Assembly: GCA_002731275.1 (NCBI GenBank)
Contig: PCBK01000165.1
Coordinates: 1-64,000 of the forward strand
Length of the DNA stretch: 64,000 bases
DNA from: Deltaproteobacteria bacterium
Lineage (GTDB): Bacteria; Myxococcota_C; UBA6777
Reading direction: 5' to 3'
Shown: piece after piece, positions 1 through 64,000 of the stretch
Numbering within the stretch: position 1 is the stretch's first letter
Layout: the number at the start of each line of letters is the position of its first letter
Program-made: the position numbers and the translations under genes
Notes under the pieces: generated by a model
Told to the model about the DNA's origin: nothing
What the model saw: only the letters and a program-made list of their open reading frames with translations
Databases searched by the model: none

Positions 1-31
1 GAAGGGGTGGTTGCAAAGTGGCGTCGCAAAT

Positions 32-88
32 GACAACCGCATATGTTGTCCGAGCAATCGAGCGTTAGGAGGATGTCGCTTGCGACAT
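32..88. other. Gene-free left edge with two short palindromes
   Basis: No convincing gene lies in the first 233 bases. Two inverted repeats are visible: GACAAC (32-37) with GTTGTC (45-50), and ATGTCGC (73-79) with GCGACAT (82-88). They may be hairpins or protein sites near the end of the convergent or upstream gene that lies outside the window. Function unknown. Confidence 0.35.
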
Positions 89-140
89 ACGTATTGCCAT
101 GAGGGATTGCGCCGTATGTTCGGGTGCACTTTGCGAAGAC

Positions 141-210
141 ACAAGTGCAACTGCCCCTGGAGCAAATAGAGGTAAGATACAAGTGCAACTGCCCTTGGAG
201 CAGATTGAGG
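141..210. repeat. 32-bp direct repeat, two copies
   Basis: Positions 141-172 and 179-210 share 29 of 32 bases (both begin ACAAGTGCAACTGCCC), separated by 6 bases. The 38-base period is not a multiple of three, so this is not an in-frame peptide repeat. The array sits just downstream of the minus-strand gene that ends at 234. Confidence 0.7.
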
Positions 211-233
211 GATTTGTTTGAAGTAGGGAGGAG

Positions 234-851
234 TTACGCGCGGAAGTCAGCTGTTGCGTAAGACATGATCGCCATGGAGAGGGGGGAGGTGATGAGGAGA
301 CCAACACCACAAGCGATAACACCAAGCTGTGCGATGATACCTGCGAGGAAGAAGATCAACACGAGCATAAAGTAATTTCCGACGTTTTTGGTGATAACGC
401 GGATGATGGAACCTACCTGCGCGGATGCCCAAGAACGACCTTCTGCGAGGTGGACATACCAGATAGCGGGGATGGCGATGTACATCGCGAGACCACAGAT
501 ACCCATCACCGCGCTGGTGAGTGTCGCGACCATCTGGAGTTTTTGAGGAGTCATCTCACCGCCACCGAGGACCATTTTGATGACAAAACCAAGTCCCACC
601 ACAGCAACAATAAAAACGATGTAGATTGGGAGAAAGCTCAGGAAGAGTGAGAAACCTTTTCCAAGGTAGCTAAAGTTGGCTGGTGGAAGCTCACGACCTC
701 CATTGCGACGAACTTCAAAGCATTCGACGGCCCAACCCAAAAGGTTGAAGACACCCACAATGGGTACAAGCATCATGAGTCCGATCAGGGCACATTTTTT
801 GATCCAGTCAGAGTCTTCCATTGGGGCTTTGATAATAGAACCGATATCCAT
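234..851 (-). CDS. DUF4013-family integral membrane protein
   Basis: This 205-residue protein is almost entirely hydrophobic, with about four to five membrane segments (around residues 20-40, 65-92, 108-130 and 155-195). The N-terminal pattern WIKKCALIGLMMLVPIVG followed by LLGW, RNGG and LPPANF matches the DUF4013 family, whose members are inner-membrane proteins of unknown function. The ATG at 851 is preceded by an AAGGAG-like ribosome site. It is transcribed away from the SMP-30-like gene at 1191, with a candidate promoter and palindrome at 920-956. The family call is made from motif recognition; no biochemical role is claimed. Confidence 0.75.
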   Translation of the reverse strand: MDIGSIIKAPMEDSDWIKKCALIGLMMLVPIVGVFNLLGWAVECFEVRRNGGRELPPANFSYLGKGFSLFLSFLPIYIVFIVAVVGLGFVIKMVLGGGEMTPQKLQMVATLTSAVMGICGLAMYIAIPAIWYVHLAEGRSWASAQVGSIIRVITKNVGNYFMLVLIFFLAGIIAQLGVIACGVGLLITSPLSMAIMSYATADFRA

Positions 852-919
852 GTGTTTCTCCTTTGTTACAACAGCTTACAAATGGCTGTCGGGGCATTGA
901 TTTCTTTGGGATGCTTCGC

Positions 920-956
920 ATTCTATGCTTTTTTGCCAAAGAAACAAGTTGTTTCT
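920..956 (-). promoter_or_regulatory. Candidate promoter with overlapping palindromic operator
   Basis: Reading the minus strand, TTGTTT (942-947) and TAGAAT (920-925) are separated by 16 bases, a fair sigma-70-type promoter for the gene starting at 851. The -35 hexamer lies inside a perfect 17-base palindrome, AGAAACAAGTTGTTTCT (940-956), which is the size and position expected of a repressor site. The rest of the 340-base divergent region (852-1190) shows no other clear element. Confidence 0.4.
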
Positions 957-1190
957 GCAAATGATACGCAAGTTCATTGTCTTCATCTGCCTGTCAGATG
1001 TTGTCACAGACAGCATGCTTGACCGCTATCAGCGTGAGGCGGAATCTTGTCAATCCGTTGTGTGTTGTGCATATTGGGTGACGTTTGCCACGATACACAC
1101 TTTGGACAACGTGTCTTACTTGATCGTTTGAGTCCTTGTAACAAAGGTACGTGAAAATTATTCCAACATATTTGAGATGATTGTAAATCA

Positions 1191-2321
1191 ATGAGTCGAA
1201 AAGAGTTTTTTATTTGGTTGTGCTTGCTCCCTGTGGTCTTCATTTCCTTTTGGGGAGGTTTGTACTGGCCATCTGTCTCCATCCATGCCTGGACACCACC
1301 AAAGCTTCCTGCATTTGAAGGTGCATTAAAACGCAACTTTCGTCTGGTCAAAGCGGACATGTTGGGAGATGAGACTGTCGTTGAACCTGAGGACAATCTT
1401 GTCGATGTCGCTGGGAATATGTACGTCTCTTGCTTGGATGGCTACATTCGTCGTATCGACAAGCAGGGGAAGACGACGGTCTTTGCCAAGACTGGAGGTC
1501 GTCCACTTGGGATGCGTTGGTACCAAAAACAGATCATCGTCGCTGTGGCTGGTAAGGGGTTGCTCTCTGTCTCACCCAAAGGGAAGGTCTCGACCCTCGT
1601 GAAATCCTTCGACAAAAAGCCGCTTTTATACGCTGATGATCTTGATATCACGAACAGTGGGGATGTGTACTTTTCCGATGCTTCTAAACACTTTGGGATC
1701 CACCAGACCCGCTATGACCTGATCTCTCGTGTGCCTTCTGGTCGGCTTTTTCGCTACTCGATGAAAGACAAAAAGCTCTCGCTTGTGTTGGACAACATGT
1801 ACTTCGCCAATGGAGTCACTTTGACACCAAAACAGGATGCTGTGCTTGTGACTGAGACCGGAGCATACCGTATTCGCAAGGTCTGGATCTCTGGTCCCAA
1901 AAAGGGAACACACGAGATCATCGCGAAGAATCTTCCTGGATATCCCGACAATATTCGCCGCCGCCCTGCAGGTGGGTATTGGTTGGCGATTGTTGCACCC
2001 AGACTTCCTGAAATGGACGTTGCTGCACATCCCCGTGCTTGGCTAAAGACCTTGATGTTTTTGTTCCCCTCATCGTGGCTACCCAAAGCCAAGCAGGTCG
2101 GAATGGCTCTTCGGTTGGATGAGAATGGTAAGATCGTGGAGAGTCTTCATGACGCAGAAGGGAGAACACTGTTCAACATCTCGTCTGTACGTGAAAGAGA
2201 TGGGTATCTGTACTTTGGACATATCTATCACAAAGCGACCAAAGTGGGTAAGCTGGCTCTACCCAAACAGTCGCCTACAACTTCCTCTACAACCAAACCT
2301 ACCACTTCCCCGACAAAATAG
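1191..2321 (+). CDS. Strictosidine synthase-like / SMP-30-type beta-propeller protein
   Basis: This 376-residue protein has one N-terminal membrane anchor or signal (about residues 7-27) and then a six-bladed beta-propeller of the strictosidine synthase/SMP-30/APMAP superfamily. Recognisable motifs are YFSDAS (160-165), FANGVT (205-210), TETGAYRIRKVW and LPGYPDNIRR (248-257). Related proteins are lactonases, arylesterases or hydrolases that act outside the cytoplasm; the substrate here cannot be read. A Thr/Ser/Pro-rich tail ends the protein. The last 23 bases overlap the end of the convergent gene at 2299. The ribosome site before ATG 1191 is weak. Confidence 0.8.
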   Translation: MSRKEFFIWLCLLPVVFISFWGGLYWPSVSIHAWTPPKLPAFEGALKRNFRLVKADMLGDETVVEPEDNLVDVAGNMYVSCLDGYIRRIDKQGKTTVFAKTGGRPLGMRWYQKQIIVAVAGKGLLSVSPKGKVSTLVKSFDKKPLLYADDLDITNSGDVYFSDASKHFGIHQTRYDLISRVPSGRLFRYSMKDKKLSLVLDNMYFANGVTLTPKQDAVLVTETGAYRIRKVWISGPKKGTHEIIAKNLPGYPDNIRRRPAGGYWLAIVAPRLPEMDVAAHPRAWLKTLMFLFPSSWLPKAKQVGMALRLDENGKIVESLHDAEGRTLFNISSVRERDGYLYFGHIYHKATKVGKLALPKQSPTTSSTTKPTTSPTK

Positions 2322-3519
2322 AGAGATTGAACTGTGGCGCCCACTGACCTGAGGGGGTCGAAGCGACTGTGATGCCTGGTAAAGGGGCTCCCATCTTCCA
2401 CCTGCCATCGGTGTATTCGATGATTGAGTTGGACTTGCCAAACTGGCGCGGAGCAGGGTAAAAGTGTTGCGTCAGTGCACCTGTCAGCAAGACCCCAGCG
2501 ATGGAACCCAGTACGGTCGCGAGGATCAGTGTTCCCGGTATTCGCGGCGTGGGACTCGTCAAATCGGTAAAGGGAGCTGTCACTGCAAACCCCAAACCTA
2601 GCCCCGCGAGACCTCCTGCGTTGATGAGAAACATACGCATCCGTGAGAACTTTGTGAATTGGTGCAAGAACAACCCTCCCAAAAAGCCTGCCCCCAAAAT
2701 CAGCATACTACTCATACTTCGGACATGTTGAGGGATCGTGATAAAGTTGTCTGCTGCGGTTGCATAAAACGCCGAGAGCAAGAAGGTCGACCACCACGCT
2801 GTTGAGGAAGCAAAGGAGATCTGGTGGATGTCTGGTTTGGAGAGCCTGGAGATGACAATGCCAGAGATGTATCCTGTCAATGAAAGTAAAATGGCTGGGA
2901 CTGCTACGGCAGAGCCGTAAAGCCTCATGGCATTTGCGATCCATGCTCCTGTCCAAGTTCCTATGATGGTCAAGTTGGTAATGAGGCTGGCCATCCCCGA
3001 AGTCAGCTTCCATTTGAGTGAAACCAGGGCGGAGCTGACGATGCCGAGAGATGTCAGTCCAAGAAATCCTAAAAGAACTCCGACTTGACTGTACGGAGCG
3101 AGCAACATCGGGACTGCGATTCCAAGAGCCAGCCCATACACTCCGCTGAATGAAATCCACTCAGCAGCTCCAGACGAATACCGCGCTTCACCTGGGAGGA
3201 TGAGGTATTCAGAGACTTTCCACTTTTTCCACAACGCTGTGGCTTGTTCGGCTGCCGCTGTCTTGGGGTGGTCGATCAAGAGTTGTTCGAGATAACGCGC
3301 AGCTAGAGCGCGTCTATTCTCTTCGTAAAAGGATCTGGCCATTGCTAAGAGGTAGGCAGCTCGTTGCTCTTTGTGTAGACGTTTTTTTGTGGTCCCTATG
3401 TTGAACTCTGAAGTGTCTGGCTTTGTTGATGGTTTCGACGCCATCGCTGGGGACGTAAACAACAGGCATACAACACATATCAGTCGGTACAAGTGGACTC
3501 GTGACAACATGACATTCAT
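2299..3519 (-). CDS. Membrane protein with signal peptide and helical-repeat N-terminus, unknown function
   Basis: This 406-residue protein starts with a signal peptide (cleavage near AMA-SKP, about residue 28). A short soluble region follows (about 35-105) that reads like one or two TPR-type helical pairs (AAYLLAMARSFYEENRRALA, YLEQLLIDHPKTAAAEQA). From about 120 to 360 there are roughly nine hydrophobic helices rich in Gly, Ala and Ser. No family is recognised. AGGA lies 7 bases before ATG 3519. The 3' end overlaps the convergent propeller gene by 23 bases. A role in envelope maintenance is only a guess. Confidence 0.65.
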   Translation of the reverse strand: MNVMLSRVHLYRLICVVCLLFTSPAMASKPSTKPDTSEFNIGTTKKRLHKEQRAAYLLAMARSFYEENRRALAARYLEQLLIDHPKTAAAEQATALWKKWKVSEYLILPGEARYSSGAAEWISFSGVYGLALGIAVPMLLAPYSQVGVLLGFLGLTSLGIVSSALVSLKWKLTSGMASLITNLTIIGTWTGAWIANAMRLYGSAVAVPAILLSLTGYISGIVISRLSKPDIHQISFASSTAWWSTFLLSAFYATAADNFITIPQHVRSMSSMLILGAGFLGGLFLHQFTKFSRMRMFLINAGGLAGLGLGFAVTAPFTDLTSPTPRIPGTLILATVLGSIAGVLLTGALTQHFYPAPRQFGKSNSIIEYTDGRWKMGAPLPGITVASTPSGQWAPQFNLSILSGKW

Positions 3520-3604
3520 AAAACATTCCTGACAAAAATGGGAGGCATTTATTTTGTATCAGGATATGAGTTTTCTGGCTTGGACACAACCCCCTGTTTG
3601 AAGA

Positions 3605-4879
3605 TTATCCTGCACGAACCCATCGTATGATTTCTTTGATGGATGGGCGCTTTCCGTACATGAGCACCCCAATGCGAAAGACTTGTACACTGATCCACAT
3701 CATCATGAGGGATGCGAGCAACATCAGGCCAATACTCAACAAGACTTGCAAGAGCGGCACGCTGGTGGCACCCATTCTTGAGAGCATCGCGCCTGGCGCT
3801 GTAAATGGAAACATGGAGAGGACGATTGCGAGCGTTCCATCAGGGTTTTCTGTGATGGCCATGTTGACAATCGCTGGCAGAATCAGCGTCATCATAACGG
3901 GCGCCATGAGCTGTTGCGCTTCCTTCTCTGTCGTACAGATCGAGCCGATCCCCGCGAGCAAAAAGGAGTATAGTGCGAACGCCAGGATGTAGTAGACGAC
4001 AAACATCAGCAAGTTCTCAAGCTGAATGGGGATGTTGGCGTTCATGCTTCCAATGTAACCGACACATGTAAAGACTGAGACCATCGTGAGGCCAGCGGCG
4101 CCGAGCCCAAGTACTTTCCCAACCATGAGCTGCGTCGGCGTGATCGAGGAGAGGAGGACCTCCATGATACGGCTGCTTTTTTCCTCGATCACGCTGGTCA
4201 CGAGATTGTGTCCAGTGAGTTGGATCGTCATAAATAACAAAATGATAAAGATGATCCCTGTCATGAAGCTTTTAAGAAAGGCCTCGACCTTGAGCCGCTC
4301 ACCTTCTACGCCGCTGATCTCGACGAGTGATTGACTGTCTCTTCTGATCTGCATCACCTCTTTCGCGACGGCACCGAGTCGAAGCAGACGAATCCTCATA
4401 ATCACAGCGGAGATCGTCCGCTTGAGCATGGATGCTTTGATGAAGTCTTTGCTTTTGACGCGGATCTGCACAAGAGGAGGGCGCTTTTTCTTGGGAGCGG
4501 AAGTAGGTGGAGCCAGGATGTTTTTATCAAACCATACCAACGCAAAGCGCCGTTTCTTTTTGAGCAAAGGCCGGTATGTTTTGAAGAAGGCCTGTGCGCT
4601 TTTGGGCGCTTTGTTGTTGATGTGGAGCTTGTAGCTTACTTTTCGGTTTCGTTTGACGATCTGCTGAAGTGTCCGAAAGAGGTGGGGTGTGATCATTCTA
4701 GTCTGATCGACGATCTCAAGGTGGAGTTCTTGCTTCCTGTTCACGAGTTTTTGTATCCCGATGGGGAGAAAGATCAATCCAGCCATCAAAATCGGTGTGA
4801 AGATCAACGACAGCAAGAACCCTTTTGTCCTGACAACCGCGAGATAGTCGCGTTTCGCGATGACCCATATTCTACGCAT
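3605..4879 (-). CDS. ABC-2 type transporter permease, NatB-like
   Basis: This 424-residue permease pairs with the ATPase encoded just upstream. It has one N-terminal membrane helix (about 20-42), a large extracytoplasmic domain rich in Lys/Arg (about 45-200) and five to six C-terminal helices, the layout of the NatB/YhaP branch of ABC-2 exporters. The segment TGHNLVTSVIEEKSSRIMEV is the characteristic cytoplasmic motif of that branch. AGGAGG lies 6 bases before ATG 4879, and the start overlaps the ATPase stop by 8 bases, so the two are translationally coupled. NatB was named for sodium extrusion; the real substrate here is unknown. Confidence 0.9.
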   Translation of the reverse strand: MRRIWVIAKRDYLAVVRTKGFLLSLIFTPILMAGLIFLPIGIQKLVNRKQELHLEIVDQTRMITPHLFRTLQQIVKRNRKVSYKLHINNKAPKSAQAFFKTYRPLLKKKRRFALVWFDKNILAPPTSAPKKKRPPLVQIRVKSKDFIKASMLKRTISAVIMRIRLLRLGAVAKEVMQIRRDSQSLVEISGVEGERLKVEAFLKSFMTGIIFIILLFMTIQLTGHNLVTSVIEEKSSRIMEVLLSSITPTQLMVGKVLGLGAAGLTMVSVFTCVGYIGSMNANIPIQLENLLMFVVYYILAFALYSFLLAGIGSICTTEKEAQQLMAPVMMTLILPAIVNMAITENPDGTLAIVLSMFPFTAPGAMLSRMGATSVPLLQVLLSIGLMLLASLMMMWISVQVFRIGVLMYGKRPSIKEIIRWVRAG

Positions 4880-5825
4880 TTGTCACCTCCTGCATTGACG
4901 CTTCAGAAGGGTGCTCGACCATCTCCATAAACAACTCATTGAGCGAGGGGTTTGCGAGTTGGAAGGTGCGCAGTTTGATGTTGGCTTCAAGGAGATCTTT
5001 GATCACCTCTTCAGGCTCGTGTCCGTCGTGGATACGAAGCTCTGACTCGTTCCCTCGACTGCGCAGCGACGCGGTGTATGGCTTCTCTTTTAGGAACGCA
5101 ATGTCACCGATATGTTCGATACGTATCCTGTTGTTTCCGTGATGTCTTTTGAGGTCGTCGAGTGGTCCTTCGAGGACGCACTGTCCTTTGTGGACGAGGC
5201 AGATTCCATCGCAGATTTGCTCTGCGTGTTCCATGATATGTGTGGAGAAAATAATCGTCTTGCCTTCCTCTTTGAGCTGCATCAACAGCGCTCGAATTTG
5301 TTGTGCGTTGATGGGATCAAGGCCCGAAAAGACCTCGTCGAGGACGAGCAGCTTGGGATCATGGGCCAACGCTCCGATAAATTGGATCTTTTGTTGGTTC
5401 CCTTTGGAGAGGTCCATCACCTTGTCCTGACATCGATCAGCGAGGTCAAGTGTTTCGAGCCACTTCATGATGCGAGGTTCAGCTTCTTTGGCTGTTTTTC
5501 CCTTCAACTCGGCGAGGAACTTGAGGTGTTCGAGGACCTTCATACGTTTGTACAGCCCACGCTCTTCTGGGAGGTAGCCGATCTCATCACGTAGATCCCA
5601 CGCGGTCGCGCCACCAAACAATGTGATCTCGCCACTGTCCGGGAGAATGATGGAGAGGAGCATGCGCAAACAGGTCGTCTTCCCAGCGCCATTTGGGCCG
5701 AGGAATCCATACAATTGTCCGTGGGGAATGCGAAGTGAAATGTTTTTGACGGCGTGTATATCGCCAAAACTCTTACTCACCTGCCGAAAATGAATGTCTT
5801 GTGATGGGGGAGAGGGTGTGCTCAT
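4872..5825 (-). CDS. ABC transporter ATP-binding protein, NatA-like
   Basis: This 317-residue ATPase drives the exporter encoded by the overlapping downstream permease. Visible motifs are Walker A GPNGAGKTT, the signature LSKGNQQK (a common variant of LSGGQ in this subfamily), Walker B LLVLDEVFSGLDP and the switch His in STHIMEHAE. The roughly 90-residue C-terminal extension (from about 225) fits the DUF4162 domain found in NatA-like ATPases. An AAGGA site precedes ATG 5825. The 337 bases upstream (5826-6162) hold no convincing gene; they probably carry the operon promoter, but no clear hexamer pair was found. Confidence 0.92.
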   Translation of the reverse strand: MSTPSPPSQDIHFRQVSKSFGDIHAVKNISLRIPHGQLYGFLGPNGAGKTTCLRMLLSIILPDSGEITLFGGATAWDLRDEIGYLPEERGLYKRMKVLEHLKFLAELKGKTAKEAEPRIMKWLETLDLADRCQDKVMDLSKGNQQKIQFIGALAHDPKLLVLDEVFSGLDPINAQQIRALLMQLKEEGKTIIFSTHIMEHAEQICDGICLVHKGQCVLEGPLDDLKRHHGNNRIRIEHIGDIAFLKEKPYTASLRSRGNESELRIHDGHEPEEVIKDLLEANIKLRTFQLANPSLNELFMEMVEHPSEASMQEVTNA

Positions 5826-6162
5826 TTGGATCCTTTTGTGTTGGCATCAGGTTGTTTTGATCGCTCGTACGTAGAGGTGTACTTTCTGCCTGTCATATAT
5901 TTTGTGCTTGTTGTGTGTGATTGGGTCTTCGCATGGAGAACCTTATGTCACTGACTCTACAGTTGTTTACTTCAAGAAGAAGCGTTGCCAAGAAATTTGT
6001 ATGCACACCTATGTACTTTTTTCTTTTTAAACAAGCAAGCGCACTGTGTTTGTGGGTTTGAAGGGGCAAGTCGATGGAGAGGGGGAGCGATTTGTTAGTG
6101 AGAGCGTTTTTTGGGGGCGATGGAAGAGTGGTTTCCAATGATGGTGTTGTTGCGAGCAGAGG

Positions 6163-8436
6163 TCACCCTTGATGGGTAGAGGTGAGCGCTTGGATCGCTG
6201 AGGATGGCGTGAAGGCTTTTTGTTTTCTCTGGAGTATCTCTTCGAGACGTGCTCTGGATGCTTCTACGAGTGTTTGCAGAAGCTCAATGTCTTGCTCTCT
6301 ACGAAGTGGTGGATTTGTGTTTTCAAGTGCACATTCCAGACGCTCACAGTGTTTGCTGAGTGTGAACGCCCCAAATATTGCCGAGGTCGAACGGAGGGTG
6401 TGTACTGCGCGGATAAAGTCCTCTACATTGCCTTGTGAGTGGGCATTTTTGAGGTCTTCGAGTAGTTTGTGACTGTTTTTGATATTGTTGTGGAGCAAAT
6501 CTCTGAAGGTCTCGAATTTTTCTCCTGAAAGGGTCCAAAGATCCTCGATACACTGTTGTGCTCTTTGTTCCTTTTCATTGAGGGTCTCTTTTTTGATCGT
6601 GGCGATCTGCTCAAAGCTGTCCATAGCGACTTTTCGGTGAGGCAACTGACTTGCACGTTTGAGCGCTGCCATGAGTGATTGGAGCGTTAAAGGCTTCGCC
6701 AGAAAGTCTTCCATACCAGCGTCCAGGCAGACGCGACGTTGGGGACCCATAATGTTGGCCGTGAGCGCGACGATACGAGGTTGTCTGGACGCTGGAAAGT
6801 GTTGGCGGATGTGTATGGTTGTGCTTGGACCATCGAGTACTGGCATCTGCATATCCATCAGGATGACGTCGTAGTCGGTTGTCTTCAACATACAAATCGC
6901 TTCGCGACCATGTGACGCGACTTGTACAGAGTAACCCAGTTTGCCTAGCATCTCCTTGAACACTCTCTGGTTGATCTCATTATCCTCAACGAGCAAAATA
7001 TTCAGCGGGTACAACGTCGCAAACCCCTGTTCTTCTTCGTCTGAGATCTCTTCCCAATCAAGCTTTGCGCTGTCGATCGGTTGGTAAGGGATTGTGAAGT
7101 GGAATGTCGAACCTTGTCCAGGTTGACTTTCCGCCCAAATACGGCCACCCATCAGCTCAACGAGATGCTTGCAAATGCTCAAGCCAAGCCCTGTTCCTCC
7201 GTACTTTCGCGTCGTGGATGCGTCTTGTTGGACAAAGGCGTCGAATAACGTCTTGATGCACTCGGGAGGCATCCCGATCCCTGTATCTTCTATCTTGAAG
7301 TGAAGTTGCTCTGCTGTCTGTGTGATGTGTAATGCGACGTGGCCCTCGTGCGTAAACTTGATAGCATTTCCGACGAGATTGAGTAACACTTGGCGAAGAC
7401 GTGTGGCGTCGCCATTTATATAGCTCGAAATGTTCTCATCACATTGGCTTTTGAGTTGAAGACCTTTTTCTTCTGCGAGTGAATTAAAAATTTTGACGAC
7501 ATCAGTGACACAAGATTCGAGCGAGAAAGGCTCTTCTTCCAGCTCCATGTAACCAGCTTCGATTTTGGAGAAGTCCAGGATGTCATTGAGTAACGCAAGC
7601 AACAGTTTGCTACTTTGGTGGATGGTTTTTACCATCTCATGCGGTTTCTCTTCGAGTTTCATGCGGATCAGCAGCTCGCTCATTCCGATCAATCCGTTGA
7701 GAGGTGTGCGAATTTCGTGACTCATGTTGGCCAAAAAGTCACTCTTGGCCTTGGACGCTTGGAGCGCTTCGTCTCTTGCTTCTTCCAGTTCTTTGGCATA
7801 CTGCTCTGCACGAATGGATTGTTTTCGGATTGTTTGTTCGCGATCTTTGATCGCCTTGAGGTAGATCTTGTCACCACGACGAACGGCGATCCCCAACGTC
7901 GCCAAGATCGCTACAAAGACAACCTGTACGATCATGAGTTCAGACTCAACCGGCAGAAACTCTACTGTTACTGGATTGTTTTGACTGAGGATGTACACAA
8001 GCACGATACAGACACTGGAGATGATCGCCCATATGTACGAAGCCTTTGGACCATCTGCGTAGGCTGCGTTCAAAGGGAGGAGAGCCAAAAACCACACTGA
8101 CAGCGAGCTTGTTGCGCCGCTCCACAGCGCTGAGACGACAAACACTGCAGCCTCTAGCAACAGAATGCTGTGTAACAGGGCTCTTGCGCGGTTGTCGCTT
8201 GTGTCTTTTGTGAGCCACCATGCAATGCAGATCAGCCCAAACATCACCCAATCTACTGAGGCTGTCCACCAATGGCCTAGCATCGAAAACTGAATCGCAA
8301 ACAACAACCAACTCCATACACCAACGGCCATCAGCGTCCTTGCATTTGTTGTGTACCGTTGGGCTTCTTCTCTCCGTAAAGAAACACTCGAAAATGGCAT
8401 ACCGTTCACCTGTTTTGTTGTTGAATTGGAAGTCAT
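6163..8436 (-). CDS. Hybrid sensor histidine kinase with receiver and HPt domains
   Basis: This 757-residue protein carries a complete phosphorelay. Six membrane helices lie at about residues 34-185, with no large periplasmic loop, so sensing is probably within the membrane. A coiled-coil linker (190-230) follows, then HisKA with H240 in the [11 protein letters not shown] motif. The HATPase domain has an N box at 352-361, G1 DTGIGM and G2 [10 protein letters not shown] receiver has phospho-acceptor D528 in ILMDMQMP, and a C-terminal HPt has H679 in AVHTLRS. The HPt output implies transfer to a separate response regulator that is not in this window. It lies downstream of the protease gene on the same strand, with a 228-base gap. 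Confidence 0.95.
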
Positions 8437-8664
8437 TTTGGTGTTGTTTCGATTGCGTTTGTTTGAATGACCTCAATTCACTGGTTTTACGATGGTTTAC
8501 CCCTTAAAGGGGCTTTGCCGAACTCATTTGTACGTAGCACTATGCACCATAGCATTAAACTGTCGAAACACAAGTCAAAATGAATGGTTCGAAGAGATAC
8601 ATTCGAGTGGTTGGATATATATGCGATTGGGGGGGGCGAGGGGGTTGGAGACAAGAAGTCGAGG

Positions 8665-9705
8665 TTACCAGAGATGACGTCGGTACGTTCGGGGGTCTAC
8701 GTCGATAATGACAGGTTGACGTCTACGTCGTCGTGCTCTTGTTGGTGATGGAGGTTCTACGACGATCGTGTGTTGTGCGTAGCGGTTTTGTTGTGGGCGT
8801 CTCGTCTCTGTTGGTGTCCCCTCTTGATGCTCTTTGAGTGAGCGCAAGCGCCGAATACGTTCTTCTGTGTTTGGGTGAGAGTGAAGCCACTCCGGCTGTG
8901 CTGATCTCATCCTGAACCCAAACAACCGCTCCCATATACTGATCTGGCTATTCTCGATACTGACAAGCGCTGAAGCGAGGGCCATAGGATCGTTTGTAAG
9001 CCTCGCTGCTTCCAGGTCAGCGTCAAACTCTCTGGTCCGTGAGAGCGCAAGCTCCAACAGACTCGCAAATGTTGGCGCGAAGATCAATGTCAACAACAAC
9101 AGCCAGGGCACCGGTTGGCCTGTCATCAAGAAGACAGGGAAACTCAAAAACAACGCGAGCTGTCCAAAAAATGAGAGCAGCTTTGTCAGTCGCGAGAAGC
9201 TACTCGCGAGCTGCATCACGGACATATCGCCATTTTTGATGTGGCTAATCTCATGCGCGAGGACGCCTTTGAGTTGGCGACGATCCAATTGTTGCAAAAG
9301 TCCCTCTGTCATGCCGAGGATCGGTTCGTCCTTTGAGCCTGCTGCAAAGGCATTGGGAGTCATCGTTGGTATGTAGAGTAGTTTGGGCATCACGTTGAGT
9401 TCAGCCTTTTGGGCGAGCTGCCCTACGAGTTGGTGCAGCCACGGTGCTTCCCAGTGTTCTATAGGGTATGCGCCTTGGCGTTGGAGCATAAAATAGGTCG
9501 AGATCTTTGGCGAAAAAAGGGCTGAAAATGCCCAAAAAGCGAGGCCAAAGAGCAACCCTTGGATTCCTACAAGGAGGAATCCTACCCATGCAAGCAATCC
9601 GCCTATCCCTGCGAGCAGGAGGCCAGAGTGCAGCATGTTTCTCATCTTATGTAGAGAGAATTGTCCTTGGTGCACTGGACGGTTTGTTTGCGTGTGTCGT
9701 TTCAT
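8665..9705 (-). CDS. M48 family zinc metalloprotease, HtpX-like
   Basis: This 346-residue membrane protease has paired N-terminal helices (about 25-75), the zinc motif HEISH within LAHEISHIKNGDM, a further membrane pair (about 185-225), and EFDADLEA, which supplies the third zinc ligand Glu. HtpX-type enzymes degrade misfolded inner-membrane proteins. The C-terminal 70 residues are Arg/Thr/Pro-rich with an RARRRRR run and are not part of the usual family. The start at 9705 was chosen because AAAGGA lies 6 bases before it; an ATG 72 bases upstream has no such site. It is divergent from the DUF1015 gene. Confidence 0.9.
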   Translation of the reverse strand: MKRHTQTNRPVHQGQFSLHKMRNMLHSGLLLAGIGGLLAWVGFLLVGIQGLLFGLAFWAFSALFSPKISTYFMLQRQGAYPIEHWEAPWLHQLVGQLAQKAELNVMPKLLYIPTMTPNAFAAGSKDEPILGMTEGLLQQLDRRQLKGVLAHEISHIKNGDMSVMQLASSFSRLTKLLSFFGQLALFLSFPVFLMTGQPVPWLLLLTLIFAPTFASLLELALSRTREFDADLEAARLTNDPMALASALVSIENSQISIWERLFGFRMRSAQPEWLHSHPNTEERIRRLRSLKEHQEGTPTETRRPQQNRYAQHTIVVEPPSPTRARRRRRQPVIIDVDPRTYRRHLW

Positions 9706-10003
9706 CGTTTTTCCTTTCTCTCCCAGAAGATAAGGGATCTTCGTGGGGTGAAATGGTGTGGACGCAAAGAGACGCACGGATCTGAACTGACAGACCGTAG
9801 CCCTCGATATATGCGTCGCCTTTTCTCAGCACAAAACGTAACCATCGATCTGAGGGTGTCAAGAAAGTTGTGTTTGCGTTGGATCGTCTTTGTGTGTATC
9901 TATGCTGTGATTGATCGAATGTATACACGCCTCCGAGAGTCCCTCTCCTGCCGGGTCTCTTGTTGGGTGTGTGTGAAGACGAACTACAATGGGAGTTGCA
10001 AAT
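9706..10003. other. Divergent intergenic region, 298 bases
   Basis: This spacer separates the protease gene (minus) from the DUF1015 gene (plus). The best promoter-like pair toward the plus gene is TTGGAT with TATGCT at 16-base spacing near 9879-9906; it is weak. No RNA gene or repeat is seen. Confidence 0.3.
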
Positions 10004-11251
10004 ATGGCTATTGTCCGACCTTTTCGCGCCTTACGTCCTGTCCCTGAAAAAGCAGCTGACGTCGCGTCCCCTCCATATGATGTCATGAACACTGCGGAAG
10101 CTCGCAAGATGGTGGAAGCCCAACCCAACAGCTTTTTGCGCGTCGTCCGTGCTGAAGTTGACTTCCCCGAAGGAAGCGATGCGTACAGTGACGACGTCTA
10201 CAAGAAGGGTGGAGACAATCTGCAGCAATACCAACAAGATGGTGTATTGATCCAGGATGACCAGCCTTGCTTCTATCTCTACCAACAGCGCATGGGAGAG
10301 CATGTCCAGGTCGGTCTTGTCGCCGTGGCTTCTTGTGTGGAGTACGATCAAGAGATCGTCCGTAAACACGAATACACCCGCCCTGACAAAGAGTCCGATC
10401 GGACCAACCACATCAACCTGCTCAACGCACAAACTGGACCTGTCTGGTTGACCTACCATGCTCACCAAGATATCGACGCGCTCGTTGAAGCCGAGACTAA
10501 AAAAGAACCCACAGGTTCATTTGTCGCCAACGACGGTATTGAGCACACCTTCTGGGTTGTCTCCGATGAGGCCACCAACCAAAAGCTCGAACAATTATTC
10601 GCGAACAACGTCGAGCTGCTCTATATCGCTGACGGTCACCACCGCTCAGCCGCAGCATCCCGTGTGGCCAAAGAACGTCGTGAAAACGGTGCGTCTACAG
10701 ATGCGCCTTCACAACACTTTCTCAGCGTCATCTATCCCCACAACCAACTTCAAATCCTCGCGTACAACCGCTTTGTCTACGACCTGAACGGGAACACGAA
10801 AGAGTCCTTCTTGGAGAAGGTCAAGGCGTCCTTTGACGTTGAAGAGACAGGCGCATTGAAGCTGCCATCACCTCCAAAAAGTCGGCAGTTTGATATGTTT
10901 CTCGATGGATCGTGGTGGCGTTTGACTGCGAAGGACGAGATCGTCCCTGCCGATGATCCTGTGGGTTCATTGGATGTCAGCATTCTCCAGAACAGTTTGC
11001 TCCAGCCGATCTTGGACATCGACGATCCACGTACAAACAAACGTATCGAGTTTATCGGTGGGATTCGTGGGCACAAAGAGTTGGAACGTCGTGTCAACGA
11101 GAAAGAGGGGAGTGTTTCGTTCGCTTGTTACGCGACGACAATCGAGCAGCTCCTCGACGTCGCCGATGCCAACAAGGTGATGCCTCCAAAGTCCACGTGG
11201 TTTGAGCCAAAATTGCGCTCTGGTTTGTTTGTGCACTTGCTCGAAAAATAA
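10004..11251 (+). CDS. DUF1015 family protein
   Basis: This 415-residue soluble protein belongs to DUF1015, a widespread family of unknown enzymatic function. Visible hallmarks are the opening IVRPFRALRPVPEKAADVAS, then PPYDVM near residue 25, FLRVVRAE, and the conserved ADGHHRSAAASRVAKERR, which resembles a nucleotide or metal site. ATG 10004 was chosen because GGGAG lies 8 bases upstream; an in-frame ATG at 9989 would contain that ribosome site. Codons are noticeably C-ending compared with neighbouring lipoprotein genes, which may mean higher expression. Members are sometimes found near serine biosynthesis genes, but none lies here. Confidence 0.85.
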   Translation: MAIVRPFRALRPVPEKAADVASPPYDVMNTAEARKMVEAQPNSFLRVVRAEVDFPEGSDAYSDDVYKKGGDNLQQYQQDGVLIQDDQPCFYLYQQRMGEHVQVGLVAVASCVEYDQEIVRKHEYTRPDKESDRTNHINLLNAQTGPVWLTYHAHQDIDALVEAETKKEPTGSFVANDGIEHTFWVVSDEATNQKLEQLFANNVELLYIADGHHRSAAASRVAKERRENGASTDAPSQHFLSVIYPHNQLQILAYNRFVYDLNGNTKESFLEKVKASFDVEETGALKLPSPPKSRQFDMFLDGSWWRLTAKDEIVPADDPVGSLDVSILQNSLLQPILDIDDPRTNKRIEFIGGIRGHKELERRVNEKEGSVSFACYATTIEQLLDVADANKVMPPKSTWFEPKLRSGLFVHLLEK

Positions 11252-11306
11252 GGCTGTTGGCGGGGAAAGGTCGACGTTGATTCTCAAAGAGAGAAAGAGG
11301 GGGAGA

Positions 11307-12593
11307 TTATTCAGGGGTCGCGACGATTTGTACCGAAGTCATTGTGCGTGTGGGTTGCTTTGTATCTCTGATCATCGTACGTCCAGTCATGCTTAGTATG
11401 CGAGTCAGCTCCGTTTGTCTGTGGAGGGTCACAGAGACATCCATGCTCTCGCCTGGTTTGAGAGTCGCAGGGAGCGGTAAAGATGTTTTGAGCAGAAGGT
11501 CGCTGGAGGGGGTGTCCAGTTGGATGCTCTCGATGAGTACCGGATTGCTTTTGGCTGAATGTACCTTGAAGATCTTTGTTTGTGGGGTGTTTGACTTCGT
11601 CGTGAAGAATCGAATGATACGGGTCTCGTCCTTTAGGTGCATACAACCATGTGCATTTTGGTAAAAGAGAGGGCGACACTTCATATCTTTGTTTTGTGCT
11701 TGACATTGTTCATCACTGGTGCAGTTGTGGGGAGGAAATGTGGCTTGTAATGGGATGAGATACACAACTGGTTTGAAGAGGTAACGCTTTTGAAATCGCC
11801 TTCCTTCTTTTGTGAGCATATCCAAAACGACAGTGGCTCTCCCAAACGGAGGTTGTCCTGATTTGGGATGATAGGAGACACTGAAATGGAGTTGTTCGCC
11901 AGCCGGGAGCGTTCCTTTGGATTCTATTTTGAGCGGGAGAAAGTCCTCTTTGGGTCCAACTTCAACATGAAGGGTTGCTTTGATGAAGTCGTAGGTTTCG
12001 CTTGCATGGTCATTCTTGATGTCGCATGTCGCGGTAAAGTGCCCATCTTGGAATGTAAACTGAGCTTGGCCATACATACTGCACTTCGAGCTTGTAGGGG
12101 GAGGGGTATAACTTTGGCGAAAGTCAGTTGAACGTAATGTTGTATTGTTTAGGCCTTTGAATTCCACACGCAATACAGCCTCCAGAGCTCCAGCGCTTAC
12201 TGGGAGTTCTTTGCGCTTTGAAGCATCACCCAAGGGGTCATATTGTACGATAATGGTACGTTTATTCTCGACGCCAGGCTGGAGTTGAAATGGAAGTGTT
12301 GGTGGATTCACAAGGCGAAAGTGAGCTTGATTGTCGTAGGCAAATTTGATGCTGTGAATGGTCACTGGGGTATTGGACTCGTGGTAAAGATCCACCGTTT
12401 GTTGTTCCGGTGCCGACGCAAAGGGGCCTTGGTAAGAGATGATCCCGCCTCTTCTCAAGATCTTGATTCTATCATCAGTTGTTGTTGGTGTGGAAGCACA
12501 TCCAGGTAGTTGTACAACAAAACAACAACACAGCAAACCACAACAAAGCATCATCCAGATGGGCTTGTGTCCCACCTGCTCTTTCTTGCTCAT
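11307..12593 (-). CDS. Lipoprotein with repeated Ig-like anchor domains, paralogue of the 17234 gene
   Basis: This 428-residue protein has a lipoprotein signal ending at LPGC (about residue 31). Two or three all-beta modules follow, with the alternating pattern of choice-of-anchor or abnormal-spindle-like Ig folds (for example ISYQGPFASAPEQQTVDLYHESNTPV written as strands, and LKPGESMDVSVTLH). A central Cys-rich insert reads FPPHNCTSDEQCQ and ends HGCMH. The same architecture and motif order occurs in the lipoprotein at 17234-18502, so the two are distant paralogues. AAGGA lies 6 bases before ATG 12593. Likely an outer-membrane or periplasmic surface protein; the partner is unknown. Confidence 0.75.
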   Translation of the reverse strand: MSKKEQVGHKPIWMMLCCGLLCCCFVVQLPGCASTPTTTDDRIKILRRGGIISYQGPFASAPEQQTVDLYHESNTPVTIHSIKFAYDNQAHFRLVNPPTLPFQLQPGVENKRTIIVQYDPLGDASKRKELPVSAGALEAVLRVEFKGLNNTTLRSTDFRQSYTPPPTSSKCSMYGQAQFTFQDGHFTATCDIKNDHASETYDFIKATLHVEVGPKEDFLPLKIESKGTLPAGEQLHFSVSYHPKSGQPPFGRATVVLDMLTKEGRRFQKRYLFKPVVYLIPLQATFPPHNCTSDEQCQAQNKDMKCRPLFYQNAHGCMHLKDETRIIRFFTTKSNTPQTKIFKVHSAKSNPVLIESIQLDTPSSDLLLKTSLPLPATLKPGESMDVSVTLHRQTELTRILSMTGRTMIRDTKQPTRTMTSVQIVATPE

Positions 12594-12837
12594 GACACAT
12601 CCTTATCGCGTGGGTTGGCGAACAACCTCTTTTGTCAAAATCGACTTCTGTTTTGGCTGTAGCGTACCACCAAGTATGCAAAAATACAATGAACGTCCAT
12701 CCTGTCCACAGGTCCATCGTCGCACAAAAGTGTGCTGATAGAAGGTCATTGGTGTTGTTGTGTGCTGCTATCCTGACATCTTGGCCCAAACCATGTACGA
12801 TTGTGCCGATGCAATGAACTCGTAATGGGAGGTGATG

Positions 12838-14022
12838 ATGACAGAGTATCCGCAAGAGCCAGTTGCTGCGATTCGTCAATGGTTGGCACAACCTTCTCCG
12901 GATGCCTGGGAAGACCTTTCTTTGATCGTAGCCTCTTGTACTCCTGAGCAAGTCGAATATATCGTGGATTACGTTCAGCAACATCTCCAAACATGGCCGA
13001 GGGAGTGGTGTTGCATCCATACATACTCGCCCGAACTCTACTGGCGACTGGGCAAAGAGCTTCACCTTACCGTTCAAGATGAAGATGATCTCGCCCTCTA
13101 CACGGAATACATCCCGTTGTATCCTAATATTGAATCGCTTATCCTCACGGGTTACACGGGCCTGTGCGATATGTCCTTTTTGGAACATCTTCCTCAAATC
13201 AAACATTTTACGTATATCGAACCGGGCCTTGAGACGTTTTGCCCTTTTGAGGGAGTCGAAGTGCAGCCCCATAACATCGATGTGTTCTCTCGTCGTACGA
13301 ATATGGAGACAATATCTCTGCAGTGTGACCTTCATGGTGCGTATGACATCGATATCTTTACTGGAAATGATCAGCTTCGAACCCTTCATGTCGCTTGTGC
13401 GCGGAGCTTCGACACATTAGACAAACTGCTCGATCTCAAGCAGCTCGAAGAGTTAAGCCTGAACAAGGTCTTGCATTTGAACAATATCGACGCCCTGTCC
13501 TCTATGAAGTCGTTGCGGCGTTTGGTTCTCAGCTATTTTCCCGACGCGGATCAATATCTCGAACAACACAATTTCTTCTTCACGTCGATCAAAGAGATAC
13601 CTCTCTTCAGCGGACTTGAATCACTGACCTTACGAGGTTTTCGTTCGTTGAGATCGTTGGAAGGGGTTGAGGCGCTACGGGGGTTGAAGTCCCTACGTGT
13701 CGATGGATACAGGATCGAGCACTGGGAGCCTCTTGCAAAGCATAAAGCGCTCGAACATCTCGACGTCGACATCAACAGCGTGGAAGATGTCGAACGTATT
13801 GACTTTCCGCCACAGCTCGCGTCGTTGACATTGTCGACGGGGGTTCATTCTCAGTGGGAGCTTACATCCGAACTTCAGTGGGCCTCACTTGCCCGGTTTG
13901 CTCACATCCCGTCTATAGCTCTGCATGGTTTTCGTGTCAGAGGACGTCCAGAGCCAGATCTGGAGCATGTTCGTTTCCTGACCAATGAGCGAGAGCAAAA
14001 CTCCATTTGGAGACCCTTCTGA
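12838..14022 (+). CDS. Leucine-rich-repeat protein, cytoplasmic
   Basis: This 394-residue protein lacks a signal peptide. From about residue 85 it is built of irregular 22-26-residue leucine-rich units such as LEHLPQIKHFTYI, LKQLEELSLNKV, MKSLRRLVLS, FSGLESLTLRGF, LRGLKSLRVDGY and HKALEHLDVDI. The fold suggests protein binding. The N-terminal 80 residues are acidic and unrecognised. The codon order is GTG-ATG-ATG; the second ATG (12838) was preferred because GGGAGG lies 5 bases before it. Two lipoprotein genes flank it, but co-transcription is not shown. Confidence 0.7.
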   Translation: MTEYPQEPVAAIRQWLAQPSPDAWEDLSLIVASCTPEQVEYIVDYVQQHLQTWPREWCCIHTYSPELYWRLGKELHLTVQDEDDLALYTEYIPLYPNIESLILTGYTGLCDMSFLEHLPQIKHFTYIEPGLETFCPFEGVEVQPHNIDVFSRRTNMETISLQCDLHGAYDIDIFTGNDQLRTLHVACARSFDTLDKLLDLKQLEELSLNKVLHLNNIDALSSMKSLRRLVLSYFPDADQYLEQHNFFFTSIKEIPLFSGLESLTLRGFRSLRSLEGVEALRGLKSLRVDGYRIEHWEPLAKHKALEHLDVDINSVEDVERIDFPPQLASLTLSTGVHSQWELTSELQWASLARFAHIPSIALHGFRVRGRPEPDLEHVRFLTNEREQNSIWRPF

Positions 14023-14116
14023 GCGGGCTCCGAATGGTTGTGGGGGTTGTCTTTGTGTGTGGGCTTTGCCATGATAGGTGCAATGACCCATTTCCACACA
14101 AGAGAGGTTTACGTTG

Positions 14117-14851
14117 ATGAGACATCATCCCTGGTTTGCAAAAGTATCGTTATTTTCTGTTTTGTTTTCAGTGTTGTTGTTCGGCGCCTGCCCAAGTGGC
14201 CCTGGTCCCAATGCTGAGGCAGGAGAAGAGAAAGCATCCGAAAAGGTAAGTGAAAAAGTCACGACAGAGAACACACAAGAGCCCCAAAAGGAAAAGGTCT
14301 CCGAGCCTGTCTCAGAGCCTAAAACTGAACCATCCCCAGAGCCCACATCAGAGCCTAAAGCTGAGAAGACTCCCGAACCTGTCTCGGAGCCTAAAACGGA
14401 GCCAGCGCCGGAGCCACAAAGTGAACCTGTGACAGAGAGTGTTCCTGACAAAATGGTTGTAGAGTCTGTGCCTGAACCCAAGCCAGAGCCGACAAAAGAG
14501 AAGGTCGTCGAGGCCGCTAAACCTTGTACCACTGATGCGGATTGTGGGAAACGAACCTGTGTTCAAAACGGCCAGGATTGTGACAGAAGCACGCCCATTT
14601 GTAGCCAAGGCTTTTGTAAGGTTTTGTTTGTGCAGGTGACCAACACGACTTGTGATTCGCAGACCGGAGTGTGTAAAGCTGCACCTACTACCTGTACCAA
14701 TCGTTGTGATTGTCCCCAAGGCTTGCTCTGTACACCAGGCGATGGTAAGTGTATCGCCGGGTTTGTCCCTGAGTATTGTTGTGATAACGCAGGCTGTCCG
14801 TCTGGTCAGCGTTGTTATCATCGTGACGGAAAACAAGGCGTTTGTCCCTGA
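14117..14851 (+). CDS. Lipoprotein with Glu-Pro repeat linker and Cys-rich C-terminus
   Basis: This 244-residue protein has a lipobox at LLFGAC. A linker of about 95 residues follows, built of repeated SEP-, TEP- and PEP-type units with Lys, which probably spans the periplasm or cell surface. The Cys-rich C-terminal 110 residues open with CTTDADCGKRTC and contain about 20 cysteines, likely disulphide-bonded. This layout is common among exported lipoproteins of Myxococcota-like bacteria. ATG 14117 has AGAGAGG 9 bases upstream. A similar linker occurs in the lipoprotein at 21821, although the C-terminal domains differ. Confidence 0.75.
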   Translation: MRHHPWFAKVSLFSVLFSVLLFGACPSGPGPNAEAGEEKASEKVSEKVTTENTQEPQKEKVSEPVSEPKTEPSPEPTSEPKAEKTPEPVSEPKTEPAPEPQSEPVTESVPDKMVVESVPEPKPEPTKEKVVEAAKPCTTDADCGKRTCVQNGQDCDRSTPICSQGFCKVLFVQVTNTTCDSQTGVCKAAPTTCTNRCDCPQGLLCTPGDGKCIAGFVPEYCCDNAGCPSGQRCYHRDGKQGVCP

Positions 14852-14934
14852 AGGTTGATTGTCCTGACATAAGTCTGCACTCTTTTTTCCTTGCAGCAGC
14901 TTAACGTTTCAAAAAAAACGAACCATTTGAATCA

Positions 14935-14968
14935 GTGGCACGTCATGAAGCAGTCGCCACCCGTTTTT
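14935..14968 (+). terminator. Weak hairpin followed by T-run
   Basis: GTGGC (14935-14939) pairs with GCCAC (14956-14960) over a 16-base loop and is followed by a run of five T (14964-14968). It could end the lipoprotein transcript or act as an attenuator ahead of the small reading frame at 15015. The stem is short. Confidence 0.3.
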
Positions 14969-15014
14969 GTGTAAGGGTGGATTCAAACGTCCCCAACACC
15001 AAGGAGGTTATCCC

Positions 15015-15083
15015 ATGAGAAGTACATCAAATCTTGAAACCAAGCTTGCTTTGTGTGGGATCGTGGTAGGACACAACTCCTAA
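15015..15083 (+). CDS. Possible 22-residue small protein or leader peptide
   Basis: An ATG at 15015 is preceded by AAGGAGG (15001-15007), an ideal Shine-Dalgarno at 7-base spacing, and opens a 22-codon frame (MRSTSNLE..., ending GHNS) that stops at TAA 15083. It lies 247 bases before the RbfA-like gene. The ribosome site is the best in the surrounding 478-base gap, so translation is plausible. The peptide has no recognised family. It could be a leader whose translation controls the downstream operon. Confidence 0.4.
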   Translation: MRSTSNLETKLALCGIVVGHNS

Positions 15084-15163
15084 ACTGTTGGCCCTCCATG
15101 CCGGATCAACTTCACTGATCCTGGTCTCTTGTCTACGCTATCATGTAGTCAACATGCTCCCCC

Positions 15164-15182
15164 CAAAGCAAGCGTTGCTTTG
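15164..15182 (+). other. 8-bp perfect stem-loop upstream of the RbfA/RtcB operon
   Basis: CAAAGCAA (15164-15171) and TTGCTTTG (15175-15182) form a perfect stem with a GCG loop. A second imperfect hairpin around 15096-15122 (GGATCA with TGATCC) precedes it. Both lie in the leader between the 22-codon frame and the RbfA-like gene, so they could be transcript control elements or operators. Confidence 0.4.
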
Positions 15183-15329
15183 TCGTATATCCTTGTATCT
15201 CCAAATCAAAATTGAATGAAATGAGATCCATTCCTCGTATACGCGGGGATATACAGCTCTCTCCCTGAAGACATACGAGTGCGCCAAATGGTGGGCATTC
15301 ACGGGGAGAGGAGCATCTTGGGAGTATGT

Positions 15330-15761
15330 ATGTCTATCAAGTTCTATCAAAAAAAGCAGAACAAAATCAAACAAAAAAAGGCGATGGCTTCGTCTCTTCA
15401 CGAAGATGACGGGGTCGATCCACGTCATTATTTTCGTCACAAACCCAACAAAAAAGATCGAAAAACCCGCCAATTATGTGGCCAAATCGCACGGCAACTC
15501 AACGCGATTCTTGGTGAACTGTCCGATGATTTGCTCTCCACTTGCTACATCGAAGAGGTTGTCCCTGCGCCGGATATATCGAGATGTATGGTGACATTCG
15601 TGTGGATGGGGGACCTCGATGCTTTTGAGCCTCAACGTCTACTTGAGCGCATCGGTCAGGTCCAGGGAATGTTTCGCGGTGAGCTTGCGATGGCGATTCA
15701 TCGTCGTCGTGTGCCACAGCTCTCCTTTCGGGTCATTCCAAAAGAGGAGGTGTGTGCATGA
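15330..15761 (+). CDS. RbfA-like ribosome-binding protein coupled to RtcB
   Basis: This 143-residue protein matches the RbfA fold from about residue 50. QLCGQIARQLNAILGEL is the first helix, CYIEEVVPAPDISRCMVTFV is the central strand pair, and GMFRGELAMAIHRRRVPQLS fits the family's terminal LRxxLAxxLxLRxxPxLxF signature. RbfA binds the 30S subunit during 16S maturation. The N-terminal 45 residues are highly basic (KKQNKIKQKK, KPNKKDRKTR), fitting RNA contact. ATG 15330 has GGAG 5 bases upstream. Its stop overlaps the RtcB start as ATGA. Housekeeping rbfA normally sits with nusA, infB or truB, none of which is here, so this may be a second, specialised copy. Confidence 0.7.
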   Translation: MSIKFYQKKQNKIKQKKAMASSLHEDDGVDPRHYFRHKPNKKDRKTRQLCGQIARQLNAILGELSDDLLSTCYIEEVVPAPDISRCMVTFVWMGDLDAFEPQRLLERIGQVQGMFRGELAMAIHRRRVPQLSFRVIPKEEVCA

Positions 15762-16894
15762 AGCAAACACAAGCACCTCTTCATCAATGGATCAGTGAAC
15801 CTCTCTCTGGTGAGGTGAAGAAGGCGTTGTTGCGTCTTCAGAGGACGGATGATGTCGAGCATATCGCTGTGATGCCAGATGTCCACCTGTCTAAGGACGT
15901 CTGTATTGGGACTGTGCTTGCGACCAACCACACACTTTATCCCGACGCGATCGGTGGGGATATTGGGTGTGGGATCTCTGCGATACGCATCGGTGGTCGG
16001 ACAGACTGGATACACAAAGAGGCGTCTATGGCGAAGTTGTTACGTGAACTTCAACATTCCATCCCTGTCCAAAAACACCACGTCAGCCAGATCCCAGATG
16101 TCCCTGATGTGTTGGGGGATTGGCCATTGAGCTCGCCGTCACTGGAGAACCAGAAGTCCCGCGATGGTGTGTATCAATTTGGTACGTTGGGTCGTGGGAA
16201 CCATTTTTTGGAGCTTCAGGTCGATGAATCAGGCGATCTGTGGTGGATGTGTCACAGCGGTTCACGTGCGATGGGTCAATTGATTCGGAAACATCATCTT
16301 CACTATGCGGTCGCATCAAATACGGGGTTGATGGGGCTCGACACGAGGACGATCGAGGGGAAATCGTATCTTTGTGATCTACAATGGGCGTTGATCTATG
16401 CCGAGGAGAGTCGTCGAGAGATGTTGCGCCGTGCGACTGGGCTTGTCGAATCTATGTTTGGTATGTGGTCTGAGGCGTCTTCTTACATTTCGAGCCACCA
16501 CAATCATGTCCAATACGAAGAGCACGAGGGACGTTTTGTGTGGGTGCACCGTAAAGGTGCCAACCGTGTGGAGCGTGGAGAGGTTGTGTGCATACCTGGT
16601 TCGATGGGGACGATGAGCTATCACGTCTCAGGTCGCGGCGAGAAGGCTTCTTTGTATTCAAGCGCACATGGTGCTGGGAGGGCGATGCGTCGTGGAGAGG
16701 CAAGCCAGAAGATCTCGACAAAGTCTCTGCTCAAGCAGATGAACGGCGTGTATTTTGATATGCGAAAGGCTCCACGTCTCAGAGATGAAGCGCCAGACGC
16801 CTACAAAGATATCCACGCGGTGATGCGTGCCCAAAAGAAACTCGTGCGGATCGTTCGTCGTCTCCGCCCTGTATTTTCTTACAAAGGCGTATAG
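15758..16894 (+). CDS. rtcB: RtcB-family RNA ligase
   Basis: This 378-residue protein belongs to the RtcB family, GTP- and Mn-dependent ligases that join 2',3'-cyclic phosphate or 3'-phosphate RNA ends to 5'-OH ends. Visible signatures are MPDVHLSKD, GGDIGCG (Asp68 and Cys71 as metal ligands), GRGNHFLEL, CHSGSRAMG, SSHHNHV and SSAHGAGR near residue 304, whose His corresponds to the guanylylated residue. It is shorter than the roughly 408-residue E. coli enzyme and has GGDIGCG instead of GVDIGCG, as in divergent RtcB branches. GAGGAGG lies 7 bases before ATG 15758, and the ATGA overlap couples it to the RbfA-like gene. Confidence 0.92.
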   Translation: MKQTQAPLHQWISEPLSGEVKKALLRLQRTDDVEHIAVMPDVHLSKDVCIGTVLATNHTLYPDAIGGDIGCGISAIRIGGRTDWIHKEASMAKLLRELQHSIPVQKHHVSQIPDVPDVLGDWPLSSPSLENQKSRDGVYQFGTLGRGNHFLELQVDESGDLWWMCHSGSRAMGQLIRKHHLHYAVASNTGLMGLDTRTIEGKSYLCDLQWALIYAEESRREMLRRATGLVESMFGMWSEASSYISSHHNHVQYEEHEGRFVWVHRKGANRVERGEVVCIPGSMGTMSYHVSGRGEKASLYSSAHGAGRAMRRGEASQKISTKSLLKQMNGVYFDMRKAPRLRDEAPDAYKDIHAVMRAQKKLVRIVRRLRPVFSYKGV

Positions 16895-17028
16895 TCGAGG
16901 GTCTTGAGAGGGGGGACTCGTCTTGTTTGCTTGGGGATGAGTTGAAGAGAGAAGTTTGAAGCAAAAATATAGAGATTTGTCACTATCATTTGGGATGCGG
17001 GGTATGTTATTATTGTGCGCGAAGAATA

Positions 17029-17184
17029 AGGCCATCGGATAGAAAAAAGCGAAGACAAGAGGGCAGTGGGTGGAGCCTCAGGCAAGGCATGTCAACGACA
17101 AATAACAAAGCCTGCGGCTCCAGCAACAACCTTCTGTCTTCGTCTCATTTTCCGTATTCTTTTCTTTTTTCTATCCGACGGCCT
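17029..17184. repeat. 156-base nested imperfect palindrome
   Basis: Three arm pairs are nested around one centre. The outer pair is 17029-17049 with 17164-17184 (20 of 21 bases complementary, core GGATAGAAAAAAG with CTTTTTTCTATCC). The middle pair is 17050-17057 with 17135-17142 (CGAAGACA with TGTCTTCG). The inner pair is 17071-17083 with 17110-17122 (12 of 13). The loop is about 26 bases. The element fills the spacer between rtcB and the next lipoprotein start at 17234. It could be a structured leader RNA or a non-autonomous inverted-repeat mobile element; no transposase is present. Confidence 0.85.
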
Positions 17185-17233
17185 AAGGATTATTTGCCCG
17201 AAAAGCTTGACGTCGTGTTGTACGAGGAGAGTT

Positions 17234-18502
17234 ATGTTTGTATGTCATGCGATCAGATACATCCCAAAGTCTCTGTGGAGTTTCCTTCTTTTGATATGTT
17301 CCTTGGGGTGGTTCTTTGGTTGTGCTGAGGATGCTGAGAATATTCCTGTCAATCCCGGAAAATTACGCATTGAAAGAGAAGGAATCGTTTCGTTTCATGG
17401 GCCTCGTTATGGAACCCCTGACGTTCAGGTCCTGACTTTTTTTCAAGAGTCAAATGGTCCTCTGGTGATCAAGGATGTGTACCTTGCTGGAAACGAAAAT
17501 CGCGATTTTCGTATTGTGAAAAAGCCAGAGCTTCCAAAGGATGTACAGCCAGGATTGGGACGGGGGTTTCAAGTCGCCCTTCAATACGCTCCTTTTTCTA
17601 CAGAGGCGGTCACCAAAAATCTTCCAACACACCCCAAAATGTTCGATACAAAGCTCCACGTTACATACACCATTCCATGGGATGCAAGAGTCTATTTGTT
17701 TGAAATTCCTATGTATTACGAGCCGCCTCCTGCGTCATCTAGTTGTGAGGGAGAGGCCAAGCACGCATTCCACTTTAAAAGTGGACGTTACACACTCAAC
17801 TGTTTGATCGGTAATTCGAGTGAAAAGTCTTACCAAATCTCTCGGGTAGAGCTCCTCTTTGCAGAGGGAGAAACGACCTCTTCCTTGTCTTTGGTTTCAG
17901 GATGGAAACGTGAGATTGTCTCTGGTGGTGCTGTGAATTTAGGCTTTGTGTACTCTCCTCTGGATCCCGAACATACACCGAAACCTGTGGGTGTGCGTAT
18001 CGATTTGTTGACCGCTGACGGAGTGCTATTCAAGAAACAATTTCACCTAGTGCCTGACATTATCCGTTCGCGGTTTCGTGTTACGTTTCCGCCAAATGAT
18101 TGTGAAAGTGATCAACAATGCAAGGTTGATAAGGAGCTCTTGGTATGTTCTCCTCTCTATATCCTTCAACAAAAGGGATGTATGTTTCCAACTGGTCACA
18201 TTCCCGAACTCTATTTCTCGGCGGATGCCTCTAAAACAATCCAAAAGCAAACATTTGCCATTCATTCAACTGGAGATAAGCCCATCAAGATCAAAAGGGT
18301 CGTCTTGGATGAAGGGACTGATATGTTCGAGATCAAGGTTGAGGACAAGTTTCCTAAAGAGCTTACACCTGGAGAGCGCCTGTTGGTGACTGTCGTATAC
18401 ACGCCAAAAGACAGCAACCCTCGTCGAAAAACTTTGAGCATCTTTTCAGATCCTGAACAAATTACGCAATCTGTCATGTTTGTAACGGTTCGTTCTCGTT
18501 AG
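17234..18502 (+). CDS. Lipoprotein paralogous to the 11307 gene
   Basis: This 422-residue protein has a lipobox at GWFFGC (about residue 29), then Ig-like beta modules and a central Cys insert, FPPNDCESDQQCK to KGCMF, in the same order as the lipoprotein at 11307-12593. Matching landmarks are the opening IVSFHGP (compare IISYQGP), the PPPASSSC segment (compare PPPTSSKC), and a C-terminal module with LTPGERLLVTVVYTPKDS. GAGGAG lies just before ATG 17234; upstream in-frame codons fall within the palindromic element and were rejected. Likely exported and anchored in the outer membrane. Function unknown. Confidence 0.75.
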   Translation: MFVCHAIRYIPKSLWSFLLLICSLGWFFGCAEDAENIPVNPGKLRIEREGIVSFHGPRYGTPDVQVLTFFQESNGPLVIKDVYLAGNENRDFRIVKKPELPKDVQPGLGRGFQVALQYAPFSTEAVTKNLPTHPKMFDTKLHVTYTIPWDARVYLFEIPMYYEPPPASSSCEGEAKHAFHFKSGRYTLNCLIGNSSEKSYQISRVELLFAEGETTSSLSLVSGWKREIVSGGAVNLGFVYSPLDPEHTPKPVGVRIDLLTADGVLFKKQFHLVPDIIRSRFRVTFPPNDCESDQQCKVDKELLVCSPLYILQQKGCMFPTGHIPELYFSADASKTIQKQTFAIHSTGDKPIKIKRVVLDEGTDMFEIKVEDKFPKELTPGERLLVTVVYTPKDSNPRRKTLSIFSDPEQITQSVMFVTVRSR

Positions 18503-18551
18503 GAAACTGTAAGTCTGAATACATAAAAGAGGATTGTTGATGGAGGTATAC

Positions 18552-19013
18552 ATGTTTCTTGTTGAATATGCTAAGTCGAACAAAAAAGTGTACGGTGAAA
18601 GGTATGTCCTGTCCTTGGCAAGGCTTTTTTGGTTTTCTTTCCTTCTTTGCTTTTTTGGTGTATTGGCATGCGGAAACGTCGAGACATCTGGAGAATTTAC
18701 GACGTCTTCGGATGCTTCGTTTGTAGGAGGTCGCACTTCTTGCAGGGAGATTTGGCCCCGTTGCAATGGGAACTTCGAGGCTGGCGATGACAAAAGTTTG
18801 AGGTATACTTTCTACTTGTCGTCAACATCAAGCGAAAATTTGGGGTGCAAGCGTGTATGCAGTAGTATCATCGTCAAGAACTGCCAAATTGATTATGAAA
18901 AATTTGAAGGTGGAATTCAGTCAACCTGCAAAGAAGGCGAGGTCGATCCAAACACCGGATTCAAACAGTTCCACTGCATCGTGACTGAGACGATGTGTTC
19001 TACTACTCCATGA
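18552..19013 (+). CDS. Small Cys-containing lipoprotein
   Basis: This 153-residue protein has an N-terminal signal with lipobox FFGVLAC (about residue 38), then a Ser/Thr-rich stretch and a domain with about nine cysteines (SCREIWPRC, GCKRVCSSI, NCQIDYE, CIVTETMC). No family is recognised. GGAGG lies 5 bases before ATG 18552. It follows the lipoprotein at 17234 by 49 bases on the same strand, so the two may be co-transcribed. Confidence 0.65.
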   Translation: MFLVEYAKSNKKVYGERYVLSLARLFWFSFLLCFFGVLACGNVETSGEFTTSSDASFVGGRTSCREIWPRCNGNFEAGDDKSLRYTFYLSSTSSENLGCKRVCSSIIVKNCQIDYEKFEGGIQSTCKEGEVDPNTGFKQFHCIVTETMCSTTP

Positions 19014-19129
19014 TAGGGACTTGGATGAGTCGGTCCCGCGCGCTTTTGCTTCATTGGAGAGTTGGCTTTGTCTGTAAAACCCGACGAAGACACCAACTGT
19101 TTGGGAAGGCAAGGCTGAAAGCCGCGCCA

Positions 19130-19148
19130 GGGTCTTTTGAAAAGACCC
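19130..19148. terminator. 19-base palindrome, possible terminator
   Basis: GGGTCTTTTGAAAAGACCC is symmetric about a central G and would form a 7-9-bp stem with a small loop. It lies 117 bases after the small lipoprotein stop. There is no T-run after it on either strand, so a rho-independent role is uncertain. Confidence 0.35.
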
Positions 19149-19786
19149 GTTAGCCTATCCCCGCATATCCACTGACTCCCCGACAGCACCAACACTCCGA
19201 AACCTCTCGCTCTCCATCAACCCTGCATCCATTCACGCCACCAAAAGAACAACTCCAACACCCAAACAATCAGCTCCCTTCGTCCACTCACAACGCTCCA
19301 ACACCAAAAAATATCACTCCATCAAGAACACTCTTCGCCTCTTTACCGCCCGGAATCGGTCCGTCAACAAAAGAAGACGGCTCCTGAGAGGTCGATCACC
19401 CACTCCGAACCAAAAAAATTCGCCTCCACAACAAAAATCTCCGGTCCGTTACACAAAAACAGAAGAAAATATATTCAAATGAGCAGTGGAACAACCTCGC
19501 AAGACCACTTCCGCAAGGTTCCAGAGGGGGGTGGTAACCTCTCCCGACTGGCAGCTCAAGAGCAACCGACCGGATTTTTTTGGTCCAGAGGCGACGACAA
19601 TTGTTCACTGACAGGGTGATCACCTCCATTTGACATTGAACCCCCTTTGGAGAGGTGGAGCTTGTGCTCGTTTGAGTTTGACCCTGGGTATAAATAGACG
19701 AGTGTATCTTTACCCCTGTGTCATTTTCCAGTTTTGGGGGTAGTGCTTTGGTTTCATTCGTTTTTATATGTTTTGATGTGAGTCTA

Positions 19787-19816
19787 TTGAGACTGCTTTG
19801 CGATTTGATGCATAAT
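19787..19816 (+). promoter_or_regulatory. Candidate sigma-70-type promoter for the 19926 gene
   Basis: TTGAGA (19787-19792) and CATAAT (19811-19816) are separated by 18 bases, each one mismatch from consensus. Transcription from about 19823 would give a leader of roughly 100 bases. Confidence 0.4.
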
Positions 19817-19925
19817 GAAGGGTATTCTTGTTGTGCTGGGGAAGATCGGAAGAGACGGATGAGTGGCATATTCCTTGCTTAGTGATTCTCTTTGAGCTGA
19901 CCATGCCTGACGGAGGAAGAGGAAC

Positions 19926-20552
19926 ATGACAAAACATCAATCACTGAAGAAACCACCGAAAATCGATTTTCAAGTGCAAGCTGTATTGAGCACTGATGAG
20001 TACGTGACGATCAACGCAATGGCCGATTTTAAGCGGTCTGAAAAAGCAGACCTCATCGTGCAAAAGCTCTCGAGGTATGCGACGGAGCTGTTCCTCGAAG
20101 CGGCGGTCAAAAGCCAGCTTACACAAACTGTTGTCCTGGAGTCCATCGAAGAGGTGCTGGAGGACGAACTGAATGGCTGGCTGCAAGGGGTGTATCTCAA
20201 CTTGTTCAGCTTTGTAAAGTTGCTCGAAGAGTTGCCGGCTGTCAATCGCGTCCAGATCAAACTCTTTATTGCAACAATCACTCGACTTGTCCGAGAAAAA
20301 GGTCTTCCTTTTCAACTTCGGATTCCACCTCAATATGATCCCAACAGAGTCTCATCTACGAGTATCCTGGCCCAGAAGCTGGGAACGCGCAAAGAAGAGC
20401 ACATCAAACCTCCTACACTTCGACGTCTTCAGTCTGCTCGGGTCCAGCCTGGTTATGAGAAGCTCTACAGTATTCTCGGCGCGATGGCTACGTTGGGCTT
20501 GCTTACCGCTGCGCTGTGGTGGTTTCTTGGTTTGCAACCCTTTCGGTTTTAA
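19926..20552 (+). CDS. Tail-anchored protein of unknown function
   Basis: This 208-residue protein is soluble and helical for about 180 residues and ends with one hydrophobic helix (LYSILGAMATLGLLTAALWW) and a short LQPFRF tail. It therefore looks tail-anchored, with the bulk in the cytoplasm. The N-terminus is Lys/Pro-rich. The centre has charged helices (ESIEEVLEDELNGW) suggesting protein contact. GGAGGAAGAGG precedes ATG 19926. No family is recognised. It is convergent with the PI-PLC gene across the palindrome at 20580. Confidence 0.65.
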   Translation: MTKHQSLKKPPKIDFQVQAVLSTDEYVTINAMADFKRSEKADLIVQKLSRYATELFLEAAVKSQLTQTVVLESIEEVLEDELNGWLQGVYLNLFSFVKLLEELPAVNRVQIKLFIATITRLVREKGLPFQLRIPPQYDPNRVSSTSILAQKLGTRKEEHIKPPTLRRLQSARVQPGYEKLYSILGAMATLGLLTAALWWFLGLQPFRF

Positions 20553-20579
20553 TCCGCCCCTCACCACCTTTTTCCTTGT

Positions 20580-20707
20580 AGAACCCTAAGTGGTCCTCTC
20601 GCGAAGCAAGCGCATGAGCATGATGTTGCATTTTTTCCGTAGGGTCGGGCCTTGTGTCCGACCTCGATGTTGTATGTCTGTTTCGCGAGAGGACCACTCA
20701 GGGTTCT
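20580..20707. repeat. 128-base palindromic element with 26-bp arms
   Basis: The arms 20580-20605 and 20682-20707 are complementary at 25 of 26 bases (core GTGGTCCTCTCGCGAA). Inside is a second hairpin, GGTCGG (20643-20648) with CCGACC (20658-20663). The element lies between convergent genes, and its right arm runs into the stop codon of the PI-PLC gene. It could be a bidirectional terminator, a REP-like element or a small inverted-repeat mobile element. No long T-run follows the arms. Confidence 0.88.
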
Positions 20708-21786
20708 CAGGGGGTTGTGTCTTCGATCGCCTTGGAGTTGCAGGAGGGAGGAGCGGTGACGGGGTTGCAGCGAGCGGGGGTACCTTTTGGGACGGTGGCC
20801 ATGTATCCTGAGTCGGCCTGTCTATTTGGAAAGTCGGTGCTCAGCCAATGTGCGCCACTCGCGAGCGCCGCGCTGAGTCGACTCTCGTTTTTCTCTTTGG
20901 ACGCGTCGAGGTCGGCATCTGCGCGTGTACGGATGAGCAATCCTGCCTTGGCTGCCTGTTGGATCTTGGCGGTGTTGTCGCCCTCTGGACCATCCATCTT
21001 CGCGACCGCTGCGTAAGGGGCGTCTTGCTCGGCGGTGACGAACATCAGCTTCTCATGCAAATGCTTACCTCCGTTGGTGTAAGCGTCCCGAGCTTCGCCA
21101 GTCAACATCAAGACAAACATCACTTTTCCACGAATTTGACCGAGCGTTGGCCATCCATCCTTTGCCAGCGCGGTCTTAAGGTCTGGGTGTGATCCTCTCA
21201 CATCATCGGGCTTCAACACGCGCTCTTTTGGGAAAACTGAGAGGACTTCTTCACTCATTTTTTCGTAGGGTTTGTCTGGGTAACTGCTTGCGCCTTTTGG
21301 TTCGATCAAGATGGTGATGGGGATATGTTGTGTGTGGACATCGGACCACGCTTTGATCTGAGTGAGGCACTCTTTGAAGCTATAGCAGTGTGAGTTTGGG
21401 TCGAGGACAGGGACGTGTTGGACGAGGAAGAAGTCGTCTTTGACACCCCAATACAGATCCAGCTCAAATTGCCGCACGCCTTCTTTTTGCAGTTGGGTTT
21501 CGAGTGGGGAGTGGGTGTATTTCCAGTCGGCGACCCCTTGTTTGGGGGCGATGTGATAGCTGTTATGTGTGCCTAGCACCTGGATGTGATTGAATCGCAA
21601 TACATCGTCGAGGGGGTAATCTTTTCGTGGGGCTGTCTCGATGGGCGATTCTTTTGGTTGTGTATCCGAGACAGAGGCGTCATTGGACGGTTGCTCGTTG
21701 GTGTTGTTTGTGGAAGTGCAGGCGACAAAGCCGAGCAACATGATCGCGATGAGGGGACGTAACAGATGTTGATGCATGGGTGTCAT
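20707..21786 (-). CDS. Lipoprotein with calcium-dependent PI-PLC-type phosphodiesterase domain
   Basis: This protein of about 359 residues has a lipobox at LLGFVAC, a short Asn/Thr/Ser linker and a TIM-barrel phosphodiesterase domain. The catalytic pair fits GTHNSYH and LVQHVP, and metal-binding acids fit FELDLYWG. These are hallmarks of the bacterial calcium-dependent phosphatidylinositol-specific phospholipase C group. The substrate could be a phosphoinositide or another phosphodiester lipid. Two starts are possible: ATG 21786, and ATG 21777, which has better spacing to AAGGA. It lies 34 bases after the Glu-Pro lipoprotein gene and is probably co-transcribed. Its 3' end merges with the 20580 palindrome. 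Confidence 0.8.
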   Translation of the reverse strand: MTPMHQHLLRPLIAIMLLGFVACTSTNNTNEQPSNDASVSDTQPKESPIETAPRKDYPLDDVLRFNHIQVLGTHNSYHIAPKQGVADWKYTHSPLETQLQKEGVRQFELDLYWGVKDDFFLVQHVPVLDPNSHCYSFKECLTQIKAWSDVHTQHIPITILIEPKGASSYPDKPYEKMSEEVLSVFPKERVLKPDDVRGSHPDLKTALAKDGWPTLGQIRGKVMFVLMLTGEARDAYTNGGKHLHEKLMFVTAEQDAPYAAVAKMDGPEGDNTAKIQQAAKAGLLIRTRADADLDASKEKNESRLSAALASGAHWLSTDFPNRQADSGYMATVPKGTPARCNPVTAPPSCNSKAIEDTTP

Positions 21787-21820
21787 ATCCTTTTTTGTTG
21801 TCCCTTTTTTTGGGCCATTC

Positions 21821-22894
21821 TTACTGGCAGATACCTGAGGTGAGGACCATCCAGGGACCACCTGTCGCTGTGATCTTCATGACGGACAGGTCACCTGTGG
21901 CGTTCTGGATTGTGTACGGGCTGGCCTCGCACGTTTTTGATGAGTGGGAGTAACCGACTGAGTACGTACCGACAGGGATGTTGAGGAAGACCGCGAGTCC
22001 TGTCGAAGCGGTCTCTGGTCGGATATTTTTGCGTCCTGCTGCGGTGATGTAGTAGGGACCAGCACCTTTTTTGGGTGTGATCGTCATCTTGGCTCCTGAC
22101 AACGGTCCTTTTCCAGGCTCGGAGACTGTGGCGACAATGGTCGAACGATTGGCGCTTTGGTTGACTCCGAGTGAGGACGCGAGCGCTGCGGCTTGTTGGG
22201 TTGAGACCATGCCGAGTGTTTGTGATATTTGGCAGTTTGCGTTGAGTGCTGAGGCTTGGACATGCAGGGGGAGCAAGACGTTGGACCAGCCCGACTTTTT
22301 CAGCGAGATGTAGATGTCTGTGTTGACCTTGAGGCCCGTGAGTGTGAACTCGCCCCGAATGTTCGATTTTTTACAGCCGACGCTGCCAATGGCGCAGACG
22401 TTGACAGCGGTGATCTTGGGTTGGTTGTTCCCAAAGAAATCGTACACCGTACCTTTATATGAAAAAGTCGAACACGTTGTGACTTCAGGAGCTTGCTCTG
22501 TGAGCATTTCGGGAGGCGCTTCGGTCCCTGCGTCCATGACTTCTGCGATCCGTTCAGCAGAAGGTTCGATGGCCGGTTCGATTGCGTCATCGACGACAGG
22601 TTCGCTGGAAGGTTCATCTTGTGGTTCTGTTGTGGGCTCGCTCTTTGGTTCTGTTGTGGGCTCGGAGGCTGGCTCTGCTGTGGGCTCCGAATTCGGTTCT
22701 TTCGTGGGTTCGGTAGATGGCTCGGTGGTAGGTTCTTGTGTGGGTTCGCTCGCATCTTTTGTGCTCTCTTGAACGGTTTCGGTGATTTGTTCGTTGTTTG
22801 CGCCTTCTTTGGCTGGGCCAGTACAGGCTGGTAGTGTTGCGACGAGATAGAGTGCAAAAAGCGCTGAGAGCGCGAAAATGGATTGTTTTTTCAT
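21821..22894 (-). CDS. Lipoprotein with Glu-Pro linker and carboxypeptidase-regulatory-like domains
   Basis: This 357-residue protein has a lipobox at TLPAC and a linker of about 90 residues made of TEP/SEP units. Two beta-sandwich modules follow. The first (YKGTVYDFFGN to FTLTGLKVNTDIYISLKKSG) and the second (PLSGAKMTITPKKGAG to AVFLNIPVGTYSVGY) match the carboxypeptidase regulatory-like or Cna-B-type fold. AAGGAG precedes ATG 22894. Likely a surface-exposed structural protein upstream of, and co-oriented with, the PI-PLC lipoprotein. The 168 bases before it (22895-23062) hold no gene. Confidence 0.75.
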   Translation of the reverse strand: MKKQSIFALSALFALYLVATLPACTGPAKEGANNEQITETVQESTKDASEPTQEPTTEPSTEPTKEPNSEPTAEPASEPTTEPKSEPTTEPQDEPSSEPVVDDAIEPAIEPSAERIAEVMDAGTEAPPEMLTEQAPEVTTCSTFSYKGTVYDFFGNNQPKITAVNVCAIGSVGCKKSNIRGEFTLTGLKVNTDIYISLKKSGWSNVLLPLHVQASALNANCQISQTLGMVSTQQAAALASSLGVNQSANRSTIVATVSEPGKGPLSGAKMTITPKKGAGPYYITAAGRKNIRPETASTGLAVFLNIPVGTYSVGYSHSSKTCEASPYTIQNATGDLSVMKITATGGPWMVLTSGICQ

Positions 22895-23062
22895 GGACCT
22901 TGCTCCTTCTGTGCTTGACAATGTGGCTTGATTGTACAACAAAATCGCCGTTCAAACAAAATCTACAAAGCAGGTTTCCAGGAGACAGGCCGATGTATGA
23001 ATGGGTGTCTTCACTTTTTGCGATGTGATCTGTGAATGTGTCTTTGTCTTTGTGGCATTGCC

Positions 23063-24826
23063 TCATTCCTTCAGCGGAGAGGGAGGAGGTGTTAAAGCGG
23101 TCCCGCACTTGCGACATTGGTTGAATGACTCGACTGATGGATACCAGTACTCTTCGTCACATCCGGGACAGTCGTAGGTCCGCTGTAGAAGACTTCCACA
23201 GCCATAGCAGTGCTTGAACTCCGGATCGACATGTGTCCCACAAAACAGACAATACTCCGTCAGGTTCGACTTGGGTGCCTTTTGTGTTCCTTCTTTGTCT
23301 TGCACAACAGCATCACCTTGCGTTGTCTCAATCCGCACACGTAAGCCCGATGACGCCTGAAAATCCTTTGTACCAGCTGCTTCGCCAAAGAACTCTTCTT
23401 CGAGAGCGCCCTGTAATTGTGTGACGAGAAGGGGCGTCTCCGCGTCTGTTGAGAGCGTCTCTTCCATCTCTTTGAGTCGCGCAAGTCGTGATGCTTCGAG
23501 CCGTTTGGCCTCTTCTCTTTGGGCTTCTTCTGTGCGGATTCGTTCTTCTTCTTCGAGCGCTTCGCGTTCGGCGCGCTCTTTTTGATAGCGGGCGTGGTAA
23601 ACAATGATAAATGCCACGAGCAAGACCGCACCAATGGTAAAGGCAAGCGGTCGATAGGTCGGCAATAAGACGGCAAAGGTAAACCCAACCGTAAAGAAGA
23701 GTTGAAAGGGCAGGCTCATCTTAAACGCCCACCGCCAGCCCATAAAGGTCGAGGTGTGGTAGGTCGTGAGAAAACACGCGGTGATGAGACTGATCGAGAA
23801 AGCCTTGTAAAGCCCTGTGTGTTCTTCGAGGAAGATCAACATGGGAAAGAAAGACGCGAAGCACAACAAGAGCAAAAAGAAGTTGGTCCGTGTGATCGTG
23901 TCGGGCTTTTGACGTTCACCAAAGAACCAAAAGAAGATCGCGAAGAACAAGAGGGCGATCCCACCAAGTCTCCCGAGAAGTCCATAGCGGTAGTATTTGG
24001 AGAATTGAGGCGGAAACTTGACGATGATATCCTCTGTCGAGAGGAAGTCCTGAAATGACCACGTAAAGAGGTTGGAGATGTTTTGTTGAGAGAGCAATCG
24101 CTGGCTGTTACTCGGCTGGAGTGCCTGAGAAGGGATGTCTGGGTCGACCCCTTCGACTTTGAGCTTAAACGAGAAGGCGCGCTTTTTGCCCGGCGCGATG
24201 CGGTATCTGTACAAATCACGCCCTCTGACTTTGTAGCGGATCTTCACCTTGATGATCTCTTCGGGAGCGAAGTGACGGCTCCATTGTACACCTGAAGGGG
24301 TGATGTCCAGGCCGTACTTTGGGGAGACGTATGTCGTTGTGTGGGTGTTTTGTGTCGTTGGACGCGAAGAGGGGGACTGTTTGGGCGTGACGAGAAATTG
24401 GATGTCCGAGAATGTGCCTGCGCCTCTTGGGAATGGGAAATAAACGACCGCACGTAGCGGTTTTTTAGAGGCGTTGAGGAGTGTATAGCGACCCTGAAAG
24501 TCGGCGTGGTACACGGGGACGACTTTTGCGCGTTCGAGGACGTAGTGGACCTTAAGCGCGGCGTCGACCTTGGTGGATTGGACGGCTGTGGAGACGACAC
24601 GTCCTGCGACCCAACGACCGTCTTTTCGTCGAATACGCCTGACTTGTAGGGCAAGCTGTGCAACTGCCGTCGTTTTTTTGACGGACTTTGTGAGCTTTTT
24701 GTTGCGATTGACCAGTCGCAGCGTCGCGGTCACCATGATCGCGGCGAGGACAGAGAGGATGGCTACGACGACCATCAACTCGATGAGTGTAAAGCCGCGC
24801 TGTGAGTGCTGTTGTGTGGATCGCAT
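23063..24826 (-). CDS. Chimera: type IV pilin N-terminus, polytopic membrane domain, zinc ribbons
   Basis: This 587-residue protein begins with a classic prepilin motif: G11-F12 cleavage site, E16 as Glu5 of the mature form, then TLIELMVVVAILSVLAAI. A soluble beta-rich region follows (about 55-275). Five to six membrane helices lie at about 278-402, with some resemblance to CreD-like inner-membrane proteins. A Glu/Arg-rich coiled coil (403-455) comes next, and the C-terminus holds four CxxC-type knuckles (CLFCG, CYGCG, CPGC, CRKCG), enough for two zinc ribbons. AAAGGAAG precedes ATG 24826. No other pilin genes are nearby. No frameshift is seen; it reads as one continuous frame. Confidence 0.75.
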   Translation of the reverse strand: MRSTQQHSQRGFTLIELMVVVAILSVLAAIMVTATLRLVNRNKKLTKSVKKTTAVAQLALQVRRIRRKDGRWVAGRVVSTAVQSTKVDAALKVHYVLERAKVVPVYHADFQGRYTLLNASKKPLRAVVYFPFPRGAGTFSDIQFLVTPKQSPSSRPTTQNTHTTTYVSPKYGLDITPSGVQWSRHFAPEEIIKVKIRYKVRGRDLYRYRIAPGKKRAFSFKLKVEGVDPDIPSQALQPSNSQRLLSQQNISNLFTWSFQDFLSTEDIIVKFPPQFSKYYRYGLLGRLGGIALLFFAIFFWFFGERQKPDTITRTNFFLLLLCFASFFPMLIFLEEHTGLYKAFSISLITACFLTTYHTSTFMGWRWAFKMSLPFQLFFTVGFTFAVLLPTYRPLAFTIGAVLLVAFIIVYHARYQKERAEREALEEEERIRTEEAQREEAKRLEASRLARLKEMEETLSTDAETPLLVTQLQGALEEEFFGEAAGTKDFQASSGLRVRIETTQGDAVVQDKEGTQKAPKSNLTEYCLFCGTHVDPEFKHCYGCGSLLQRTYDCPGCDEEYWYPSVESFNQCRKCGTALTPPPSPLKE

Positions 24827-24863
24827 CGTGCTTCCTTTCGGTGTCGGTTATGCGATTGAGTTC

Positions 24864-24891
24864 TTGCCAACTTGCGTTGTGTCTATATACT
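24864..24891 (+). promoter_or_regulatory. Candidate promoter for the 24969 lipoprotein gene
   Basis: TTGCCA (24864-24869) and TATACT (24886-24891) are 16 bases apart. The leader to ATG 24969 would be about 70 bases. The site lies in the 142-base divergent spacer shared with the pilin chimera gene. Confidence 0.45.
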
Positions 24892-24968
24892 TCCCAATCA
24901 ACCATAAGAGGGGATGTGTATCCCTCAAATATGTTCATAAAAACGCCACCACTCTAAAGGAGTTTGTG

Positions 24969-26759
24969 ATGAGAAGGCTTCGTATGACCCTGTGTCTTTT
25001 GTGCCTGGTGACCCTGTTCATCGCTGGTTGCAAGAAAAAAACGACCACCAATCAGACAAACAAAAGACAGGCGCCCAAAGCCTTGAAGATTAGCAAGGCC
25101 GGTAAGTCCATGCTGGAGCTTTTGCCAAAGCAGGCCAAGGACATCTTCTATATCCCTACCATTGGGGCAATCCCGCCACAGCTTGATACCTTCCTCGAAC
25201 GCTTTGAGGGCTCGAAAGAAGGACAAGTGCGCAAGCTCGTGGGTGCGTCTGAACAAAGATTTGGAATCAATCCTCTCAAATTGAAGGAATTTTCGCAAGC
25301 TGGTTTTGACACAAAAGGAAGCCTCGCCGTCGCGCGTGTCCACGTCAACAAACGTCCTGTGATGTTGCTCGCCATCGCGCTCAGCAACGCTTCGACTTTT
25401 GAGGCGAAGCTCAAGTCCATCGCCAAAGAAAAGCTGGCGGTCCGAGAGTTTAAGAAGACAACCCTGCCCAAGGGCAAAGGTGTGTGCATCACCGCGTATG
25501 GCAAAAACTCCTTTGACCAACCGGTCGAAGAGTTCGCCTACATGATCAAGAAGAAGACCGCCTTGCTCGCTGTCGATCTTGGTCCTGCCGGGACATTGGA
25601 CCCAGAAGCCAAAGTGAAGCACACGACTTGGAGCGCCGACGCGCTGACCTTTACCCTCTCACTGCCCTCCGAGAAGACCCTCAAAACATCCGAGACCTTT
25701 TTTGCTGCGACCCAGCACGCCGGTGGTGCACAGCTCCTGCACTTTACGGAGAACCAGTGGGCATCTGATGCCGCCGCCCAAAAGGCTGCGCTCAAGCGCT
25801 TCTCCAAAAACATCAACCTGCATCGTTTGCTGAGACAACCACAGCGCCTGCTCCAGCTTCGTTCACGTCTGCCCTGGAATTGGTCCACGACGACAGTAAA
25901 GGTGTCGCCAAAGAGCGTGCGATTTGGCTCCTTCTTGCGTTTGCCCCAGAGCGCACAAGGGCTCGCGAAGAGTTTAGAGAACAAGGACACCAAGCCGGCG
26001 GTCTTGTTAGAAGGGCTCCACAAGGACGCAGTCCTCGCGATGAAGCTCTCACTCAAACCCAAGCAGCTCGACGCGCTATTTCGTCAATCGACCAAAAATC
26101 TCCCTGTCAAAGCGGCGACTGTCTACGAGGCTTTGAAGAAGAGCATCGGTGTGGATATCCCCAAAGATGTGTTGCCTAATCTCACTGGACAGGCGATCGG
26201 AGCGCTCTATGGTGTCAATCCCAAGATCGTGATGCGCGCAGCCAGAAACCCGATGGTCCTTCCTGGCCAGCTCCATCTCGGTGTGGTCGCAGAGATCAAA
26301 GATCCCAAAAAACTCATCCCTGTGCTTGAGAAGCTCAAGGCGACGATCAAGTTTGGCCGTCGTGGCGCGACCGCTCGCAAAGAAGATGGGGTCACTGTCT
26401 ACCGCATCCCTGTCCCTGCATGGCCCGGCATCCTCGCTCATTGGGCTGTCTATAAAAATCACTTCATCTACAGCATTGGACCAGAAGCCTTCAAGTTGAC
26501 CCTCGATGCGTTGAAGAACCCCAAAAACAGGCTCTTCACACCAGAACAAGCAGGTGTCCTCGGTGGGAAAAATGCTGGCGCTGTGTATCTCGGTTTTGGT
26601 CGCTTGAAAGAGGTCGCTAGCTCGTTGACGTTGTCCTTTGGTATGCGCCTGTTTATCGCAAGTACGCTGCAAAAGCTGCGCCGCGTCAATGGCCTGACGC
26701 TGAGTTTTGGTCCGACAAAGACGGGGCTTCAGTTGCAAGGTGAGCTTCGTGTGAGGTGA
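24969..26759 (+). CDS. Large lipoprotein, unknown function
   Basis: This 596-residue protein has a short signal with lipobox FIAGC followed by Lys residues. The rest is an alternating alpha/beta protein with repeated Lys-rich stretches, loosely like DUF3352-type proteins (for example MLLAIALSN, FAYMIKKKTALLAVDLG, LPNLTGQAIGALYG, LHLGVVAEIKDPKKLIPVLE). That assignment is tentative. AAAGGAG precedes ATG 24969; an upstream in-frame extension crosses the promoter and was rejected. It is the first gene of a plus-strand run with an ABC ATPase and permease, so it may work with that system. The 728-residue-class protein at 52457 has a similar feel. Confidence 0.65.
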   Translation: MRRLRMTLCLLCLVTLFIAGCKKKTTTNQTNKRQAPKALKISKAGKSMLELLPKQAKDIFYIPTIGAIPPQLDTFLERFEGSKEGQVRKLVGASEQRFGINPLKLKEFSQAGFDTKGSLAVARVHVNKRPVMLLAIALSNASTFEAKLKSIAKEKLAVREFKKTTLPKGKGVCITAYGKNSFDQPVEEFAYMIKKKTALLAVDLGPAGTLDPEAKVKHTTWSADALTFTLSLPSEKTLKTSETFFAATQHAGGAQLLHFTENQWASDAAAQKAALKRFSKNINLHRLLRQPQRLLQLRSRLPWNWSTTTVKVSPKSVRFGSFLRLPQSAQGLAKSLENKDTKPAVLLEGLHKDAVLAMKLSLKPKQLDALFRQSTKNLPVKAATVYEALKKSIGVDIPKDVLPNLTGQAIGALYGVNPKIVMRAARNPMVLPGQLHLGVVAEIKDPKKLIPVLEKLKATIKFGRRGATARKEDGVTVYRIPVPAWPGILAHWAVYKNHFIYSIGPEAFKLTLDALKNPKNRLFTPEQAGVLGGKNAGAVYLGFGRLKEVASSLTLSFGMRLFIASTLQKLRRVNGLTLSFGPTKTGLQLQGELRVR

Positions 26760-26810
26760 TTTTCTTCTCTGTGTCTTATGACTGTTCAGAGCGATAGATG
26801 AGGAACCAGT

Positions 26811-27794
26811 ATGTCCAAAAAGAAGAAGAACAAACGCAATAAGGGCAAGCAAAAGCAAGCCCCAATCAAAAAGCAGGATGAGGTCGCAAAGGCCGATGTC
26901 GATGCGTCTGTGTCCGAAGAGACAAAAGCCTCCTCACAAGAGAGTGAGGCCAAATCTGACGACGAGGCGGCGTCCCAAGAGGACGATGATGTGAGTGAAA
27001 AAACTTCACTCACAGAGGATGAAGAAGAGGCTTCATCGGATGAAGCCTCTGTCGAGGTCCATACGACAGAGACGGCGGAAGAGGCAGAGCAGACATCAGC
27101 GGCAAAGGATGTGTTGATCTCGTTGAAGGGGGTGTCTCGTTCCTTTCGCGATGGTGAGGGAGAACTTCACGTTTTGCGAGAGGTGGATTGGGACATTGAA
27201 GCCGGAACATCCGTTGCGATCATGGGTCGCTCTGGAAGCGGCAAGTCGACACTCTTGAATTTGATCGGTGGCCTGGATCGTGGATATGCCGGCGAGATTG
27301 TGGTCGATGGGTTGAAGCTGGAGTCTCTCAATGATGCGAAACTCGCGGCGTTTCGTAATGAGAAGATCGGTTTTATCTTCCAGAGTTTTCACTTGATGAG
27401 AGAGTTAACCTGTGAAGAGAATGTCTTGATGCCTGCGTGGTTCTCGGATCAAAAGCTCGTTGGGATAGATCGAGCGAAAGAGCTCCTTGAGCGAGTTGGG
27501 TTAGGGGCGAAGATTGGTCAGCGTCCAGGTCCATTTTCAGGTGGTGAGAAGCAGCGTATCGCGATCGCGCGGGCGTTGTTGATGCAGCCCAAGATCTTGT
27601 TGTGTGATGAACCGACAGGAAACCTCGACGAAGAGACGAGTGAGGAGATCTTGACGTTGTTCCAAACGCTCCAGCGGGAGGAGGGGTTGACCTTTTTGAT
27701 GGTGACCCATGAGCTTCAGGCGGCGCAAATCGCCGATCAGATCTTCGTATTGCAGCAAGGTCAGCTGGCGCTGCGACAACCTGAACAAGAATAG
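26811..27794 (+). CDS. ABC transporter ATPase (LolD/MacB type) with long acidic N-terminal extension
   Basis: This 327-residue ATPase has a canonical domain from about residue 103: Walker A GRSGSGKST, Q-loop FIFQSFHLM, signature FSGGEKQR (Gln-to-Glu variant of SGGQ), Walker B ILLCDEPTGNLDEET and switch THELQ. This matches the LolD/MacB group that powers FtsX-type permeases. The first 100 residues are unusual: a poly-Lys start, then a low-complexity stretch of Glu, Asp, Ser and Ala without predicted fold. GAGGA lies 6 bases before ATG 26811, so the extension appears translated. The permease gene follows after 38 bases. Confidence 0.92.
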   Translation: MSKKKKNKRNKGKQKQAPIKKQDEVAKADVDASVSEETKASSQESEAKSDDEAASQEDDDVSEKTSLTEDEEEASSDEASVEVHTTETAEEAEQTSAAKDVLISLKGVSRSFRDGEGELHVLREVDWDIEAGTSVAIMGRSGSGKSTLLNLIGGLDRGYAGEIVVDGLKLESLNDAKLAAFRNEKIGFIFQSFHLMRELTCEENVLMPAWFSDQKLVGIDRAKELLERVGLGAKIGQRPGPFSGGEKQRIAIARALLMQPKILLCDEPTGNLDEETSEEILTLFQTLQREEGLTFLMVTHELQAAQIADQIFVLQQGQLALRQPEQE

Positions 27795-27832
27795 AAATCA
27801 ACCTCTTTCCGTCAGGAAGGAGAGGAGGAAAG

Positions 27833-29152
27833 ATGCGGACCCCAGCTTTTTGGCGCTTGCTGTTTTTATATATCCGTCGCAACACCACAAGTTTGCTCCT
27901 GAGCAGCCTCGGGATTGTCGTGGGGACGGGCTCATTTGTCTTCTTTGTTTCACTTGGATACGGCGTTCGTCAGATCGTCACCCAAGATCTGCTCGGTGTG
28001 TTGCCTGTCAACCAGATCGAGATCATTCCCAAGACGTATTCTCTGGGGATGTTTCGAGTCGGTGGTTTGCTCGGAGGCGCAAAACTCAACGACGCGACGC
28101 TCGAACGGATTCGTTCACTCAAGGGGGTCAAACACGTCTTTGGGAAGATGAACGTGCGTGTGCCTTCGTATGCGATGATCCCCATCCCAAAAGAATTTCA
28201 GAAGAGGGGGATCGCGCGAGCCTTTTATACGGAGATGATCGCCCAAGGGATTGATCCCAAAGCCATCCCCAAGAAGGATCTGCAAGGGAACACATTTGAA
28301 TACAAAGAGGGCAAACCTGTCCCGATCTTGATCAGCAAGCGACTGTTGAATGTGTACAATACGACACTTGCGGACTTGCGTGGATTTCCAAAGTTAACTG
28401 CGCAGGCTGTGCAGGCCGTGAGGTTTAAGATGATCGCCGGTCGCTCGGCCTTCCGTCGAAGGGACCACAAGAAGGGGGCGCGCAAATATCCCTGTCATGT
28501 GATCGGTGTCTCCAGGAGGGCTATCCTGATTGGTGTGACTGTCCCGTTGGCTTTTGCGAGGAAGCTCAATCGTATTTACAACGGAAAGGACGACCCGAAC
28601 GTTTTCCAGAGCGCGATCATCGTGGCGAAGGACGCAACGGATATGCCTCGCTTGCTCAAAAAGATCGAGAAGATGGGCTTTACGATGGAGACCTCTCAGA
28701 TCTTTGCGCGCAAGGTGGGGGAGAGTATTCTGTTTATCACGTTGTTGTTGACGTTGATCAGTGCGGTTATTCTCGTGATCTCAGCCATTTCGATTAGTCA
28801 CGCGTTCTTCATGTTCGTGTACGAACATCGCTATCAGATCGGCTTGATGCGTGCGATTGGTGCCACGAGATCGAATATCCGTAATCTTTTGGTGATGATG
28901 GGGCTGCTCGTGGGAATGTTATGTGGTCTGTCTGGGTTTGGTATCACGTATGGTTTGATTGTGTTTTTGCGTTGGGCGCTACCTCAATGGGTGAGCCTAC
29001 CATTTGCGGCACACAAACTGTTCTTTTTCCCGATGTGGCTGCCCTTTTTGGCCCTCTCTTTTGCGCCATTGTTCTGTCTGCTAGGCTCCTTTGTCCCTGC
29101 GCAACGTGCGGCGGCATTGGACCCTGCGCAAGTCTTACATGAGGCGCGGTAG
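27833..29152 (+). CDS. FtsX/MacB-family ABC transporter permease
   Basis: This 439-residue permease has the family layout: a first membrane helix at about 20-45, a large periplasmic domain (about 50-290), and three C-terminal helices (about 300-335, 345-370 and 395-425). Motifs RYQIGLMRAIGATRSNIR and PAQRAAALDPAQVLHEA are typical of MacB/LolC-type permeases. Such complexes move lipoproteins, toxins or peptides, or transmit signals across the inner membrane. GGAGG precedes ATG 27833. With the preceding ATPase and lipoprotein it forms a plausible envelope-export operon. Confidence 0.92.
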   Translation: MRTPAFWRLLFLYIRRNTTSLLLSSLGIVVGTGSFVFFVSLGYGVRQIVTQDLLGVLPVNQIEIIPKTYSLGMFRVGGLLGGAKLNDATLERIRSLKGVKHVFGKMNVRVPSYAMIPIPKEFQKRGIARAFYTEMIAQGIDPKAIPKKDLQGNTFEYKEGKPVPILISKRLLNVYNTTLADLRGFPKLTAQAVQAVRFKMIAGRSAFRRRDHKKGARKYPCHVIGVSRRAILIGVTVPLAFARKLNRIYNGKDDPNVFQSAIIVAKDATDMPRLLKKIEKMGFTMETSQIFARKVGESILFITLLLTLISAVILVISAISISHAFFMFVYEHRYQIGLMRAIGATRSNIRNLLVMMGLLVGMLCGLSGFGITYGLIVFLRWALPQWVSLPFAAHKLFFFPMWLPFLALSFAPLFCLLGSFVPAQRAAALDPAQVLHEAR

Positions 29153-29202
29153 GGGCTGGTTGCGGGTATGTCCTTGCACACACTGACCCAAGGAGACCAG
29201 CA

Positions 29203-29433
29203 ATGAAGATCAAAGAACGCAAGCCGGACAGATTGGAGAAGGGGATTCGTTTTGGTTGTGGGGCGATGTTTGGTGTGTTGATAGGGTTTTACTTGCTCTT
29301 GGAGTTCTTTGATTTTGAATCCCCCGGTTTGATCCTTGGTTCATCTTTCTTTGGGTGTGGTTTTCTCGCGATGGTGTTGGGTGATCGGTTTTGGTATGGT
29401 CTGGGTGGGGGAGGCCGCTTTTTTGGACCGTAG
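29203..29433 (+). CDS. Small membrane protein
   Basis: This 76-residue protein has a basic N-terminus (KIKERKPDRLEKG) and two hydrophobic helices (about 17-37 and 42-62), ending in a Gly-rich tail. CAAGGAG lies shortly before ATG 29203. It follows the permease by 50 bases and may belong to the same transcript. The 178 bases after it (29434-29611) show no further gene. Confidence 0.6.
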   Translation: MKIKERKPDRLEKGIRFGCGAMFGVLIGFYLLLEFFDFESPGLILGSSFFGCGFLAMVLGDRFWYGLGGGGRFFGP

Positions 29434-29611
29434 AAGAGAGCTGTTTGGGGGACAACACCACAACATCTTTGGGGGTGTGTGTTTGTCATCCGCATGATGT
29501 TGTTTTTTGCTTTATTTTTCTACACTTCCTCTTGACTTCTGCCAAAATCACTCTACGATATCTTCTACTCTCAGTCATTTCATTTTCCGTGCAAACGTCA
29601 TAGGAGGAATC

Positions 29612-30013
29612 GTGTCTGAATTTCACATAAAGATGACACCTCAGCTCGAACACATGCTCGAATATATCTCCGAGCGGCTGGGGATCGCGTCACACAATCA
29701 GGCCGAATTATTACGTGAGTTGGCGACCCTGGGATATTGGGTTGTGTTTCAGTCCGAGAATGGTTTTACCATTCAGGCGCAAAAGGGGGACGAGGTCCAA
29801 CGTCTCGAACATCATCTGCTCCATCAATTGCTACAGCAGGCGGAGGAGCGGGAAGAGCACGTCAGGATCACGTTGCTCAGTGATGAGGTCGAGCGGCTTG
29901 AGAAGATGATGCATGAGCCCATCGCGCTTGCTCCCGCCTTAGATGGTGTTCTTCGTCGGATTTCACGGCGAGAGAGAACACTTCCTACGTTACAATGGAT
30001 CGAACCACAGTGA
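29612..30013 (+). CDS. Small helical protein, possible partner of the adjacent GNAT
   Basis: This 133-residue protein has no signal or membrane segment. The first 40 residues (EFHIKMTPQLEHMLEYISER and then AELLRELATLGYW) read as a strand followed by two helices, which could be a ribbon-helix-helix-like DNA-binding start. The rest is charged and helical (EEREEHVRITLLSDEVERLE). It starts at GTG 29612 behind AGGAGG. The acetyltransferase gene begins 10 bases after its stop, which suggests an operon. It is not a recognisable DUF1778 antitoxin. Confidence 0.65.
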   Translation: MSEFHIKMTPQLEHMLEYISERLGIASHNQAELLRELATLGYWVVFQSENGFTIQAQKGDEVQRLEHHLLHQLLQQAEEREEHVRITLLSDEVERLEKMMHEPIALAPALDGVLRRISRRERTLPTLQWIEPQ

Positions 30014-30022
30014 GTTGCCAAC

Positions 30023-30565
30023 ATGTCTAGTCATTCTCTTCGTGTCGAGCCTATCGGCAAACACCACAGACCCATTCTTGTAGACTTCAAGAACCAACAT
30101 GAAGCGCTCGCGAACTATCCAAGGCGGATCGCCAAACGCCACTTGCGTCATGATCTCGTCGGTGGGACTTTTTTGGCGATCTTAACGGATGAGCAAAAAC
30201 ACGAGCGTGTCGCGGGTTACTTTAGTATGACCACGGCTTCACTTGAGCGAGAGTGGAGTGATGGATCAGGTGAGTTTGAATCGTTCTCTACGCAGCCTCG
30301 TTTTCCCATCCCTTGTGTGCTTTTGACGCGTTTTGCGGTCGATGTGCGCCTGCAAGGGCAAGGCTTTGGGACCTACTTGATGGAGGAGGTCTTTGAGCAC
30401 TTGATCGGGGCGTTAGAGTCGAACTGGTTGACCTCTCGTGTCTTGCTCGCCGATGCTCATGATGAGTCAGCTGCAGCCTTCTTTGAGCATTTTGGATTTT
30501 CCCGCCTTACCAATGAATATCCCGTTACGATGGGTCTTGATCTTCAGAGGGTCTTGTCCTTGTAA
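30023..30565 (+). CDS. GNAT acetyltransferase, TacT-like
   Basis: This 180-residue protein follows the plan of TacT-type GNAT proteins that acetylate aminoacyl-tRNA: VAGYFSM, then PIPCVLLTRFAVD, the acetyl-CoA loop QGQGFG (111-116), VLLADAHDESAAAFF and GFSRL. In TacT a Tyr just before the GF motif is needed for catalysis; here the aligned residue appears to be Phe (about F154, in AAFFEHFGF). So it may be an altered toxin, or an ordinary GNAT with another substrate. The preceding 133-residue protein is its likely operon partner. Classification as a toxin is inference. Confidence 0.75.
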   Translation: MSSHSLRVEPIGKHHRPILVDFKNQHEALANYPRRIAKRHLRHDLVGGTFLAILTDEQKHERVAGYFSMTTASLEREWSDGSGEFESFSTQPRFPIPCVLLTRFAVDVRLQGQGFGTYLMEEVFEHLIGALESNWLTSRVLLADAHDESAAAFFEHFGFSRLTNEYPVTMGLDLQRVLSL

Positions 30566-30604
30566 GCTTTTTTCTTGTCAGGGGAGAGGGGACAGATTTT
30601 TCGT

Positions 30605-30632
30605 TTGACGTTCCTGTAAAAGGGATTATGTT
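30605..30632 (+). promoter_or_regulatory. Candidate promoter for htpG
   Basis: TTGACG (30605-30610) and TATGTT (30627-30632) are separated by 16 bases. The leader to GTG 30732 would be about 95 bases. No CIRCE-type inverted repeat or clear heat-shock-sigma motif was seen. Confidence 0.45.
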
Positions 30633-30731
30633 GTCTTGCCGTAACGCTTCCAAAGCAACGAAGCACCTGATCACGCGGTGATGTGGTGTGGATTTTTATA
30701 TACAACAAGAAAACATAGATAGGAGGGCATC

Positions 30732-32681
30732 GTGTCCGAAGCAAAGGAACGTTTTGAGTTTCAGGCAGAGACTACACAACTGCTGCACCTGATGATCCAT
30801 TCCCTTTACACCAACAAAGAGATCTTCCTGCGCGAATTGATCTCCAACGCCTCCGATGCGCTCGATAAATTGCGCTTTGAAGCCTTGACTGACTCCAGCG
30901 TACTCGATGGTGGCAAAGAACTCGAAATCCGCCTCGATACGGACAAAGACAAGCGCACCATCACCATCTCCGATAACGGTATCGGGATGAGCCGCGAAGA
31001 GGTGATCAAGAACATCGGTACCATCGCACAGTCCGGTACAAAAGAGTTGATCAAGCAGCTCAAAGAGAGCGAGAAGAAGGAAGAATCTCTCGAACTCATC
31101 GGGCAATTTGGTGTTGGGTTTTACTCTTGTCTGATGGTCGCAGATCAAGTCACATTGATCACACGCCGCGTCGGCGAAGAGAACGCGACGAGATTCGATA
31201 CAGACGGTGAAGGCGCATACACCATCGAAGATGCCACACGAGATGGTCACGGCACGACGATCATCCTCCACCTCAAAGAAGTCGACGACGAGAACGGTAT
31301 TGAAGACTTCACCTCCGAATACGTCTTGCGCCGTATCGTCAAGCGTTACTCCGACTTCATCAACTACCCAATTATCCTCAAGGTCGAGAAGGTCGAGTAC
31401 GAACAAGACGAAGAGGGCAACTTCGTCGAAGATGGCGAGAAGACTGTCACCATCGAAGATGAGACCCTCAACTCGATGAAGCCCATCTGGACACGCGCCA
31501 AGTCCGACGTGACAGATGAGGAGTACAACGAGTTTTACAAGCACGTAGCGTCCGATTGGGAAGATCCCCTCGTCACACTCCCCCTCAAAGTTGAAGGTCG
31601 CCTTGAGTACCAATCCTTGCTCTTCATTCCTTCAAAAGCACCACACGATCTGTATCACCCTTCAGCACGCATGGGACTCCAACTGTACGTCCGTCGCGTC
31701 TTGATCATGGAGCGCTGTGAAGACCTCCTGCCTTCGTATCTGCGCTTTGTGAAGGGTGTGGTTGATTCTTCTGATCTGCCTTTGAACGTCTCTCGTGAGC
31801 TGCTTCAACAAGACCGCGTACTCGCGCAAATGAAGAAGTACTTGACCAAAAAAGTCCTCGATCATCTCAAGTATCTCTCCAACGAAGAGACCGAAACCTA
31901 CGACAAATTCTACAAGGCATTTGGTCGTGTGCTCAAAGAAGGTGCGGCTGAGGACTTCGGTAATCGTGAGAAGTTGCTCAACCTGTTGCGCTTCGAGTCC
32001 TCAAATGACGCTGAGGCGATGACCTCCCTCGCTGACTACATCGAGCGAATGAAGGAAGGCCAAGAGGAGATCTACTTCCTCACCGGCGAATCCCGCAAAG
32101 TGATCGAAAACTCACCTCACCTTGAGGCGTTCAAGAAGAAAGAGATTGAAGTCCTCTACCTCGTCGATCCTGTCGACGAAATCTTGATGGATTCCGTACA
32201 AGAGTTCGACGGCAAGAAGTTTAAATCGGTGGGCAAAGGTGTCGTCGATTTGGGCAGCGAAGAGGAGAAAGAGCAGGCTGAAAAAGAGCGCAAAGAGAAA
32301 GAAGCTGAGCTCTCCGGTCTGCTTGAGAAGATCCAGAAACATCTCGATGATCATGTCAAAGAAGTTCGACTCTCCAGCCGTTTGACGGACTCTCCTGTCT
32401 GTCTCGTTGGGAACGAGTTTGACTACAGTCCCCGCCTTGAGCGACTTCTCCGCAACTCTGGAGGCTCACAGCCTCGCCAGAAACGCATCCTTGAGATCAA
32501 CCCCGAGCACGAGATGCTTGGTAAGATGAAGGAGCGCTTTGAGAAGGATCAAGAGGACGGGATGATCGACACTTGGGCGGATGTGATGTTGGGCTATGCG
32601 TTGCTCGCAGAAGGTTCCACACTTCCAGATCCAGCACAGTTTAACCGTCAAGTCGCAGACATTATGTTGCAAGTCCTCTAG
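30732..32681 (+). CDS. htpG: Hsp90-family molecular chaperone HtpG
   Basis: This 649-residue protein is a full-length bacterial Hsp90. The ATPase domain shows ELISNASDALDKLRF, SDNGIGM and GQFGVGFYS. The middle domain has GVVDSSDLPLNVSRELLQ. The C-terminal dimerisation domain is complete, ending near MLQVL. It assists late folding and stress recovery in the cytoplasm. Translation starts at GTG 30732 behind AGGAGGG. Codon choice is strongly C-ending, unlike the flanking genes, which fits high expression. A patatin gene follows closely and may be co-transcribed. Confidence 0.97.
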   Translation: MSEAKERFEFQAETTQLLHLMIHSLYTNKEIFLRELISNASDALDKLRFEALTDSSVLDGGKELEIRLDTDKDKRTITISDNGIGMSREEVIKNIGTIAQSGTKELIKQLKESEKKEESLELIGQFGVGFYSCLMVADQVTLITRRVGEENATRFDTDGEGAYTIEDATRDGHGTTIILHLKEVDDENGIEDFTSEYVLRRIVKRYSDFINYPIILKVEKVEYEQDEEGNFVEDGEKTVTIEDETLNSMKPIWTRAKSDVTDEEYNEFYKHVASDWEDPLVTLPLKVEGRLEYQSLLFIPSKAPHDLYHPSARMGLQLYVRRVLIMERCEDLLPSYLRFVKGVVDSSDLPLNVSRELLQQDRVLAQMKKYLTKKVLDHLKYLSNEETETYDKFYKAFGRVLKEGAAEDFGNREKLLNLLRFESSNDAEAMTSLADYIERMKEGQEEIYFLTGESRKVIENSPHLEAFKKKEIEVLYLVDPVDEILMDSVQEFDGKKFKSVGKGVVDLGSEEEKEQAEKERKEKEAELSGLLEKIQKHLDDHVKEVRLSSRLTDSPVCLVGNEFDYSPRLERLLRNSGGSQPRQKRILEINPEHEMLGKMKERFEKDQEDGMIDTWADVMLGYALLAEGSTLPDPAQFNRQVADIMLQVL

Positions 32682-32702
32682 AGGACATTTGTGGAGGATG
32701 GA

Positions 32703-33554
32703 GTGAGCGAACATCGGTCTTTTTCGCATATCGTCTTTGCTGGTGGAGGCGGTCGCTGTATATGGCAGGTTGGCTTTTGGCAGGCGCTCTCGTCAGTCAT
32801 GGAGCTGCAGCCGAAGAGCATCGCGGCGGTCTCTGCAGGGGCGGCGATGGCGACCTTCTTGATCGGTGGTGCAGAAGATGCTGCGCTGGAGGCTTTCTCT
32901 TCGCGGATTGCCCGCAATGAGAAAAACGCCTATTGGGGACATCTCTTTCAACGTGGCAAGAAAGTCTTCCCACAGGCGAAGATCTACCGTGACGCGTTGC
33001 TTGAGGTGTATACCCCGGAAGTGTTCGAGCGGATCAAGAGTGGTCCAGAGATCCGGATGCTTTTGGCGCGTCCGCCACGTTGGATGGGGCCTTATCTGGG
33101 CGCGATGGTCGGTGTCTCCGCCTACAAACTTGAGAAGAAGCTGCACAAACCACTTCACCCTCTGTGGGGCACGCGCCTGGGGTTTTTGCCGTGGGTTGTC
33201 TCGACACATGACTGCGAGACCCCTGAAGCGCTCGCTGAGTTGGTGTTGCAATCCTCTTGTACACCTCCTTTTACGCCGCTGCTGAAACGAGAAGGTCAGA
33301 TCGTATTGGATGGTGGTCTGGTCGACAATGTGCCTGTGATCGCGTTGCCTGAGGAGGCGAAAGAGGAGGAGACGTTGGTGATGCTCAGTCGCCCTTATCC
33401 ACCGAGCAGTATGCTGGCAGCGCGAGGGCGTGTGTATGTTCAACCTTCTCGTGTGTTGCCGGTGTCCACTTGGGATTATACGTCCCCCGAAAAACTTGTG
33501 GTGACACATGAGTTGGGGTTACGAGACGGCGAGGCGTTTGCAGCGACGTTGTGA
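32703..33554 (+). CDS. Patatin-like phospholipase
   Basis: This 283-residue protein has the patatin oxyanion loop FAGGGGRCIWQVGF, the nucleophile Ser in AVSAGA (the first Gly of the usual GxSxG is Ala) and the dyad Asp in DGGLVDNVP. Patatins are lipid acyl hydrolases. No signal peptide is present, so it is probably cytoplasmic or injected. GTG 32703 has GGAGG 5 bases upstream; it begins 21 bases after the htpG stop, so the two are probably one transcript. The pairing of a chaperone and a lipase may be incidental. Confidence 0.85.
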   Translation: MSEHRSFSHIVFAGGGGRCIWQVGFWQALSSVMELQPKSIAAVSAGAAMATFLIGGAEDAALEAFSSRIARNEKNAYWGHLFQRGKKVFPQAKIYRDALLEVYTPEVFERIKSGPEIRMLLARPPRWMGPYLGAMVGVSAYKLEKKLHKPLHPLWGTRLGFLPWVVSTHDCETPEALAELVLQSSCTPPFTPLLKREGQIVLDGGLVDNVPVIALPEEAKEEETLVMLSRPYPPSSMLAARGRVYVQPSRVLPVSTWDYTSPEKLVVTHELGLRDGEAFAATL

Positions 33555-33600
33555 CATGAGAGGGGGTGTTGTTTTGGGGGGAGAGTTTCTCGCCTGTATC

Positions 33601-33672
33601 TTGTCTTTCCAACAGGTCTTTGGTATGCATATCTCATATGATTTGAAGTGATACGCGCGGGTCGCCGCGTGT
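33601..33672 (+). promoter_or_regulatory. Candidate promoter and GC-rich palindrome before the giant kinase gene
   Basis: TTGTCT (33601-33606) and TATGCA (33624-33629) are 17 bases apart. Downstream, ACGCGCGG (33653-33660) and CCGCGTGT (33665-33672) form a 7-of-8 inverted repeat around GTCG, flanked by GATAC on each side. It could be an operator or a leader hairpin. Confidence 0.35.
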
Positions 33673-33696
33673 AATGATACATATGGGAAGTGCTCA

Positions 33697-36600
33697 TTGA
33701 ATACGCAAAACAACTCCTTTGGGCCGTTTGTGCTTGAGGAGTGTATCGGTCGTGGTGGGATGTGTGGTGTCTGGCGGGGCAGGCACATCCACGATCAGCG
33801 TCCCGTCGCGATCAAGATAGGGGTTGGGAAAAAAGTCCAGCAAGAGAGCCATTTACAAGCATTTGAGTCCGAAGTCCGGGCGATGGCAGGTCTTCAACAT
33901 CCGGCTATTTTGCACGTCTTTGAATTTGGCTACGTGCAACAGACGCTCGAAGCGGAGGGTGTTGGGACACTTCATAAGGGCAATCCATATCTCGTGATGG
34001 AGCTTGCCGAGCGCTCACTACATCCTTACCGTGGAAAGTTGACCTGGAAGCAACTCAAGCGGGTACTTCTATCCGTTTTAAGTGCGCTCGCACATGTCCA
34101 CGCGAGGGGGCTTCTGCATCGTGATATCAAGCCTGGAAATATCCTCGTCTCCAAGAATCTCAAAGACGTCAAGTTGTCCGATTTTGGTCTTGTGTATCCC
34201 TTTGAGCAAGATCATCCACCGGAGTTTGCACGTCGCCTGATGGGGACCCCTGGTTACATGGCGCCGGAGCAATTTGAGGTTCGGTGGCGAGAATATGGTC
34301 CGTGGACGGATTTGTATTCATTTGGGTGTGCGGCGTACGCGCTCGCGACAGGTGATCTCCCCTTTGCACACGCGCAGTCTCTTGAGGAACTGAAGAGCGC
34401 GCACCTTCACGAACCTGTCCCTCGCATCACACAAGAACTTTCTGACGTACCCGCTGGCTTTGAAGCGTGGTTGTTGCGGCTACTTGAGAAGAAGCCACAA
34501 GACCGTTTTCGTCGGGCGGCTGACGCAGCCTGGGCATTGAAGCGTTTGAGCGAGGACGCGCTTGGTGATCCTTCTTTACTGGATCATTCTTTTGTGAGCG
34601 AGAGTAACTGGGCTGGTGAGGAGCCTCAGGTCGATGAATTACCTACCCTTGACGAAGTCTCTGGCGCACGGTCTCCCTACGCGTTTGTGGAACAAGTTCA
34701 GTACATGGAGCGCACCTCGGAGTCGACTTTGGACGAGTGGGAAGAGGATTATGTGTTCGATGACGTCGGGCGAGCTGTATACGGAAAACCTGAACACGAG
34801 TCGACCATTCGCCGGATCAATGCACCTCCTTTGCCTCTCGACTGGCGCTCACAAGAGCTGCTGCAACACAAAGGCTTTATCGATGTAGGGCTTGGGTTGT
34901 TCCCACACAGAACGTTTCCGCTGATCGATCGTGAACACGAGCGGGACGTGTTGTGGCGACTCCTTCGGGAAGTGGAAGACACAAACGAGATGAGGCTGTG
35001 TCTGGTCGAAGGAGCTACAGGTGTCGGAAAGAGTCATCTCGTTCGTTGGCTTTGTGAACGAGTGCATGAGATGGGAGCGGCCTCTATCTGTCGTGTCGAA
35101 CATCATTCCTCGACACGCGAGCATTTTGGTTTGGTTGGGATGGTGTCTCGTCGACTTCAACTCGATGGGTTGTCCGAAGGGGATGTGCAAGAACGTCTCT
35201 ACCATTACTTGCATCGTCGCGGTGCGTATCTCGAATATGAGGAGCTTGCTCCTCTTGCGCACACTGTCTCTACATCGATCTTTCCCTCAGAACCAGAGCT
35301 TCGTGATGCCGTGTTTGCGTTGTTGTTCAAGTTGTTGCACGCGATGTCTGTGGAGCGGGTCGTGATCCTGTGGCTGGAAGATGTGCAGTGGGGGGCGGAG
35401 AGTCTGGATTTTCTGCGTTACCTCCAGGTCCACACCCAAGAAGAACCGCTCCCGCTCTTTTGCGTGATGACTGCACGACGTGAAGCTCTTTCACATCGCA
35501 AACATGAACGACAGAGGATGCAGGAGATCTTGTACCACGGTGAGACGTGTTTGCAATTGTTGCCACTCGACCAAAAGCACGCCACGATGCTCCTGCATGA
35601 GTGGGGGGGCATCAATGAAGATCTTGCGACCGCAATACACCGTTGTGCTGGAGGTTCGCCTAGTTTAATGATCTCACTTGTTGGTGATTGGATCGAGGGT
35701 GGTTTGCTCTTTGCGAGTCGGGATGGGCTGTGGGTTGGAAGTGATACACATGAGCGGTATCTTTCGTCTCCAAATGCGATGTGGACGCATCGTATCCTTC
35801 GCTGGTTCCACCAATCAAGTGAAGAGGATATGTTGACACTTGAGTTGGCCGCGACGATGGGGGATGTTGTACAGCAAGAAGAGTGGGAAGCTGTGTGTGT
35901 AAAAGCCGGTCTTGAGCTTCCTATCAGGCTCTTTCAGATGATGAAGCAGAAGAAGTGGATACAGCCGAATGTTGGCGATGACTGGGAGCTTTGGTCATTT
36001 TCCGACGAACGTTTGCGTACTGCCTTGCTGTCACTCGCGGAGGAGTGGGCGCGAAGTGCTGATCACCATCGTATCTGTGCGGAGACGCTCGAAGGATTTC
36101 AGGATCATCGATACGCAAAACGTATCGGACGACACCTTCTACAAGCTGGCGAGCACCTTATCGCGTTGTCACCTCTGCTCGCTGCGATATGGCAAACTTT
36201 TCGTCAAGGTCCACTCTCTCAGGCGCAAGAGTTGTACAAAGATTGGACCTTTGCGTTGGAGGCGTTGCAATTTCCCGAGGACAATCGTTATTGGGGAGAA
36301 CATTGGTTGGTGCGATGCTCGATGGCTCGTTATGAAGGGAATATCGAGACTCTTGGTGAGGTGGCTCTCAGGACAAAATCTCTCGCGAGGCGCTATGGGT
36401 GGCCTGTCGTGCGTGTTGGAGGGCTTCTGGAGCTTGCGATCTGGGGAGGTTTGAGTGGCAAGCCTGTGCGGCAGGTTTTAAAGTGGTTTCGTGATGCTGA
36501 ACACCACGCTCATCAGGAAGGTTATCACGAGTTACTCGCTGAAAGTCATCGGCAAATGGGGCGTTATCTTTGTCGAGTTGGCCAACTCGACTCTTCGAAG

Positions 36601-37302
36601 AAGATCTTACGCCGTTCTCTCGCAGAGTTTCGCGATCTTTCGGATGAGAGCGGTGTGGCGAAAGTCCACGTGGACATGGCTTGGCTATTTTTTCAGGAGG
36701 AAGCACATCAGGAGGCGCTTGAGCAGTTGTCTACCGCGTTACCTTTGCTCGAAGCCCAAAATGAGCGTGGAGGGATGATCTCCTTGTTGCTTTGTGAGGG
36801 ACATATCCACCAGGCAAGAGGAGAGAATGAAGCTGCTTTACGTGCCTTTCAATTTGCACGAGAGCACGCGAGTGAGTGGGGAGGGGTGTGGTTGTTTGCG
36901 TCTGAGCTTGCCAGGACACAATGGTTGATCCAAAAAGGATCGTATGATGATGCCATGAGGATTCTTTTTGGGATGATGCACGAACTGGAGCAGATGAAAC
37001 ACGCTCCTTTGTTATTGATGATGCACACTTGTGTGGTTGCTTGCGCGACCGCAAAACAAGACTGGACGTTGTGGGAGTCTCATGTTGCAGCGGTAAGTGA
37101 TCTTTTGGAGAAGACTGGTTATTGTTCGAATGAAATTGCCAAAATCTTGTTGTTGTCGGGGTCTTTGTCTCACGATGTGTATGCGTTCCCGCAGGCTTTG
37201 CGCCTGTATGATCTCGCTTTAGACTGCTGGAAGAGACTAGGTAATCGTAATAAAATTAATGCCTTGACTAGACTTGTCGGGAGTCTTTCTGCCGTCTCGT
37301 GA
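33697..37302 (+). CDS. Ser/Thr protein kinase fused to AAA-type ATPase and TPR domains
   Basis: This 1201-residue cytoplasmic regulator has an active-looking kinase domain (about 8-290): K40 in VAIK, HRDIKPGN (141-148), DFG (162-164) and GTPGYMAPEQ. A linker leads to an ATPase of the MalT/AAA_16 type with Walker A GATGVGKS (about 438-445) and Walker B VVILWLEDVQW. From about 780 the chain is TPR-like helices. This kinase-ATPase-TPR order is known in large Myxobacteria-type regulators, which often lack a terminal DNA-binding domain, as here. It starts at TTG 33697 with GGGAAG 6 bases before. No membrane segment is seen. Confidence 0.92.
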   Translation: MNTQNNSFGPFVLEECIGRGGMCGVWRGRHIHDQRPVAIKIGVGKKVQQESHLQAFESEVRAMAGLQHPAILHVFEFGYVQQTLEAEGVGTLHKGNPYLVMELAERSLHPYRGKLTWKQLKRVLLSVLSALAHVHARGLLHRDIKPGNILVSKNLKDVKLSDFGLVYPFEQDHPPEFARRLMGTPGYMAPEQFEVRWREYGPWTDLYSFGCAAYALATGDLPFAHAQSLEELKSAHLHEPVPRITQELSDVPAGFEAWLLRLLEKKPQDRFRRAADAAWALKRLSEDALGDPSLLDHSFVSESNWAGEEPQVDELPTLDEVSGARSPYAFVEQVQYMERTSESTLDEWEEDYVFDDVGRAVYGKPEHESTIRRINAPPLPLDWRSQELLQHKGFIDVGLGLFPHRTFPLIDREHERDVLWRLLREVEDTNEMRLCLVEGATGVGKSHLVRWLCERVHEMGAASICRVEHHSSTREHFGLVGMVSRRLQLDGLSEGDVQERLYHYLHRRGAYLEYEELAPLAHTVSTSIFPSEPELRDAVFALLFKLLHAMSVERVVILWLEDVQWGAESLDFLRYLQVHTQEEPLPLFCVMTARREALSHRKHERQRMQEILYHGETCLQLLPLDQKHATMLLHEWGGINEDLATAIHRCAGGSPSLMISLVGDWIEGGLLFASRDGLWVGSDTHERYLSSPNAMWTHRILRWFHQSSEEDMLTLELAATMGDVVQQEEWEAVCVKAGLELPIRLFQMMKQKKWIQPNVGDDWELWSFSDERLRTALLSLAEEWARSADHHRICAETLEGFQDHRYAKRIGRHLLQAGEHLIALSPLLAAIWQTFRQGPLSQAQELYKDWTFALEALQFPEDNRYWGEHWLVRCSMARYEGNIETLGEVALRTKSLARRYGWPVVRVGGLLELAIWGGLSGKPVRQVLKWFRDAEHHAHQEGYHELLAESHRQMGRYLCRVGQLDSSKKILRRSLAEFRDLSDESGVAKVHVDMAWLFFQEEAHQEALEQLSTALPLLEAQNERGGMISLLLCEGHIHQARGENEAALRAFQFAREHASEWGGVWLFASELARTQWLIQKGSYDDAMRILFGMMHELEQMKHAPLLLMMHTCVVACATAKQDWTLWESHVAAVSDLLEKTGYCSNEIAKILLLSGSLSHDVYAFPQALRLYDLALDCWKRLGNRNKINALTRLVGSLSAVS

Positions 37303-37402
37303 TCTCGTTCAGCGTTTGAAGCGCAAACAGGGTGGGCTTTTGAAGTGATTTTAGGGGTGATATTTCCTTTTTGAGCAAAAGCTTCACCTCAATTTGTTAA
37401 AG

Positions 37403-37431
37403 TTGACACCTTAACTGTTTGTTTTTATTGA
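37403..37431 (+). promoter_or_regulatory. Strong sigma-70-type promoter in intergenic region
   Basis: TTGACA (37403-37408), a perfect -35, is followed after 17 bases by TATTGA (37426-37431). It is at least as good as any other promoter in the window and points toward a hairpin plus T-run about 50-110 bases downstream, not directly at a gene. Confidence 0.5.
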
Positions 37432-37437
37432 GTTGTA

Positions 37438-37547
37438 AAAAAAGTTTGAAAAAAGATGTCCATTCTTGCTACAACATAGATGAGGCTTTTCTCAAAAATC
37501 TTCTGTTGCCGGAGATGGACCTCTCGGGAGAAAAGCCCTTTTTTTTT
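37438..37547 (+). ncRNA. Candidate small RNA or attenuated leader
   Basis: Transcription from the promoter at 37403-37431 would begin near 37438 and reach a terminator-like structure: GGCTTTTCTC (37484-37493) pairs perfectly with GAGAAAAGCC (37528-37537), followed at once by nine T (37539-37547). The product would be about 110 nucleotides. The loop of 34 bases is long for a terminator. A possible reading frame here (37419-37706) has no ribosome site and odd composition. No known RNA family is recognised. Confidence 0.4.
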
Positions 37548-37753
37548 CTTTTTTTTGTTCCCCACCCAACAACTCCCTTCATTTTTTGCACTCTCCACAC
37601 CAACAAAAAGACAGATGTACGAACGTACAAATGCTCCGTTCTACTTAGCTCACAGGTGAGATGTACACTTTGTACGTGTAACTTTGTCTCGTTCATCATT
37701 CTCTGAGACCTCCTTGGCCCCCCATCTTCCCTTTTTTCTTCCTCATCAACGAG

Positions 37754-37798
37754 TTGCTTGTTCTGAGCTTTTCAACTATACTTTGTGGTGAAAGTATA
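37754..37798 (+). promoter_or_regulatory. Promoter with operator palindrome over the -10
   Basis: TTGCTT (37754-37759) and TATACT (37777-37782) are 17 bases apart. The -10 is embedded in a perfect 8-bp inverted repeat, TATACTTT (37777-37784) and AAAGTATA (37791-37798), spaced by GTGGTG. A dimeric repressor bound here would block the promoter. It serves the lipoprotein gene starting at 37832. Confidence 0.5.
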
Positions 37799-37831
37799 TC
37801 AGGAATGTCTTTTTGTAAGGAGGACGGAAGG

Positions 37832-39052
37832 GTGGTAAAACGATTAAGCCCTTGGTGGAAGTTGATGGGTCGACAAATCATGTTTGTTGGATACCGTTCT
37901 CTTCAATGGTCGATGTTGTTCGTTATTTGTGTTTGGGGGATGGCTGGCGCGTGTACTGGCGAGGGAAGTGTCTGTGGGACGTGTAAAGATGGCTTTACCT
38001 GCGACACCGCTCAAAAAAAGTGTGTAAAGGTCGCGTGTCTTTCTTGTGAGTCTTCCATTGAATGCGACAACGACGAAGTTTGTTTAGATGGTTGTTGTAC
38101 CCGTAAGTCAAAAGTGGGTGAACTGCCAGATCACGAAACACCTTCAAAAGAGTCGACACAGAGTGAGTCTGGAAAAGAAGATGTTGGAGCTGTTGACGCT
38201 GGAGAGGGCTCTCAGCCAGAGGCGTTGTCAGAGACGACGCCCGAATCATCGACACCAGATTCTTCGGTACCTGAATCATCCACTCCTGAGTCCTCTACGC
38301 CCGATGTGCCTAGTATCAGCTGTACATCTGACGTCGATTGTTCGTTTCCTGTCCCATATTGTGACTTGATCAAGCAAAAGTGTGTCCAGTGTCGAAGACC
38401 CGGCGATTGTCTGAGCAATCAAAATTGCGACGAAGGTCTCTGTGTCACCAAGCAAAATCTCTGTGAGGCTGTTTCTTGTCCACCAGGTGAAGATTGCAAC
38501 CCAAACAATGGGAATTGCGTGCTCAAGAGCGCGTGTAGTGGTTTTTGCAAGAAAGGACAGGTCTGTGACATTAACAAGAAGGTCTGCGTAGATGACTGCC
38601 GCGTAAAGGCCTGTAAAGACGCAAATGAGACTTGTAACCAAGGGACGGGGGTATGTATGCCTCCTGATTGTCGAACGGGCTTTGTGTGTACTGGTGGTCT
38701 CGTTTGCGATAACGTGACAGGCCAGTGTGTCCAACCTCCACCCGATTGTCGGAAGGCTGGTAACTCGTGTAAGACGGGTGAGTGTTGTCACCCTTCGACT
38801 GGAAAATGTGTGACGGATTGTCGCATTTGTAAAAACTGCAAAAGTACCCAAACTTGTAACAGCTCGACGGGTATCTGTCAGACCAAAGTATGTCAGGTCA
38901 AGTCGACTTGTAAGTCGAGCGCTGATTGTTGTGGTTTGTCATGTAAATCGACCACTCTGGGGTTAGGGACCAAGCGTTGTCGTTGTTCGAGCTCTTCGCA
39001 GTGTGGGACGTTGAGCTGCAAGACCAACCTGTTTAACAAGTACTGTCGCTAG
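37832..39052 (+). CDS. Cys-rich lipoprotein with repeated CxxxxxC knuckles
   Basis: This protein of about 406 residues has a lipobox at GMAGAC. A short Cys-rich start (CGTCKDGFTCD) is followed by a Ser/Thr/Pro/Glu linker (PESSTPDSS-type units, about 105-165) and a long C-terminal region with about 50 cysteines in units such as CTSDVDC, CPPGEDCNPNNGNC, CKKGQVCDINKKVC and CKTGECC. The repeats resemble small disulphide knots. GTG 37832 was chosen because AAGGAGG lies 8 bases before it and a promoter lies between it and any earlier codon. Likely exposed on the outer surface; function unknown. Confidence 0.75.
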   Translation: MVKRLSPWWKLMGRQIMFVGYRSLQWSMLFVICVWGMAGACTGEGSVCGTCKDGFTCDTAQKKCVKVACLSCESSIECDNDEVCLDGCCTRKSKVGELPDHETPSKESTQSESGKEDVGAVDAGEGSQPEALSETTPESSTPDSSVPESSTPESSTPDVPSISCTSDVDCSFPVPYCDLIKQKCVQCRRPGDCLSNQNCDEGLCVTKQNLCEAVSCPPGEDCNPNNGNCVLKSACSGFCKKGQVCDINKKVCVDDCRVKACKDANETCNQGTGVCMPPDCRTGFVCTGGLVCDNVTGQCVQPPPDCRKAGNSCKTGECCHPSTGKCVTDCRICKNCKSTQTCNSSTGICQTKVCQVKSTCKSSADCCGLSCKSTTLGLGTKRCRCSSSSQCGTLSCKTNLFNKYCR

Positions 39053-39137
39053 GGGCGAAGAGAGGGAAGGGGAAGGGGTGTGTTCTCACCTGCGCTGTTC
39101 TGTGCGTTGTAAGTCGAAATTGGAAATGGCAGGGTTG

Positions 39138-39242
39138 GATTTGAATCGTTGACTGGATCGCTTCGAGGGTGTTGTCTTTGGCGTGGTAAGCGTCGATATC
39201 AGGAAGGTCAGATTTGAATTGTTGACTGGATCGCTTCGAGGG
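39138..39242. repeat. Duplicated 3' end of the giant TPR gene
   Basis: Positions 39138-39169 and 39211-39242 are identical at 31 of 32 bases. The second copy encodes the final residues (EAIQSTIQI) of the TPR protein; the first lies 73 bases beyond, after the stop codon and in another frame. It looks like a leftover of unequal recombination or slippage inside a repeat-rich gene. Confidence 0.8.
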
Positions 39243-42200
39243 CCTTCTCGTGTTCGGGGTTAAGCTTGACAGCGTTTTCATAGCACTGTCTGGCCTCTTC
39301 TGTCTCGTTGAATTGATCACTGTGAATACGTCCAAGCGCAAACCACAACTCCGCGACGTCGTCTGTAGGCTCTGGTGAGTCGATTCTTTGTTCGAGGTAT
39401 GAACGAAGTTCTTCCCACATCATCGCGCGCTCAAGTGCACGGATGTGTTGTTCGTGAATGCGTTGTTCCTCGGGGATAAACTTGCTCGCCTGATCGGTGT
39501 AGAAGAGGACATTGTCCCAATCTTCTTGTCGTTCTGCGAGGTGGGCGAGTTTCAAGCAGATCTCGACGACTTCGTCGTATGGGAGGCGTTCCCACTCCAA
39601 CTCCAGATATCGGTAAAGATAATACTCAGAATGTTCTGGTTGTTGAGAGTTGTAGTGGATATCTCCCAACACACGCAGGGCGGGGACCATGTCTTCGTTG
39701 ATCTGTGCTGCTGTTTCGAGATGTTGATGAGCTTCGCTGTCGTTTCCTGCTGTCCATTGTAACCAAGCCTTGAGGAGATGTTGTTGTTCTTCGGGGAGGT
39801 TGGCTGGGATCGTGGGGAGCAGCGCGCTCGCTGATCCTGGTTGCTGTGCCATTTTTTCCGCGAGCTCGTGAAGTGATTCGACGAGCGCGTCCGCGTTGTA
39901 GTCCGGGATCTGAGACATTGCTTCTATGAGGCACTGCAGCGCTTCAGCGTGTTTGTTGGGTTCTTGCAAGAAGGTGCTCGCGACGTGATAGAGGGCACGA
40001 GGGTGTTCGTCGGGGTGGACGAATCGTTGAACTGTATCGATCAGTTGATTGACCTGAAGAGCACCAGCTTGTCGTTGGTGTGTCTCGGCGATCAGGAGCG
40101 CTCGCTCGGGAGGTGCGCCCAGTTGAAGTGCATTTTCGCTGTACTCGATGGCCTGCTCTGGTTGGTTGAGGTGGTAGAGCGCGATCTCAGCCATACTGAG
40201 TCTGTAGCTCGCTGTTTCATCGAGGACTTGGCTGCTCTCAGCGAGGGAGTTGAGTTGTTTTTGCAACGCGGTCCATTGCTCGCTGAAGGCTGTTTGTACG
40301 AGGAGGTTTTTTTGTTGGGGTGAGAGCGATTCTTCTTCGGATTCGTTCCACACGCGATACAACCAACTGAGCTCAAAGAGTTGTTGTTCGTAGAGTTTTT
40401 GAGATACAGAGACCTCTGTATCGACGAGCCCTGCGACGGTCAATTCGCGGAGCTTTGTAAAGACCTTTTGTGCGAGGTCTGCGGTCTCTTGTTGTTCGAT
40501 GAGTACACCACGAAGGACGGTCTCGGGGTCCGTCTTCTCTTCAAATTTTTCGATCGCGTGAAGCATGCGTTTGAGCGCCTCTTCGGACTTCTCATTGTGG
40601 TCTTGCTTCATCTGTAGGATCGCGAGCTGTGCGGCTGTTTGTGCGAGCTCTTCGATGTTTTCTGTCGCATCGTAGAAGTCGACAAGTCCTTGTAGAGGAT
40701 CTGTGCGATCGGGCTGTTGGTTGTGCGCGAGTTTGTAGTATTTTTCGGTCTCTTCGGGTCTGTAGAGTCTATCGAGAGAGAGCGTCGCGATTTGGATGTA
40801 GTTGTCACAGATTTGTTTGGGGTCGACTTCGGAGCGCGTCATGGCTTTTAACGCGCTGACAACAGCGGGCCAATCTTCGAGATCTTCGTAAAGCGCGTGG
40901 AGAGCTTGTAGGATCCCTGTGTCTTTCGGGTTTTCACGTAACGCGAGACGATAGGTGCTCAAAGACTTCTCATAATCTTCGAGGCGGCCGAGGTAGAGCT
41001 CTGCGAGTTCTTTGAGTCGCTTGGATTTGAGGATTTTGTCCTCAAGGTGTTGTATCTCGTGATTTGTGACTTCGATCAGCTCATCCCACATCCACAGTGA
41101 ATCGTAGATGGCTTTGAGCTGTGCTGTTGCGATTTGGCTTGTGGGGTCTTTTTCGAGTAACAGTTGGTAGATGTCGAGTGCTCGGTCAGGTTGATCGAGC
41201 TCTTGGTGATAGAGTTCACCTGCGCGTTCGAGCGCTTGCAGTGCGTCATCACCTTCAGCGAAGGACGCGACTTGCTCGTACAATTGTGCAGCTTCTTCCA
41301 GCGCAGCGAGCTCCTCGTAAGCTGCAGCGAGGACTTGGAGTGTTGTACTGTCGTCGCTCGCGGCGTCTTTTGCACGTTCGAGCAGTTGGAGCGCTTCACC
41401 TTCATCACCGAGGAGATCTCGACACAACTCAAAGGCCTGGATGTAGAGGTCGGCACGTTCGGGACCTGGAGTGGCCTGCGCTGCGAGCGCTTCGAGTTGC
41501 GTGACAAATCCTGCGAGGTCGTCTTCATTGATATAGAGTTCTTGTAGCTCGTGGAAAGCATCGAGATGGCGTGGGTTGGATTCGATGATCTCCCAGAGGT
41601 TCTTTTTTCCGCCCTCTGGATCGCCGAGTAATTGGATCTGATGGATTGCGATTTCGAATTGCAGAGCCGTTTTTTCCTCGCCTGCAGGCATCTGCGGTAA
41701 GACCTCTTGCCGAACTGCGAGTGCTCCTTCGATATCTCCGTCATTTTCAAGGCTGTTGATATAGAGCGTGGAGAGCTGCGGGATGCTCTTCTCTTCTTTG
41801 CGCAAATTCTTGTGGAGCTGTCCCAATTCTTCTGTCTTAGGCGTGAGGGCTCCGAGCTGGTCGAAAAACTCATTGAGCTGTTCGACGTGTGTCTCTTCGA
41901 TCTCCGTTTTTTTGAATTGTTCGCTGAGTTGTTTCCAGATCCCTGGGCGTTGGAGTTCTTCAGAGCGCTCTAACCGAAAGTGCCAAATTTTGGGGGAGAA
42001 GGGTTCGAGTTCGAGTCCTTGAAGGAGGCACGTCTGCGCGATACTGGGGGTTTGCTCTTCAACACGAAGGGCCGCACGTAGCAACAGATCGGGGTTGCCT
42101 TCTTGGCGACCGAGGGTGTAGAGGATGCGGGCTTGCTCGACTTCTGGGGATGGGAAGGCGAACTCAGGAATCGAGGACGTCTCATCTTTGCCATAGTCAG

Positions 42201-45030
42201 GCACGTACTTGAGGAGTTTTTCGATGGCGTCATCGAGTTGTTTGTGGTTGGAGAGTTCTTCGAACAAGACGATCAGCTTTTTGAGCAGATGGGCTTTTTC
42301 GTCAGGAGTGTCGACAGCTTCGAGCCATTTTTGGTAGGTCGAGGCGGCGAGCTTGTACTCGTGATTTTGTTCGTAGATCTCCGCGAGTTGTGTGAGTGCT
42401 TGTGTATGTGTGTTGTTGAGCTTGATGACGCGTTGTAGTTCTTTGCGTGCTTGCTCAGTATCGTCCTGTTGGATGTGGAAGTTGACGAGGGCCATGCGGC
42501 TCTCGATCTCTTGTTGTGTATCGTTGGTTGCGTCTGCGAAGGCACCGTACAGAGATATGAGTTGGTCCGTTTTTTCGAGGCTTTGGGCCAGCTCTATCGC
42601 AAATTGGAGATAGTGTGGGTTCTCGGGGGTGAGTTCGATGGCTCTTTGGTAACCTTCGAGCGCTTCGAGTTGTTTTCGTGGGTGCTCCGTGAGCAGGCGG
42701 CCTTTTTCTGCGTACAGCGCGGCCTGTTGTTCTGTAGGGAGCGTTTCTGCGAGACGATCGAGCTGACGGTCGAGTTTGTTCCACTCGTTGTGTCGGATGT
42801 AGTACTGGATGAGTTCTTCAAAGAGGGGAATACGGTCGGTCGCAGCTTGATATGCTTCGATGAAGGCGACTTCGGCTTCGGGCAGCTTTTGCAGGTTTTG
42901 TTCGAGCAGCTTCGCTTTTTTGAGCCAGAGGTCTGGTCGTTCGCTTTCGTCTGCGCTTTCGATCCAACGTGCGTAGAGTGTGTCGAGTTTTTCCCACTGT
43001 TGAAGTTTGTGGTAGCGCTTGCTGAGAAGCTGAAGGGTCTCTTGATCTGTGGGCAGGAGGCGAAGAGCTTCCTCAAGGTGTCTGATCGCGTCGAGATCAA
43101 AGAGCGCCTGTTCGGACATTTGTCTGTGAAGGTCAGCGAGCTCCGTTTGCCTTCCTGTGTGGACACAGATCTCTTCGAGCAATTGCCAGGCTGTATCGAG
43201 CGTGGATTGGTGTTCCAATGTTTGCTTGGCGTGGCTAATGGCCTGCTCGACGTGTTCGCCTTTCCAGTACAGTTTTGCGAGGTCGAGGTGGAGGTTGGCG
43301 AGCTGTGTGGGGTTGAGTTGCGACTCCATTTGGAGTGCGCGTTCTTTTTCTTCGATTTGGAGGGTGACCGCGTCGAGTCCTTTGACGGTGAAGTCTTCCT
43401 CTTGGATATTGGCGGCGCGTAAGGCGGCAGCGCGCTTCTTAGCGTGTGGGTGATCTGCGCGGATTTCAAGGGCGAATCGATAGCGTTGCAATGCGCCACC
43501 TGGACGTGCGAGTCGTTCTTCGAGGATCTGCCCTGTGCGAAAGTAAATGTCCGCCTGAAGTGTCGGGTGGTTAAGGAGTTTTACGCGGTCGAGGAGCTTG
43601 TCGAGGATACGAAGCGCGTCGAGGTTTTCGTCTGTCGCGAGGCGATACTCCGCGAGCTCACGCAGGTACGCGATATCCTCTGCGAGGAAGGGCGCGGCTT
43701 GATCGAGTTGTTCTTGTGCTTGGTTGAGATCGCGAAGACGACTGCGGTAGAGCCCCGCGAGCGAGAGGTGATGTCGTGCTCTTTCGGAACTTGGGGGCGT
43801 TTGGTCGATCAGATCCTTGAGGATGGACTCTGCTTCGGAGTAGCGACCAGCTTTGAGGGCGTGTCTCGCGAGTGCTGCGATGGCAGGGCGATAGTTCGCG
43901 TTTTCTTTGCGAGTTTGATGCCACAGTTGGCGGGCTTTCTCGGTGTCGACACCTTCGAGCAGCTCGGCTGCCTTTCCGAAGGCAAGCGCAGCCTCGTTGT
44001 GCTCGGACTGTGCACGAGAAGCTTCACCCATCTGTGTGTAGAAATGGGCAGCCATCTGGTAGTCTTGGATACCTTCTGCGTATTGGGCTAGACAGTTGAG
44101 GGCCGCGAGCGCCTGACTGTCGCGTTTGAGCATCTCTTCAGCGAGACGGTATGCCTTGTTCCACAGTTCTTTTTGTGGTGAGGCGATGTAGAGCTGCATC
44201 AAGCGCTCTTGGACAAACAGATGTCCGGGGTGACGCCACAACTCTTCTTCATAGGATTGGATCGCAGCTTTATACTCCCCACGTCCGATCAGGGCCTCTG
44301 CGTTGAGGAAGAGTTGTTCTGCCTGACGAAGCGCCATCCATTGACCGTAGAGAGGATCAGATTTGGCGAGAGGGGTAAAGTTTTGAATCGCTTGTGGCTG
44401 ATCGTAAAGCAGCTGAATGTGATCTGTATCGACGGAGAGGTGGTGAAGTCTTGTGGATTGATAGGATGGAATCTTCCAACCTGCGGAGGCGAGTCCCCAG
44501 CGTGTCAGCAAGGAGAGGGGATCAAATTGCAGGGTGACGACACCTCTGACACGAACTGGACCATTACGCCCTGTTCGTGCGGAGAGCAGAGGAATAAGGG
44601 CTGGCGCTGGGAGCCCTGGGCGTCCGAAAAGACGGATGTCGTAGAAGACTGCACCGCCGTAGGGACCTGCCTGTTCGAGGAGGAATCCACGCGTCCAAAA
44701 GGGCGTGCGTCGTCCTTCTCGCGAGAGGATACCGTTGATCTCAACACGAGATTGCTCGATACGGATTTGGAGTTCGGAGAGGCCGCCCCCAGAGAGTGTA
44801 CGACTGATAAGCGCTGTGAGGTAGCTTCGATCGAGCCGGCAGCGCAAGTGGTGAAGTCGTCCGCGGACTTGCTTTGTGTTGTGGATGGTTTTCCCTATGA
44901 GCCAATCAGGCAGGGTGATATCGCACTCTTCCAACAACACACCTTCGTTGAGCCAGTGTGCTTGTTGCAAGTGAAAAGCATTGCCATCGAATTGAATTTG
45001 GGGTTGACGTTCCTGGTTGTTTTCCGCCAC
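39208..45030 (-). CDS. Giant tetratricopeptide repeat protein (1940 residues)
   Basis: After an N-terminal domain of about 215 residues, rich in beta structure (LPDWLIGKTIHNTKQVRGRL to VVTLQFDPL), the rest is an almost unbroken superhelix of TPR units, for example ALIGRGEYKAAIQSYEEELW, YRLALRENPKDTGILQALHA and HSDQFNETEEARQCYENAVK. No signal or membrane segment is seen, so it probably acts as a cytoplasmic scaffold. Long TPR proteins of this type are known in Myxococcota-like genomes without an assigned role. It starts at GTG 45030 with AGAGGAAG upstream. It is divergent from the TPR lipoprotein at 45281; the 250-base spacer holds a short palindrome at 45237-45252 and no other gene. Confidence 0.9.
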   Translation of the reverse strand: MAENNQERQPQIQFDGNAFHLQQAHWLNEGVLLEECDITLPDWLIGKTIHNTKQVRGRLHHLRCRLDRSYLTALISRTLSGGGLSELQIRIEQSRVEINGILSREGRRTPFWTRGFLLEQAGPYGGAVFYDIRLFGRPGLPAPALIPLLSARTGRNGPVRVRGVVTLQFDPLSLLTRWGLASAGWKIPSYQSTRLHHLSVDTDHIQLLYDQPQAIQNFTPLAKSDPLYGQWMALRQAEQLFLNAEALIGRGEYKAAIQSYEEELWRHPGHLFVQERLMQLYIASPQKELWNKAYRLAEEMLKRDSQALAALNCLAQYAEGIQDYQMAAHFYTQMGEASRAQSEHNEAALAFGKAAELLEGVDTEKARQLWHQTRKENANYRPAIAALARHALKAGRYSEAESILKDLIDQTPPSSERARHHLSLAGLYRSRLRDLNQAQEQLDQAAPFLAEDIAYLRELAEYRLATDENLDALRILDKLLDRVKLLNHPTLQADIYFRTGQILEERLARPGGALQRYRFALEIRADHPHAKKRAAALRAANIQEEDFTVKGLDAVTLQIEEKERALQMESQLNPTQLANLHLDLAKLYWKGEHVEQAISHAKQTLEHQSTLDTAWQLLEEICVHTGRQTELADLHRQMSEQALFDLDAIRHLEEALRLLPTDQETLQLLSKRYHKLQQWEKLDTLYARWIESADESERPDLWLKKAKLLEQNLQKLPEAEVAFIEAYQAATDRIPLFEELIQYYIRHNEWNKLDRQLDRLAETLPTEQQAALYAEKGRLLTEHPRKQLEALEGYQRAIELTPENPHYLQFAIELAQSLEKTDQLISLYGAFADATNDTQQEIESRMALVNFHIQQDDTEQARKELQRVIKLNNTHTQALTQLAEIYEQNHEYKLAASTYQKWLEAVDTPDEKAHLLKKLIVLFEELSNHKQLDDAIEKLLKYVPDYGKDETSSIPEFAFPSPEVEQARILYTLGRQEGNPDLLLRAALRVEEQTPSIAQTCLLQGLELEPFSPKIWHFRLERSEELQRPGIWKQLSEQFKKTEIEETHVEQLNEFFDQLGALTPKTEELGQLHKNLRKEEKSIPQLSTLYINSLENDGDIEGALAVRQEVLPQMPAGEEKTALQFEIAIHQIQLLGDPEGGKKNLWEIIESNPRHLDAFHELQELYINEDDLAGFVTQLEALAAQATPGPERADLYIQAFELCRDLLGDEGEALQLLERAKDAASDDSTTLQVLAAAYEELAALEEAAQLYEQVASFAEGDDALQALERAGELYHQELDQPDRALDIYQLLLEKDPTSQIATAQLKAIYDSLWMWDELIEVTNHEIQHLEDKILKSKRLKELAELYLGRLEDYEKSLSTYRLALRENPKDTGILQALHALYEDLEDWPAVVSALKAMTRSEVDPKQICDNYIQIATLSLDRLYRPEETEKYYKLAHNQQPDRTDPLQGLVDFYDATENIEELAQTAAQLAILQMKQDHNEKSEEALKRMLHAIEKFEEKTDPETVLRGVLIEQQETADLAQKVFTKLRELTVAGLVDTEVSVSQKLYEQQLFELSWLYRVWNESEEESLSPQQKNLLVQTAFSEQWTALQKQLNSLAESSQVLDETASYRLSMAEIALYHLNQPEQAIEYSENALQLGAPPERALLIAETHQRQAGALQVNQLIDTVQRFVHPDEHPRALYHVASTFLQEPNKHAEALQCLIEAMSQIPDYNADALVESLHELAEKMAQQPGSASALLPTIPANLPEEQQHLLKAWLQWTAGNDSEAHQHLETAAQINEDMVPALRVLGDIHYNSQQPEHSEYYLYRYLELEWERLPYDEVVEICLKLAHLAERQEDWDNVLFYTDQASKFIPEEQRIHEQHIRALERAMMWEELRSYLEQRIDSPEPTDDVAELWFALGRIHSDQFNETEEARQCYENAVKLNPEHEKALEAIQSTIQI

Positions 45031-45280
45031 AGGTTCTTCCTCTCACACGAAATGGGTCGCAGGTCGCTCTCTATGAGGTTTGCGAAAAAATACAGACAGA
45101 TTATTACGCTTTGTGTTTTGGGTCAAGAAGTCGACTCATCCCAAGACCACTGTAAAAAAGAAAGTCATCCTTTTTGGAGGGGCATTTGCTTGCCTTTTTG
45201 TGGAATGGACTTTATCTTTTGATGGTTTCTACGAGGCTTCCACCATTGGAAGTCTGTGACACTTTGAAGTGAGGAATGTC

Positions 45281-46051
45281 ATGAGGTTGATGCGACTTGA
45301 GCTGTTGGTCTCGCTAGCGTTGCTTGGCTGGTGTGTGGTGGGGTGCCGAGGGACCGACGTGAAACTGCACGACGAGTCCATTCGGCAATATCGTCTCGGA
45401 GAGCATTATTTTCGCGATGGCTCGTATGTGAAAGCAGAGGATCACTACAAGAGAGCGCTCAATGTGGATGATCGGAATGCTTATGCCTATCGTAGATTGG
45501 GGATGATCAATATCGCCCGAGGTTATTTTGAGCAGGCCGAGGACTATCTGCGCAAAGCGGTCAAATTGGACCCCGATGAGGCTGCCCATCTCGATCAGCT
45601 CGGTGTCGCATTGGTTGGACGTCGCAAGTACCGACGCGCGTTGTCGACGTTTCAAAAAGCGCTCAACAAACGCGAGGATTACTTTCCCTCTAAATACCAC
45701 ATTGTAGGGGTGTACAGGCGCCTTAAGCAGCTCAACAAGGCGAGAGTACAGTGTTTACAGTTGCTCTCGACCTATCCTCAAAAAGCCGAACCCCACCTTG
45801 AGATGGGGCTCTTGTATCTCGCGCAGGGGGATCAACATCAGGCCAAGCGGTCCTTTAAAAGAGCCATTGATCGCGACAGTAAGCTCATCGAACCGCATTT
45901 TGAGCTCGCGAAGATCTATTTACAACTGAAAAAATATCGCCTATGTTTGACACACCTTCAGAAGGTGCTATCTATAAAGACAACCCACTCTGAAGCACGC
46001 CACATGTTTGGGCTTGCAAGACGTGCATATATGGCAAGTGGTGGACGATAA
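45281..46051 (+). CDS. TPR lipoprotein, PilF/NlpI-like
   Basis: This 256-residue protein has a lipobox at CVVGC and about six TPR units (AEDHYKRALNVDDRNAYAYR, AEDYLRKAVKLDPDEAAHLD, ALSTFQKALNKREDYFPSKY, AKRSFKRAIDRDSKLIEPHF). The layout resembles the outer-membrane lipoproteins PilF/PilW or NlpI, but the identity is open. ATG 45281 was preferred over GTG 45269 because AGGA lies 5 bases before it. The FHA gene follows after 56 bases in the same direction. Confidence 0.8.
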   Translation: MRLMRLELLVSLALLGWCVVGCRGTDVKLHDESIRQYRLGEHYFRDGSYVKAEDHYKRALNVDDRNAYAYRRLGMINIARGYFEQAEDYLRKAVKLDPDEAAHLDQLGVALVGRRKYRRALSTFQKALNKREDYFPSKYHIVGVYRRLKQLNKARVQCLQLLSTYPQKAEPHLEMGLLYLAQGDQHQAKRSFKRAIDRDSKLIEPHFELAKIYLQLKKYRLCLTHLQKVLSIKTTHSEARHMFGLARRAYMASGGR

Positions 46052-46107
46052 AGAAGGTTTCTTGCTCGTAAACGTGTCTTTCCAACAACGAGGACAAAAA
46101 TAAAGAG

Positions 46108-47235
46108 ATGGCAGACATCGCAAACACCACCGTTCGTTTGACAGTCGTCAACCCAAAGGACGAAGGCAATCCATACAACGAACCCAAAGAGTTCACCTTC
46201 AGCGATGAGGGCGCGAATGTCATCTATATCGGTCGTGCACCAGGGAACTCCGTTGTTCTCGATGATCGGAATGTGTCAGGTACACATATCCGTATTATCC
46301 GCCATGGTAGTGAGTTTTTTCTCGAAGATCTCAACAGCAGTAACGGTACTCACCTCAATCAAAGCAAGATCGAACCCCAAGTGCAAAAGCTGCTGCGCAG
46401 CAGTGATCGCATTCGTATCGTAAATTACGTGATCACCTTCCACGAAGGGTTTGAGGCTTTTCAATTACAGTCTTCTGAAAACACGAAACAAATCGCACTT
46501 GAGATGATCCAGAGTGTGCTCGATGGTGCCAATTACGTCGAAAAACCACCCAAGTTGATCTTGATGACAGGCGCAATGCAAGGACAGATGGTTGAGCTGT
46601 CCGATGCATACACCGAAGTGCGCATCGGTCGTGATCCCCACCGCTGCCAATTCCACATTGACGACGAAAACATCTCTCGTGAGCATGCGCTTGTCCGGCG
46701 TGATTGGACAGGTGTGTTTATTCGCGATCTCAACAGCCGCAATGGTGTCATCGTCAACGGTCAACGACTAGAGCGCAACGCCGAGGCGAGGCTCAATGAT
46801 CGTGATGAGATTGTCCTGGGGACATATAGACTCTCTTTTTCGGATCCCGAAGGTGCACAGATCGACGATAAGATCGATGATATCTTCGCGAGTGAAGAGG
46901 CCGAGCCCGAGAAGAAGGGACGCACGCCCATCAGCAAGCCCGCGGCGCCACCGCCAAGTATGCCGGGGATGGAGCCTGAGCCGGCTCCTGAAGTGGCTGA
47001 GGTCTCGAACGAAGCCGAAGATCTTCCTCCTGCGCCTGCTGCGCCAGGCAGCGGTATGGACGAAGCCGTCCCTGCACCTATGTCCAACTTTGGTCGTGGA
47101 GATGATGAAGATGGCCCCCCTGAGCCCATCATTGAAACGGGCTTGACTGGCAAAGAGAAAGCCATCATCGCGGTCGTTGTCGGTGTCTCTGTCTCAGTCG
47201 TGCTCGTCGTTATGGTCCTTTTGTTTATGTCCTAA
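46108..47235 (+). CDS. Membrane-anchored protein with two FHA domains
   Basis: This 375-residue protein has two phosphothreonine-binding FHA domains: the first at about 33-90 (YIGRAPGNSVVLDD, NVSGTHIRI, LNSSNGTHLN) and the second at about 168-235 (RIGRDPHRCQFHIDD, NISREHALV, LNSRNGVIVN). Each retains the GR, SxxH and NG core residues. A Pro/Ala/Glu linker (270-345) leads to one C-terminal membrane helix (about 350-373). It can read out phosphorylation by Ser/Thr kinases such as those at 33697 or 48264. Codons are C-ending. Confidence 0.93.
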   Translation: MADIANTTVRLTVVNPKDEGNPYNEPKEFTFSDEGANVIYIGRAPGNSVVLDDRNVSGTHIRIIRHGSEFFLEDLNSSNGTHLNQSKIEPQVQKLLRSSDRIRIVNYVITFHEGFEAFQLQSSENTKQIALEMIQSVLDGANYVEKPPKLILMTGAMQGQMVELSDAYTEVRIGRDPHRCQFHIDDENISREHALVRRDWTGVFIRDLNSRNGVIVNGQRLERNAEARLNDRDEIVLGTYRLSFSDPEGAQIDDKIDDIFASEEAEPEKKGRTPISKPAAPPPSMPGMEPEPAPEVAEVSNEAEDLPPAPAAPGSGMDEAVPAPMSNFGRGDDEDGPPEPIIETGLTGKEKAIIAVVVGVSVSVVLVVMVLLFMS

Positions 47236-47274
47236 ACTGATCGATGGAAAAGCCCTCTTGCGAGGAGACTGTTT

Positions 47275-48081
47275 GTGAGTGAGTCTTCAAAACCCCGACG
47301 TATCCTGATCCCATCGTTGTCACTTGCGCAGCATGCGCAAGAGTTCCCCATCACACTTCCCGAAGAGTTTTCCAAGCACGTAGGCCGCGTGTTGCGTATG
47401 AAGGAAGGCGAACTGTTGGAAGTTTGCGATGGAGAGGCGTGCAGGTGGTTGACGAGGATTGTACAATCGGACCATGACGCCGTTGTGTGCGTCTTTGTCG
47501 AGCGTCTACCCGACGCACCTCGACCCTTTCCCATTTATCTCGCCCAAGCAATGCCCAAAGCCGACAAGTTCGAGATGATCCTGAAACACGGAACAGAGAT
47601 AGGCATCTCCGGGTTTTTTCCATTCTTTTCGGAGCGTTGTGTTGTGAAGCTCAAACCCAACAAGGTCGCCCAAAAGATGGCGCGTTGGGAGAAAATTGTC
47701 CGAGAAGCCGCGCGGCAATGCCAACGTGCTGATATTCCAACTCTTTGTGAACCCGCGACCTCCAAAAGTTTGGGCGCTGTGCTTCCGCAAGACGCTGTGC
47801 GCGTTGTGTGTTGGGAAGGAGCTACATCATTGGATCTGAAAGGGTGGCTCTCTCAACTGCAGCCAGGGACGTTTCAGGCTGTGGTGGTGGTGATTGGACC
47901 GGAGGGGGGCTTTTCAACAGAAGAGGCTGAGTTACTCGCACAAGATGGAGCGCTTGTTGGGCTTGGGCCGCTTATTTTGCGGACTGAAACGGCCGGTCTC
48001 GCGACAGCCGCGACCCTTCAATTTGCCCTCGGTTGCTTCGGAGGGGAACATGAAGGAGCTTTGTTTTGTTCCAACGAATAG
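47275..48081 (+). CDS. rsmE: 16S rRNA (uracil-1498-N3)-methyltransferase
   Basis: This 268-residue SPOUT methyltransferase methylates N3 of U1498 in helix 44 of 16S rRNA, using S-adenosylmethionine. Visible signatures are an N-terminal PUA-like start (HVGRVLRMKEGELLEVCDG), QAMPKADKFEMILKHGTEIG, REAARQCQRADIP, IGPEGGFSTEEAELL and LGPLILRTETAGLAT, the SPOUT knot. GTG 47275 is preceded by GAGGA. It may be co-transcribed with the FHA gene, with a 39-base gap. The 182 bases after it hold no gene. Confidence 0.95.
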   Translation: MSESSKPRRILIPSLSLAQHAQEFPITLPEEFSKHVGRVLRMKEGELLEVCDGEACRWLTRIVQSDHDAVVCVFVERLPDAPRPFPIYLAQAMPKADKFEMILKHGTEIGISGFFPFFSERCVVKLKPNKVAQKMARWEKIVREAARQCQRADIPTLCEPATSKSLGAVLPQDAVRVVCWEGATSLDLKGWLSQLQPGTFQAVVVVIGPEGGFSTEEAELLAQDGALVGLGPLILRTETAGLATAATLQFALGCFGGEHEGALFCSNE

Positions 48082-48263
48082 CTGCATACTTACGCTCCTG
48101 TTGGAAGAAAATTGGTCTACTCTATTGCACCTGCTGTTGAAGCGTGTTAGCATACGAACCATTAACCCCAGTTTCTCGTTTGTATTCCTATCGCCTCTCG
48201 TGAGAAACTGTACCCCAGAGGGTAAGCTGCTTTTCAGATGCCCCACTCTGGAGAATGATTAGG

Positions 48264-49928
48264 ATGAGTGTCTGCCCACATTGCCAGCATCAAGTACCTG
48301 AAGATTCGAAGTTTTGTCCTTCATGTGGTGGGAACTTACATCAACCCTCTGATGATGAGATGTCCTCCTTTGTCGGTCGGGTACTGAATCAAAAATATAA
48401 ACTCATAGAAGAGCTCGCTGAAGGCGGCATGGCCGTTGTATACAAAGCTGAGCATATTTTCCTTGATGATCTCTGCGCGGTCAAGATCATCAAACGCAGC
48501 CTCGCATCCAAAGACGAGATGCTCAAGCGTTTTCAGCGCGAAGCTCGTCTCACCAGACAGGTCGCTCGTCGTAGTCCTTACGTCATCGCGATTTACGACT
48601 TTGGTGTTGAGGAACAGGTCGGCTTCTTCTACGTGATGGAGCTGCTCAATGGTCGCCCCTTCACGGACTTGATCCACCAAACAGACCAACTTCCAGATCC
48701 CGAAATTGCAGTTCGTTTTGTATGCCAAATGTGTGAAGCTCTTGCTGTTGTCCACGACGAAGGGCTTGTCCACCGGGATATCAAACCTGACAACATCTTC
48801 TTGCACAAAGAAGCTGGACAAGATCAGGAGATGGTGAAGCTCCTCGACTTTGGTATCGCACGTCCCACTTACGCAAAAGCCACCATGCTCACGAGTTATG
48901 GACGAGTGATGGGGACGCCCGAATACATGTCTCCCGAGCAGTGTAGAGGACCCACGCCTCAACAATACGAGCGCGGTGAGAGTCACCTCGATGGTCGCTC
49001 CGACATATACTCCCTTGGGGTGTTGTTGTACCAATGCCTCACGGGTGAGGTGCCTTTTCCGATGCCTGTTGATGGTGGTCCTATGGCGATCCACAAAGTC
49101 ATGGCTGGGCACGTCATGGAAGAGGCAACCAACCCGATCGAAAAACGCGATGATGACGTGGTGACCGCTGCACTCGCTGACGCGACGTTGAAGGCGCTTG
49201 CAAAAGAGCCTGACGATCGCTTTCAAACCATGCTTGAGTTTCGCGACGCGTTGATCAACTGCTTCCCCGCGTTACAAAAAGAGTTTCGTGGTAGCACCGA
49301 TGAAGTCGCTCCTCAGCCTGAGCTCGACACTGTTCCCATGATTGGGGTTGACTTTGACAAGCCCGCGATTGAGCAACCTGTGATCGAGCAACCTGTCCTC
49401 GATGAAGCGCCAGCTGAAGGGCTCTTTGGACAAACTCCTTCGATGGAGGCCCAGTACGAGGATCTTTCACTCGATCGCACTGCCCTCGACGTGCAATTGC
49501 CGCCTGAATTTCTCGAACAAGCACAAGCACATCTCAACGCACAAGCTTCGAACAATCCACTCCCCCAAACCCCCCACGAACAAAATGTCGCTGTGCCACC
49601 CTCTGCATCGACTTCTTGGGGGAATGAGTCTGAACAAAGTGGCGAGCTTGTCGAAGATATCCACACTGGCTCAGAAGAAGTCGATCTTGCAAAGACTGTC
49701 GCGACATCTTTTGCTCCCGAGGTGGTCCAAGAGCTTCGTGATCGTGCGGCTGTGTCTATTTACGGTCAAGATCCATCCTCTGTCTCCACGCAAGGTACAG
49801 GGCGTCGCGACCCAGATACTGTCCCTGCAAGCAAAAGCGGTCCTCCTTGGTTGTGGATCGGCCTTGGTGGCGGTGTACTCGTGATTGTCGCTGTCGTTTT
49901 ATACTTTTTCCTTTTCGCAAAATCCTGA
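48264..49928 (+). CDS. Ser/Thr protein kinase with zinc-ribbon N-terminus and C-terminal membrane anchor
   Basis: This 554-residue kinase opens with a zinc ribbon (CPHC and CPSC, residues 4-21) and an active kinase domain (about 47-325): G-loop EGGMAVVY, K74 in AVKII, HRDIKPDN (170-177), DFG (195-197) and GTPEYMSPEQ. A linker rich in Pro, Gln and Glu (about 330-520) has a short VIEQPVIEQPVL repeat. It ends with one membrane helix (WLWIGLGGGVLVIVAVVLYF). The kinase therefore faces the cytoplasm, tethered by its tail. ATG 48264 was preferred to ATG 48255 for spacing to GGAG. Confidence 0.93.
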   Translation: MSVCPHCQHQVPEDSKFCPSCGGNLHQPSDDEMSSFVGRVLNQKYKLIEELAEGGMAVVYKAEHIFLDDLCAVKIIKRSLASKDEMLKRFQREARLTRQVARRSPYVIAIYDFGVEEQVGFFYVMELLNGRPFTDLIHQTDQLPDPEIAVRFVCQMCEALAVVHDEGLVHRDIKPDNIFLHKEAGQDQEMVKLLDFGIARPTYAKATMLTSYGRVMGTPEYMSPEQCRGPTPQQYERGESHLDGRSDIYSLGVLLYQCLTGEVPFPMPVDGGPMAIHKVMAGHVMEEATNPIEKRDDDVVTAALADATLKALAKEPDDRFQTMLEFRDALINCFPALQKEFRGSTDEVAPQPELDTVPMIGVDFDKPAIEQPVIEQPVLDEAPAEGLFGQTPSMEAQYEDLSLDRTALDVQLPPEFLEQAQAHLNAQASNNPLPQTPHEQNVAVPPSASTSWGNESEQSGELVEDIHTGSEEVDLAKTVATSFAPEVVQELRDRAAVSIYGQDPSSVSTQGTGRRDPDTVPASKSGPPWLWIGLGGGVLVIVAVVLYFFLFAKS

Positions 49929-49992
49929 CCCCATCACTTCTGCTTCCGTTCTCTCCATACAATTTATCCCGTAAACAGAGGAGATCAGCACC

Positions 49993-52449
49993 TTGTGTTT
50001 TCGACGTGTAGCCTTTCTCTTTTTTTGTTGTACGTTGATCATAGGGAGCAGTGGGTCTTCTGCTGTTGCCTCTGGCAGTCGCCAACTCAACTGGGTTGAG
50101 ACCAAGCTCTCAAGACTCGATATGTCAGTTGGACAGACGACGCAGATTCGTTGTCAGGCGTTCGATGAACACGACCGTATCTTGCCTGCCACCTTCTCTT
50201 ATGTCATCCGACCAAGCAAGGGATGGACTCGTAAAGGTGCTCAATTGACGATGCTCCGCACCGGGTCTTGGGAGATTACTTGTGTGGCGAAATGGCAGGG
50301 ACAATCGCGTTCTACCCCGACACCTGCAAGTTTACAGGTGAAAGCCGCGAGCCCACATACTCTCTCTGCTTCCATTCCGAATCTGCCGACGTGGTTGCCT
50401 CAAGGTCAGGCGATCAAGATACGCACAAAAGTGACTGATGTGTCTGGTTTTTCTATCGTAGGGATGCCACTCACCTACACGGTCAAACCCAAAGAGGGTG
50501 TGGATCGAAGTGAAGCACCTATCCTACGATTTACCAAGAGCGGGGAGTACAAGATTACGATCGCACCTGCGTCCAAAAAGTTGGCGGGTGTGGAAGGCCT
50601 CAGACGTACGTTGCGTGTGCGTGTGGATGTTGATGCGCCTCAGCTTCGGCTTGACACGCCTGTACGCGCAGCGATGCTCTCTGGACGTCCTGACATCCTC
50701 GTGAAAGGACACGTGAGGGATCTCGGTAGTGGTGTTGCGTTTGTACGTGTCAATGGAAAACCTGTGCAGGTCGACGCAAAGGGTGTATTTCAGACAAGCG
50801 TCTCTGCGCGATGGGGGTTGAACTTCCTCTCCGTCGAAGCTCGTGACAAAGCCGGTCAGTCCACACTGTGTAGACAAAGTTTCTTCTACTCAAATGCCTA
50901 CCAAACGTTTTCACAAAAAGGTGCCTTGGGCACTGTTCAGCGTGCGTTCTCTGTCAATATCAATCGGTCTTTTTTGGACGATGGAGATCGCTCTGTCCTG
51001 AGAGATCTGGCGTCGTTGCTGGAGTTCTCCCTCAACCAAGTGAAACTCGATACATTTGCTCCAACTCAACTCGTCAAGGGGAGTTACAAGATTCCCCCCT
51101 TTGGTCCGACGCTTCAATATGAAGTGAAGAAAAGAGGACCATTTCAGCTAGGGCGTCGCTCTTTGAAGATACGCCCCTTTAAAGGGCGTTTGTGGCTGTG
51201 GACAGAGCTGCGAGATTTAAAGCTGCCTTTGGAGATTAAGGTGGGGTCAGTGAAGATCAAGCCGTTGATTACGGCGCCGAAATTGTCACTCTCCATGTGG
51301 ATTCATCTCGGCTTGGAGAATGATGATGTGAAAGTGACGATTCAAAAAGTCTTCGGCGACTTTCGCAGTATTCGGCTACAAGGACTGACTGGGATGATGG
51401 GGTGGATTCAAGGGTTCTTGCAAAATCAATTGCGTGCACGGATACGAAAGATGATGGTGGTGTTGTTGGAGCGTCGGTTGGGGCCGTTGTTGAAGCAGGC
51501 GTTGAAAAAAGCCAAGTTCGACAAAACCTGGACATTGCCTGCATTTCTAGGAAAGCAACGTGCGCGACTCGTCTCGTCCTTCCAACGTATTCAGCTCCGC
51601 AAAGAAGGCATCCGGTTGAAGCTCGCTGTTGGGTTGTCCTTTTCGAAACGGATGAAGCGCGTAACAGTCGGCGCGATCAAAGCTCCAAAGAAGGGGTACT
51701 TGTGGCCAAAGTCCTCTTTTGCGATGGGGCTCTCTGCGGACCTGTTGAATCAAATCTTTTTTGCGGTGTGGTCGAGTGGTTTACTCAAACAAAATATCAC
51801 CCCATTGCTCCAAAAAGAGCTCGCGAAGGTGAAAGATGTTCCCTTTCCGCTGCCCAAGCCTGAGGTGACCTTTTCTGCAGGATTGCCGCCTGTGTTGATG
51901 TATGGGAACGCTTCGTATCCTATCGCGATAGGGATTGGTGATTTCTTTTTGTCTGTGAAGCTTCCTCATGCCGATGGGGTGCCTTTTGTGTTGCAAACGT
52001 ACACAAGCGTGTTGCTGGGTTGCAGACTCGTGCAAAAAGGGAAGCAAATTGTGTTTGAGTTAGCGCCTAAACCGCTGGCTTTTCAGTTGCATGTGAAAAA
52101 GATCCAGGGTTCATCCAAGATCATCCCCGCGCATCTCTCGACGTTTGTCGAGCAGATGGTCAAGCAAGTGATCCCTTCGACGTTTACGTCTATGTTGCCG
52201 AAGCTACATATCCCACAATTATCACTTCCACAGTTCGAGAAAAAAGCTATCGTGCAGGCCTTCAAGGACGCACAACGTCCATCCAAGAAGGCACCTGTCG
52301 TGAAGCCCAAGGTCTTGCGTCAACTCGTCGAAGCCTCGGAGAGAACACTCAAGGCGCTTCGGAAGGTGTATGTGAAGCCTGTTGGGTTGGTGTTTGACGG
52401 GAGTCGGTTTTTGCTCTCTTTTCAGGTGAAAAAGAAAACCGTTCGGTGA
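49993..52449 (+). CDS. Secreted protein with Ig-like modules and a BPI/TULIP-like lipid-binding domain
   Basis: This 818-residue protein has a signal peptide (about 1-27, ending AVASG). Ig-like modules follow (about 30-310), including a bacterial Glucodextranase-B-like one (DILVKGHVRDLGSGVAFVRV, FLSVEARDKAGQ). The C-terminal 480 residues resemble tubular lipid-binding (BPI/TULIP) folds, best seen in LSADLLNQIFFAVWSSGLL and the LPKPEVTF turn. This would make it a periplasmic lipid shuttle; the fold is inferred from pattern only. It starts at TTG 49993 behind GAGGAG. Its stop lies 7 bases from the convergent gene at 52457. Confidence 0.7.
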   Translation: MCFRRVAFLFFCCTLIIGSSGSSAVASGSRQLNWVETKLSRLDMSVGQTTQIRCQAFDEHDRILPATFSYVIRPSKGWTRKGAQLTMLRTGSWEITCVAKWQGQSRSTPTPASLQVKAASPHTLSASIPNLPTWLPQGQAIKIRTKVTDVSGFSIVGMPLTYTVKPKEGVDRSEAPILRFTKSGEYKITIAPASKKLAGVEGLRRTLRVRVDVDAPQLRLDTPVRAAMLSGRPDILVKGHVRDLGSGVAFVRVNGKPVQVDAKGVFQTSVSARWGLNFLSVEARDKAGQSTLCRQSFFYSNAYQTFSQKGALGTVQRAFSVNINRSFLDDGDRSVLRDLASLLEFSLNQVKLDTFAPTQLVKGSYKIPPFGPTLQYEVKKRGPFQLGRRSLKIRPFKGRLWLWTELRDLKLPLEIKVGSVKIKPLITAPKLSLSMWIHLGLENDDVKVTIQKVFGDFRSIRLQGLTGMMGWIQGFLQNQLRARIRKMMVVLLERRLGPLLKQALKKAKFDKTWTLPAFLGKQRARLVSSFQRIQLRKEGIRLKLAVGLSFSKRMKRVTVGAIKAPKKGYLWPKSSFAMGLSADLLNQIFFAVWSSGLLKQNITPLLQKELAKVKDVPFPLPKPEVTFSAGLPPVLMYGNASYPIAIGIGDFFLSVKLPHADGVPFVLQTYTSVLLGCRLVQKGKQIVFELAPKPLAFQLHVKKIQGSSKIIPAHLSTFVEQMVKQVIPSTFTSMLPKLHIPQLSLPQFEKKAIVQAFKDAQRPSKKAPVVKPKVLRQLVEASERTLKALRKVYVKPVGLVFDGSRFLLSFQVKKKTVR

Positions 52450-52456
52450 GGGAGGG

Positions 52457-54613
52457 TTATTCGGGTTTGCAGGTGATGGCCTGTCCCGTTTGGAGCGCGT
52501 TTTTTGCGCCTGTTGGGCCTCTTGAGAAGACTTTGGGCTCGGAACCTTTTTTGTTTGGGGCGATGTAGACAAAGTGTCTGTGCCATGGATCTCGAACGAG
52601 GGAAGCTCTGATGATACCGTAACTGAGGAGCAATTGGAGGCCTTCTTTTTGGGAGGGAAATCGTCCTGTCCGCAGTCTGAATAGTTTGAGTGCGTACTGC
52701 AATTTGCAGACTTGTGTGCGGGCGAGGCTTCGCTTTTGCCGTTCAAAATAAAGGGTCATCGCGGACATGATCGCGCTGATCTCGATGGTCAGCGGAAAGG
52801 CCGTTGGAAAGGCGAGAAGACTACCTATGAGAAAACCTCGCCATCGTTCTTCGCGGGGATAGGTAGGGGGGGATGAGAGCTTGTTGTTGGGGGAGATTGC
52901 CCATTTGGGAGCCGTTTTGTTTGGTGGTAACAACGTCACTGTGAGTCGTTCATCGAGTACATTGTTGTACGTCATGACGTGTGTTGAGATGCGCTGTATA
53001 CGTGAATAGAGAGGGCGAAGGGCTGCCTTCCAAGGAGCTGGAGCGAAGACGTCATGCAATGCACGTATGGCTCTTGGGGAGATGAGCGATACGTGAGGGA
53101 GCGGACCGCGCGCTTTTCGTGGGTGTGCCCCCATTTTTTGGGAGAGTGAGCGTGTTTTTTTGCTCCAGACAGACAGAATCGTCGCCTTTGTCGCTGGATG
53201 GAAGACGAAAGTGATATTTTTCTTACCAAACATCATATAGATAGGCGCTTCTTTTTGAAGCCGAAGGGTATAGACAGGGAAGCCACCTTCTACACTTTGT
53301 GTCATGCGGAATGTGGGAATGTTCCCACGAAGTCGCTGTATCCCTTGCATCCAGAGCTTTGTGCTTTCTTGGCGTTTCAGTCCCAACCTGACGAAGATGC
53401 CTCGTTTGTATTTTGTGATCACCTTGCCGTTGTTCCAGTGTTTGACGTCGGACTCGATCTTTTTGTCCCAAACGATCCCTGACGAGAGCTGTCCGTTGAG
53501 TTCTGGAAGCAGCGTTTTGTAAGAAAACCCAGCCTTTTTCGAAGACATAACAAACCGGCGGAGTGTCGATTGTAGTATCAAACGCTGCGTTAGGTTGAGT
53601 GTTGTGTTTGCGCTTTCTGCTGCAAACAGTGCCGTGAGCGCCTTTGGGTTGAGGTTTGTATGTGAAAACCAGCCGAGCGATGCTGGGATATCCTCTAGCC
53701 ACGAGAACGAGGTCTTGGGAGGTTGGAGAAGCTGCAAGAGAGGTTTGACAGCTGGCTTCCAGGTGACGTGACTCTGGTACTGAAATCCTCTCTTCAAGTT
53801 GATTTTGATGTTGAGTTGCTCGATGAGAGGGATTCTTTTGAGGAGTTTTTTGAGCGACGCGAACTGAAGCAGTGCTTTTGTATCGTTGAGCTGAAGGTAG
53901 ACATCGGCGTGAGGGTGGGGACGTTTGACAAAGGCACGGCTCACTTTGTGTAGCATCGAGAAGGGCGTACTTTCAGGGTGTGCGAGGTAGGAGAGGATGA
54001 ACTTTTGCACAAACGCGGTTTGTTTTTTGATGCCTTTGGTGGGTTTTGCGCTCATGATGAGATGGAGTTGATCATTATGCAAAAAACCAAGGAGTCGACG
54101 AGTTCGCAAACCTGCTCCGAAGAGTAGTCTCACAGGTCCATTTTTGGGGTAGAGACTGACATGGAAACCGTAACGCATGAAACTTTTGCGCATGGTGTCC
54201 TCTTTGACGTGCATACTGGCGACCCAAAGAAGTTGCTGTTGGTATGTCCAGAGGCTGGCAATCCACGGGTGCTTCTCCGAGACTCCAAAATTTCGGAGTA
54301 ACTCTTCGAAGCCTGGCAGCAGATTGTCGACTTTTGGCGCGGATTGTGTGCCAATCAGCTCCTTCAACATAATCCGGATGACATGTGTCTCCAAGTATTT
54401 GAGGGAGGGTTTGACGGTGGCTTGTCTCCAGAGGGTGAGTCGCTTAAATGTCCGTCGAAGGTCTGGGAAGACAAGCGCTCCGACTGGGCTCGCACCGGGT
54501 GTATGTGTGTGGGGAGCGGGGGGAGTTGGTAAGGCGTGGCTTCCTCTCGGAATGAGTAAGAGAAGACTGAGGCAAAGTGACCAGATGAGGTGAGAAGGCG
54601 TTCGGGTCTTCAT
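52457..54613 (-). CDS. Exported protein with GspG-type C-terminal domain
   Basis: This 718-residue protein has a signal peptide (about 1-28, ending SHALPT), then about 560 residues of alpha/beta structure with Lys/Arg-rich repeats, reminiscent of the lipoprotein at 24969. A hydrophobic helix follows (about 600-625). The last 95 residues match the C-terminal domain of the major pseudopilin GspG: LQYALKLFRLRTGRFPSQKE, GLQLLLS, VRDPWHRHFVYIAP and FSRGPTGAKN. The pilin N-terminal motif is absent. ATG 54613 has AGGAG upstream. It is convergent with the TULIP-like gene, and the two may share a job in the envelope. Confidence 0.72.
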   Translation of the reverse strand: MKTRTPSHLIWSLCLSLLLLIPRGSHALPTPPAPHTHTPGASPVGALVFPDLRRTFKRLTLWRQATVKPSLKYLETHVIRIMLKELIGTQSAPKVDNLLPGFEELLRNFGVSEKHPWIASLWTYQQQLLWVASMHVKEDTMRKSFMRYGFHVSLYPKNGPVRLLFGAGLRTRRLLGFLHNDQLHLIMSAKPTKGIKKQTAFVQKFILSYLAHPESTPFSMLHKVSRAFVKRPHPHADVYLQLNDTKALLQFASLKKLLKRIPLIEQLNIKINLKRGFQYQSHVTWKPAVKPLLQLLQPPKTSFSWLEDIPASLGWFSHTNLNPKALTALFAAESANTTLNLTQRLILQSTLRRFVMSSKKAGFSYKTLLPELNGQLSSGIVWDKKIESDVKHWNNGKVITKYKRGIFVRLGLKRQESTKLWMQGIQRLRGNIPTFRMTQSVEGGFPVYTLRLQKEAPIYMMFGKKNITFVFHPATKATILSVWSKKTRSLSQKMGAHPRKARGPLPHVSLISPRAIRALHDVFAPAPWKAALRPLYSRIQRISTHVMTYNNVLDERLTVTLLPPNKTAPKWAISPNNKLSSPPTYPREERWRGFLIGSLLAFPTAFPLTIEISAIMSAMTLYFERQKRSLARTQVCKLQYALKLFRLRTGRFPSQKEGLQLLLSYGIIRASLVRDPWHRHFVYIAPNKKGSEPKVFSRGPTGAKNALQTGQAITCKPE

Positions 54614-54721
54614 GAACCGTGCTCCTGGGTGTGTGAAAAGCAAAGGAATGACCTATGTCTGTATATCGTAGGTGACTTTTGTCGGAGGTCGTTGACTTTG
54701 ATCAAACAAATATCCTGTGGC

Positions 54722-55420
54722 TCATCGCTTCATAGAGGCGACTTTGTCGATTTGTTCGCGTTTTCCTATGCAGGAGATGATGTCATTTTCCTGTATTTTG
54801 TCGTCAGGACCAGGGTTGTGATTGACTTTTTCCTGTAGTTGTTCGGTTCCATCGGGCAGGAGTTTGCGTTTTCTCTGCTTGATCGCGATGACGTTGAGAC
54901 CGTATTTCTTGCGCAGCTCAAGCTCTGCGAGTGTTTTTCCATAGAACGAAGGTGGAGCGGTGATATCACTCATCGAGTACCCATCATCGGAGATGGCTGC
55001 GAGTTCGAGGACATTGGGTTGTGTGATCCGACGGACGAGTTTTTGGGCGACAAATTGCTCTGGATTGATCACCTCATGTGCTCCGACGAGTTTGAGGATT
55101 CTTCCGTGCAATGAGCTCGTCGAGCGTGCGATCAACCACTCTACACCCAAACCTGCGATCAAGGCTGTCGTCATGATGCTTGCTTCTACAGAGTGTTCAC
55201 CGATGGTGACGATGACCGCGTCCATGTCTGTGAGGGAGGCCATTTTCAGGTTGTTTTGGACTGTCGTATCGAGACTAACAGCCCTCGTCACTTCGTGTTT
55301 GAATTGTTCGATGAGGACAAGATCTTTATCGATGGCGAGGACTTCTGCGCCACTTTTGGCGAGTGTCTGTGCGAGATGGGAACCAAAGTTTCCCAGTCCG
55401 ATCACGGCAAATCGCATCAT
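54722..55420 (-). CDS. ktrA: Potassium uptake regulatory subunit KtrA/TrkA family
   Basis: This 232-residue cytosolic protein has a Rossmann RCK-N domain with GLGNFGSHLA (nucleotide-binding glycines), VLAIDKD and VIVTIGEH, and an RCK-C domain from about 140 (GKTLAELELRKKYGLNVIAI). Such proteins form the gating ring of Ktr potassium channels, binding ATP/ADP or NAD(H). ATG 55420 has AGGAG nearby. It follows ktrB by 18 bases on the same strand, so they form an operon. Confidence 0.93.
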   Translation of the reverse strand: MMRFAVIGLGNFGSHLAQTLAKSGAEVLAIDKDLVLIEQFKHEVTRAVSLDTTVQNNLKMASLTDMDAVIVTIGEHSVEASIMTTALIAGLGVEWLIARSTSSLHGRILKLVGAHEVINPEQFVAQKLVRRITQPNVLELAAISDDGYSMSDITAPPSFYGKTLAELELRKKYGLNVIAIKQRKRKLLPDGTEQLQEKVNHNPGPDDKIQENDIISCIGKREQIDKVASMKR

Positions 55421-55438
55421 GCTCTCTCTCCTATGTCA

Positions 55439-57178
55439 TTAACCAACATAAACGCGTTCTTGTGGGTATTTGTATTGGGCTTTTGTGATCCGTTCGCCTA
55501 CTGCGAATGCGAGGGTCAGGGGGCCGAGTCGGCCTAAGAACATTGCGAAGGTGATCGCGAGCTTTCCAAAGAAGTTGAGCTTGCTTGTCGTCCCGATACC
55601 ATCAGGCGTTGCAACTGTGAGTCCCACGGTCCCAATGGCCGAAGAGACCTCAAAGAACAGGTGGAGGAAAGGGACGCCGGGGTGGGTGAGGGCGAGCGCA
55701 AACAAAAATAGAAAGATCAGAACCGTAAACACCGAGATGATCGCGGTGGCTTTGAGGATGGTCTCTTGTGGCAGTGTCCGCTCGAAGACTTCAACCTCTT
55801 TGCGACCTCGCAGTGTAGAAGACAACGACAAGTAGAGGATCGCCAGCGTGTTTACCTTGAGCCCACCGGCTGTACCACCAGAAGCACCACCTATAATCAT
55901 AAAGAAGATCATCATCAACATCGTCGCAGGCGTCAGTAAAGAGTAATCCACTGTGTTGAAGCCCGCGGTCCGAAGCGTCACGGCTTGAAATAAGGCCGCG
56001 AGGCATTTGTCGATGGGGCTGAGATGTTTGAGGCTGTGTTGCCACTCGAGTCCAAGAAAGAGGAAAAATGCCGAAACGAGTAGGAGAAAGTAAGCAATGA
56101 GCACGATCTTTGTGTTGAGTGGTAGGCTCTGTAAGTACATCCGCGCACTCCATAAAAATGAGTGCCGTTGTTTGACCTCCAGAAAACGTCTATAGCGCTG
56201 TCTACTCGATATACTCGCAAGGACTGGAAATCCTATCCCACCGAGAACGATCAACGCCATGATCGTGACATTGATGCCTAATTCGGTCTGGAAAGGGACG
56301 AGACTGTTCCCCCACAAGGCGAAGCCCGCGTTGCAAAAAGCTGAGATGGAGTGGAAAATGGCGTGGTAGAAGGGGGTTTTGATGTGATATTGGGGGTCTA
56401 TCCAGTAAAAGTACAGAATGAGCGCGCCAACGAGCTCCGTGAGAAATGTCGCGATGACGATAAAGCGAAGTAAGCGAAGGACTGTTCCAGGTGTCGGCTC
56501 GTCCAGGATCTCTCCCAGCGCGTGTTGTCCAAGAATACCAAGTCGCCGACCCATCAGCCAGATGATAAAACTCGAGAGCGTCATGATCCCAAGTCCACCG
56601 ACCTGGATCAAACCAAGGATGATGAGCTGTCCAAAGAGCGTAAAGTCTTCGGGGGTGTTCATGATCGCGAGCCCTGTCACACAGGTCGCGCTTGTCGCCG
56701 TGAAGAGTGCGTCGATAAATGGGAGCTGGTGGATATTTTTGGTGGCAGCAGGCATCATCAGCAAGGCTGTTCCCAGGAGGATAATGCCTCCAAAGCTCGA
56801 TACCATAAGACGTGCAGGGCGCATCAGGATCCGTTCAAGTGCGGATTTTCCGTGCTGCCATCGCAGCATCAATCGTCCAACTACGATCATCTGTCGTATC
56901 GCGAGCAGTCCAAACCACGCCTTTCCTTGCAGCAGCAGCGGCGGACCTATCAATCCGATGCTGATCTCGATGATATGTACTTTGAGCCACTTCATGGGAT
57001 GTCGGGTATTTTGGACGGTCTCCCAATCCATCCATACACTCATCACAAAACCAAGCAAGAAGACTGTGACGATGGGGGGCCATGTTGTGTGAGGGAGTGT
57101 GTTGAGTGCCCAAAACAAAAGCAGTGGGAGCGCGAGCAGGTTGAGAATAAGTGTCCACCTCTCAGTGGTGTTGAGCAT
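55439..57178 (-). CDS. ktrB: TrkH/KtrB family potassium transporter membrane subunit
   Basis: This 579-residue protein has about twelve helices: an N-terminal extension of three to four helices (1-125), then four pore modules. Selectivity-type segments are TATSATCVTGLA, HSISAFCNAGFALWG, ALFQAVTLRTAGFNTVD and SAIGTVGLTVATPDG, each with the conserved Gly of KtrB. It pairs with the KtrA protein encoded 18 bases downstream to import potassium. The upstream spacer (57179-57301) is 123 bases and shows no strong promoter. Confidence 0.94.
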   Translation of the reverse strand: MLNTTERWTLILNLLALPLLLFWALNTLPHTTWPPIVTVFLLGFVMSVWMDWETVQNTRHPMKWLKVHIIEISIGLIGPPLLLQGKAWFGLLAIRQMIVVGRLMLRWQHGKSALERILMRPARLMVSSFGGIILLGTALLMMPAATKNIHQLPFIDALFTATSATCVTGLAIMNTPEDFTLFGQLIILGLIQVGGLGIMTLSSFIIWLMGRRLGILGQHALGEILDEPTPGTVLRLLRFIVIATFLTELVGALILYFYWIDPQYHIKTPFYHAIFHSISAFCNAGFALWGNSLVPFQTELGINVTIMALIVLGGIGFPVLASISSRQRYRRFLEVKQRHSFLWSARMYLQSLPLNTKIVLIAYFLLLVSAFFLFLGLEWQHSLKHLSPIDKCLAALFQAVTLRTAGFNTVDYSLLTPATMLMMIFFMIIGGASGGTAGGLKVNTLAILYLSLSSTLRGRKEVEVFERTLPQETILKATAIISVFTVLIFLFLFALALTHPGVPFLHLFFEVSSAIGTVGLTVATPDGIGTTSKLNFFGKLAITFAMFLGRLGPLTLAFAVGERITKAQYKYPQERVYVG

Positions 57179-57301
57179 GGTTGTTCTTCTCCAAAATACC
57201 AGGAAGAGATGCTACGCGAGAACCTTTGTGAGAAGGGATAGTATCACAGAAGAGGGGAGTTTTCGAATGGAAATTGTGGTGGGATGTGCTTGCTCAGTGG
57301 A

Positions 57302-60214
57302 TCAATTGTCGAGGTAGGGTTGGATAAATTCAATGAATTGAACTTCGACAGTTTCGAGGCCAAACTTGTAGACGTAGCTGCTCGCGAGATGGGCACCAAA
57401 GATCGCTTGCAGGTAATTTTCGGGGACACGTTGGTAGAACGTGTCAAAGCCGACTTTATCGAGCAAGGATTGTGGGCATGCTTCTGAGAGGACGCGTTTT
57501 TTGAGTGATTCATTGCTCCACAACGACGATTGCTTGATCTGGTCGTTGAGCGCGTTGATCTTGCGGCTAAGCTGATCTGTGAGAATGCTTCTCGGTGTAC
57601 CTGTTCGCTCATGTTCACGCCAAATACATTCGAACTCGTTATCGGCGTTTTCTTTGATGCGTTTGTGCACTTCTTGGATGTAGTTTTGGTAAAACTCTGG
57701 AACCTGTCCATCTTTTACGGCCATATGCTCGGCAAATTCTTCATCACTGAAGGCGAGGCTCGCGAGGACTTCGAGGGACGAAGAGGTGACGCCACCTTTG
57801 TTCGCGGATGCATCTTTGAAGACGACAACACCGGATTTTTCAAGCGCAAGTCGTGCTTCTTGTGTGAGGAAGAGGTTGGCACCTTCGACGATGTACTTGA
57901 AGCGGGGGTTGCCATCTTGATCGAAGAGTTTGTCGACGTTGTTGATATGGATAGCTTCGGGGCGCCCTCCACATGGAACAAACAGGTCTGCGGCCGCGAG
58001 TGGATTGAGGTGGAACTCATTGCGGAAGGTCAGACCACTCTCCACAAGCGTGCCGTCAGGCAGGCTGATATCTCGATCCGTGACGTTGATGAGAAATCCA
58101 CTCTCTGAGAGCTTGGAGGTGTCAAAGTGTTCGACCATTTGGCGTCCACGGGCGAGCTTGTACAGCTCTTGGCGTTCGATTCCATTGGGGTCGTAAAGGA
58201 CGCCGCTGCCGTCGACGATCGCGATGGTTTTGTCTTTCGAGATTTTGATCTCGTTGGAGCCGAGGTCCCCATCTGGACCACCTGTTTGGAACTTGGTGAT
58301 TGTCTCTTCGTCAACACCGAGCTTTGCAAGGATACCCACGACATATTGGTGGATAGAGCGTGTCGTCATACCGTAGAGATCGTGTGGGATTCCACCATCT
58401 TCGATTGATTTTCCTGTGGTGAATGCCTTCCAGAACGGGTAGTCGCGTTTGCGCGCGTGTTTGGAAGCCCAGTCCATCAACTCAGCAGTTCCTTCGTCCG
58501 GTCCGAGGAAGAGAATCTCTTTGTTGTTGTCATGGTTCATGATCTCTTCGTTGGGCATCAATAGGTCGAGCATACAGTCGATGTATTTTTTGAAGGCGAC
58601 GGTCGCTTTGTCTTGGTGCTCAAGGGAGAGCAGGACTGTCCCTTTTGAACCACCTTCAGGGATATCTTTGTTTTTCTTTTGTTGTGTGTGAGCGAGGTCG
58701 TAGTTTTCATCGAACAAGAAGTCGATGTTACGGGAGAAGGCCTGTCTGTTGTTGGAGCGGATAATCCTGATCCCACCCCGCGCGATGTCGCGGAATCGCA
58801 CATGGAATCCACGGAATTCGCTACCGACCATAAAGAAGATACCAAACGGACGTGTTGGGTAGTCCTGTTGGCCGAGAAAGACAGGATCGAGTCGGAAGGC
58901 CAAAGCGACTTTGCTGTTTTTGTAGAAGTTGGTGCGGATGATGTGACGGTTGAAGTGCAGGAAGAAGGATAAGATCAACTCGTCAACATTAGAGGAGACA
59001 GACTTTTTGATGTGAGACTGTAGCTCCTCGTTGTGTTTGGGATCATACGCTTTGGGTGTGATAGACTCGGACACAAAGTGGTAGCTGTGGAAGTCCTTGT
59101 AGAGCTCCTTGATCAGCTCGGGATAGCGGAAGATCGTTTCCGCGATACGACCTTCAGTGAAGGAGTCCTTGTTGAGGCGGTGCTTAAATTGGTTGAGCAG
59201 TCCGAGGCCGATTGGGTCGTCTCTAAACTTGCGCGCGAGGGCGATATATTCTTGGTTGTAGCGCGTGAGAAATTGGTGCGCAAACTTCCATCCGGCGTAT
59301 GCGTAGACAGCTTCTTGTGCGGAGAGCTTTCCTTCGCGAAAGAGCGGTGTGACAGAGGTACGTGGGAGGACGTACACGAGGCTGATGTCCTCCCGCAGGT
59401 TGTTGATCGCCTCTTCGCTCGGGCCGTTTGTGAAGTAGATGCTGTAAACGACGACGTTGTTGGCAAACTGCTCGACGTACTTTCTGTTTGATTGGATGTT
59501 GTAGGAGTTGAGCACATCGCTAACAGCGGAGAAGTAACTGTGTGTACTGCCTCTGTGGTGTGCGATTGTTACGCGCTTTTCGTTGGTCTCTGGTTTATCG
59601 GAGATCTCGATGATGGGACCGAGGTGTTGCTCAGCTTTGCGGATAATCCGTTTATATCGCTCAATGGTCTGTGGCTTGGTGCTTCTCAGGAAGCTCTTCG
59701 CGGAGAGTGTGTTGATATCAAACCCATCGTTGGGGTTGTCTTCACCGAAATTTGGAGGCGTGAGGAAGTAGAAGCGCAAGAAGCTTTCGGGGTCTTCGGA
59801 GGAGAGTGTGCCTGTTGTGCGGTAGGATTGAAGTCGGTAGTCGGGGTATTTTTCCTCGATACGACGTTCGATTTGTATGGAGAGTTGGTGTTGGCTTTTA
59901 CATACGTAAAGGGCGATGTCTTCTCGTTCGCTGTGGAGGTGAACACCGACATCTTTTTCACCGCTGGCTTGATCGAGGATCTTGGCGGCGTAGAGGGACT
60001 GAATGTGCTTGGCGATCAGACTTGCGGGGGTTGTGTCGAAGTAGTATTGATCCAAACCGAGACCGTGGAAGAACCACTCAATTTCACGGAGGATGATCGT
60101 ATCCGTAAACGTATCTTCTTGGTGGATAAGGGTATAGACCTTTTGAATTTGCTCGATAGATGCGCCACTTTTCTGTGCGAGGTCAGCGAGCCTTTTTTGG
60201 ATTTCCGCTGTCAT
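57302..60214 (-). CDS. NAD-specific glutamate dehydrogenase, 115-kDa class
   Basis: This 970-residue enzyme oxidises L-glutamate to 2-oxoglutarate with NAD. The catalytic core is visible at VRFRDIARGGIRI, DIPEGGSKGTVLL, FLGPDEGTAELMDWA, KAFTTGKSIEDGGIPHDLYG and FQTGGPDGDLGSNEI, then the NAD-binding IVDGSGVLYDP and FVPCGGRPEAI. The length fits the large 115-kDa class known from fungi (Gdh2-like) and some bacteria, and is shorter than the 180-kDa bacterial GDH. The N-terminal 400 residues hold regulatory helical domains. ATG 60214 has GGAG 10 bases upstream. It is transcribed from the promoter at 60294-60322. Confidence 0.9.
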   Translation of the reverse strand: MTAEIQKRLADLAQKSGASIEQIQKVYTLIHQEDTFTDTIILREIEWFFHGLGLDQYYFDTTPASLIAKHIQSLYAAKILDQASGEKDVGVHLHSEREDIALYVCKSQHQLSIQIERRIEEKYPDYRLQSYRTTGTLSSEDPESFLRFYFLTPPNFGEDNPNDGFDINTLSAKSFLRSTKPQTIERYKRIIRKAEQHLGPIIEISDKPETNEKRVTIAHHRGSTHSYFSAVSDVLNSYNIQSNRKYVEQFANNVVVYSIYFTNGPSEEAINNLREDISLVYVLPRTSVTPLFREGKLSAQEAVYAYAGWKFAHQFLTRYNQEYIALARKFRDDPIGLGLLNQFKHRLNKDSFTEGRIAETIFRYPELIKELYKDFHSYHFVSESITPKAYDPKHNEELQSHIKKSVSSNVDELILSFFLHFNRHIIRTNFYKNSKVALAFRLDPVFLGQQDYPTRPFGIFFMVGSEFRGFHVRFRDIARGGIRIIRSNNRQAFSRNIDFLFDENYDLAHTQQKKNKDIPEGGSKGTVLLSLEHQDKATVAFKKYIDCMLDLLMPNEEIMNHDNNKEILFLGPDEGTAELMDWASKHARKRDYPFWKAFTTGKSIEDGGIPHDLYGMTTRSIHQYVVGILAKLGVDEETITKFQTGGPDGDLGSNEIKISKDKTIAIVDGSGVLYDPNGIERQELYKLARGRQMVEHFDTSKLSESGFLINVTDRDISLPDGTLVESGLTFRNEFHLNPLAAADLFVPCGGRPEAIHINNVDKLFDQDGNPRFKYIVEGANLFLTQEARLALEKSGVVVFKDASANKGGVTSSSLEVLASLAFSDEEFAEHMAVKDGQVPEFYQNYIQEVHKRIKENADNEFECIWREHERTGTPRSILTDQLSRKINALNDQIKQSSLWSNESLKKRVLSEACPQSLLDKVGFDTFYQRVPENYLQAIFGAHLASSYVYKFGLETVEVQFIEFIQPYLDN

Positions 60215-60293
60215 AAAGTATCATCTCCGTGTCATGGGTCCATATTGCGGACGATGTAGCAGGTGGTATGTTATCCTACATTACGTTACCCCT

Positions 60294-60322
60294 GATATAC
60301 TTGAAGTTCACCATCGTATCAA
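60294..60322 (-). promoter_or_regulatory. Promoter for the glutamate dehydrogenase gene
   Basis: On the minus strand TTGATA (60317-60322) and TATATC (60294-60299) are separated by 17 bases, a good sigma-70-type match. Transcription from about 60287 gives a leader of roughly 70 bases. The remainder of the 262-base gap (60215-60476) shows no gene. Confidence 0.5.
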
Positions 60323-60476
60323 GCGAAACTTCGCACTTTTTGAGGACCTTCGAGAAAAGCGAAATTATGAATATCTCTTCATTTTTTGCTTTCTGTTCTA
60401 AATCCTTGACCTTGCGAAGAGCTGTCTGTGTTTGTGGGGGATTGTTTTTTGAGGGGAGAAAAGTGGGGAGTGGGGA

Positions 60477-62966
60477 TTATTTTTTGGGATCAGCGCAACA
60501 ACGAAATCCGAGTGTACCTTTTCGCGTACTAGGTGGTTTGTTGCTTCGACTTGCGCAGCGCACGTCCCAGTCAGGTCGCCTGGAGGAGCCACCACGGATG
60601 ATACGCCAGGATTTTCCTGCACGAAATCTCGAAGAGGTCCACTCTGCGACGTTTCCGCTCAGATCGTAGACTCGGAAGGAGCTGCGACAGGAGCGAAAGC
60701 GACCTGTGCTGGCGATTGATCGGTTTTTTCCGGCCTTTGTGCGTGTGTTGCAAGCATTTGGATTAAATTTGTTGCCATACGGATAGCGGTAGTTGCGGTA
60801 TCCTTTACAAGCTCGCTCCCACTCCTTTTCGGTGCAGAGGCGTTTGCCTCTTTTTTCGCAAGCAGACTTGGCTTGTGACCAACTTACGTTGACTTTGGGG
60901 CGCCTTCCTCTACCAGGAAACTCGTATCGATCGATACAATATGAGCGAGTAAAGGTGCGGACATTTGCTTTTTCACCAAAGGAACGCATCTCATCGTTGG
61001 CGGCACTTCCCATTTTGAACGAGCCGCTCATGATGTATTTCATTCCGCTTGGACAGGGTGATGTCCTTCTGGGAGGTGGACGTCTCACGACACGAGGTGT
61101 GACTTTTTTCGTTCTGCGCTTGGGCGGTGGTCTCCGCTCGATCCTGCGCGCTGGTGGCGGTCGTCGCTCGGGGCGTTTTTCGGGACGTTGTTCGGGGTGC
61201 TGCTCTGGGCGTTTTTCTGGTGGTGTTGTGCGTTTGTTGGTTTGTGGTCGGCCCGCAGGGGGGCCGTTCATTTCTATCCCTACACGCGGCACAAGCGGTG
61301 TGTTTCGTGGAGTCCCAACGCGCTCTCTCGGGCGTGGCCTGGACTGTCGACGTCTCGACGCGAGTATGCGCCGCTGTGCTTGTCGTTTCGCCGCCTGTTG
61401 TGGAAAGTACACAAACTTGAGATAGATGCCGATCCCACCTGCACCAAACAAGAGCAGGATACCGAGGAAGAACAAGAAGATACCGAGGGCAGAAAAACCT
61501 CCGTCGTCGTCCTCATGTGGGTGGGGGAGGTTGGGTTGCGGTACAGCCATCCGCTGTGGTGGAGGCGCGATGGGCGCCCCTCCAAAGTCATTGGGTCTTC
61601 GGGGCGTTTGGAGTACGGGCGCACGTGGCGGATGAAATGGGGATGTTGGCCCTTGCCCTGGAAGATTGGGAGGGTTGAGAGGTCGTGCGTTCTGTCCTGA
61701 GCCTGGTGGCAGTGGAGGTGAACTGGAGAGCGCTGGAGGAGGCTCATGTGACTCCAACAGTTCGTCGAGTTCTTCTTGTAGCTTCTCTGATTGGGGTGAA
61801 CTTGCTGCCACTGGTAGTGGTGGAGGTGTTGTGCTTCCTCCTGCTGACGGGAGCGGTGGAGGTGTGAGTTCCCCTGCGCTGTCGAATGTGACAGGTGGAG
61901 GCTCAAGTTCTTCTTCTTCTTCGAAGGCTGCGAAGGGGGAGGGAGGTGGATGAAGCTCGTCAAGCAGCGCGTGTCTGTCTGCATCGGAGATGACAGTGGG
62001 AACATCTTCGTCTTCGGCAAGCTCGCCGTGGTCGAGGATGTTGGAGATATCCGCGAGGAGATCTGCCACGTGCTGATAGCGAAGCATTGGGTCCGGATCA
62101 ACAGCTCTCTTGAAGACAACGTCGAGCAAAGGCTCGCAATCTGGGTTGAGCTCGTTGATGGATTCGAATTGTTCTTTGTAGATCTTTCCTGTGAGCATCT
62201 CGCCGAGCAGTACGCCCATTGAGTAGATGTCTGCGCGGTTGTCAGTCTCTTGCCCTCCGCGTACTTCTGGTGCGAGGTAGTACAGACTGTCACCCTGATC
62301 TTTTTGCGCACGGAGGAGTTTGTCATGCGCGAGCGCCGGCGCGATGCCAAGGTCCGTAAGTTTGAGGACGTCGGGCAGGACGATGATATTTTGGGGCTTC
62401 AAATAGCCGTGAAAGAGTGTGGTGTGTGCATATTCGAGGGCTTCGGCAATTTGTGAGAGGATAGGCTCGACCTCTGAGAGCGCAAATACTTGCTTTTTGT
62501 CTTTGCGCAAGTTGATGATTTTGCGCAGAGTCAACCCTTCGAGGTATTGCATCGTGAAGTAAAAGTTTTGGCCATCAAGCCCTTCATCGTATATGCGGAT
62601 GATGTTGGTGTGGGACAACTTTCGCACACGCCGGAGCGCTTTTCGTAGCTCAAGTGTCGTGTCCCCTGACAAAAAGGTCGGCAGGATCACCTTGAGGGCG
62701 AGCTCCATGTCCAGATCTTTGTCGATGACTTTGTACACTGCTCCCAGCGCGCCACTTCCGAGGACTTCCTTGACTTCAAACCGACCGGCGATTGTCGAGC
62801 CGACGCGGTAAGGTAGATCGGAAGGTGCCTGTTGACGGCGCTTACGCCTCAGTGTAATTGTTCCTGTTTTCTTTCCCTGACTGGACTGTCCTGCCAATGA
62901 TGCTCCGCAGTTATGGCAAGAGATCGCATCATTCGCTACATGAGTTCCACAACGATGACAAAGCAC
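60477..62966 (-). CDS. Degenerate Ser/Thr kinase fused to SUMF1-like domain
   Basis: This 829-residue protein has a zinc ribbon (CHRC and CHNC, residues 3-20) and a kinase fold (62-310) with K92 in ALKV and DLG at 205-207. The catalytic loop is HGYLKPQN (186-193), so the proton-accepting Asp of HRD is Tyr and the Arg is Gly. A Pro-rich linker (330-490), one membrane helix (about 500-525) and an Arg/Pro-rich stretch follow. The C-terminal 192 residues are a SUMF1/formylglycine-generating-like domain (MSGSFKMGS, RLCTEKEWERAC, LSGNVAEW, GFRC). It lacks the CxxxxC pair of catalytic enzymes near RGGS. GTG 62966 follows AAAAGGAG. Confidence 0.88.
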   Translation of the reverse strand: MLCHRCGTHVANDAISCHNCGASLAGQSSQGKKTGTITLRRKRRQQAPSDLPYRVGSTIAGRFEVKEVLGSGALGAVYKVIDKDLDMELALKVILPTFLSGDTTLELRKALRRVRKLSHTNIIRIYDEGLDGQNFYFTMQYLEGLTLRKIINLRKDKKQVFALSEVEPILSQIAEALEYAHTTLFHGYLKPQNIIVLPDVLKLTDLGIAPALAHDKLLRAQKDQGDSLYYLAPEVRGGQETDNRADIYSMGVLLGEMLTGKIYKEQFESINELNPDCEPLLDVVFKRAVDPDPMLRYQHVADLLADISNILDHGELAEDEDVPTVISDADRHALLDELHPPPSPFAAFEEEEELEPPPVTFDSAGELTPPPLPSAGGSTTPPPLPVAASSPQSEKLQEELDELLESHEPPPALSSSPPLPPGSGQNARPLNPPNLPGQGPTSPFHPPRAPVLQTPRRPNDFGGAPIAPPPQRMAVPQPNLPHPHEDDDGGFSALGIFLFFLGILLLFGAGGIGIYLKFVYFPQQAAKRQAQRRILASRRRQSRPRPRERVGTPRNTPLVPRVGIEMNGPPAGRPQTNKRTTPPEKRPEQHPEQRPEKRPERRPPPARRIERRPPPKRRTKKVTPRVVRRPPPRRTSPCPSGMKYIMSGSFKMGSAANDEMRSFGEKANVRTFTRSYCIDRYEFPGRGRRPKVNVSWSQAKSACEKRGKRLCTEKEWERACKGYRNYRYPYGNKFNPNACNTRTKAGKNRSIASTGRFRSCRSSFRVYDLSGNVAEWTSSRFRAGKSWRIIRGGSSRRPDWDVRCASRSNKPPSTRKGTLGFRCCADPKK

Positions 62967-63231
62967 CCTCGACTCCTTTTTCGTACCCTGTATTGCGATT
63001 GGTGTACTTCTTGATGATAGGGCATGACCCTTTGTAATGAATCCAAACTAGCAGGTGAGAATAGACCTATTTCACGCATCCGTCAAGAGATCGCGGTTTA
63101 TCAGCCACTTTTTTCTTCACTGTGACTGTGTTTTTGGTACATTGGACCAGAGGCCGTAAGAAAAAGTCATGAGTTGCTGTGAGCGCGCATGGCTTGGCAC
63201 ATTTATCCTGACAGAGTGTTGGAGATACACG

Positions 63232-63807
63232 ATGATTTTACTTTTAGCGTTCCTGTTTTACGGTGTCATATTGCTCATCTCTGTGGGAGGTGCCTGGTTG
63301 TTCGGCGACTTTTCTTGGTGGTTTCCTCCCCGTAGTTGGCAGGGGATTGGGATCGACGTTGGGATTGGCGTTGGGGGTGGATTGATTCTTGTACTCATCA
63401 GTTTGTGGATGACCCGAACGTTTTCTTGGGGGAAATCACTGGCTGAAGAGTTTGCTGTTGTGCTTGGACCGCTTAAGTGGTGGGAAATTTTGGGACTTGC
63501 GTTGCTGAGTGGTATCTGTGAAGAGGCGCTCTTTCGGGCGGCTTTGTTGCCACACATCGGTCTGTTCGCGAGCAGTGTTTTGTTTGCCCTTGCTCATGTC
63601 GGCAGAAAGAAGTTTTTTCTTGGCTGGACGGCTTTCGCTTTTGTCTTTGGATTGATCGCAGGCAGCTTGTTTCAGTGGCGTTTGGGCTTGCTGCTCCCTG
63701 CAACTTTGCATATCACCGTAAATCTCATCAATTTGTACTGGATTACGAGATTCTATGCTCCCAAAGATCAACAACTTCCTCCATTGCGTATGCAGGTCCT
63801 ACCATGA
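63232..63807 (+). CDS. CPBP family intramembrane metalloprotease
   Basis: This 191-residue membrane protein shows the CPBP (Abi, type II CAAX protease-like) signatures: EEALFRA (Glu-Glu and Arg), FALAHV and the His/Asn of LHITVNLIN, within about five membrane helices. The family cleaves substrates inside the membrane or has bacteriocin-immunity roles; the substrate is unknown. ATG 63232 has GGAG 8 bases upstream. A weak promoter (TTGGTA and TAAGAA at 17-base spacing, near 63137-63165) lies in the 265-base divergent spacer shared with the pseudokinase gene. Its stop is 2 bases from the convergent SpoIID-like gene. Confidence 0.85.
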   Translation: MILLLAFLFYGVILLISVGGAWLFGDFSWWFPPRSWQGIGIDVGIGVGGGLILVLISLWMTRTFSWGKSLAEEFAVVLGPLKWWEILGLALLSGICEEALFRAALLPHIGLFASSVLFALAHVGRKKFFLGWTAFAFVFGLIAGSLFQWRLGLLLPATLHITVNLINLYWITRFYAPKDQQLPPLRMQVLP

Positions 63808-63809
63808 CA

Positions 63810-64000
63810 TCAATAGACCCGTATCAGTGAGGTTTTCGAGTAATAGTGCTTGAGAATCTTTCTGTATGTATGTCCCGCACGGGCCCTTCCCATCGCACCG
63901 TGCTGACACATCCCTACACCATGCCCCCAGCCTCCCCCGATAAATTGCCAACCCCACAGGCGTCCCCCCACGCTCCGTTTGCGCAGTATGAACATGCTAC
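63810..64000 (-). CDS. SpoIID/LytB-domain protein, C-terminal part, cut by window edge
   Basis: The frame is open to the right edge; only the last 63 or so residues are visible. [19 protein letters not shown], then [14 protein letters not shown], is the terminal signature of SpoIID/LytB domains, which in Bacillus is a peptidoglycan lytic transglycosylase that removes peptide-free strands. Here the second conserved Ser/Tyr region reads MCQHGA. The start lies outside the window. In non-sporulating Gram-negative bacteria such domains occur in amidase-enhancer-like proteins. Confidence 0.8.

Follow-up and report, generated by a model that had tools for sequence, protein, structure and literature searches.

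The window analysed here, a stretch of 64,000 nucleotides of contig PCBK01000165.1 from a Deltaproteobacteria bacterium, raises the question of why a gene for a relative of ribosome-binding factor A (RbfA) should be tied to a gene for an RtcB RNA ligase. The upstream gene, here called rbfA2, and rtcB share an ATGA sequence in which stop and start codons overlap, and a purine-rich ribosome site lies ahead of each (Table 1), as the sequence-only reading of this DNA had described. Its further claim, that the pair is the whole operon, also holds as far as sequence can tell: rbfA2 and rtcB lie 478 nt from the upstream gene and about 170 nt from the downstream gene, and these neighbours are unrelated lipoprotein-like genes. 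Paralogous lipoprotein-like proteins flank the operon, encoded at window positions 11307-12593 (minus strand) and 17066-18502 (plus strand), with 28% identity over 382 residues. The protein encoded directly upstream (14114-14851, plus strand) is also lipoprotein-like and contains a long Ser-Glu-Pro-Lys repeat stretch followed by a cysteine-rich end.

Table 1. Features of the rbfA2-rtcB operon, in window coordinates
Feature	Position	Strand	Basis
Shine-Dalgarno-like GGGAG, rbfA2	15320..15324	+	sequence
rbfA2 (RbfA-like KH-II protein, 143 aa)	15330..15761	+	ATG 15330, TGA 15761; Pfam RBFA, AF2 model, PDB matches, conservation
LHEDDGVDPRHYFR motif, N-terminal extension, residues 23-36	15396..15437	+	occurs in G003 (sister genus) and in many homologues from planctomycetes; most of those from myxobacteria have it replaced
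RRRVP, residues 125-129, basic α3/β3 loop	15702..15716	+	consensus RKRxP, R125 98%, P129 100%
Shine-Dalgarno-like GAGGAGG, rtcB	15744..15750	+	sequence
ATGA stop/start overlap, putative translational coupling site	15758..15761	+	sequence
rtcB (RbfA2-linked clade, 378 aa)	15758..16894	+	ATG 15758, stop 16894
Weak terminator-like stem-loop just 3' of the operon	16899..16919	+	scan total barely above shuffles

RbfA2 matches the Pfam RBFA profile (PF02033) at 35.4 bits (cut-off 34.7), over positions 3-90 of 105. With the NCBI rbfA equivalog model TIGR00082 it scores 23.1 bits, under the cut-off of 51.15, and it is therefore not a canonical RbfA. The host assembly (10.75 Mb, 200 contigs) has a single canonical rbfA, which spans the whole RBFA profile at 113 bits and is located on another contig, C16, apparently after infB and a DUF503-like gene and before a DHH-family gene (names read from the sequences). 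The canonical copy thus holds the place beside infB, and rbfA2 is found away from that region. This agrees with the earlier suggestion that rbfA2 is a specialised copy with a second rbfA elsewhere in the genome, and it excludes rbfA2 being the only one. Part of that suggestion had leaned on a basic N-terminal tail. The start codon that gives this tail fits the homologues, which begin about 18-20 residues ahead of an EDDG motif, but the tail is not the conserved part of the protein; conservation resides in the QLCxQV helix, the PAPD loop and the RKRxP loop.

RtcB joins RNA ends bearing a 2',3'-cyclic phosphate and a 5'-OH. The RtcB of the operon matches its family profile PF01139 at 265 bits (cut-off 27), and its predicted model (pLDDT 96.6) superposes on the RtcB-GMP/Mn structure 4dwq over 367 residues with Z 40.6. 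Eight residues (D41, D68, C71, N148, H149, H166, H248 and H304) are invariant in all 56 sequences compared and K376 is present in at least 90%. Read from the alignment, they correspond to the metal- and GMP-binding residues of Pyrococcus horikoshii RtcB, which we take to be D65, D95, C98, N202, H203, H234, H329, H404 and K480. The active site, as aligned, is intact, in keeping with the original assignment of the protein as an RNA ligase. A tree of 74 RtcBs built by a quick method places the RbfA2-linked ligases together in a single group (SH-aLRT 100), separate from the PrfH-linked, the archease-linked and two other types; the score against the PrfH-associated model TIGR03073 (release_rtcB) is 153 bits, under the cut-off of 271.8. 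A different RtcB is also encoded elsewhere in 16 of the 18 non-own genomes tested, which makes the RbfA2-linked ligase an additional, specialised copy in most cases. The host genome itself carries two RtcB genes of equal score and extent at C50:16548-17621 and C197:2166-3239, one contig probably being redundant, and no adjoining RbfA2, PrfH or archease was seen for this type. It also has a third RtcB type on contig C95 (locus L003, 98-2826), downstream of a VWA-type-like protein that is another possible RtcB partner.

A first scan of genome contigs with a single protein as query gave no match. The genome of a sister genus (G003) contains both genes with the identical ATGA overlap, RbfA2 being 37-39% and RtcB about 52% identical. 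When 84,980 species genomes were scanned with the two RtcBs, the 80 nearest loci (44-54% identity) had RbfA2 directly upstream in 77 cases, that is, in 77 of the 78 evaluable ones; 73 were seen on the first pass and reading frames added L082, L095, L098 and L115. The other three comprise a masked locus (L040), one at a contig edge (L079) and one truly without RbfA2 (L067). Labelled loci belong to Planctomycetota (32), Myxococcota (26), Acidobacteriota (12), Pseudomonadota (3), Nitrospirota (2) and Verrucomicrobiota (1), and one of the loci that lack a phylum label is from a Riflebacteria genome. Among the 73 junctions measured, the overlap is of 4 nt in 41 and of 8 nt in 19. A profile built from RbfA2 found it at 77 of the 80 clade loci, whereas neither the 80 viral nor the 22 other bacterial RtcB loci gave a match. 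Most of the clade loci had also served to train this profile, which makes two independent checks important. Each of the 69 aligned RbfA2 proteins is recognised by Pfam RBFA with an E value no worse than 0.1, and four further clade members from a separate genome search (L135-L138) all have RbfA2, which is absent from three lower-scoring RtcBs (L133, L139 and L140). RbfA2-RtcB is thus a conserved two-gene unit in several bacterial phyla. Two of the three outcomes named beforehand as counting against a repair module were looked for, a sole rbfA in the genome and a pair not conserved elsewhere, and neither was found.

The distribution of the unit is patchy, the search score being reached in 7 of 188 genomes of the Sorangium phylum and in 3 of 386 mostly one-per-family genomes; among the genomes that reach it, G334, G469 and G610 are without RbfA2. 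A scan of 193 genomes with RbfA2 alone returned this family and weak matches, and the weak ones inspected are canonical copies. Chance pairing was rejected (77 of 80 loci against 0 of 102 control RtcB loci), as was confinement of the pair to the host genome, given its presence in G003 and across phyla. A phage origin was likewise discarded: viral RtcBs are 30-37% identical and come without RbfA2. No plasmid match was obtained at 1e-60.

Of 38 genomes with an RtcB of this kind, 33 gave a pair of RBFA matches: one covers all or almost all of the profile (62-114 bits), and the other ends at about profile position 90. A single match was obtained in five: RbfA2 alone was seen in L041 and L048, which may be incomplete assemblies, canonical rbfA alone in L067 and in L040, the masked locus, and in L113 only canonical rbfA passed the limit, RbfA2 being located there by reading frame. 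The Pirellulaceae locus L067 (5300-7140) is the sole evaluable clade RtcB that has no RbfA2 upstream. Because canonical rbfA coexists in nearly all genomes with RbfA2 at the RtcB locus, RbfA2 is free to specialise.

The two proteins might be merely co-expressed after translation damage, RbfA2 serving as a stress factor in 30S assembly or hibernation and RtcB in general RNA repair. There is a precedent in the stress operons where Balon and RaiA are encoded near rtcB with no physical link reported there (PMC10901736). Such independence fits poorly with overlapping frames, a gene order that does not vary and an almost invariable pairing with a single RtcB clade. No partner family other than RbfA2 recurs around these ligases, and no third conserved operon gene was found. 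The distances of RbfA2 and RtcB are also correlated (r 0.47, shuffled maximum 0.25), a correlation expected from shared descent alone. We regard independent roles as quite improbable.

The AF2 model of RbfA2 (mean pLDDT 87, above 90 in the core) has an α-β-β-α-β order, and the 24 best rows of a structure search are all RbfA or mitoribosomal RBFA chains, with Z of 11-13. It superposes on 2dyj with Z 13.2 and rmsd 1.8 over 89 residues, and on 30S-bound RbfA in 7afl (Z 11.4) and 8byv (Z 11.8). RbfA2 is accordingly predicted by the model to have the KH-II fold of RbfA, and the RbfA-like identity first given to it is upheld. This fold class is known to bind 16S rRNA. That property, together with basic RNA-facing loops that RbfA2 has kept, makes it unlikely that RbfA2 activates this RtcB in the manner of an archease, promoting guanylylation or turnover and having no part in substrate choice, even though a small protein in a strict operon with one ligase clade recalls the archease-rtcB operons (PMC3973293). 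Archease was found in just 7 of the 43 genomes checked, which would favour such a role; its absence says little, since it was also not found in the control, E. coli, which has RtcB.

Comparison of 69 RbfA2 sequences with nine canonical RbfAs indicates which surfaces have been retained. R116 after the kink and P129 are kept, while the kink alanine is relaxed from 100% in canonical RbfA to 37% in RbfA2, the proline and arginine of the DPR linker between α1 and β1 are not conserved, and the S7-contacting C-terminal helix is gone in nearly all 69 sequences. RbfA2 has gained QLCxQV in helix 1, PAPD in the β1/β2 loop and RKR before P129, and its conservation is strong in the β1/β2 and α3/β3 loops. 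In canonical RbfA, these two loops form a wedge between the h44/h45 linker, h28 and the 16S 3' end, whereas contacts to 16S 3'-end bases come from the DPR region and those to S7 from the C-terminal helix (PMC9917171). We infer from the alignment that RbfA2 has retained and reinforced the side that forms the wedge and has lost the elements gripping the 3' tail and S7.

Published work provides a setting for such a protein beside RtcB. Colicin E3 cuts 16S rRNA between A1493 and G1494, leaving RtcB-type ends; PrfH first releases and splits the ribosome, and RtcB2 then repairs the separated 30S subunit (PMC9223846). The analogy is relevant because the separated 30S is the subunit state that RbfA binds; RbfA binds free 30S and controls the docking of h44 (PMC8201178). 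In addition, 16S rRNA cut by MazF is re-ligated by RtcB (reviewed in PMC10630183). Given this end chemistry, the 30S repair by RtcB2 and the 30S binding of RbfA, the coupling of an RbfA paralogue to RtcB is consistent with a repair enzyme directed to the 30S. We propose, giving it an even chance by analogy with these systems, that RbfA2-RtcB is a two-protein RNA repair module. RbfA2 would be a dedicated adaptor derived from RbfA that docks on damaged free 30S subunits in the h28, h44-h45 and 3'-end region, prevents the cleaved helix from docking and recruits RtcB to the site of the break, where the ligase would reseal 2',3'-cyclic phosphate and 5'-OH ends of 16S rRNA. The most likely targets would be cuts that ribotoxins or stress RNases introduce into the 3' minor domain of this rRNA.

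The sequence changes in RbfA2 also bear on this proposal. Since the DPR motif and S7 helix are lost and the kink alanine is relaxed, the RNA target may have shifted, and the retained basic residues could suit any RNA-binding KH fold. RbfA2 might then direct RtcB to other broken RNA, such as tRNA anticodon loops, mRNA or 23S rRNA, through a KH domain that has drifted from the 30S site, which the newly acquired QLCxQV and PAPD would suit, and tRNAs are among the RNAs that RtcB seals (PMC10630183). This too seems unlikely: the fold and the conserved loops still match 30S-bound RbfA, 16S rRNA is the substrate of the nearest functional analogue, and RtcB2-PrfH is reported to give no protection from tRNA-targeting toxins (PMC9223846).

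Published prfH genes adjoin an rtcB gene (PMC1586002). No convincing PrfH was found beside the ligase in the flanks of the 80 loci, the only trace being a 26% release-factor-like match at L099. Above the curated cut-off, prfH genes with no adjoining rtcB are present in the host (L116 1501-2106, contig C105), in G003 (L117 1501-2109, C84) and in G198 (L118 1501-2115, C259), and all three genomes also carry the RbfA2-RtcB pair. Because prfH stands alone in these genomes and beside rtcB in published ones, there is a faint suggestion that PrfH works in trans with the RbfA2-linked ligase in them. In other myxobacteria the RbfA2 pair coexists with PrfH-like genes that adjoin a different RtcB, so the two systems are not simply interchangeable, and PrfH is not a constant partner of RbfA2-RtcB. 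Just downstream of the host's lone prfH (L116 2195-2334) there is a 26-base tandem repeat of 5.4 copies with 96% match.

Taken more broadly, and with somewhat less than even confidence, the pair may represent a 16S rRNA repair pathway of several phyla that has not been described before, in which a duplicated assembly factor has become the targeting subunit of an RNA ligase, the cell reopens and reseals the cut decoding region of the 30S instead of degrading it, and PrfH may split the subunits in trans in some genomes. No paper linking RtcB and RbfA was found in the literature searched, which missed the main RNA-repair survey (2016), so that an earlier mention is possible. In that literature, PrfH-RtcB2 is the one dedicated bacterial operon found described for the repair of cleaved 16S rRNA in the ribosome. 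Another pairing of ligase and partner with this role, derived from an assembly factor and maintained in several phyla, would point to ribosome repair as a more widespread strategy for which assembly factors can be recruited, and the pair gives a testable substrate prediction for a ligase clade named only RtcB in the databases searched.

The E. coli RtcB is a ligase for 3'-phosphate and 5'-OH ends that has been implicated in rRNA repair. The RtcAB system has an RtcB ligase in common with the present operon, but there the partner is the RtcR-controlled RtcA cyclase (PMC9650030) and here it is RbfA2. In archease-RtcB operons a small partner is likewise encoded with RtcB (PMC3973293); the partner here has instead an RbfA fold and the RtcB clade is different, and archease was not found in the host genome. 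The RtcBs at L133, L139 and L140 are of a similar short type and stand alone, without RbfA2. With canonical RbfA (PF02033, TIGR00082), RbfA2 shares the predicted KH type II α-β-β-α-β fold, the kinked helix with R116, the basic α3/β3 loop and the PxLxF strand, but it lies outside the infB region, coexists with a canonical copy, scores under the equivalog cut-off, lacks the DPR motif and the S7 helix, and has the added QLCxQV, PAPD and RKR. The PrfH-RtcB2 operon (PMC1586002, PMC9223846, PMC6514570) offers the closest parallel: both consist of two translationally coupled genes for a ribosome-binding protein, here a putative one, and an RtcB with an intact active site, known here from sequence, and both are sporadic in bacteria. 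They differ in that the partner here is an RbfA paralogue and not a release factor, that it precedes the ligase in gene order, and that the ligase belongs to a separate clade (153 against 271.8 bits for TIGR03073).
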